From Nitrospira sp. (GTDB lineage Bacteria > Nitrospirota > Nitrospiria > Nitrospirales > Nitrospiraceae), in the NCBI GenBank assembly GCA_005116965.1, contig SWDG01000026.1, positions 110,764 to 142,926 on the forward strand: DNA of 32,163 nt, in the 5' to 3' direction. Of the stretch, positions 1-32,163 are shown piece by piece. The notes beneath the pieces were generated by a model. It worked only from the letters and a program-made list of their open reading frames with translations. It did not search any database and had not been told where the DNA came from. The first letter of the stretch is position 1; each line of letters starts with the position of its first letter. Made by a program: the position numbers and the translations under genes.

Positions 1-235
1 CATGGCCCCCTTCCAGCAAGAGGAAGGTCTGATAGTCCGTAGCGGACAAGTTCAGATCACGGAGGATGCGTTGCGCCGGCTCGGATTGGAGTGTCCCAAA
101 CTTGAACTGCCCGGCTGGATCATGCGCAATCGTAAAGCTCACCCAGGCATTGCACCAGTTGCAGACCCCGTCGAAGAGAATCAGCCGTTCGTACTTGGTC
201 CATTCATGCACAGAGGAATCGAGCTGATCGTTCAT
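1..235 (-). CDS. DCC-family thiol-disulfide oxidoreductase (DUF393), C-terminally truncated by window edge
   Basis: The minus-strand frame from an ATG at 235 stays open to the window edge and gives 78 residues. Near residue 17 it reads LILFDGVCNWCNAWV, the signature of the DCC (YuxK/DUF393) family: an FDG(V)C-x-x-C redox-like motif right after a short beta strand. Family members are about 120-150 residues, so roughly half is present. Proteins of this family are predicted thiol-disulfide oxidoreductases; the exact substrate is generally unknown. The start is supported by a GAGGCGG stretch just upstream. It lies 38 bases downstream of the outer-membrane protein gene on the same strand and may be co-transcribed with it. 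The family call is fairly sure; the function is only predicted. Confidence 0.8.
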   Translation of the reverse strand, partial: MNDQLDSSVHEWTKYERLILFDGVCNWCNAWVSFTIAHDPAGQFKFGTLQSEPAQRILRDLNLSATDYQTFLLLEGGH

Positions 236-273
236 CAACCGCCTCGCGTAGGACCTCCGGATGAGAAGCGGCT

Positions 274-1059
274 TCAATACCGATACCCAATCGAGACCAC
301 GGCGAAGTGGAACCAGCCGAAGGCGAACCGCTCACCGTTATCCACCCCGCCTTCAAACGTGCGATATCCCGCCGAGACCGACCAATGGTCGGTGAGATCG
401 TGGCGGATCTTCGCGGCGGCATCGAAAGCGCGTCCTTGCGGAGCCACGAGCCCATCCACATCCACAACGGCCATCCAGCGTGGCGCGAAGCGATATTCCG
501 CATTCACGCTCAGTAGCGGCACGAAACCGACGTTGCTATCAGTGGCTGTCGAGCCGGCTTGCCTCAACTCGACTTTGGCGTCGCGAATGAAGGCCGTGGC
601 GCCGGCACTGACCCGCCACGTTGATGATTCGTAGAAGAGATAGCGATAGGTCACTCGGTAGGAGTCGAACTTGTAGTCTGATTCCACGGGAGCACCGGGC
701 GCAAAGCTGCCTCCCGCAAATAACACCGGTGTGGCAAACGACCCGGCCCCTGAGAAACCAAGCGGCTGATAGACAAAGCGGAGCGCATGCCGGCGGCCCG
801 GGTGCCATGTCGCTTCCACCCGTCGTTGCACAATCGGGGTGCTGTCCTGAATGTCGGCGAGCGAGAAGCGTGTCCCTGCCGATGAATCGGGGATGTGAAT
901 CTCGTTCCGGCCCTGCCAGATCGCACCGGTTTCAAATTCAATCTGAAATCGCCGTGCGTCCGCCTCGGGGTCTGCCGCTGCAGGCTGAGCCTCAATCCCA
1001 AGAAGACATACGATGACTGCCGATAAGGCAACGGTACGTCTTACACCGACAGTGAGCAT
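274..1059 (-). CDS. Predicted outer-membrane beta-barrel protein
   Basis: A 261-residue protein with an N-terminal signal peptide (basic MLTVGVRR, hydrophobic core to about residue 25, likely cleavage after QPAAA). The mature part alternates aromatic and hydrophobic residues in short strands separated by Gly/Asp/Asn turns, and it ends in SIGYRY, an aromatic C-terminus expected of BAM-inserted barrels. Both features are visible in the sequence; a barrel in the outer membrane is inferred. I do not recognise a specific family, and no enzyme motif is visible. The start has AGGA eight bases upstream. A TATAAT with an extended -10 lies about 90 bases upstream, so it is probably the first gene of a short unit with the DCC protein gene. 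Confidence 0.75.
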   Translation of the reverse strand: MLTVGVRRTVALSAVIVCLLGIEAQPAAADPEADARRFQIEFETGAIWQGRNEIHIPDSSAGTRFSLADIQDSTPIVQRRVEATWHPGRRHALRFVYQPLGFSGAGSFATPVLFAGGSFAPGAPVESDYKFDSYRVTYRYLFYESSTWRVSAGATAFIRDAKVELRQAGSTATDSNVGFVPLLSVNAEYRFAPRWMAVVDVDGLVAPQGRAFDAAAKIRHDLTDHWSVSAGYRTFEGGVDNGERFAFGWFHFAVVSIGYRY

Positions 1060-1148
1060 TGGAAAGATCCTCAGTTGAATTTTTGTCCATGGAATATGTG
1101 CCCACGTGATCGCACTATGGCAATGGAAGGGCTTTTCGCGCTCTGATT

Positions 1149-1157
1149 ATTATACCA
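1149..1157 (-). promoter_or_regulatory. Candidate extended -10 promoter for the outer-membrane protein gene
   Basis: On the minus strand the sequence reads TGG-TATAAT, a perfect -10 hexamer preceded by the TGn of an extended -10 element. No good -35 is seen at 16-18 bases. It would start transcription about 100 bases before the ATG at 1059. The rest of the 1060-1227 gap holds nothing else I can name; no clear terminator follows nhaA. Confidence 0.45.
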
Positions 1158-1227
1158 ACCCACCTCGATTTTCTTGCCACTAGGGATGGCGGGGGGGAGG
1201 CAGATCAAACTGGATCATATCGAGCCA

Positions 1228-2466
1228 TCAGAGGGAGACTCTATCCCGTTTTGGAGATTGTCCCGATCGCTTCACGTCCTCTCTGCTCGTTGGACCGTTC
1301 ATCTCGCTTGAATTCCCCACGAACCTGAGCCAAAGAAACCCGGCGGTTCCCGCGATGAGCGAGGCGACGAGAATGGCCAGTTTAGAGGCGTTGGTCGTCG
1401 ATGGGTCTCCGGGAAACGCCAGAATGGCAATGAAGATGGACATCGTAAAGCCGATCCCGCCAAGAATCCCCGCACCAGCAATCTCTCGCCACGTTAGATC
1501 TAAAGGCAATCGACAAAGGCCGCTGCCTACGGCAACCGCACAGAGCACGATGACGCCCACCGGCTTACCGAGCGTCAACCCGGCGATAACGCCGACGCTG
1601 TTGGGGCTGGTCAGGTTGTTCAGCCAATCGGCACTCACCGCGATGCCCGTATTGGCCAGCGCAAAGATCGGCAGGATGATAAAGGCCACAGGTTTGTGTA
1701 AGAACTGTTCAAGTCGGTGCGAAGGCGACGCCTCATCCTCAGCTTTGGCAGAGAATGGGATGGCAAAGGCCAGCGCGACACCGGCAATTGTCGCGTGCAC
1801 ACCGGACTGAAGCATGAGCCACCAGAGCAACAGGCCGCCGAGCAGGTATGGTACGAGGGACATCACCCGGAACACACGATTCAATAGCGCCAACAGGATC
1901 CACACCCCGACGGCACCAGCCAGATGCCATAGGGACAGGTGCGTCGTGTAGAACGCCGCAATCACGACGACCGCACCCAAATCATCCATAATGGCAAAGG
2001 CCACGACAAACACCTTCAGCGAGGCAGGAACATGGTTGCCAAGGATGGCCAACACGCCAAGTGCAAACGCGATATCCGTGGCCATGGGAATCCCAACTCC
2101 GGCCTGGGTAGCGGTTCCCCCATTGATCCCCACATGAATCAACGCAGGCACGATCATGCCCCCGATAGCCGCACACATGGGAAGCAGCGCATTCTTCACC
2201 TCAGCCAGCTCCCCGCTGTACAACTCTCGTTCCAGCTCCAAGCCGATAAGAAGAAAGAAGATCGTCATCAGCCCGTCATTGATCCAATGTTCCAGACTCA
2301 GACCACCGATTGACCGATGCCACACGCTCATATAACTGGCGCCGATTGAGGAATTGGCCAATACAAGCGAGGCGACCGTGCAACAGATCAGCACGATCCC
2401 ACTCGCCTTTTCAGATTCCACAAATCTTGTGAACGTGTGTGATAGGCGTTGCTGGAGGAGGCTCAT
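1228..2466 (-). CDS. nhaA: Na+/H+ antiporter NhaA
   Basis: A 412-residue inner-membrane protein that exchanges cytoplasmic Na+ for external protons, supporting pH and sodium homeostasis. It shows the NhaA hallmarks: PMATDIAFALGVLAILG around residues 127-143 (unwound helix TM4 with the T-D pair, Asp131) and FAIMDDLGAVVVIA with the ion-binding pair Asp161-Asp162. The C-terminal half contains LGKPVGV and GGIGFTMSIFIA, also typical. A longer reading frame runs about 166 codons further upstream, but that part is the shadow of the MFS gene; family length and a GAGGCG ribosome-binding site favour the ATG at 2466. Its ATG overlaps the stop of the upstream MFS reading frame as ATGA, so translation was probably coupled. 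The C-terminal tail after residue 390 is polar and variable. Confidence 0.95.
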   Translation of the reverse strand: MSLLQQRLSHTFTRFVESEKASGIVLICCTVASLVLANSSIGASYMSVWHRSIGGLSLEHWINDGLMTIFFLLIGLELERELYSGELAEVKNALLPMCAAIGGMIVPALIHVGINGGTATQAGVGIPMATDIAFALGVLAILGNHVPASLKVFVVAFAIMDDLGAVVVIAAFYTTHLSLWHLAGAVGVWILLALLNRVFRVMSLVPYLLGGLLLWWLMLQSGVHATIAGVALAFAIPFSAKAEDEASPSHRLEQFLHKPVAFIILPIFALANTGIAVSADWLNNLTSPNSVGVIAGLTLGKPVGVIVLCAVAVGSGLCRLPLDLTWREIAGAGILGGIGFTMSIFIAILAFPGDPSTTNASKLAILVASLIAGTAGFLWLRFVGNSSEMNGPTSREDVKRSGQSPKRDRVSL

Positions 2467-3525
2467 GATCGCCTCGTCGTGCGCCACGCCATGGCGGCGG
2501 CGCTGAGGAGCATGAGCGCGGCGAGAAAGAAGGGCGCACCTGGAAGATCCAAGGAAGTGCTGAGGGTTGAGTGCTGAGGACTGAGAGGGGAATTTGATCG
2601 GATGAAGAAGGCGAACGTTTGCGTGAACAGCGTCGGCCCGATCAGCCCGGTCACGCCGTTGATGCTGGCGATGGCGCCCTGAAGCTGACCTTGTTCCGCA
2701 CTGCTGACGCGGCGTGTCATCAACGATTGGTTTGCGGGACCGGCAAGTCCCCAGAAGGCCATCACGGGAATGCCGAGGCAGAAGATCCAGCCCTCCGGCG
2801 CAATGCCATAGACGGAAAAACCGATGGCTCCGCAGAGTAGACCGATCACCACTGTCCTGCGTTCGCCGAACCGACTGGTGATCGGACGGATCAGTCCGCC
2901 TTGCACGATCATCGCAGCCAGACCGACGCCTGCCATCATCAGCCCAACCGAGGCCGGTCCCCACCCATAGCGATAGCCCATGTATAAGACTGACACACTC
3001 GGCAGCACCGCATGGGCAAGGTAGCCGAAGAACGCAACGGTCGCGAGGCCGAAGAGCTCATGGTGTGAGCGCAGCAGCGCGAGCGAGCCGACCGGATTGG
3101 CCCGAGCCCAGGCGAAGGGCATCCGCGTCGGCAATGTAAGCGCCGGAGGTGCTGAAGCTGGAGGAGGCCATCCCGGAAATGACCCGGCCCACCACAAGCC
3201 AGACGACGTTCGGCGCAAGTGCCATCACGATGTAGTCCAAGCCCAATCCAAAGTTGGACAGCAGGACGACCGGTCGCCGACCGAACCGGTCAGACAGGGC
3301 ACCCTGGATCGGCGAACAAAAGAACTGCATGAATGCCCAGGCCGTCCCCATCAGCCCGTAGAGTACTGCCGCCTGCGCCGTATCGCCGGAGAGAAATTCC
3401 TCGACGAGTTTCGGCAACACCGGAATGATGATGCCGAACGACAACATGTCGAGCAACACGGTGACAAGAATGAAGAGCACCGCGGCTTGGCGCGGCGCGG
3501 TCGAAGCAGGCCTGTGGTCTATCAC
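2463..3525 (-). pseudogene. MFS (TetA/MdtG-like) multidrug efflux transporter broken by an internal out-of-frame deletion
   Basis: Two minus-strand frames give the two halves of one transporter. Bases 3525 to about 3127 encode the N-terminal part (helices 1-4), including the MFS motif GALSDRFGRRPV and ending GRVISGMASSSFSTSGAYIAD. From about 3122 to 2463 a different frame encodes MPFAWARANPVGSL onward (helices 7-12). In TetA-type proteins some 65-70 residues (helices 5-6 and the central loop) normally lie between these blocks; here they are missing and the frame changes, so the first frame runs out of register and stops at 3058. The second part could start at the ATG at 3122, but would be half a transporter. 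The downstream frame overlaps nhaA as ATGA. Either a genuine inactivating deletion or an assembly error; the product is very unlikely to work as written. Confidence 0.8.
2557..2584 (+). repeat. Short heptamer tandem repeat inside the MFS pseudogene
   Basis: Four consecutive 7-base units on the plus strand (GTGCTGA, GGGTTGA, GTGCTGA, GGACTGA). It lies in the last loop of the transporter frame and encodes a Ser/Pro/Thr-rich patch (SPLSPQHSTLSTS) just before the final helix LPGAPFFLAALML, where I would expect a shorter loop. Degenerate heptamer strings like this are found scattered in some bacterial genomes; an insertion into the gene is an inference. Confidence 0.5.
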
Positions 3526-3683
3526 CGCCGTATCCTAGCAGACTTTGCCATACACAGCCTCGCCGTATGGCGCACGGGTCAGCTCTATGCCTGCCGACTT
3601 CGAATTCAATGAGGTCAGGCGCGACATGACGAAACAGCACAGTTTTAAAAAGGTTCGGGCGTGCTTTTATTTATCTCTAGCGC

Positions 3684-4289
3684 TCAGAAAAGCTTCGTGG
3701 CAATCCCGATAAACGGCAGCAGGTAATTCACTCCGCGGTTTGGGCTATCGGTGTCGGCATTGGAGATGTGGCTGAAGCGGATTCCGGCATTGAGCGCCCA
3801 TCGTGACGTTAGATCATAGGTTGCGCCCGCACCGCCCCAGACCAGAAAATTGAAATCCGATCCTTGTTCGGGAATACGGCCGTCGAAATTCGTCCAAAGC
3901 GGGCCACCGCCACCTTCGACATAGGGCTTCAGCTGACCGAACGAGGTCAACGTATAGATCAGTTTTGGCGTAACACCAATCCCATAGGCACCAGTCGGTT
4001 CTGTGATCCCTAAAACTGCCGCTTCAACCCCCAGAGCGACCGAGCCACGCCACCATCCATCGCCGATCGGATTAGACACCTCGATCTGCCAGTACGGATG
4101 TACCGACACTCCGTTGAGTTTGGATGACTGCCCATCCATCAATCGCACCGGCAACATACCACCGACTACGACTCCTACCGTCTGTCGTTCACTGATAGCA
4201 GGCGATGCCTCTTGAGCCGAAGCCAGAGGCAACCACGCCAGACCGGCGCATAACCACACCGCCATTGTGCCAAACAGGTGAATAACCAT
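3684..4289 (-). CDS. Acyloxyacyl hydrolase / PagL-like lipid A 3-O-deacylase family outer-membrane protein
   Basis: A 201-residue protein with a signal peptide (MVIHLFGTMAVWLCAG..., cleavage near ASAQ) followed by an eight-strand-type barrel. PagL enzymes remove the 3-O acyl chain of lipid A in the outer membrane. Near the C-terminus it has RFSHISNADTDSPNRGVN (residues 171-188), matching the PagL block with the catalytic His-x-Ser pair (His174, Ser176) and the conserved Asn-Ala. Where Pseudomonas PagL has its third catalytic residue, a Glu in DGIES, this protein has RGVNY, so activity is uncertain. The protein ends in TKLF, an aromatic C-terminus. The start at 4289 has a good GGAG seven bases upstream; a start 60 bases further upstream is possible but would put a basic stretch before the signal peptide. 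Confidence 0.8.
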   Translation of the reverse strand: MVIHLFGTMAVWLCAGLAWLPLASAQEASPAISERQTVGVVVGGMLPVRLMDGQSSKLNGVSVHPYWQIEVSNPIGDGWWRGSVALGVEAAVLGITEPTGAYGIGVTPKLIYTLTSFGQLKPYVEGGGGPLWTNFDGRIPEQGSDFNFLVWGGAGATYDLTSRWALNAGIRFSHISNADTDSPNRGVNYLLPFIGIATKLF

Positions 4290-4383
4290 CGATCTCCAAC
4301 CTCCAGTTCGCAAAAGTCTCCGACCCTGTATCACAAGCAAGTTTCGCAAGGCCGACCCAGCAAAGGAATCAGAACTTTTGTAC

Positions 4384-4410
4384 GTTATAACACGGACTGG
4401 AATCAGACAA
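4384..4410 (-). promoter_or_regulatory. Candidate promoter for the PagL-like gene
   Basis: Minus-strand TTGTCT (4405-4410), a 15-base spacer and TATAAC (4384-4389), the latter preceded by TGT so that it forms an extended -10. The spacer is short for a classical sigma70 promoter. The transcript would start about 90 bases before the PagL-like ATG. Confidence 0.35.
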
Positions 4411-4444
4411 GGATTGCCGGACTTTCACTCGACTGGTCTGAACG

Positions 4445-4498
4445 AGACGCCAAGGATCCACCCTGCCCCCTACGCTTGTGCCCCGAGTTGTGGCGTCT
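4445..4498. repeat. Inverted repeat of unknown role between topA and the PagL-like gene
   Basis: AGACGCCA (4445-4452) and TGGCGTCT (4491-4498) are perfect 8-base inverted repeats separated by 38 bases. No T-run follows on either strand, so it is not an obvious terminator. It is the only structure I see in the 280-base gap apart from the candidate promoter. Confidence 0.3.
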
Positions 4499-4569
4499 AC
4501 AGCCGCCTCAAAGAGGAATATCTGTGATTGCTGAGTTCAAACGAAGTAATCAGAAGGAACAGAGACTGG

Positions 4570-6909
4570 TTACCCTGCCTCGCGGTAGCCGCATTCTTGG
4601 TTGTGACATTGGACGCTGCGGCCGTCTTGCTTACTGATTTTTTCGATGAGGAACGGAGCCTGACACGTGGGACAGACTTTGGGCACCGGTCGGTCCCAGA
4701 GGGCATACTCACACTTGGGATAATGACTGCAGGCAAAGAATGAGCGACCCTTCTTCGTCCGTTTCTGCACGAGGTCGCCGCCGCAATCGGGCTGCGGGCA
4801 TTTGACACCAAGCGCCAGCGGCTTGGTCGTCTTACACTGAGGGTAGGCGGAACAGGCGAGAAACTTCCCGAAGCGTCCGGTCTTCACCACCATCGGACTG
4901 CCACATTTGTCACAGACCTGATCAGTGGTGATCTCCTCCTTGGGAACAATTTTGATCGTGCCATCCGGAAGCTTTTCGAAGTTCTGTGTATTCTTACAGG
5001 GAGGATCGTCTTTATAGGCAGGACAGGCGAGAAACTTCCCGTTCCGCCCCCACTTGATTTCCAACATCCGGCCGCACTTCTCGCACGGAATGTTCGTCGG
5101 AGGCTCGACGATGTCTTTCGGCCCAGGAATCGTCTTCGCTCGCTCCAGCTCTCTGGTGAACGGTGTATAGAAATCGCGTACCGCTGTCACCCAGGGCTTA
5201 CTCCCCTCTTCTACTTCATCCAACTGTTCTTCGAGCTGCGAGGTAAAGTCGACATTGATGAGTTCGGGAAAGCCTTTCATCAAGAAATCGTTGACGGTTT
5301 TCCCCGTCTCCGTCGGCACGAGCCGCCCTTCTGTCTTTTCCACATACTTGCGATCCTGGATTGTAGAAATAATGGCGGCGTAGGTCGACGGACGTCCGAT
5401 ACCTTTTTCCTCCAACTCCTTGATCAACAACGCCTCGTTATAGCGTGGCGGTGGTTGTGTGAAATGCTGTTTCGACAGCATGCCTGGGACTGTCTGCCCA
5501 TCCTGCTCGACGAGTCGCAACCGCTCCCCTTCTGTCAAGGCCGGGAGCTGTCGCTCGTCGTCGTCCGCCTCTTGGTCGGCCTTCGGCTTCTGCGACGGCG
5601 CTTCTTTGTCAACACCCTCCATGTAGACGATCGTATGACCAGGAAACTTCACGACCGTTCCGGTAGAACGGAACACGTACCGCTCCTTGGTGCTGACTGG
5701 TGTTGAGTCGATACGCGTGACATCCAAGATGGCCGGCACCATCTGCGAGGCGATGAACCGATTCCAGATCAACTTATAGAGATTGTACTGATCGTGATCC
5801 AAGTACTGGCGGATGGACTCGGGATCGCGTCCCGCCGATGTCGGCCTGATGGCTTCGTGCGCTTCCTGGGCAGCTTTCGATGTTTTATAGACATTCGGCG
5901 TGCTTGGGAGATAGTTCGCACCGAATCGGGACTGAATCACCTCGCGGGCATCGGCCATCGCTTCGTTGGAAATACGGGGCGAGTCAGTTCTCATATAGGT
6001 AATGAGACCGGTCGCGCCCTCAGCTCCGATTTCGATACCCTCATACAGCTGCTGTGCCAGCGTCATCGTTTTCTTCGGCGAAAAATGCAACTTTCGGGAG
6101 GCTTCCTGCTGCAAACGGCTGGTAATGAACGGCGCGACGGGATTCCGTTTCTTTTCTCGGCGCTCAATGGATTGGACGGCGAAGGCCTTGCCTTGAATCT
6201 CACCGACGATGCGGCCGGCTTGCTCGGCGTTTTCAATCGACGCCTCTTCGCCGTTGATGCTGTGGAGTTTCGCCTCGAATGACGGTGGATTGGTTCCGGC
6301 CAGCAGCGCAATGATCGACCAATACTCTTCTGTTCGGAAGGCTTCCCGCTCTGCCTCTCGCTCGCAAATCAGCCTCATGGCTACCGACTGCACTCGCCCC
6401 ATGCTGAGCCCGCGCCGCACCTTATTCCACAGTAACTGGCTGCCTTGATACCCCACGATGCGATCCAACACGCGGCGTGCCTGCTGGGCATTCACCCGCT
6501 TCATATCGATCTCGCCCGGAGACTGGAGCGCACGCTTGATGGCTGATTCCGTGATTTCGTTGAAGAGGACCCGGAAAATCTTTCCGTCTTTCTTTTTCTT
6601 TTTCGATTTTCCGAGGAGCTCTTGCTCAAGGTGCCAGGCAATCGCCTCCCCTTCCCGATCAGGGTCCGGCGCCAGGAAGATCTTGTCGGCTTCCTCGGCC
6701 TTCTTCTTGATCTCGGCCAACACCTTCGACTTGCCTTTGATGGTGACGTACTGCGGTTCGAAATCGTGCTCGAGATCGACACCCAACTTGCTGGTTGGAA
6801 GATCCTTGATATGCCCCACCGAGGCCATGACGGTATAGCCGCGTCCCAGATATTTCGTAATCGTCTTCGCCTTCGTCGGCGACTCAACGATGATCAAGTT
6901 TTTTGCCAT
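4570..6909 (-). CDS. topA: DNA topoisomerase I (type IA)
   Basis: A 779-residue enzyme that relaxes negative supercoils by nicking one strand through a 5'-phosphotyrosine. The N-terminal TOPRIM domain has IVESPTKA with Glu9 and the metal-binding PDPDREGE motif (residues 81-88). The active-site tyrosine is Tyr305 in GLITYMRTDS. Conserved cores GRVQSVA and GIGRPSTYAAII follow. The C-terminus carries several four-cysteine zinc ribbons: CEKCG...CPAYKDDPPC, CDKCG...CSAYPQC, CPQPDCG...CSHYPKC, and a last CPTC...CHNQEC. A Lys-rich insert (KSKKKKKDGK, 101-110) is typical of some homologues. It lies downstream of dprA on the same strand, a common bacterial pairing. Family and start (ATG at 6909) are well supported. 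Confidence 0.97.
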   Translation of the reverse strand: MAKNLIIVESPTKAKTITKYLGRGYTVMASVGHIKDLPTSKLGVDLEHDFEPQYVTIKGKSKVLAEIKKKAEEADKIFLAPDPDREGEAIAWHLEQELLGKSKKKKKDGKIFRVLFNEITESAIKRALQSPGEIDMKRVNAQQARRVLDRIVGYQGSQLLWNKVRRGLSMGRVQSVAMRLICEREAEREAFRTEEYWSIIALLAGTNPPSFEAKLHSINGEEASIENAEQAGRIVGEIQGKAFAVQSIERREKKRNPVAPFITSRLQQEASRKLHFSPKKTMTLAQQLYEGIEIGAEGATGLITYMRTDSPRISNEAMADAREVIQSRFGANYLPSTPNVYKTSKAAQEAHEAIRPTSAGRDPESIRQYLDHDQYNLYKLIWNRFIASQMVPAILDVTRIDSTPVSTKERYVFRSTGTVVKFPGHTIVYMEGVDKEAPSQKPKADQEADDDERQLPALTEGERLRLVEQDGQTVPGMLSKQHFTQPPPRYNEALLIKELEEKGIGRPSTYAAIISTIQDRKYVEKTEGRLVPTETGKTVNDFLMKGFPELINVDFTSQLEEQLDEVEEGSKPWVTAVRDFYTPFTRELERAKTIPGPKDIVEPPTNIPCEKCGRMLEIKWGRNGKFLACPAYKDDPPCKNTQNFEKLPDGTIKIVPKEEITTDQVCDKCGSPMVVKTGRFGKFLACSAYPQCKTTKPLALGVKCPQPDCGGDLVQKRTKKGRSFFACSHYPKCEYALWDRPVPKVCPTCQAPFLIEKISKQDGRSVQCHNQECGYREAG

Positions 6910-7084
6910 GACGACTCCATCTATCTCTCAAGAATTCTATCATCCGTACCAAATATCAGAGTTTCGTGCAACTAGAATGGCAGTCGGCAACAATCCGCTT
7001 GCCCATGGATGCTCACACGTGCAGTCCAACACGGCCATAGCCAGCGCTGCAAGAACAACGCGGGCGGAATTGTCCAGCCTCCTG

Positions 7085-8203
7085 CTAAAGGCGAATGTAT
7101 TGTTGACCGGGAAGTTGGCGGATCTGCCCGTTCAATTCCAACGAAAGCAATGTCGCCGATACTTGCGCGGCACTCAGTCCCGTGCTCTCGATGACGGCAT
7201 CGACGGATCGCGCCTCATAGGACAGGGCGTCATACACCAACGCATCTTCTTTTGCTAATGGTGCGCGCGCGTCCCTCACGGCTTCGTCAAGATGCAGCAT
7301 GGCCCGCTGCCGCGCATCGATTTGCGGAAGAATCTCATCCAGAATGTCTTGGGCCTCTTCAATCAGTTTCGCCCCCTCTTTGATCAAGCGATTCGATCCA
7401 CGACAGGCTTCTTCCTTGATGGAACCGGGTACGGCAAACACCTCTCGACCTTGCTCCAACGCCAGTTTTGCGGTGATCAAGGAACCACTGTCGGTTGCGG
7501 CTTCGCCGACGAGCACGCCCAATGACAGCCCGCTGATGATCCGATTCCTTCGAGGGAAGTGATGACTTTGCGGCGCAGCACCGATCGGCAATTCTGAGAT
7601 GACGGCGCCATGCGATTCGATGTTCCGCCTCAACGTGTGATGCTCTGATGGATAGGTCCGATCAATGCCGCACCCCAGTACTGCAATCGTGCGGCCCTTC
7701 CCCGTCAGCGCGCCTCGGTGCGCCGCAGCATCGATTCCACGAGCGAGGCCGCTCACGATCGTCACCCCACATCCTGCCAAGTCCTTCGCAATCTCCTCGG
7801 TAATGAGTTTGCCGGATGGCGTCGCTCGCCGTCCACCCACGATTGCCACCGCGACCTCATCCTTCAGTAAGACGCTTCCGCTCACATATAACAATGGTGG
7901 CGGATCGGCAATGGCTTTCAGACGGGTCGGATAGGATTGATCGAACAAGGTGACGGTTTGGATCTTGAGGCGTTCAACTGTCTTCACTTGGCTATCGATC
8001 TGCCGCCGAATACTCGATTCTGGGCCTCGCCGCACGGATTGAGCCAGTTCCGGGCTGCAACCAAGACCAATCAAGTCATCGATCGTTGCGCCGAGCACTG
8101 CATCGGGCGCTCCAAACGCATGGATCAGCTTGAGAAGGGTGCGATCGCCGACACCATCAACCGCTTGAAGCGTGAGCCAGGAGGTCAATGATCCATCATC
8201 CAT
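7085..8203 (-). CDS. dprA: DNA-processing protein DprA (Smf)
   Basis: A 372-residue DprA/Smf protein, which in transformable bacteria binds incoming single-stranded DNA and loads RecA. The N-terminal part (to about residue 60) has a helix-hairpin-helix/SAM-like fold with VDGVGDRTLLKL. The Rossmann-fold core contains VGGRRATPSGK (122-132), SGLARGIDAAAHRGAL (151-166), AVLGCGIDRTYP, FPRRNRIISGLS (216-227) and EQGREVFAVPG, all diagnostic. The C-terminal 60-70 residues form a winged-helix DML1-like domain ending QLPGQQYIRL. The ATG at 8203 has no strong ribosome-binding site, so the start is less certain than the family. It lies 102 bases downstream of rng and 175 bases upstream of topA. Confidence 0.95.
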   Translation of the reverse strand: MDDGSLTSWLTLQAVDGVGDRTLLKLIHAFGAPDAVLGATIDDLIGLGCSPELAQSVRRGPESSIRRQIDSQVKTVERLKIQTVTLFDQSYPTRLKAIADPPPLLYVSGSVLLKDEVAVAIVGGRRATPSGKLITEEIAKDLAGCGVTIVSGLARGIDAAAHRGALTGKGRTIAVLGCGIDRTYPSEHHTLRRNIESHGAVISELPIGAAPQSHHFPRRNRIISGLSLGVLVGEAATDSGSLITAKLALEQGREVFAVPGSIKEEACRGSNRLIKEGAKLIEEAQDILDEILPQIDARQRAMLHLDEAVRDARAPLAKEDALVYDALSYEARSVDAVIESTGLSAAQVSATLLSLELNGQIRQLPGQQYIRL

Positions 8204-8305
8204 GATCGGTCTTGAGCATCAGGAGGAAGCTCGTTTCAATAGTTTGGAGGGTCCGACAGGCAGCACATCTCCCCCGACACAAACGGTGGCGGTGATGATG
8301 CTCGG

Positions 8306-9820
8306 CTAGAACACGACCAGATCGTACTGCTCAAGATGCAACTGACTGTCCGGTGTCACGATGATTTTTGCGGAACAGTCCCGCTCCAACACTTCCACAC
8401 CGTGTCGTTCTTCGTCTTGTAGCAGTTCCGCCACTGTGGGATGGGCTCCCACGAAAATCCGTTGCTGATCAGCCGATGATTCAATTCGTCGGATCTCGCG
8501 GAAAATTTCGTATGCCACGGTCGTAGGAGACTTCGTGTATCCACGGCCCTCGCAATAGCGGCACGGCTCTGACAGCGATCGTAACAGGTCCTCTCGTACC
8601 CGCTCGCGTGAGATTTCGATCAGGCCGAGGTCGGAAATCCTGGAGATCCTCGTTCTCGCCTTATCCGATGCCATGGCATCCACCAACGCATGATAGACCT
8701 TATCCCGATTCTTCTCACGCTCCATATCGATAAAGTCGACAATGATAATGCCGCCGATGCCCCGCAACTTCAATTGATAGGCCACCTCTTTGGCTGCCTC
8801 GAGATTGTTGCGAAGGATCGTCTCTTCTTGATCTCGTTTCCCCACGAAGCGTCCCGTATTGACGTCGATCACCGTCATCGCTTCGGTATGATCGATCACG
8901 AGATGCCCTCCCGACTTGAGCCAGACTTTCCGGCTCATTGCGCGAGCAATTTCTTGCTCCACCCCGAGATGCTCGAACAAGGGCGCATCCTTATCGTAGA
9001 AATGAATCCGCGAAGTCTGTTCAGGAGAAAATCGCTGCACAAAGCCTCGAATGGCTTCGTATTCTTCTCGTGAATCGATCCATAATCGATCCACTTTTTT
9101 GCCGAACAAGTCCCTCACGACACGGAAGCTCAAGCTCAAATCCGAATGCAACAATGCGGGAGCCGGCAAGCGTTCTCGCTTCGTCAAAATATCCTGCCAA
9201 AGAACGTGGAGAAAATCGACATCGGATTTCAATTCATCTTCCTTGACGCCTTCACTGACTGTCCGCACGATATACCCAAAACCGGGGCGCCTCACCCGAC
9301 GCATGATCTCTTTCAGCCTCGCCCGTTCTTCATCCCGCGGAATTCGCCGAGACACACCGATATGGTCGACGTTCGGCATAAAGACCAGATAGCGTCCTGG
9401 AAGCGAGACGTAGGCCGTCACGCGCGACCCCTTGGTGCCGATCGGGCCCTTTGAAATCTGGACCATCAACTCCTGGCCTTCACTGAGCAGTTGTTCGATC
9501 GGCTTCGCGCTCTGACGCTTCGGCCTGGGCATATCCGAGTCTTTATCGTCTTCTTCGGCTTCGGCCTCAACCAGCATATCGCCAGGCTCGGCATCCACCA
9601 GTAGATCCGAGACATGCATAAACGCCGCCTTGTCCAGACCGATATCCACAAACGCAGCTTGCATCCCCGGCAAGACCTTGGCCACTTTTCCCTTATAGAT
9701 ATTTCCGACAAAGTCCTTATGCTTCGCGCGGTCTCCGAACAAATCGGTGACGACTCCGCCATCCAGCACGGCCACACGGGTTTCTTCCCGCGCAACGGTG
9801 ATCGCAATTTCACTTCCCAT
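8306..9820 (-). CDS. rng: Ribonuclease G / E family endoribonuclease
   Basis: A 504-residue Rne/Rng-family protein that cleaves single-stranded RNA near 5' ends, acting in rRNA maturation and mRNA decay. After an N-terminal strand region comes an S1-like domain (from about residue 36, VGNIYKGKVAKVLPGMQAAFVDIG) interrupted by an acidic linker (EAEAEEDDKDSD, 85-96). The catalytic DNase-I-like region has the metal-binding aspartates in TVIDVNTGRFVG (Asp309) and IIIVDFIDM (Asp352). The zinc-link CRYCEGRGY (Cys410, Cys413) supports dimerisation. Length matches RNase G rather than long RNase E, since no degradosome scaffold tail follows. I chose the ATG at 9820 because AAAGGAG precedes it at ideal spacing; a start seven codons upstream would place that site inside the gene. 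Confidence 0.95.
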   Translation of the reverse strand: MGSEIAITVAREETRVAVLDGGVVTDLFGDRAKHKDFVGNIYKGKVAKVLPGMQAAFVDIGLDKAAFMHVSDLLVDAEPGDMLVEAEAEEDDKDSDMPRPKRQSAKPIEQLLSEGQELMVQISKGPIGTKGSRVTAYVSLPGRYLVFMPNVDHIGVSRRIPRDEERARLKEIMRRVRRPGFGYIVRTVSEGVKEDELKSDVDFLHVLWQDILTKRERLPAPALLHSDLSLSFRVVRDLFGKKVDRLWIDSREEYEAIRGFVQRFSPEQTSRIHFYDKDAPLFEHLGVEQEIARAMSRKVWLKSGGHLVIDHTEAMTVIDVNTGRFVGKRDQEETILRNNLEAAKEVAYQLKLRGIGGIIIVDFIDMEREKNRDKVYHALVDAMASDKARTRISRISDLGLIEISRERVREDLLRSLSEPCRYCEGRGYTKSPTTVAYEIFREIRRIESSADQQRIFVGAHPTVAELLQDEERHGVEVLERDCSAKIIVTPDSQLHLEQYDLVVF

Positions 9821-9981
9821 ATTGACTCCTTTGGTCTGCAAGCCACAGAACCCAGCTGAGAACGTTAGGACGCAGGCCCAAGCCCAGGTCCGTTACTCGC
9901 TCCACACACCAGCGCTCCCGGCTTTCGATAGTATCTTCTCCGAATGACGAAACTCGAGCGTTCCGCCTGATCGGTCACCGT

Positions 9982-11103
9982 TTAATAAAATAGGCTTAAC
10001 CTCTTCCGCTTGACGTTCAATAACAAACCCAATGCCGCCATGGTCATAATTGTGGCGCTTCCACCGTAGCTCACCAAAGGTAGAGGAATACCGACGATCG
10101 GAAACATCCCCGCCGTCATGCCGATATTCACCACAACACAGAAACACAACATCGCCACGATCCCCACGGCAAGCAGTGCTCCAAGTTGATCTTTCGCCTT
10201 GGACGCGATTTCCAGCGAGAGCCAAATCAGCCCCACAAACAACGTCAACAAGACCAGCACGCCGAGAAAACCCCATTCCTCTGCAAAGACGGCGAATACA
10301 AAATCGGTATGGCCTTCCGGCAAAAACTTCAGCTGACTTTGGGTGCCGCCGTAGAGCCCCTTCCCCAGTAATTCCCCAGAGCCGATCGCGATCTTCGATT
10401 GTAGAGCATGGTACCCCTTCCCGCCAGGGTCGTACCCGGGGTCGACAAACGCCATAATGCGCTGTCGCTGGTAATCATGCAAGGACCCCCACACGCCCTC
10501 CCAAGCAAACGGGAACAGCATGATCGAGAAGAGTAGGATAAACCCTAGGGCTTTCGAACGAACGCCCACCATGAGCAACATCGCGGCATACACCGCGACA
10601 AAACTGAGCCCACTCCCCAAGTCGGGTTGTTTTAAGATGAGAAGGAGACCGGGCAACACTAAAAGCCCCGGAACGATGACACGCTGCAGCCATCCTACAC
10701 GAGGGGCCTTCGAGTAGTAATGCGCCAACACCAAGACGAGAACGAGCTTGGCGAATTCAGACGGTTGAAAAGTAAACGGGCCCAGCGCGATCCACCGCTG
10801 CGCGCCCTTACTCGTTCGCCCTTCAAATAACACAAACACCAGCATCAGCAAGATCAAGGCGTAGGCGGGATAGGCAAACCGCGCAAGAGAATGGTAGTCC
10901 GATGCCCACATGACGAGGAAGGCCACCGCACCGAGACCGATCCATATCAACTGCTTGAGATAATACGGCGCCATCCCACCCTTCTGCCCATGCGTGACGC
11001 TATAAATGGACAACACACCGATCCCCAGGATGGTCAGGATCAAGGCAACATAACGGATGTCGAAACTATCGAGGCCTCGATGTTCGGTCAATCGATCAAT
11101 CAT
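9982..11103 (-). CDS. rodA: Peptidoglycan glycosyltransferase RodA (SEDS family)
   Basis: A 373-residue polytopic inner-membrane protein, the SEDS glycosyltransferase that polymerises lipid II in the elongasome. Visible SEDS hallmarks are RWIALGPFTFQPSEFAKL (around residues 102-120), KQPDLGSG, a large loop with YQRQRIMAFVDPGYDPGGKGYH, GLYGGTQSQLKFLPEGHTDFVFAVFAEEWGFLG and the C-terminal GIPLPLVSYGGSA. Its ATG overlaps the mrdA stop by four bases (ATGA), so it is translationally coupled to its partner PBP2. It is the last gene of the rod-shape cluster; rng follows after 161 bases. Confidence 0.96.
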   Translation of the reverse strand: MIDRLTEHRGLDSFDIRYVALILTILGIGVLSIYSVTHGQKGGMAPYYLKQLIWIGLGAVAFLVMWASDYHSLARFAYPAYALILLMLVFVLFEGRTSKGAQRWIALGPFTFQPSEFAKLVLVLVLAHYYSKAPRVGWLQRVIVPGLLVLPGLLLILKQPDLGSGLSFVAVYAAMLLMVGVRSKALGFILLFSIMLFPFAWEGVWGSLHDYQRQRIMAFVDPGYDPGGKGYHALQSKIAIGSGELLGKGLYGGTQSQLKFLPEGHTDFVFAVFAEEWGFLGVLVLLTLFVGLIWLSLEIASKAKDQLGALLAVGIVAMLCFCVVVNIGMTAGMFPIVGIPLPLVSYGGSATIMTMAALGLLLNVKRKRLSLFY

Positions 11104-12971
11104 GAGTCTTTCGCGGATCGCTCCAACCTATTCACGCCAGATAGATCCGAGGTGACGGCCGGCACCTGTGGCGCGAGCTTCATATACGTTTCTATCACTT
11201 CTTTCGCAAGAGGAGCCGCAGCGGCCCCACCGTGCCCCATATGTTCCGCAAGCACGGCGACGGCGATCTTCGGCGATTCCACCGGCGCAAAGGCGACGAA
11301 CCATGCATGGTCTCGGAACTTTTTGGGAATGTTCTCTTCCGGTCCAGTCCGGAGCGCCGCCACTTGCGCCGTCCCTGTTTTCCCACCGATCGTGACCATG
11401 GAGGATTTCGCTCTCGTCGCCGTTCCCTTTGTGACGACGTCGGCGAGTGCGTCCTTGATGACGCGGAAGGTTTCCGGCTTCGCATTGATCTTCCCGCGCG
11501 GAACAGCCGCTAACTCTTGAAGGTTCCCCGACGTTCGATCCATGACTGCCTGCACCAGACGAGGACGGTAGCTGACACCATTGTTCGCAACCGTACCGAC
11601 GAGACTCGCCATCTGTAATGGTGTCACCGTCACGTAGCCCTGTCCAATGGCGGCTGAAATGGTTTCGCCAGGCAACCACTGCTCGTTCTTGGTCTTTTGC
11701 TTCCAGGCGGTTGATGGCATGATACCGGCTCGCTCCGATGGCAATTCCACTCCAGTCGCCTTCCCAAGCCCGAAATCCTTCCCAAACTCAGCCATCACAT
11801 CGATCCCCATGCGTTGACCAATCGTATAGAAGTACACGTCACAGGAATGGACCAATGCATTGTGCAGATCGACGTACCCATGCCCGCTGGCTTTCCAGTC
11901 GTGATACAGCCGCTTGCCAAACTGGTATCCCCCATTACAAAATACGGTACTGGAAGGCGACATGGTTTTTGACTCCAACGCAGCGACAGCCATGGGAATT
12001 TTGAAGATGGAACCGGGGGGGTATTGCCCCTGTGAGGCCCGATTGTTCAAGGGTCGTCCTTCGTCCTGTACGATTTCCACCCACTGCTTTGCAGTCAGCT
12101 CCCGTGAGAGCACGTTTGGGTCGAAACCGGGACGGCTGGCCATCGCCAGAATATCACCGCTGTTCGGATCAAGCGCGACAATGGCACCGTATTCTCCGCC
12201 CAGTAGATCCTCGGCAACCTTCTGGAGCCGCACATCGATCGTGAGATAGAGGTCATTTCCCGCTTGCGGTCTCTCGACAACCACGGCTTTCTTCTCATGA
12301 CCGAGCGCATCAACTTCGACATTCTTTTGTCCAGCCATTCCACGCATGTGTCGATCATAAGACTTTTCCACACCATATTGCCCCACGATGCTGCCTTGAT
12401 GGAGATCGACAAACTCAGGTTTCTCCAATTGATCCGCTGAAACTTCTCCCACATAGCCCAGAAGATGGGCCGCCGTCACACCACCTGGATAATTGCGCTG
12501 CGACTCGACCTGAATCATGACCCCAGGCATATCGAGACGATTGGATTCCACCAACATGGCATCGCGCAAGGTCATACGGTCTTTGATCTTGCGCGGGAGC
12601 AGCTTGCTGCCTTTAGCTGTCATTTTTTTTCGAACAAGGGCCGGGTCGAAACCAAGCAAGTTACTCAACTGCTGAATCAACACTTCGCGATCCTTCACGT
12701 CTTCCAGCGTCACGTAGAGGCTGAAGCTCGGAACGTTATTCGCCAAGAGGACACCGTGCCGGTCATAGATCAGGCCACGTGCCGGTTCGAGCAGCACCAG
12801 TCTGGTACGATTGTTTTCCGACAAGTCTCGATAGTACGGCCCTTCACGAATTTGAAGATGCCAGAGGCGAAGTCCGAGCAGCGCCACCACTAGCAAGAGC
12901 CCCACACGGAGAATGAAGAGCCGTCGATGGAGATCGCCAAATTCTGCTTCTGGATAATGCGTCGTCGCCAT
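11100..12971 (-). CDS. mrdA: Penicillin-binding protein 2 (elongasome transpeptidase)
   Basis: A 623-residue class B PBP that cross-links peptidoglycan during cell elongation together with RodA. A single N-terminal membrane helix (about residues 18-38) is followed by the PBP dimer domain (RGLIYDRHGVLLANN at about 65). The transpeptidase domain has the SxxK motif SIFK with catalytic Ser321 and Lys324, the SxD motif SCD (376-378) and KTG at 531-533 in GGKTGTAQ. This is the standard PBP2 layout and length. The gene lies nine bases downstream of mreD and overlaps rodA by four bases. The C-terminal tail is about 35 residues beyond the conserved fold and varies in the family. Confidence 0.97.
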   Translation of the reverse strand: MATTHYPEAEFGDLHRRLFILRVGLLLVVALLGLRLWHLQIREGPYYRDLSENNRTRLVLLEPARGLIYDRHGVLLANNVPSFSLYVTLEDVKDREVLIQQLSNLLGFDPALVRKKMTAKGSKLLPRKIKDRMTLRDAMLVESNRLDMPGVMIQVESQRNYPGGVTAAHLLGYVGEVSADQLEKPEFVDLHQGSIVGQYGVEKSYDRHMRGMAGQKNVEVDALGHEKKAVVVERPQAGNDLYLTIDVRLQKVAEDLLGGEYGAIVALDPNSGDILAMASRPGFDPNVLSRELTAKQWVEIVQDEGRPLNNRASQGQYPPGSIFKIPMAVAALESKTMSPSSTVFCNGGYQFGKRLYHDWKASGHGYVDLHNALVHSCDVYFYTIGQRMGIDVMAEFGKDFGLGKATGVELPSERAGIMPSTAWKQKTKNEQWLPGETISAAIGQGYVTVTPLQMASLVGTVANNGVSYRPRLVQAVMDRTSGNLQELAAVPRGKINAKPETFRVIKDALADVVTKGTATRAKSSMVTIGGKTGTAQVAALRTGPEENIPKKFRDHAWFVAFAPVESPKIAVAVLAEHMGHGGAAAAPLAKEVIETYMKLAPQVPAVTSDLSGVNRLERSAKDS

Positions 12972-12980
12972 ACTGAATGC

Positions 12981-13481
12981 CTACATTCGAGATTCGGACA
13001 TCACCTGCTCAATATTCAAACGACTCCACAGAAGCCAGTAGATCGCTCCTCCAATGACCGCATCAAGGCAGGCTTGGGGCAGTACGACCGTCCAGGCAGC
13101 CCACCACAGATCTTGTTGAGAGCTAAGCGTCAGGGCGAGCGGCGTAACCAGCCCGACCACACATGAGACAACGAGCAGCCCCATGACGAGCACAACGGGG
13201 CTTAGGTACACTACCTGCTGGCCTGCGAGACCTGCGATGTACCCTACGGCTCCCTTGAGGATTGCGCTCGAAATCAGGTCCTGCCCGGAGAACAGGCTCA
13301 TTGCCCATCCAAGTGCAAGCCCGACCAACAAGCCATCAAGCTCTCCTGCTATCAGCCCGATCAAACACACCGCCACGAAACCCAGATCCGGCCTCACCCC
13401 CCACACACTGAGGTGCGAGAGAAGAACAGACTGAACCGGCACAAGACCAATGATGACGGTAAAATAAACAAGCGCTTTCAT
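12981..13481 (-). CDS. mreD: Rod shape-determining protein MreD
   Basis: A 166-residue, very hydrophobic inner-membrane protein with five or six predicted helices, starting MKALVYFTVIIGLVPVQSVLL. Key pattern VRPDLGFVAVCLIGLIAGELDGLLVGLALGWAMSLFSGQ matches the MreD family (Arg-Pro-Asp after the first helix, Gly-rich second and third helices), and length fits. MreD links MreC to the periplasmic wall-building enzymes. The ATG overlaps the mreC stop by four bases (ATGA). Sequence conservation in MreD is low, so the assignment rests on fold pattern plus its place between mreC and mrdA. Confidence 0.92.
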   Translation of the reverse strand: MKALVYFTVIIGLVPVQSVLLSHLSVWGVRPDLGFVAVCLIGLIAGELDGLLVGLALGWAMSLFSGQDLISSAILKGAVGYIAGLAGQQVVYLSPVVLVMGLLVVSCVVGLVTPLALTLSSQQDLWWAAWTVVLPQACLDAVIGGAIYWLLWSRLNIEQVMSESRM

Positions 13482-14350
13482 GGCTTGGGCTTTGGAACGC
13501 CAAGTCTCTCCCCTTCGGTCGGAAGCGGGAGGGACCGAATCACTAAGACGTCCTCGACCCGATTCGGATCTACCTCCGGAGAAAGCTCCGCAGATTGGAA
13601 CAGCGCTTCCTCTTCTTTATCGATTCGTATGATCGTGCCGATCGGTATCCCGCGGGGGAACCCTCCAACCAGTCCTGACGTGACAACGTGATCACCAGGC
13701 CGTGCATTGGACAACAGCGGAATGTACTTGAGTCGAGCCTGTCCCTGCGTCGTCCCTTCGACGATTCCCTCATCTCTCGTGCGTTGGATGAGTCCGGCAA
13801 TCGCATTATTGGGATCGGTCACGAGCAGGACAACGGCCGTGGAGGCCGTAGTCTTGACGATGCGACCGACCACACCTGCCGGAGTAATCACTCCCTGGTC
13901 TGATTGAATCCCGTCGGATGCCCCCTTGTTCAGAATGATCGTCTTATACCAATTACCGATATCACGCCCGATCACTTGGGCGGCCACGGATGTGGGAAGG
14001 GCTTGCCGCTTAAACTCCAGCAGCGCTGACAGCCGCTCCGTCGCCGCCGACGCTTCTCGCAGTTGCCCGTTTTGTTCCTTGATCAGATCCAGCTCTCGCT
14101 TCAACTGCTGATTTTCTTCTTCGACCCCTTGGAGGGCCACATATCGTCCCCAGGTATCGGCGATCCGATCATGGATCCCAGCCACGGCCTGGAGGGGCCA
14201 ACTGATAACCCATCCTAGGGGACTGCCTATCGATTGAAAGACACTTTGGAGTTGGCCGGGTAGAAGCAAGAAGCCAAGCACGAGAATGACGGCAAGACCG
14301 AGAGCGATACGCCGAGCGTTGTACGATACGCGTAAATTGACCATCCGCAT
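13478..14350 (-). CDS. mreC: Cell shape-determining protein MreC
   Basis: A 290-residue periplasmic scaffold protein anchored by one N-terminal helix (about residues 14-31). A coiled coil at about 70-110 (GVEEENQQLKRELDLIKEQNGQL) is followed by the two beta-barrel domains typical of MreC, with VIGRDIGNWYKTIILNKGASDGI and GVVGRIVKT, then PGDHVVTSGLVGGFPRGIPIGTI. MreC activates PBP2-RodA. The gene lies 13 bases after mreB and overlaps mreD by ATGA. Two starts two codons apart (14350 and 14344) are possible; neither has a strong ribosome-binding site, so I kept the longer one. Confidence 0.94.
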   Translation of the reverse strand: MRMVNLRVSYNARRIALGLAVILVLGFLLLPGQLQSVFQSIGSPLGWVISWPLQAVAGIHDRIADTWGRYVALQGVEEENQQLKRELDLIKEQNGQLREASAATERLSALLEFKRQALPTSVAAQVIGRDIGNWYKTIILNKGASDGIQSDQGVITPAGVVGRIVKTTASTAVVLLVTDPNNAIAGLIQRTRDEGIVEGTTQGQARLKYIPLLSNARPGDHVVTSGLVGGFPRGIPIGTIIRIDKEEEALFQSAELSPEVDPNRVEDVLVIRSLPLPTEGERLGVPKPKP

Positions 14351-14363
14351 GAGGGATGGAACC

Positions 14364-15939
<1,576 letters not shown>

Positions 15940-15964
15940 GGGATCTCCTTCTAATTAGTGGCAA

Positions 15965-15993
15965 AGTATAACAAAATACACCAACTTGCACAA
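15965..15993 (-). promoter_or_regulatory. Sigma70-like promoter for the RDD-mreBCD-mrdA-rodA cluster
   Basis: Minus-strand TTGTGC (15988-15993), 17-base spacer, TATACT (15965-15970). The predicted transcript would start near 15958, giving a leader of about 20 bases holding the AAGGAGAT site of the TTG-started RDD gene. No other comparable promoter is evident before mreB, mreC, mreD, mrdA or rodA, whose spacing or overlap suggests one operon. Confidence 0.6.
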
Positions 15994-16137
15994 ACAAAGT
16001 ACAATCTTTTTTGGAGTGCTGTTTTCGGAGCCATCCTAAATCCTCACATAACTCTCCGCGAAAGACACGACCGTTCGGCACACTCCAGAAACCAGCTACT
16101 GGATCCCACCTCCGGATATCCGCGTCAAAAGCGGCTC

Positions 16138-16166
16138 TTGCCTTCCGACCTGTCCATACGTACACT
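16138..16166 (+). promoter_or_regulatory. Candidate sigma70-like promoter for the SurA_N-like gene
   Basis: Plus-strand TTGCCT (16138-16143), 17-base spacer, TACACT (16161-16166). A start near 16173 would give a leader of about 22 bases with the GGAAGAGG ribosome-binding site. It is divergent from the rod-shape promoter 150 bases away; the DNA between holds nothing else I recognise. Confidence 0.45.
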
Positions 16167-16195
16167 GTTGGCTTCACAAAAGGAAGAGGATTTAG

Positions 16196-16897
16196 ATGAT
16201 TAAGACAATGCGCGATGCTGCTCACAACTACCCGTGGCTCCTCAAGTCCATCATGGGGACCCTGGCTGTTGCTTTCATAATTACGATGGGCTGGTGGGGA
16301 TTCGGTGAACAAGCTGGCGGACCCGTTGCCAAGGTCGGAGATCAATCGGTCTCCCTCGACGAATTTAAGCGCACCTACGAAAACATGCACCGCCTCTACA
16401 AAGACAACGTCAAGACTGATTTCAAGGAAGAAGAGTTCAAGGACTTCGTCGTCGGACAACTGGTCGACAGTCGTATCTGGATCATCGCAGCCGAAGAAAT
16501 GGGCGTGCGGGTTTCTGATGCCGATTTGCGTGAGCTGATCATGCAAATGCCGGTCTTCCAGAAAACTGGCGCCTTCGACCCAGAGCTCTACAAGCGCGTC
16601 CTCGCCGCGAATCATCTCACGCCAGCCGCGTTTGAGTCGATGCAGCACCAAGAAGTCCTGGCCAATAAAGCACGAATGATCGTTCGGGATTCCGTTGCGC
16701 TCACCCCCGAAGAGATCGCCGAAGGGCAATCGCTCATAACCAGACCTGCGAATGGTAACGACCCCGCGAAGATGGCTGAGGCCAAGCAACGAGTGTTGGA
16801 TGACATGCTCTTGCAGAAACAGCAACGAGCCCTGGTCTCGTTCCAACAGTCCATGAAAGCCAAGCTACCAGTCACCATCCGCCGCGAACTGCTGTAA
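16196..16897 (+). CDS. Membrane-anchored SurA/PpiD N-terminal-domain protein lacking a PPIase domain
   Basis: A 233-residue protein with a short basic cytoplasmic start, one membrane helix (about residues 15-35, SIMGTLAVAFIITMGWWGFG) and a periplasmic helical domain. VAKVGDQSVSLDEFKRTYENM right after the helix, then ELIMQMPVFQKTGAFDPELYKRVL, are typical of the chaperone domain of SurA/PpiD (SurA_N family). The parvulin isomerase domain that normally follows is missing; the protein ends in a Lys/Gln-rich helix and TIRRELL. A chaperone for secreted or outer-membrane proteins is plausible but inferred. The start is supported by AGGAAGAGG. It is a lone plus-strand gene, divergent from the rod-shape operon and convergent with queA (41-base gap, no strong terminator). 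Confidence 0.8.
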   Translation: MIKTMRDAAHNYPWLLKSIMGTLAVAFIITMGWWGFGEQAGGPVAKVGDQSVSLDEFKRTYENMHRLYKDNVKTDFKEEEFKDFVVGQLVDSRIWIIAAEEMGVRVSDADLRELIMQMPVFQKTGAFDPELYKRVLAANHLTPAAFESMQHQEVLANKARMIVRDSVALTPEEIAEGQSLITRPANGNDPAKMAEAKQRVLDDMLLQKQQRALVSFQQSMKAKLPVTIRRELL

Positions 16898-16938
16898 AGC
16901 CAGCTCGCTTTGTTACGCTATGGTGGCTCAATAAGCAA

Positions 16939-17958
16939 CTAGAGAATCAGCATCGCATCGCCGTAGCTGTAGAAGCGATACCGCTCTTTAACTGCTTCTT
17001 CATAGGCCGTGCGAATGGGCTCGATTCCGGCGAAGGCCGAGACCAACATGAGTAGCGTGGTCCGTGGGAGATGAAAATTCGTCATGAGGGCATCGACGAC
17101 TTTGAACTGAAACCCTGGCGTAATGAAGAGCCGGCTCTCGCCGGACATCGGAACGACCTGCCCCTTTTCTTTGGCAACCGTTTCAAGCGTACGAACCACT
17201 GTCGTACCGACAGCCACCACCCGGCCACCAGCCCGTTTGGTCGCCTGAATCACTTTCGCAGTGTCTTCACTGATTGTGAATCCTTCTCTTCCCATCTGAT
17301 GATCTTCAATCCGCTCAGTCGTCACCGGCTTGAACGTACCGGGGCCAACATGGAGCGTCACCGTCGCCACGGTGATCACGGCTTCGCGCAGTCGTCTAAA
17401 CAAGTCTTCCGTAAAGTGAAGCCCCGCCGTCGGGGCAGCAATCGCGCCCTCGTGTTTGGCAAAGACCGTCTGATACCAGCAATGATCTTCCTGCGTCGCT
17501 GCGCGCTTCATGTACGGCGGAAGCGGCATGACCCCTCGCGCTTGAAATAATTGTGTCATCGGAACCGAACTGTCCACCAACACTTCGGTGCCTGTCGCAT
17601 CACGCTTCACGATAGTTGCGTGAGATTGTTGATCAAATTCAATAACCTGGCCAACGCGAAACGAACCTTTCACCATGATTTCCCACCGGCCCTGACCAAG
17701 ATCCTTCACGAACAACACCTCGACCGGTGTCCCAGTTGGTTTCTTGACTCCAGACACTCGTGCGGCCATCACCTTTGTGTCGTTTACGACAAGAAGGTCG
17801 CCCGGCTCCAACAATGCAGGAAGATCGGCCACATGACGATGGGTCAGTTGTCGGGTTGCTCGATCCAAGACCAGCAATCTCGCGCGGTCACGCGGGATGA
17901 CGGGCTGCGACGCGACCAACGATGGATCGAACGGAAAGTCGAACTCGGAGAGTTGCAT
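16939..17958 (-). CDS. queA: S-adenosylmethionine:tRNA ribosyltransferase-isomerase QueA
   Basis: A 339-residue enzyme that transfers and rearranges the ribosyl part of S-adenosylmethionine onto 7-aminomethyl-7-deazaguanine in tRNA, forming epoxyqueuosine. Diagnostic stretches are FDFPFDPSLVASQP at the N-terminus, LLVVNDTKVMAARV, EGAIAAPTAGLHFTEDL, TLHVGPGTFKPV, GTTVVRTLE and TNFHLPRTTLLMLVSAFAG. The frame is open for 49 more codons upstream, but family length and the QLSEFDF start favour the ATG at 17958, which shares one base with the stop of the spoIID-like gene (TGATG). That overlap suggests coupled translation. No other queuosine gene is in the window. Confidence 0.96.
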   Translation of the reverse strand: MQLSEFDFPFDPSLVASQPVIPRDRARLLVLDRATRQLTHRHVADLPALLEPGDLLVVNDTKVMAARVSGVKKPTGTPVEVLFVKDLGQGRWEIMVKGSFRVGQVIEFDQQSHATIVKRDATGTEVLVDSSVPMTQLFQARGVMPLPPYMKRAATQEDHCWYQTVFAKHEGAIAAPTAGLHFTEDLFRRLREAVITVATVTLHVGPGTFKPVTTERIEDHQMGREGFTISEDTAKVIQATKRAGGRVVAVGTTVVRTLETVAKEKGQVVPMSGESRLFITPGFQFKVVDALMTNFHLPRTTLLMLVSAFAGIEPIRTAYEEAVKERYRFYSYGDAMLIL

Positions 17959-19181
17959 CAGGATGGAGGTGCCGCATGGGTCTGAGGTACAGGAGGCGCT
18001 TGAGTCAACGCCGCATCCTGAAGCTCTGTCCCAGGATAGTAGTAACGAAGAATGCTCGAAAAAGAATAGCCCAACTCTGCCAACTCTTTTGCGCCCCACT
18101 GGCACAGACCAACCGCATGACCAGCTCCGTAGCCGGAGAAGACGACATCCTGCCCGACCGATTCGATGGTAAATTGCGTACTGGGCACCACCGTATACCC
18201 TACCGTTTTACGCAGGTCTTCGCCCCGCAGCGTCAACTCCCCGCTCGAGTGCACAATCCGTATGGTCGCCACTCGTCCGGCACGGCTATAGGCAAGCGGG
18301 GTGATGGCCAAGATGGTTCCTACCGAAAATCCTTGTTGTCGCAAATTCTTTTCCAAGGCGCCGACCTTGACGGACGCCTTCCACTGATAAAACGGAGACT
18401 CGAGATCGAACGGGCATTCGACACCCTTCAAATACGGTAGATCCTTCGACCACACATTCATGGCATCTTCCGTGATTCCTGCAGCGGTCGACGAGAATGC
18501 CGCATAGATCGGAGCACCGTGGTGCGTCACCACTAAGCCTCTCGTTGATTCTACCGCCTGTATCACCCGTTCATCGATACCGTGACGGCCACGATAGACC
18601 TGATCTTGGGTACTGGCAACGACATCGTAATCCCGTGTGGCGCTGAGCATATGTTGGTATAGCGCATAGGTCCTGGCAGCGATGGCCTGAACCTTCAACA
18701 TCTCGGAATACCAGGCAGAATTGACCTCCGCCGGTACCACCCCTTTGACATACTCTTCCAAATCGACATGATTGACGAGGAGCAGTCCCTTCCCTCGCCG
18801 AACAAGCTGGATCACCCCACTGATTTGCAGGCCACCTTTGTCATCACTCGCATGAGGCTCTGTCCTCCGGCCGTTCCCATTGAGCCAGAGCTTGAGATCG
18901 TGGTTCCCAGCCCGTAGCGTCAGCTGATCGCTCACGACCGGTTTGCCGTTGAGAATCAACGCACGGCCACGCACTTTAATCCGCAGAATAGGCCGATACG
19001 ACCAGGCCTCATCATGTTCATCAGTCACCCAAATGGTCTGATCGGTATGTACTTCCAGCTGCTGGACATCCGGAGCTAATAACACGCGAATCGATTGCGC
19101 TGCCCCCGCCTCCGGCATCATGATCGAGCCGAGGCAGATCCCCACTCCCGCTGCGCCGGCCAAAAACCGCGCGGCTATCAT
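17958..19181 (-). CDS. SpoIID/LytB-domain protein (putative peptidoglycan lytic enzyme)
   Basis: A protein of about 407 residues with a signal peptide (MIAARFLAGAAGVGICLG... to about GAAQS). The SpoIID/LytB domain is clear: VDLEEYVKGVVPAEVNSAW with the catalytic-type Glu in PAEV, LKVQAIAARTYALYQ, FSSTAAGITEDA and, at the C-terminal end, GYGAGHAVGLCQWGAKELAELGYSFSSILRYYYPG. In spore-formers SpoIID is a lytic transglycosylase acting on stem-peptide-free glycan; homologues in non-sporulating Gram-negatives probably also act on septal or periplasmic wall. I chose the ATG at 19181, which overlaps the DUF2905 stop as ATGA; an ATG at 19196 is an alternative. The Pro/Ala tail is low-complexity. It overlaps queA by one base. 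Confidence 0.88.
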   Translation of the reverse strand: MIAARFLAGAAGVGICLGSIMMPEAGAAQSIRVLLAPDVQQLEVHTDQTIWVTDEHDEAWSYRPILRIKVRGRALILNGKPVVSDQLTLRAGNHDLKLWLNGNGRRTEPHASDDKGGLQISGVIQLVRRGKGLLLVNHVDLEEYVKGVVPAEVNSAWYSEMLKVQAIAARTYALYQHMLSATRDYDVVASTQDQVYRGRHGIDERVIQAVESTRGLVVTHHGAPIYAAFSSTAAGITEDAMNVWSKDLPYLKGVECPFDLESPFYQWKASVKVGALEKNLRQQGFSVGTILAITPLAYSRAGRVATIRIVHSSGELTLRGEDLRKTVGYTVVPSTQFTIESVGQDVVFSGYGAGHAVGLCQWGAKELAELGYSFSSILRYYYPGTELQDAALTQAPPVPQTHAAPPS

Positions 19182-19432
19182 CGGCGAAAGAGCCATCCTA
19201 TAAAATAGAATAGCAGACTCAGAAGGATGCTGAGAACAATACTTGTCGCGATGGGGAAGTAGAAGCTGAAGCTGTCACGCTTGATGGAGAGGTCGCCCGG
19301 CAGCTTGCCGAGCCAACTGAAGGCGTTCCCTAATCCAGGAATTCGGTCCACAACGACCAACAGAACCCCGAGTGCAACGATTCCAAGCCCGAGTCCGATT
19401 AAGACTTTACCAAGCGTCGTCCATTCCGGCAT
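19178..19432 (-). CDS. DUF2905 small membrane protein
   Basis: An 84-residue protein with two hydrophobic segments (about residues 7-29 and 58-81). Between them is PGLGNAFSWLGKLPGDLSIKRDSFSFYFP, the conserved block that defines DUF2905. The function is unknown. It overlaps the start of the SpoIID-like gene and lies 57 bases downstream of asd, so it is probably part of a downstream unit DUF2905-spoIID-queA. The ribosome-binding site is weak. Confidence 0.88.
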   Translation of the reverse strand: MPEWTTLGKVLIGLGLGIVALGVLLVVVDRIPGLGNAFSWLGKLPGDLSIKRDSFSFYFPIATSIVLSILLSLLFYFIGWLFRR

Positions 19433-19489
19433 CGACGTTCATCCCAATGAGCGGCGTACCCAACCAGTCCGGTGATACGGCGCACAGCA

Positions 19490-20512
19490 CTAGTCGTTGA
19501 CTAGACATTCCGCGATCTGAATGGCATTCAGAGCGGCTCCTTTGCGAAGATTGTCGGAGACCACCCATAGATTGAGGCCGTTCGTGATTGATTCATCCTC
19601 CCGTACGCGACCGATATAGACCTCATCTTTTCCAGTCGCATCGAGCGGCATCGGATACAGCTTCTTCACTGGATCGTCATAGACAATCACACCGGGCATG
19701 GCTGCCAATGCAGCACGCGCCTCGTTCGCCTTCAATGGACGCTCCAATTCAACGTTGATCGCCTCAGAATGGCAACGCAGCACGGGAACCCGTACCGTCG
19801 TGGCGGTAACCCGAAGGCCCGGTGCATTGAGAATCTTTCGCGTTTCTTTCGCTATCTTCACCTCCTCCGAACAGTCACCCCCATCGGTAAACGAACCGAT
19901 GTGCGGCAATAGGTTGAAGGCGATCTGGTAGGGATAGATTTCGGTTTTGATATCTCGAAACGCCAGAAGATCTTTGGTTTGCTCCATCAGCTCGTCCATC
20001 GCTGCCGAACCCGTCCCCGAAACGGACTGAAACGTCGTCACCACCACACGTTTCACCCCCACCGCGTCATGAAGCGGCTTGAGCGCCATCACCAACGGAG
20101 TAGTCGTACAGTTTGGAATAGCCACAATTCCTCGAGGCATCGAGCGTAACGCTGCGGCATTCACCTCAGGGACCACCAAAGGAACCTGATCATCCATCCG
20201 GAACACGCCACTGTCGTCGATCACGACGATTCCAGCCGCGCCCAATCGCTGACCATACTCTTTACTGATGGCATCAGTGGCCGAGATAAACGCCAGGTCT
20301 ACTCCCTCGAACGATGAGGATTCGGCCAGCTCTTCAACTGTCCACTCCTTGTCCTGACAGGTCATCACCTCACCGGCTGACCGTTTAGACGCAAAAAGCC
20401 GGAGACTAGCAAGCGGGAATTTCCGCTCCTCCAGAATCTCAAGTGTTTCTTGCCCAACCGCGCCGGTGGCTCCAAGAATGGCCACCGTATACCCTGATTT
20501 CTTCTTGATCAT
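19490..20512 (-). CDS. asd: Aspartate-semialdehyde dehydrogenase
   Basis: A 340-residue enzyme that reduces aspartyl phosphate to aspartate semialdehyde with NADPH, the branch point to lysine/diaminopimelate, threonine and methionine. The N-terminal Rossmann motif is VAILGATGAVGQETL (14-20 GATGAVG). The catalytic Cys135 sits in AIPNCTTTPLV, followed by TFQSVSGTG. RVPVLRCHSEAINVE carries the second conserved block with Arg and His, and VYIGRVREDES and GLNLWVVSDNLRKGAALNAIQIAE close the protein. The frame extends upstream into the NHL gene, but homology begins at MIKKKSGYTVAILG and GGAG lies about ten bases before the ATG. It follows the NHL gene after seven bases. Confidence 0.96.
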   Translation of the reverse strand: MIKKKSGYTVAILGATGAVGQETLEILEERKFPLASLRLFASKRSAGEVMTCQDKEWTVEELAESSSFEGVDLAFISATDAISKEYGQRLGAAGIVVIDDSGVFRMDDQVPLVVPEVNAAALRSMPRGIVAIPNCTTTPLVMALKPLHDAVGVKRVVVTTFQSVSGTGSAAMDELMEQTKDLLAFRDIKTEIYPYQIAFNLLPHIGSFTDGGDCSEEVKIAKETRKILNAPGLRVTATTVRVPVLRCHSEAINVELERPLKANEARAALAAMPGVIVYDDPVKKLYPMPLDATGKDEVYIGRVREDESITNGLNLWVVSDNLRKGAALNAIQIAECLVND

Positions 20513-20519
20513 GAAGTGC

Positions 20520-21728
20520 CTACTCCAATGCCAATGTGCGAATACGATGATTAAAGGTGTCAGCCACCAGCAGCGCCCCGTCGCGATCGGCAACGATACC
20601 GAATGGGTAACACAGACTTGCTTCTCGTGCGACGCCACCATCGCCGGAATAGGATGGAACGCCTTGCCCTGCGACGCAGAAGCCCACCCCCGATTCCCAA
20701 TCCCACTGCCGGATGACATGATTGTCTGAATCGGTCAGAAAGAGATGCCCCTCATGATCGAATGCAATTCCTGTTGGGCGCGAAAGGCTGGCTGACGGCG
20801 CATCCGATGGCGACTCATACCGATAGACTCCGCCGTCGCCGGCCACTGTGGTCATCAACCTCGATGAGAGTTCGACGCATCGAACTCGGCCATTGAACGT
20901 ATCAGCGACATAGAGCCGATCAGCTACGAGAGCCAATCCACTGGGACCGGCAAGAGCCATCTCGATCGCTCGCTTCCCATCACCATCGTACGTCGCGATC
21001 CCGTTTCCAGCAATCGTCTGAATCACACCAGTCTTGAGATCGACCATCCGTACACGATGATTGCTCTGATCGGCGATATAGAGTCGGCCCTCGTCGTCAA
21101 CGGCCAGCGCCGCTGGTTCATTGAGTGCCGCCTGGTTGGCAGGGCCACCATCACCAGAGAATCGTGCCTGACCAGTTCCGGCCACGGTCGAAATAATCCC
21201 GGTTTCAGCATCGACCATCCGCACGCGATGATTCATGGTATCAGCGATATAGAGATTCCCTTCCCGATCCACCACGACCGCCGTAGGGAAGTTGAGATGG
21301 GCACTCACCGCTGGCCCGCCGTCTCCACCATACTGTTTGGGAGACGCGGCTGCGTGATTCGTCCAATACCGCACAGTTCCACTCACATCAGCATGTTGAG
21401 TAAATTTTGCGGGACTACGTTCGCCAGCATCATCGGCCAAAGGGTCTTCATCCGTGAGTGGGACAGGAGCGTCTCGTTGTACAGCCGCATGCATGTGCTC
21501 CCCGCCGAACGTCCCAGCTACGGTTGATAGCATACCGGTGGCACGATCGACTTTGCGAACGAGATGATTTTCAGAATCGGCGACATAGACATTCCCTTGG
21601 CAATCGACCGTCAGACCCTTCGGCTCGTTCAAACGGGCCTGCGTTGGAGGTCCGCCGTCTCCCGTCCAACCAGGTTCGCCGTTACCGGCGAGTGTTCTGA
21701 TCATCCGTGTAGAAAGAATGGCTGCCAT
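20520..21728 (-). CDS. NHL-repeat six-bladed beta-propeller protein
   Basis: A 402-residue protein built almost wholly of six NHL blades with the pattern TVAGxGxxxxSGDGGPAxxAxLxxPxGIAVDxxGNLYIADxxNHRVRxVD. Blades begin near residues 11, 67, 167, 221, 275 and 331. The second blade carries a roughly 50-residue insert rich in Asp, Glu and Pro (about 73-125). No signal peptide or membrane helix is visible, so the protein may be cytoplasmic, which is unusual since many GDGGPA-type NHL proteins are secreted. The ligand is unknown. It lies between leuB (16 bases) and asd (7 bases) on the same strand. Neither candidate start (21728 or eight codons later) has a good ribosome-binding site, so it may depend on readthrough from leuB. 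Confidence 0.85.
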   Translation of the reverse strand: MAAILSTRMIRTLAGNGEPGWTGDGGPPTQARLNEPKGLTVDCQGNVYVADSENHLVRKVDRATGMLSTVAGTFGGEHMHAAVQRDAPVPLTDEDPLADDAGERSPAKFTQHADVSGTVRYWTNHAAASPKQYGGDGGPAVSAHLNFPTAVVVDREGNLYIADTMNHRVRMVDAETGIISTVAGTGQARFSGDGGPANQAALNEPAALAVDDEGRLYIADQSNHRVRMVDLKTGVIQTIAGNGIATYDGDGKRAIEMALAGPSGLALVADRLYVADTFNGRVRCVELSSRLMTTVAGDGGVYRYESPSDAPSASLSRPTGIAFDHEGHLFLTDSDNHVIRQWDWESGVGFCVAGQGVPSYSGDGGVAREASLCYPFGIVADRDGALLVADTFNHRIRTLALE

Positions 21729-21744
21729 AGTTCAGACGCGGTGA

Positions 21745-22818
21745 TTAACTGAGATTTCGAACGATAGCTTCACCCATCTCCACAGTCCCGACAATCTTCG
21801 CTCCGGGACTCTGAATATCTTTGGTTCGATAGCCAAGGTCGAGGGTTTTCACGATGGCCTGTTCGATGGCTTCCGCTTCTTGATCGAGCTGAAAGGCATA
21901 CGACAGCATCATGGCGACCGATGAAATCGTGGCGATGGGGTTCGCGATATTTTTCCCTGCGATGTCCGGGGCGCTCCCGTGAATCGGCTCAAAGAGGCCG
22001 ACCTTGGCCCCGATACTCGCCGACGGCAACATCCCGATCGAGCCAGTCAGCATCGCCGCTTCATCGCTCAGAATGTCTCCGAACATATTATTGCAGAGCA
22101 GTACGTCAAATTGTCGGGGATTCCGCACCAGTTGCATGGCAGCGTTATCCACATAGATATGTCCCAGTTCAACGTCCGGATAGGACGCATGGACGTCGAT
22201 GACCACCTTGCGCCATAGTTCGGATGATTCCAACACATTCGCTTTGTCGACCGAGGTGACTTTCTTGCGCCGTTTCCGCGCCGCCTCGAACGCAACCTTG
22301 GCAATCCGCCTCACTTCCTCCGTCGTATACACTTCCGTATTGACCCCTCGCTCTTCGCCGTTCGGCAACTTTTCGATCCCTTTTGGTTTGCCAAAGTAAA
22401 TCCCGCCGGTGAGCTCGCGGATTACGAGGATATCGATCCCCTCAACCACCTCACGCTTCAATGTGGATGCATCCACCAAATTCGCATAGAGCTTCGCCGG
22501 CCTCAAGTTGGCATAGAGTCCTAAGGCTTCCCGGATTCCGAGCAGCGCGCGCTCCGGCCGCAGACTGTACTCCAAACTCTCCCATCGAGGCCCCCCGACG
22601 GCGCCCAGCAAGACGGCATCGCTTTGCTTGGCAAGCGCCAAGGTGTCCTTCGGCAGCGGCACGCCAAACTTGTCGATCGCCTGCCCGCCGATATCAGCGG
22701 ACGTAAACTCGAATGAATGTCCATATTTCTCTGCGATCACCTTCAAAACCTTTACGGCTTCAGGAACGATCTCTCGCCCCACTCCGTCCCCGGCCAACAC
22801 TGCAATCTTGGCCTTCAC
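21745..22818 (-). CDS. leuB: 3-isopropylmalate dehydrogenase
   Basis: A 357-residue enzyme that oxidises and decarboxylates 3-isopropylmalate to 2-oxoisocaproate with NAD+, the third step of leucine synthesis. Seen: [15 protein letters not shown] at the N-terminus, [12 protein letters not shown], the substrate-binding [38 protein letters not shown], the metal-binding VDNAAMQL and [23 protein letters not shown], and the cofactor loop [18 protein letters not shown]. The start is a GTG at 22818 with AAAGGAG upstream. It follows the cupin gene by 35 bases. leuC and leuD, needed for the step between leuA and leuB, are not in the window. Confidence 0.97.
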
Positions 22819-22853
22819 TGGTGCTCCTTTCGATGAGTCAATCGGTTCAGATC

Positions 22854-23216
22854 CTATTCCAGTATCGCTTCATCTTCCATCCGCCAGGCCGGATCGACGA
22901 GGCAGAGAAACTCGATATCGGTCTCTCCGGTATTTTCCACGAACTGTTGCCCTCCTGGCGGCACATAGATGGTCGTTCCGGCTTCGATCAGCGTGACGTG
23001 GTCGTCGATCGTAAAGCGGCCACGCCCTGAAATGAAATAATAGACTTCCGACGAGGCCAACACATGACGCTTCGAGCGTTGACCGGACGCCAATGTCCCG
23101 TGAGCAAGACTATAATTCAGGTTGAGCTGATGCTTGGCAGGGTGAAAAATCTCTCGCAAGCGAGTTTCGTCCCCAGCCAGGAACTCGGGGCGATCCGCCA
23201 GCGTCACCTTGAACAC
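22854..23216 (-). CDS. Cupin-domain protein
   Basis: A protein of about 120 residues, a single cupin barrel. Motif 1 is seen in part ([26 protein letters not shown], with the Glu and GxG), then motif 2 [15 protein letters not shown] with Gln where many cupins have the metal-binding His. Enzymatic or ligand-binding role is unknown; small cupins next to biosynthetic operons are often regulatory or isomerase-like, which is speculation here. Two starts are possible: a TTG at 23222 and a GTG at 23216. I chose GTG because GAGAGG then stands eight bases upstream, while the TTG would be too close. It lies between leuA (65 bases) and leuB (35 bases), so it is likely co-regulated with leucine synthesis. 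Confidence 0.82.
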
Positions 23217-23281
23217 GGACAAGCCCTCTCAATCCAACAGGCCTCACCACAGACCGTGAAACTGTACCGTGGAGATCCGCG

Positions 23282-24829
23282 TCAAATCAAGTTCACCTTC
23301 TGCTCGCCCTGCGCCTGTTTCGTCCCCAGGTAGGCCAGCTTATTCAGGGCGCTGATATAGGCTCGAGCAGACGCCGTAATGATATCAGTATCGGCGCCGT
23401 GGCCTGTGACTGTCCGGCCATCTTCTTGAACCCGCACCGACACTTCACCCTGTGCATCTGTTCCACCGGTGATGGCCTTCACGACATACATCAGCAACTT
23501 GCTCTTCGTCTGTATCATGGCCGCAATCGTGCGGTACACGGCATCCACCGGCCCATCGCCGGTCCCGGTTTGAACGATGGAGGTGCCGTCGATTTCCAGT
23601 TCGACCGTGGCTGTTGGAACCCGATCCGTTCCACTCGATACTTGGAGTCCTTTGAGCCCAATGCGCTCGGCCATCTTCGACAACTCTTCGGAGACAATGA
23701 CCTCAAGATCTTCCTCGAAGATCTCTTTCTTTTGGTCGGCGAGTTTTTTGAACCGCTCGAAGGCGTGGTTGACCTCTGCCTCGCCGAGCGTATACCCCAA
23801 CTCTTCTAGACGCTGCCGAAACGCATGGCGCCCAGACAACTTGCCCATCACCATCTGGCTTTCGACCAATCCGATCGATTCCGGGCGCATAATTTCATAG
23901 GTCGTCTTCTCTTTGAGCAAACCATCCTGATGAATGCCCGACGTATGGGCAAAGGCGTTTGCCCCGACGATCGCCTTATTGGGTTGCACCACCATCCCCG
24001 TGATCTTGCTGACCAGACGACTGGTCTTCGCAATCTCCTCGGTTCGAATACGAGTATCCGCCTGATAGAAATCGGTTCTGGTGCGGAGTCCCATCACGAT
24101 TTCTTCCAGGGAGGTGTTACCAGCGCGCTCACCGATTCCGTTGATCGTACATTCCACTTGGCCGGCCCCATTCATAATTGCCGCCAAGCTGTTCCCCACC
24201 GCAACCCCCAGATCGTTGTGGCAATGAACCGAAATCACGGCTTGTGTGGCATTGGGGACCTTGTCGCAAATCCCCCTGATCAGTGCGCCGAATTCTTGTG
24301 GGACGGCGTACCCTACCGTGTCAGGAATATTCACAGTGCTGGCTCCGGCGGCGATGACCGCCTCAATGACCTCGTAGAGAAACGAGGGATCTGATCGGCT
24401 CGCATCCATTGGAGAAAATTCGACATCCTCCACATAACCCCGCGCCCGCTGAACCATCTCCACGGCACGCTGCTTGGCTTGCTCTCGTGTCATCCGAAAC
24501 TGGTGCGTCAGATGAATATCGGACGTTGACAAGAACGTATGGATGCGGACTTTCGGCGCGCCTTTCAACGCCTCCCATGCTCGATCGATATCTTCGGGTC
24601 GAGCCCGTGCCAAACTGCAGATCGTCGGTCCTTCGACCTCCTGCGCGATACGCCGCACCGCTTCAAAGTCTCCGGGCGAGCTATAGGCAAATCCCGCCTC
24701 AATAATATCGACACCGAGCCGGGCCAGTTGTTTGGCGACCATGACCTTTTCTTCCACGTTCATACTAGCGCCAGGCGATTGTTCGCCATCTCTCAAGGTC
24801 GTATCAAAAATTCTGATCATGCGTGCCAT
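23282..24829 (-). CDS. leuA: 2-isopropylmalate synthase
   Basis: A 515-residue enzyme that condenses acetyl-CoA with 2-oxoisovalerate, the committed step of leucine synthesis. The catalytic TIM barrel begins [19 protein letters not shown] and includes [24 protein letters not shown] and the metal-binding [18 protein letters not shown], then [15 protein letters not shown]. The subdomain block [15 protein letters not shown] is present. The C-terminal region (from about residue 390) is the LeuA allosteric dimer domain that binds leucine for feedback inhibition, so it is the long, regulated form. The start at 24829 has GGAGG six bases upstream; the longer open frame upstream is the 124-bp repeat. 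Expression is expected to be set by the T-box upstream. Confidence 0.97.
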
Positions 24830-24844
24830 GGTTGACCTCCGATG

Positions 24845-24968
24845 CAAGCTGCTCAAAAAGTCCTTCCGGCAAGGCCGCAAGGAGTGAGAGCCCCGAGGCG
24901 TACGCGTGTGGTACGCTGAGGGGTTTGAACGACTGAGAACGCAGAGGGAAAGCTTTTTCAGCAGCTTG
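24845..24968. repeat. 124-bp inverted-repeat element (MITE/REP-like) between T-box and leuA
   Basis: The element is bounded by nearly perfect terminal inverted repeats: CAAGCTGCTCAAAAAG at 24845-24860 and, read from the other end, CAAGCTGCTGAAAAAG at 24968-24953 (one mismatch). The inside is also self-complementary: around 24892-24923 a hairpin pairs CCCC/GGGG and GCGTAC/GTACGC. No coding capacity is seen. From memory it resembles a short interspersed repeat common in Nitrospira and related genomes, with a GTACGC centre and TTTTTCAGCAGC ends; I cannot confirm copies here, and no second copy is in this window. It sits directly between the T-box terminator T-run and the leuA ribosome-binding site. 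Confidence 0.75.
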
Positions 24969-24969
24969 T

Positions 24970-25016
24970 AAAAAGACAAAAGCCTCCATCCCTATGAGAC
25001 CCAGGGACGAAGGCTT
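24970..25016 (-). terminator. Intrinsic terminator of the leuA T-box
   Basis: AAGCCT-TCG-TCCCT (25016-25003), a nine-base loop, then AGGGA-TGG-AGGCTT (24993-24980), followed by TTGTCTTTTT (24979-24970). Two strong stem blocks flank a 3x3 internal loop. The TCCCT strand is the same one needed for the antiterminator, so the two structures exclude each other, as in classical T-boxes. It would also end transcripts coming from pssA. Confidence 0.9.
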
Positions 25017-25250
25017 GACGCACTCCGTGGTACCACCCTGATGTGGCCTGATGACCAACTGGTCGTCAGACCCTTCATTCAGCCTCTTACGGAGGCAAGG
25101 CGGAATCTCCTACTTCATGTTCGGAGATTCGGCTCAGAGGCGAGTTCGGCGACATCTAGGCTGGTTTGCACCACCCACCAGCTCTCTTCACAACACTTAC
25201 CGCCCCGTGTCTAGATGGCTCGCGTACTACTCCTCGTCTTAGCCGTTCAC
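24970..25250 (-). promoter_or_regulatory. T-box riboswitch (tRNA-Leu sensing) controlling leuA
   Basis: All parts of a transcriptional T-box are visible on the minus strand. Stem I starts with GGCT (25244-25241) and closes with AGCC (25134-25131), with a bulged AAGACG in its base like the usual K-turn. AGTA (25231-25228) and AGAGAGCTGG (about 25187-25178) are the S-turn-like and distal conserved motifs. The specifier is most likely CTC (25144-25142), preceded by GAA and followed by G, a leucine codon. Stem II is a perfect 8-bp hairpin (25130-25103), IIA/B lies at about 25096-25082 and stem III at 25069-25048. The T-box is AGGGTGGTACCACGG (25039-25025); its TGGT (25035-25032) matches the ACCA end of tRNA-Leu. 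AGGG can pair with TCCCT (25007-25003) to form the antiterminator. Uncharged tRNA-Leu should turn leuA on. Confidence 0.92.
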
Positions 25251-25284
25251 AACCTTTTCAGCTCCTCCCACTGTTATCCGCCAT

Positions 25285-26091
25285 TTATGAATTGGATTCG
25301 ATCGGCGGAGGCTCGACTTTTCCCATGCTCTTTTTCCCAGCTGCCGGAGCAACCAGCGAAAAGACTTTTTCGACCGGTCCCATCAATGCATAGCCGGCAA
25401 AGATGACAAATAACATGACCGCCGGCCAGGCTGCCACCAGCATCAGCGTCAGAATACCCCAGACCAGGTAGGTAATCTGCCGGTGGCCCTTAAATTTCAG
25501 CTCCTTAAAGGAGCGATACTTGATCGTGCTGACCATTAAAAACGAAAGCGCCAACGTCATGAGCAGGACCACAATCGGCCTGACATCGCCTCCCATCTTG
25601 AGGAGGTAATGATCAAAGACCACCAGCGACGCCACCACCCCGGCCGCGGCTGGGATCGCGAGACCAGTAAAGTACTTCCCATCTGCTAGCGCTACGGTAG
25701 AGTTGAATCGTGCTAATCGCACGGCGCCCATGGCCACGTAGGCAAACATCACGGCCACGCCAAACGTACCTTGCCCGCTTAACGCCCAGGAGTAGATCAA
25801 CAAACCCGGTGCGACTCCGAATGACACCACATCGGACAGCGAGTCATACTCCAGCCCGAACTGACTCGTACTATTGGTCAATCTGGCCGACTTGCCATCC
25901 AATACGTCAAAAATCATAGCGACAAGAATCGCGATGGCGGCTTCCAGATAGTGACCGTTAAAAACGGACAGGATGGCAAACACGCCGCAAAATAAGTTAC
26001 CGGTCGTGAAGAGGTTTGGAATGAGGTGCATGGCGGCTTTCCGCCGTTTCCCATCTTTCCCGAAGGAATTTTTGAAGCCTGCCGTTTTCAT
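25285..26091 (-). CDS. pssA: CDP-diacylglycerol-serine O-phosphatidyltransferase (phosphatidylserine synthase)
   Basis: A 268-residue inner-membrane enzyme that makes phosphatidylserine from CDP-diacylglycerol and serine. It belongs to the membrane-bound (type II, Bacillus-like) class: several helices and the CDP-alcohol phosphotransferase motif, with Asp65-Gly66, Ala69-Arg70, Gly79, Asp83 and Asp87 all at the canonical spacing. Length fits this class. The ATG overlaps the psd stop as ATGA, so it is coupled to the next enzyme in the pathway. Its C-terminal tail is polar. The T-box of leuA begins about 35 bases after its stop codon. Confidence 0.95.
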   Translation of the reverse strand: MKTAGFKNSFGKDGKRRKAAMHLIPNLFTTGNLFCGVFAILSVFNGHYLEAAIAILVAMIFDVLDGKSARLTNSTSQFGLEYDSLSDVVSFGVAPGLLIYSWALSGQGTFGVAVMFAYVAMGAVRLARFNSTVALADGKYFTGLAIPAAAGVVASLVVFDHYLLKMGGDVRPIVVLLMTLALSFLMVSTIKYRSFKELKFKGHRQITYLVWGILTLMLVAAWPAVMLFVIFAGYALMGPVEKVFSLVAPAAGKKSMGKVEPPPIESNS

Positions 26092-26738
26092 GGCAACTCT
26101 CCAATAATGGTTTCGCCGCCTTTTACACGATCACCCACCGCCACCCGAATCTTCGTACCCATCGGAAGGAACGTATCCATGCGCGACCCAAACCGGATCA
26201 AGCCATATCGTTCACCACGTATCGCCTGCTCCCGATCCGAGATCCAACAGACGATGCGCCGAGCAATCAGCCCCGCGACTTGCACGCACAACACTTTGAT
26301 CCCGTCGTGCGTCTTGATCATCACGGCGTTCTGTTCGTTCCTCAGCGTTGCCTCCGGCTTGCTCGCAACCAAAAACATCCCCGGCTGATACTGAACACCT
26401 TCAATGACGCCATCACAAGGCATACGATTGATGTGGACATCGAAGACATTCAAAAAGATCGTGAGCCTGACACTACGCTCCTTCAGGTAGCGAGGCTCAA
26501 ACTCTTCCTCGATGGCGATCACCTTGCCATCGCCGGGTGCAACAATCAGATTGGAACCTTGTGGGATCACCCGGGCCGGGTTGCGAAAGAACCAGGCAGA
26601 GAACAGCGTTGCAATCCCACCAAGAAACGCAACGACCGGCCACCCCAGCCATGCAGTCAAGAGTGTAACGCCGGCAGGAACTACGATGAAGGGAATTCCT
26701 TCTTTGGCAAAGGGAACACCGACCGCACGATCCGCCAT
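26088..26738 (-). CDS. psd: Phosphatidylserine decarboxylase proenzyme
   Basis: A 216-residue proenzyme of the short (PSD-A, Bacillus/archaeal-like) type that makes phosphatidylethanolamine. Two N-terminal hydrophobic helices (about residues 15-50) anchor it. Conserved blocks are FFRNPARVIP, IVAPGDGKV (Asp70), FLNVFDVHINRMP (His102) and the self-cleavage site RFGSRMD, where Ser185 becomes the pyruvoyl group; Asp70, His102 and Ser185 fit the usual triad. The start has GAGG eight bases upstream. It lies nine bases after ilvC and overlaps pssA, so membrane-lipid and branched-chain amino acid genes share a transcript. Confidence 0.95.
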   Translation of the reverse strand: MADRAVGVPFAKEGIPFIVVPAGVTLLTAWLGWPVVAFLGGIATLFSAWFFRNPARVIPQGSNLIVAPGDGKVIAIEEEFEPRYLKERSVRLTIFLNVFDVHINRMPCDGVIEGVQYQPGMFLVASKPEATLRNEQNAVMIKTHDGIKVLCVQVAGLIARRIVCWISDREQAIRGERYGLIRFGSRMDTFLPMGTKIRVAVGDRVKGGETIIGELP

Positions 26739-26747
26739 GGAATTGCC

Positions 26748-27776
<1,029 letters not shown>

Positions 27777-27819
27777 TCATCTCGTCAGTATAGAGCAACA
27801 CTGCGTGCGCAGCAGAACG

Positions 27820-28338
27820 TTAGTCGCGGGCAACCTTCTTCGTTTGGACAGCAGCGGGACGGGCCGGTTCCCGAGCAACGGCCACGCGCCCAGTGCGGAC
27901 CAAGTCCTTGATCCCAAGAGGCTGCAACAAATTGATGATTGCCTCAATCTTCTTGGGATCGCCGGATACTTCGATCGTGTAGGTGCTCGGCGTCGAATCA
28001 ATCACGTTTGCCCGGAAAATATCTACAATTCTGAGCGCCTCAGCCCGATCCGCATCCTTCGTATGCACTTTGATAATCGCCGTCTCCCGTGAAACAAACT
28101 CTGTTTCGTTCAAATCCACGACCTTGATGACATCGATGAGTTTGTTCAGCTGTTTCACGATCTGCTCGATGATTCGCTCGTCACCCGACGTCACAATCGT
28201 CATCTGAGACATGGATGAATCAAGCGTCGGAGCGACTGACAGGCTCTCGATATTGAACCCACGGCCGCTGAATAATCCCGCAACCCGTGACAAGACTCCA
28301 AATTTATTTTCAACTGTGACTGAAATAATATGTTCCAT
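27820..28338 (-). CDS. ilvH: Acetolactate synthase small (regulatory) subunit
   Basis: A 172-residue regulatory subunit that activates IlvB and confers valine feedback inhibition. The N-terminal ACT domain (about 3-76) reads ISVTVENKFGVLSRVAGLFSGRGFNIESLSVAPT, the textbook IlvH/IlvN start. The second half (FVSRETAIIKVHTK, IVDIFRANVIDSTPSTYTIEVSGDPKKIEAIINLLQPLGI) is the C-terminal small-subunit domain. It lies 39 bases downstream of ilvB, as usual. The ribosome-binding site is weak, so translation may be coupled to ilvB. Confidence 0.96.
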   Translation of the reverse strand: MEHIISVTVENKFGVLSRVAGLFSGRGFNIESLSVAPTLDSSMSQMTIVTSGDERIIEQIVKQLNKLIDVIKVVDLNETEFVSRETAIIKVHTKDADRAEALRIVDIFRANVIDSTPSTYTIEVSGDPKKIEAIINLLQPLGIKDLVRTGRVAVAREPARPAAVQTKKVARD

Positions 28339-28377
28339 GCAACGCTTTCAGCTGATAGTCGTTCGCCGACGGTTTCC

Positions 28378-30153
28378 CTATGCCGTGAGGACCGTATCTT
28401 TATCCTCCGGCGTCACTTTTCCCGCACCTGCCTGCTTCTTCTTCAACTCCGGTGGATCTTCCAGGAGCATCTCGTGGTTGCAGCCTCCAGCCGGGATCAT
28501 CGGATAACAATTCTCATAGGGATAGGTCGGCACATCCACGATGACGGGTTTATCAGTCGCCATCGCTTCTTTCAGGACGGCATCAAGGTCTCCGACCTTC
28601 TTGACCCGCAATCCCACCGCTCCATAGGCATCCGCCAGTTTGACGAAATCCGGCGTCGTACCAAGATCGCTTGACGCGTAGCGCCCTTCGTAGAATAGGT
28701 CCTGCCATTGGCGGACCATGCCATGAAATCCATTGTTGAGAATAATAATCTTCACCGGCAACTTGCTCACCACAGCTGTGGCCATTTCCTGCATGTTCAT
28801 CTGAATGCTGCCGTCTCCCGCAATGCATAGGACCAGGCGATCCCGGAACGCCGCCTGCGCACCCATCGCAGCGGGAAATCCAAACCCCATCGTGCCAAGT
28901 CCGCCTGACGTCAGCCATCGATTCGGCTTCGCTAACTTGAAATATTGTGCCGCCCACATTTGGTGCTGGCCGACGTCCGTTGAGACAATCGGATCCCGGT
29001 CCCTGGTCAGTTCATACAGCCGCTTGACCACCTGCTGCGGCTTGATCGGTCCATCCTTCTCTTGGTGATACGTCAAGGGATGGGCCTGCTGCCATTCTTG
29101 AATTTGATCCCACCAGGGCTTGCGAAGCTCTTTCTGCTCCCCATTGACTGTTGCGCGCAAGATTTGATTGAACTCACGGAGTACGTTCTTACAGTCACCC
29201 ACAATCGGAATATCGACATTGATGTTTTTCCGAATGGAGGTTGGGTCGATATCGACATGAATCACTTTGGCGTAAGGACAAAACTCCGACGGCTTCCCCG
29301 TCACCCGATCATCAAACCGTGCGCCGATGGCAATCACCAGATCGGAGTAATGCATGGCCATGTTTGCCTGATAGGTCCCGTGCATACCCAGCATCCCGAG
29401 GGATAACGGATGCTCTCCTGGAAACGCGCCTAGCCCCATCAACGTCATGTCCACCGGGATCTGTGTCATCTCGGCGAGCTCAAGCAATTCCTGTGAGGCA
29501 CTCGAAAAGATCACGCCACCGCCGACATACAGAATCGGCTTCTTGGCCTTCATGATCGCTTCGGCGGCCTGTTTGATCTGCCATTTATTTCCTTCGTAAG
29601 TCGGGTTGTACCCTCGAATCGAGACCGAGTTCGGATAGGTGAATTCCGCTTTCGCCATCGAGACATCTTTCGGAATATCCACCAAGACCGGGCCCGGACG
29701 ACCGGTCGTCGCAATATAAAACGCCTCTTTGATCGTGGCCGCCAAGTCGTTCACGTCCTTGACCAGAAAATTGTACTTTGTGCAGGGTCGGCTCAACCCG
29801 ATGTTGTCGGCCTCCTGAAAGGCATCGTTCCCGATCATACTCGTCGGGACTTGGCCGCTGAAACAGACCATAGGAACGGAATCCATATAGGCATCAGCTA
29901 ATGCCGTAATGACGTTGGTCATGCCGGGTCCGGAGGTGACCAGACAGACGCCTGCCTTTCCAGTCGCCTTGGCATAGCCCTCCGCCATATGGCCCGCGCC
30001 CTGCTCATGGCGTGTCAGGATGACTTCAACATCTTTCTGCTGGTAGAGTATATCGAAAATCTTCAGGACGACTCCGCCGGGAAGCGCAAAGACAGTCTTG
30101 ACTCCTTCCCGCTTCAGGCATTCGATGAAGATTTCAGCACCGGTGAGTTTCAT
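28378..30153 (-). CDS. ilvB: Acetolactate synthase large (catalytic) subunit
   Basis: A 591-residue ThDP-dependent enzyme that joins two pyruvates to acetolactate, or pyruvate and 2-oxobutyrate to acetohydroxybutyrate. The N-terminal ThDP pyrimidine domain has the catalytic Glu50 in TRHEQGAGHMAEGYA, followed by GPGMTN. The central FAD-type domain has GARFDDRVTGK. The C-terminal domain has the ThDP diphosphate motif starting IAGDGSIQMNMQE and continuing to ILNNGFHGMVRQWQ, where the Trp is usual for acetohydroxyacid synthase. The ribosome-binding site GGGAGGG is strong. A good promoter lies about 130 bases upstream and no terminator-like leader is seen. It heads the ilvBHC-psd-pssA run. Confidence 0.97.
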   Translation of the reverse strand: MKLTGAEIFIECLKREGVKTVFALPGGVVLKIFDILYQQKDVEVILTRHEQGAGHMAEGYAKATGKAGVCLVTSGPGMTNVITALADAYMDSVPMVCFSGQVPTSMIGNDAFQEADNIGLSRPCTKYNFLVKDVNDLAATIKEAFYIATTGRPGPVLVDIPKDVSMAKAEFTYPNSVSIRGYNPTYEGNKWQIKQAAEAIMKAKKPILYVGGGVIFSSASQELLELAEMTQIPVDMTLMGLGAFPGEHPLSLGMLGMHGTYQANMAMHYSDLVIAIGARFDDRVTGKPSEFCPYAKVIHVDIDPTSIRKNINVDIPIVGDCKNVLREFNQILRATVNGEQKELRKPWWDQIQEWQQAHPLTYHQEKDGPIKPQQVVKRLYELTRDRDPIVSTDVGQHQMWAAQYFKLAKPNRWLTSGGLGTMGFGFPAAMGAQAAFRDRLVLCIAGDGSIQMNMQEMATAVVSKLPVKIIILNNGFHGMVRQWQDLFYEGRYASSDLGTTPDFVKLADAYGAVGLRVKKVGDLDAVLKEAMATDKPVIVDVPTYPYENCYPMIPAGGCNHEMLLEDPPELKKKQAGAGKVTPEDKDTVLTA

Positions 30154-30277
30154 AACAACCCTCCCTACGACTGCATGAGACGATCTGCCGTAAATAATCA
30201 GATATCAAAAGAACACGTCCGTCGGAGGACGCATCATCATGCAGAAATATCTTTAAAATCAAGGGGAAAGATTCGAG

Positions 30278-30306
30278 ATCCTAGCATCCCCATCAAGACC
30301 CGTCAA
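30278..30306 (-). promoter_or_regulatory. Strong sigma70-like promoter of the ilvBHC-psd-pssA operon
   Basis: Minus-strand TTGACG (30301-30306), 17-base spacer, TAGGAT (30278-30283). A start near 30271 gives a leader of about 117 bases. The leader has a small hairpin (CGTCC/GGACG) but no T-box, no terminator and no run of branched-chain codons, so attenuation of ilvB is not evident. Confidence 0.65.
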
Positions 30307-30360
30307 TACAGCGCCACGTGAATCACCGAGAACACTGGCCACGAGGCGTTTGAGAAGAAG

Positions 30361-30793
30361 CGTGAGCGGAAGACCTATAAGCCGGATTCTGTCCCGCAAA
30401 GAAGTTGCCCTCTTTGCTTGGATGATCATTTCTCTGGGATTCGAGTTACCTCGAACCTCAAGCGACCTACCCGAAGACCTCGACCGGGCCAGCCGGTGCA
30501 CAACAGTCCGTGAGGAGCGCTGCACATGTCTTCCTATTTGGCCTTGCACCAGGCGACGCTTACCGTGCCGGTGATGTCGCCACCCCCGCGGTGGGCTCTT
30601 ACCCCACCGTTTCACCCTTACCTGAGCCGCAGCGACCAGATGGAATCCCGTCGCGTTGGCCATCGGCGGTTTGTTTTCTGTGGTGCTGGTGTCGGATTGC
30701 TCCGCCTGGGAGTTACCCAGCGCCCTGCCCATGGAGTCCGGACTTTCCTCTCGATACCGAAGCACCGAGCGACCATCCAGTCTTCCACCCACG
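30361..30793 (-). ncRNA. rnpB: RNase P RNA (M1-type, bacterial class A)
   Basis: The ribozyme subunit of RNase P, which trims tRNA 5' ends. On the minus strand the 5' and 3' ends pair to form P1 (CGTG..GGAAGAC with GTCTTCC..CACG). The conserved regions are all present: GAGGAAAGTCCGGACTCC near the 5' end, AGGTAAGGGTGAAACGGTGGGGTAAGAGCCCACCG in the middle (about 30635-30585), and CCCAGAGAAATGATC followed by GACAGAATCCGGCTTATAGG at the 3' end (30391-30372). Its length of about 430 bases is typical of type A. Ends are set from P1 pairing and the promoter, accurate to a few bases. No clear U-run terminator follows, so transcripts may read towards ilvB. Confidence 0.95.
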
Positions 30794-30800
30794 CCTGCTC

Positions 30801-30830
30801 AGTATAAAGGACCAGGATCGGTCGCGACAA
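30801..30830 (-). promoter_or_regulatory. Sigma70-like promoter of rnpB
   Basis: Minus-strand TTGTCG (30825-30830), 18-base spacer, TATACT (30801-30806). Transcription would begin at about 30793, exactly at the 5' strand of P1. It lies in the gap after the M48 protease stop (30885). Confidence 0.6.
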
Positions 30831-30884
30831 GCAGACCGACCAAGTGTATTCGACGAATGGTTGATGAGGATAGGACGAGAACCG

Positions 30885-31751
30885 TTATCGTCCACCCACG
30901 TCCGGTAACGGAGCCGCCGGGACAGGTGTCCGCTTCTGATAAATAGCCATGGCCTCCGGCATCCACTCTTTCAATTGGTCGATTCGGGTATCGTGGCTGG
31001 GATGGGTGGAGAGAAATTCAGATTGTCCCCCACCGCCCGATGCTTGCCCCATTCGTTCCCAGAGCGCCACCGATTCGCGCGGGTCATAGCCGGCATCGGC
31101 CGCCAGGAGAATCCCGATATAGTCGGCTTCGGACTCATGTTTCCGACTGAAGGGCAGCAACACACCCACCTGCGCCCCCACACCCAACGCTCCCATGGCC
31201 GCCTGACCAAGTGCTGGATTCTTGCTCCCAATCCCAATGGCCGCCCCAATGATCTGCATTCCGACATTGGCCGCTTGTCCCTGGCTCATCCGCTCCGCAC
31301 CATGGCGCGCCAAGGCATGCACGACTTCATGTCCCATCACGGCCGCCAACCCTGCTTCCGTCTTCGCCATGGGGAAGATGCCGGTGTACACCGCCATCTT
31401 CCCGCCAGGCAGAGCAAAAGCGTTCGCGGTCTTGTCATCCTTAATGATCGTCACTTCCCACTGAAATTGCTGAGCCATCTGCGCATACTTCGAGCGTTTG
31501 GCCGCTTCGACGATGCGAGCCGCAACCCGCTTCACCGGTTCGACCTCACGAGGATCTTGCGACGGTCTCATCTTCGGGTCGCTCTTGACCTGATCGAACG
31601 CCTGAGCTCCCATTTGCACTTCTTGACCAATCGACGTCATGAGTAACTGCTTCCGACCGGTATAGGGATTGGTCTCGCATCCCACCAAGGCTACTCCTCC
31701 AGCCAGAAGACAGAACATCGTTGCTACGCGCATGAGTGTCGAGGTACGCAT
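30885..31751 (-). CDS. M48-family zinc metalloprotease lipoprotein
   Basis: A 288-residue peptidase-M48 protein. The N-terminus is a lipoprotein signal with the lipobox LVGC (Cys25), so the mature protein is lipid-anchored in the periplasm or outer membrane. The zinc motif HEVVHALARH (141-150) has His141, Glu142 and His145; the third ligand is Glu206 in ESEAD. STHPSHDTRIDQL near the C-terminus is typical of the family. Length and layout match the LoiP/YcaL-like single-domain lipoproteins rather than BepA, which carries TPR repeats not seen here. Substrates may be misfolded outer-membrane proteins; this is inferred. The ATG at 31751 has GGAGG seven bases upstream; an earlier ATG would put a polar stretch before the signal. 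Confidence 0.92.
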   Translation of the reverse strand: MRTSTLMRVATMFCLLAGGVALVGCETNPYTGRKQLLMTSIGQEVQMGAQAFDQVKSDPKMRPSQDPREVEPVKRVAARIVEAAKRSKYAQMAQQFQWEVTIIKDDKTANAFALPGGKMAVYTGIFPMAKTEAGLAAVMGHEVVHALARHGAERMSQGQAANVGMQIIGAAIGIGSKNPALGQAAMGALGVGAQVGVLLPFSRKHESEADYIGILLAADAGYDPRESVALWERMGQASGGGGQSEFLSTHPSHDTRIDQLKEWMPEAMAIYQKRTPVPAAPLPDVGGR

Positions 31752-31799
31752 CGTCAACCTCCAGCCAAACAGAGCTTTTCCTGGATCCATCATGGTTCA

Positions 31800-31828
31800 T
31801 TGACCAACGAACAAGCGATTGATAGATT
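31800..31828 (+). promoter_or_regulatory. Candidate promoter of rnhC
   Basis: Plus-strand TTGACC (31800-31805), 17-base spacer, TAGATT (31823-31828). It would give a leader of about 40 bases. It lies in the divergent gap between the M48 protease gene and rnhC. Confidence 0.45.
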
Positions 31829-31872
31829 ACCGTGCCCCTAAGAAGAATTTCTAGAGGGTCGCGGACTATCTC

Positions 31873-32163
31873 ATGACTCCACAACCATCTCGTACGATTG
31901 AACGTATCGGCATCGACGAATCCGGAAAGGGCGATTACTTCGGCCCCCTCGTCATCGCCGCCGTGTTCGTCGACGCCACGACACAAGGGGAACTCAGGCT
32001 CATGCAGGTCCGGGATAGCAAGAAGATTTCGGACGGGCGGATTCTTGAGATGGCTCCTGACATCAAGACCATCTGTCCTCACAGTATCATTGCCATCGGC
32101 CCGCAGAAGTACAACGAACTCTATGAAAAAATCCGCAACTTGAATCGCCTCCTGGCCTGGGGT
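31873..32163 (+). CDS. rnhC: Ribonuclease HIII, N-terminal part (truncated by window edge)
   Basis: The first 97 codons of a plus-strand gene that runs off the window. RIGIDESGKGDYFGPLVIAAV carries the RNase HII/HIII active-site Asp and Glu; the DESGKGDYFGPLV form, with ESGKGD rather than the EVGRGP of RNase HII, is diagnostic of RNase HIII. VRDSKKISDGRI matches the following conserved block. RNase HIII cleaves RNA in RNA-DNA hybrids. The N-terminus here is close to the catalytic core and seems to lack the long N-terminal TBP-like domain of Bacillus RNase HIII. The ribosome-binding site is weak and the ATG at 31873 is the first in frame. Confidence 0.88.
   Translation, partial: MTPQPSRTIERIGIDESGKGDYFGPLVIAAVFVDATTQGELRLMQVRDSKKISDGRILEMAPDIKTICPHSIIAIGPQKYNELYEKIRNLNRLLAWG

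Follow-up and report, generated by a model that had tools for sequence, protein, structure and literature searches.

The DNA between pssA and leuA in a 32,163-nucleotide stretch of a Nitrospira sp. genome (contig SWDG01000026.1; the whole stretch is referred to as the window) holds a complete tRNA-Leu T-box leader, which can be read directly on the minus strand from 25244 to 24970. We assign this element, with a probability of about 95%, as a tRNA-Leu T-box riboswitch of class I (transcriptional) with leuA under its control. The initial annotation had placed such an element at 24970-25250, upstream of leuA in a Nitrospira-like host. The host holds and the coordinates are correct within a few bases; every part named there (stem I with a CTC specifier, stem II, IIA/B, stem III, T-box, antiterminator and terminator) was found on the minus strand, and the T-box call itself is borne out by an end-to-end match to the Rfam model RF00230, by covariation and by conservation in relatives.

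With the score threshold lifted for the leuA leader, RF00230 aligned over positions 1-219 of 219 at 25249-25000 (minus strand), a significant match (87.9 bits, E 7.1e-20) that an Rfam scan at the gathering threshold misses, the score lying about 5 bits short of the gathering score of 93. The default Rfam scan of the window lists RNase P alone (bacterial class A RNA, 288 bits, 30362-30788, minus strand). The shortfall of the T-box match goes with a stem I hairpin of about 20 nt, which the model takes as an insertion, and the gathering score is exceeded by the orthologous leuA T-box in 36 of 79 congeneric genomes. That score is a curation cut-off and not a biological property, and the shortfall in the window is not the failure of a defining feature. 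The sequence-level defining features tested were all found, save for the curated cut-off in the window genome and with IIA/B scored as a plain hairpin; the element belongs to the class I T-boxes, a known family. A genome-wide search returned a single RF00230 copy, in the leuA leader, and no second T-box.

The leader lies within a minus-strand run of genes in the order ilvB-ilvN-ilvC-psd-pssA-[T-box]-leuA-small ORF-leuB-beta-propeller-like protein-asd, with the following assignments:

28378-30153, minus strand: ilvB (NCBIfam models)
27820-28338, minus strand: ilvN (NCBIfam models)
26748-27767, minus strand: ilvC (NCBIfam models)
26088-26738, minus strand: psd (NCBIfam models)
25285-26091, minus strand: pssA, last gene of the upstream run (TIGR00473, 125.6 bits, cut-off 107)
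23285-24829, minus strand: leuA, 2-isopropylmalate synthase of 515 aa, the controlled gene (NF002086, 803 bits, and TIGR00973, 741 bits, both above cut-off)
21745-22818, minus strand: leuB, downstream of leuA (TIGR00169, 527.7 bits)

The small ORF between leuA and leuB gave weak cupin-type matches at most, and leuB may belong to the transcript controlled by the T-box. A Shine-Dalgarno-like GGAGG precedes leuA within 24834-24841 (minus strand). In every locus with enough sequence, from two phyla, the T-box was located 72-821 nt upstream of leuA, in agreement with leuA as the annotated target.

The leader was divided into the following parts:

25131-25244, minus strand: stem I (RF00230 alignment; fold -43.6 kcal/mol)
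25189-25209, minus strand: extra 21-nt hairpin in the 5' strand of stem I (alignment of relatives, predicted fold)
25160-25187, minus strand: distal stem I, the tRNA-elbow-binding module, AGAGAGCTGG..CCAGC (RF00230 alignment)
25142-25144, minus strand: specifier triplet CTC (Leu), partner of anticodon GAG (RF00230 alignment position)
25103-25130, minus strand: stem II with S-turn-type sequences GAA / AGTA (covariation)
25082-25096, minus strand: stem IIA/B region, GCCTC CGTAA GAGGC (RF00230 alignment position)
25045-25072, minus strand: stem III (covariation; fold -16.5 kcal/mol)
25003-25039, minus strand: T-box and antiterminator (direct reading, RF00230 alignment)
24970-25016, minus strand: intrinsic terminator, AAGCCTTCGTCCCT / AGGGATGGAGGCTT and T run (pairing in relatives, terminator scan)
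24846-24967, minus strand: 122-bp palindromic repeat between terminator and leuA, outside the switch, with ends AAGCTGCTGAAAAAG / CTTTTTGAGCAGCTT

Stem I is closed at its base by GGCT/AGCC and continues into proximal, middle and distal helices; GAGG/CCTC adjoins a GA/K-turn-type stretch, and AGTAGTA faces the specifier loop. The T-box sequence AGGGTGGTACCACGG (consensus AGGGTGGNACCNCG) occupies 25039-25025 (minus strand) in a bulged antiterminator built from the helices AGGG/CCCT and CGGAG/CTTCG. The AA usual after stem III, a motif described in PMC7583486, is altered, reading GAATCAGGG in most relatives and ACATCAGGG in the window. The terminator-like site at 25016-24980 has 15 pairs and a T tail, the longest stem found in the region, and its 5' arm is the antiterminator 3' strand CTTCGTCCCT; antiterminator and terminator share this strand and are therefore mutually exclusive. 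Translational T-boxes do exist, as in actinobacterial ileS (PMC7583486), and a switch of that mode would mask the leuA ribosome-binding site, but this leader contains a terminator with a T run behind it, and over 120 nt, including a repeat element, separate the terminator from the Shine-Dalgarno-like site, which makes translational control extremely improbable here.

To evaluate the structure, 24 family members were aligned with the named T-box structure of 56 pairs, which was 92.8% paired with both-sided changes in 33 of the 56. Such changes filled 206 cells, where shuffling gave a mean of 69, and the covariation score of 0.448 compares with 0.201 in shuffles and no more than 0.114 after sliding the partners; because the covariation is strong, chance is excluded. 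Both-sided changes were found in 12 of 23 pairs of the stem I helices (88-100% paired), 3 of 5 pairs of the distal helix (100% paired), 6 of 8 pairs of stem II (99% of cells paired) and 10 of 11 pairs of stem III, and IIA/B, drawn as a hairpin with the pseudoknot left out of the model, was 80% paired. The terminator alternative passed the covariation test as well (95.2% of cells paired, three pairs with both-sided changes). Both antiterminator helices were 99-100% paired and nearly invariant, as expected for a T-box sequence, so that the evidence there is conservation and not covariation.

Leader-peptide attenuators control leucine operons elsewhere, and a terminator before leuA could in principle belong to one, responding to ribosome stalling at Leu codons. 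The covarying conserved parts are those of a T-box, however, among them the T-box bulge and the motif at the distal end of stem I; indels of many lengths among the aligned leaders argue against a conserved coding frame; and the leaders showed no string of Leu codons, the Leu triplet that is conserved being the specifier. A classical attenuator of this type is accordingly given almost no weight, and the conserved leader is read as a T-box.

The leucine specificity claimed from the CTC specifier was confirmed across the sampled loci: the triplet is CTC in 112 of 114 T-box loci (some genomes being counted twice) and CTG in the other two (L042 and L044), so that all 114 specify leucine. The CTG leaders would need tRNA-Leu(CAG). 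The window genome encodes tRNA-Leu genes with anticodons GAG, TAG, TAA, CAG and CAA, and the tRNA-Leu(GAG) gene encodes the ACCA end that matches the TGGT of the T-box bulge, as had been annotated. Polymerase arriving from upstream would transcribe stem I, whose specifier CUC would pair with the tRNA-Leu anticodon GAG, the tRNA being held by the tip of stem I and the S-turn of stem II. When this tRNA is uncharged, its free ACCA would pair with the UGGU of the bulge and stabilise the antiterminator AGGG..CCCU/CGGAG..CUUCG, and leuA would be transcribed; if it is charged or absent, the CUUCGUCCCU strand would pair with AGGGAUGGAGG and transcription would stop. Leucine shortage would in this way turn leucine synthesis on. 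What the sequence itself establishes is the anatomy, the covariation, the leucine specificity of codon and tRNA, the target, the exclusive hairpins and the conservation; tRNA binding, charge sensing and actual termination are inferred by analogy with the T-box family.

Stem I starts 40 nt past the pssA stop in the window and 0-6 nt past it in most other genera of the family, and a scan for sigma-70-type sites revealed no sigma-70-like promoter in the gap between pssA and stem I. Leaders of Geobacteraceae type and of the family f8 have TTGACA..TATTAT/CATAAT directly upstream. From the short or absent gap and the lack of a sigma-70-like site we infer an intra-operon switch in the window's family, probably acting on read-through from ilvBNC-psd-pssA or on transcripts starting inside pssA. 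A T-box in this position would set the output of leuA apart from that of the preceding genes.

The window and its closest relatives have a hairpin of 18-21 nt in the 5' strand of stem I, immediately ahead of the distal module. In other Nitrospira leaders (L080, L082, L084, L086-L089 and L091) this site is occupied by a multicopy palindrome some 110-130 nt in length, which is related to the 122-bp repeat between the window's terminator and leuA; the window's 21-nt hairpin may be a remnant of such a palindrome. The 122-bp repeat has 17 matches in the genome, seven of them covering most of the element, and occurs at the same place in several relatives. In predicted folds the stem I inserts are mostly self-closing; since they fold on themselves, stem I is predicted still to form.

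The inserted hairpin, the sub-threshold Rfam score and the altered AA after stem III could mean that the window carries a genuine T-box sequence whose function was lost through the insertion in stem I and the change beside stem III, and the sister family f2, described below, demonstrates that loss happens. Against such decay, the helices of the antiterminator are intact, as are the specifier, stem II and the terminator, a closed hairpin is predicted for the insertion, a set of related species retains hairpins or inserts there, and two Geobacteraceae-type leaders (L167 and L272) have a hairpin at the same place. We therefore regard a defunct switch as unlikely by a wide margin and the window's T-box as probably functional. 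Shortened variants were found in other families. The f8 leaders L067 and L068 have a stem I of about 50 nt in which the elbow-binding module is missing and keep stem II and the terminator; the f14 leaders L063 and L064 have an intact stem I and, from there to stem III, a much shortened stretch. In L063 the specifier lies 59 nt from the T-box and the stem II region is much reduced.

RF00230 matches were present in 75 of the 79 genomes of the genus, one in each save for two with a split or fragmentary extra match, and three of the four genomes without a match are less than 90% complete. The Nitrospirota sample gave matches in 94 of 296 genomes, distributed over the window's family f1 and some members of f5, f8, f13, f14 and f17, so that six families have T-box bearers, and not all of these families belong to the window's class; the listed f2 and f3 members had no RF00230 match. 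In Desulfobacterota, 15 of 345 genomes have a T-box, one each and before leuA. The Methylomirabilota sample yielded a match in one of 95 genomes (L276, 65.3 bits), where the next gene by eye is homocysteine-biosynthesis (DUF39-type)-like and not leuA. Another search of the phylum, built around a deltaproteobacterial genome, brought up genomes already found and none new. The parts of the leader are conserved in relatives, so that neither of the outcomes named in the initial annotation as refuting it, a missing RF00230 hit or a lack of such conservation, was observed. The initial annotation had called the T-box notable in this lineage, a claim to be toned down, as the element is the rule within its family and leuA T-boxes of the Gram-negative Geobacter and Pelobacter are published (PMC2494555, PMC2700814).

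A horizontal origin or common descent with the deltaproteobacterial system had also been proposed. Recent gain of the leuA-T-box unit from deltaproteobacteria of Geobacter type would account for the same target gene, the shared specifier loop GAACTCGCCT..GAGC and the shared gene order, and Nitrospirota and Geobacter-type T-boxes are mutually nearest in a tree of T-box DNA. A LeuA tree was built from 76 rows comprising Nitrospirota LeuA with and without a T-box and 17 Geobacteraceae-type LeuA. There the Nitrospirota proteins, T-box bearers and non-bearers alike, group together (98% SH-aLRT) and the 17 Geobacteraceae-type proteins fall in a separate supported part with deltaproteobacterial and proteobacterial LeuA, the Nitrospira LeuA not being nested inside Geobacterales. 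These separate positions indicate that leuA was not recently exchanged between Nitrospirota and the Geobacteraceae type. Taken with the spread of the T-box over six Nitrospirota families and with the relic left behind by its loss from one family, they leave a recent transfer of the leuA unit unsupported and, in our estimate, quite improbable.

That relic was detected in the sister family f2, in which leuA stands behind pssA and the T-box is absent. Upstream of leuA, four f2 loci (L137, L139, L145 and L147) have AGCCTTCGTCCC..GGGA.GAAGGCTTTTTT without an aptamer; the terminator arm AGCCTTCGTCCC lies at most 56 nt from leuA with one or two mismatches in 13 and is followed by a T run, and none of 200 shuffles was as good. 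T-box aptamer remnants beyond chance were not found in f2, the terminator arm being all that is left. The f2 terminator is best read, from its sequence, as the mark of loss from a T-box-bearing ancestor, and it may be a fossil or a reused attenuator.

The order ilvB-ilvN-ilvC-psd-pssA-leuA is common to Nitrospirota, Geobacter-type genomes and some further genomes that have no T-box. In the T-box DNA tree the Nitrospirota and Desulfobacterota T-boxes, nearest each other, are not cleanly apart from those of Firmicutes, and one long Firmicutes row is unresolved among them (p 0.41 when it is held outside), so that this tree cannot settle ancestry. Of the proposed common descent, old shared ancestry of the switch itself is compatible with the T-box tree and may hold. 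We tentatively suggest, as a scenario with rather less than even odds, that a single switch, already located in an ilvBNC-psd-pssA-leuA cluster before the phyla parted, gave rise to the leuA T-boxes of both Nitrospirota and Geobacteraceae-type Desulfobacterota, was lost many times since and, in Nitrospiraceae-type genomes, turned intra-operon, abutting the pssA stop, with a stem I tolerating mobile palindromes. A transfer in the distant past, or one of the short switch alone, is a plausible alternative to old common inheritance.

The switch is ordinary in kind and useful for its lineage and its natural variants. It makes tRNA-sensing control of leucine synthesis a stable family-wide trait in a Gram-negative group that includes nitrifiers (Nitrospira) and offers a well-sampled case of riboswitch retention, trimming, repeat invasion and loss; the f2 relic terminator and the gene order in common with Geobacter make it testable how old T-boxes are beyond the Gram-positives. 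The leuA T-box seems little described in Nitrospirota: the literature searched yielded no description of a T-box in Nitrospirota/Nitrospirae, which does not establish absence from print, and TBDB, built from public genomes (PMC7778990), may list some.

The closest known systems are the leuA T-boxes of Geobacter sulfurreducens, G. metallireducens and Pelobacter carbinolicus, reported in 2008-2009 (PMC2494555, PMC2700814), as the initial annotation had noted for deltaproteobacteria; tRNA-Leu GAG is named for the leuA T-box in PMC2700814. The Nitrospira switch shares with them the target, tRNA-Leu(GAG) specificity, stems I, II and III and the terminator; in the sample both have one T-box per genome, and part of the Geobacter group also has the order ilvB-ilvN-ilvC-psd-pssA-[T-box]-leuA. 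It differs in its Nitrospirota host, in the stem I of the window's family lying close behind the pssA stop without a promoter recognisable in a sigma-70-type scan, and in the palindromic repeats inside stem I of some Nitrospira. All model elements of the RF00230 class I T-boxes, which are transcriptional and mostly from Firmicutes, align in the window, although it scores 5 bits below the gathering score and has a 21-nt extra stem I hairpin absent from canonical T-boxes. Actinobacterial ileS T-boxes have a truncated stem I and act translationally (PMC7583486). The f8 leaders L067 and L068 resemble them in lacking the elbow-binding distal stem I and keeping stem II, yet retain an intrinsic terminator and a leucine specifier and precede leuA, whereas the window T-box differs from the ileS type in its full stem I.
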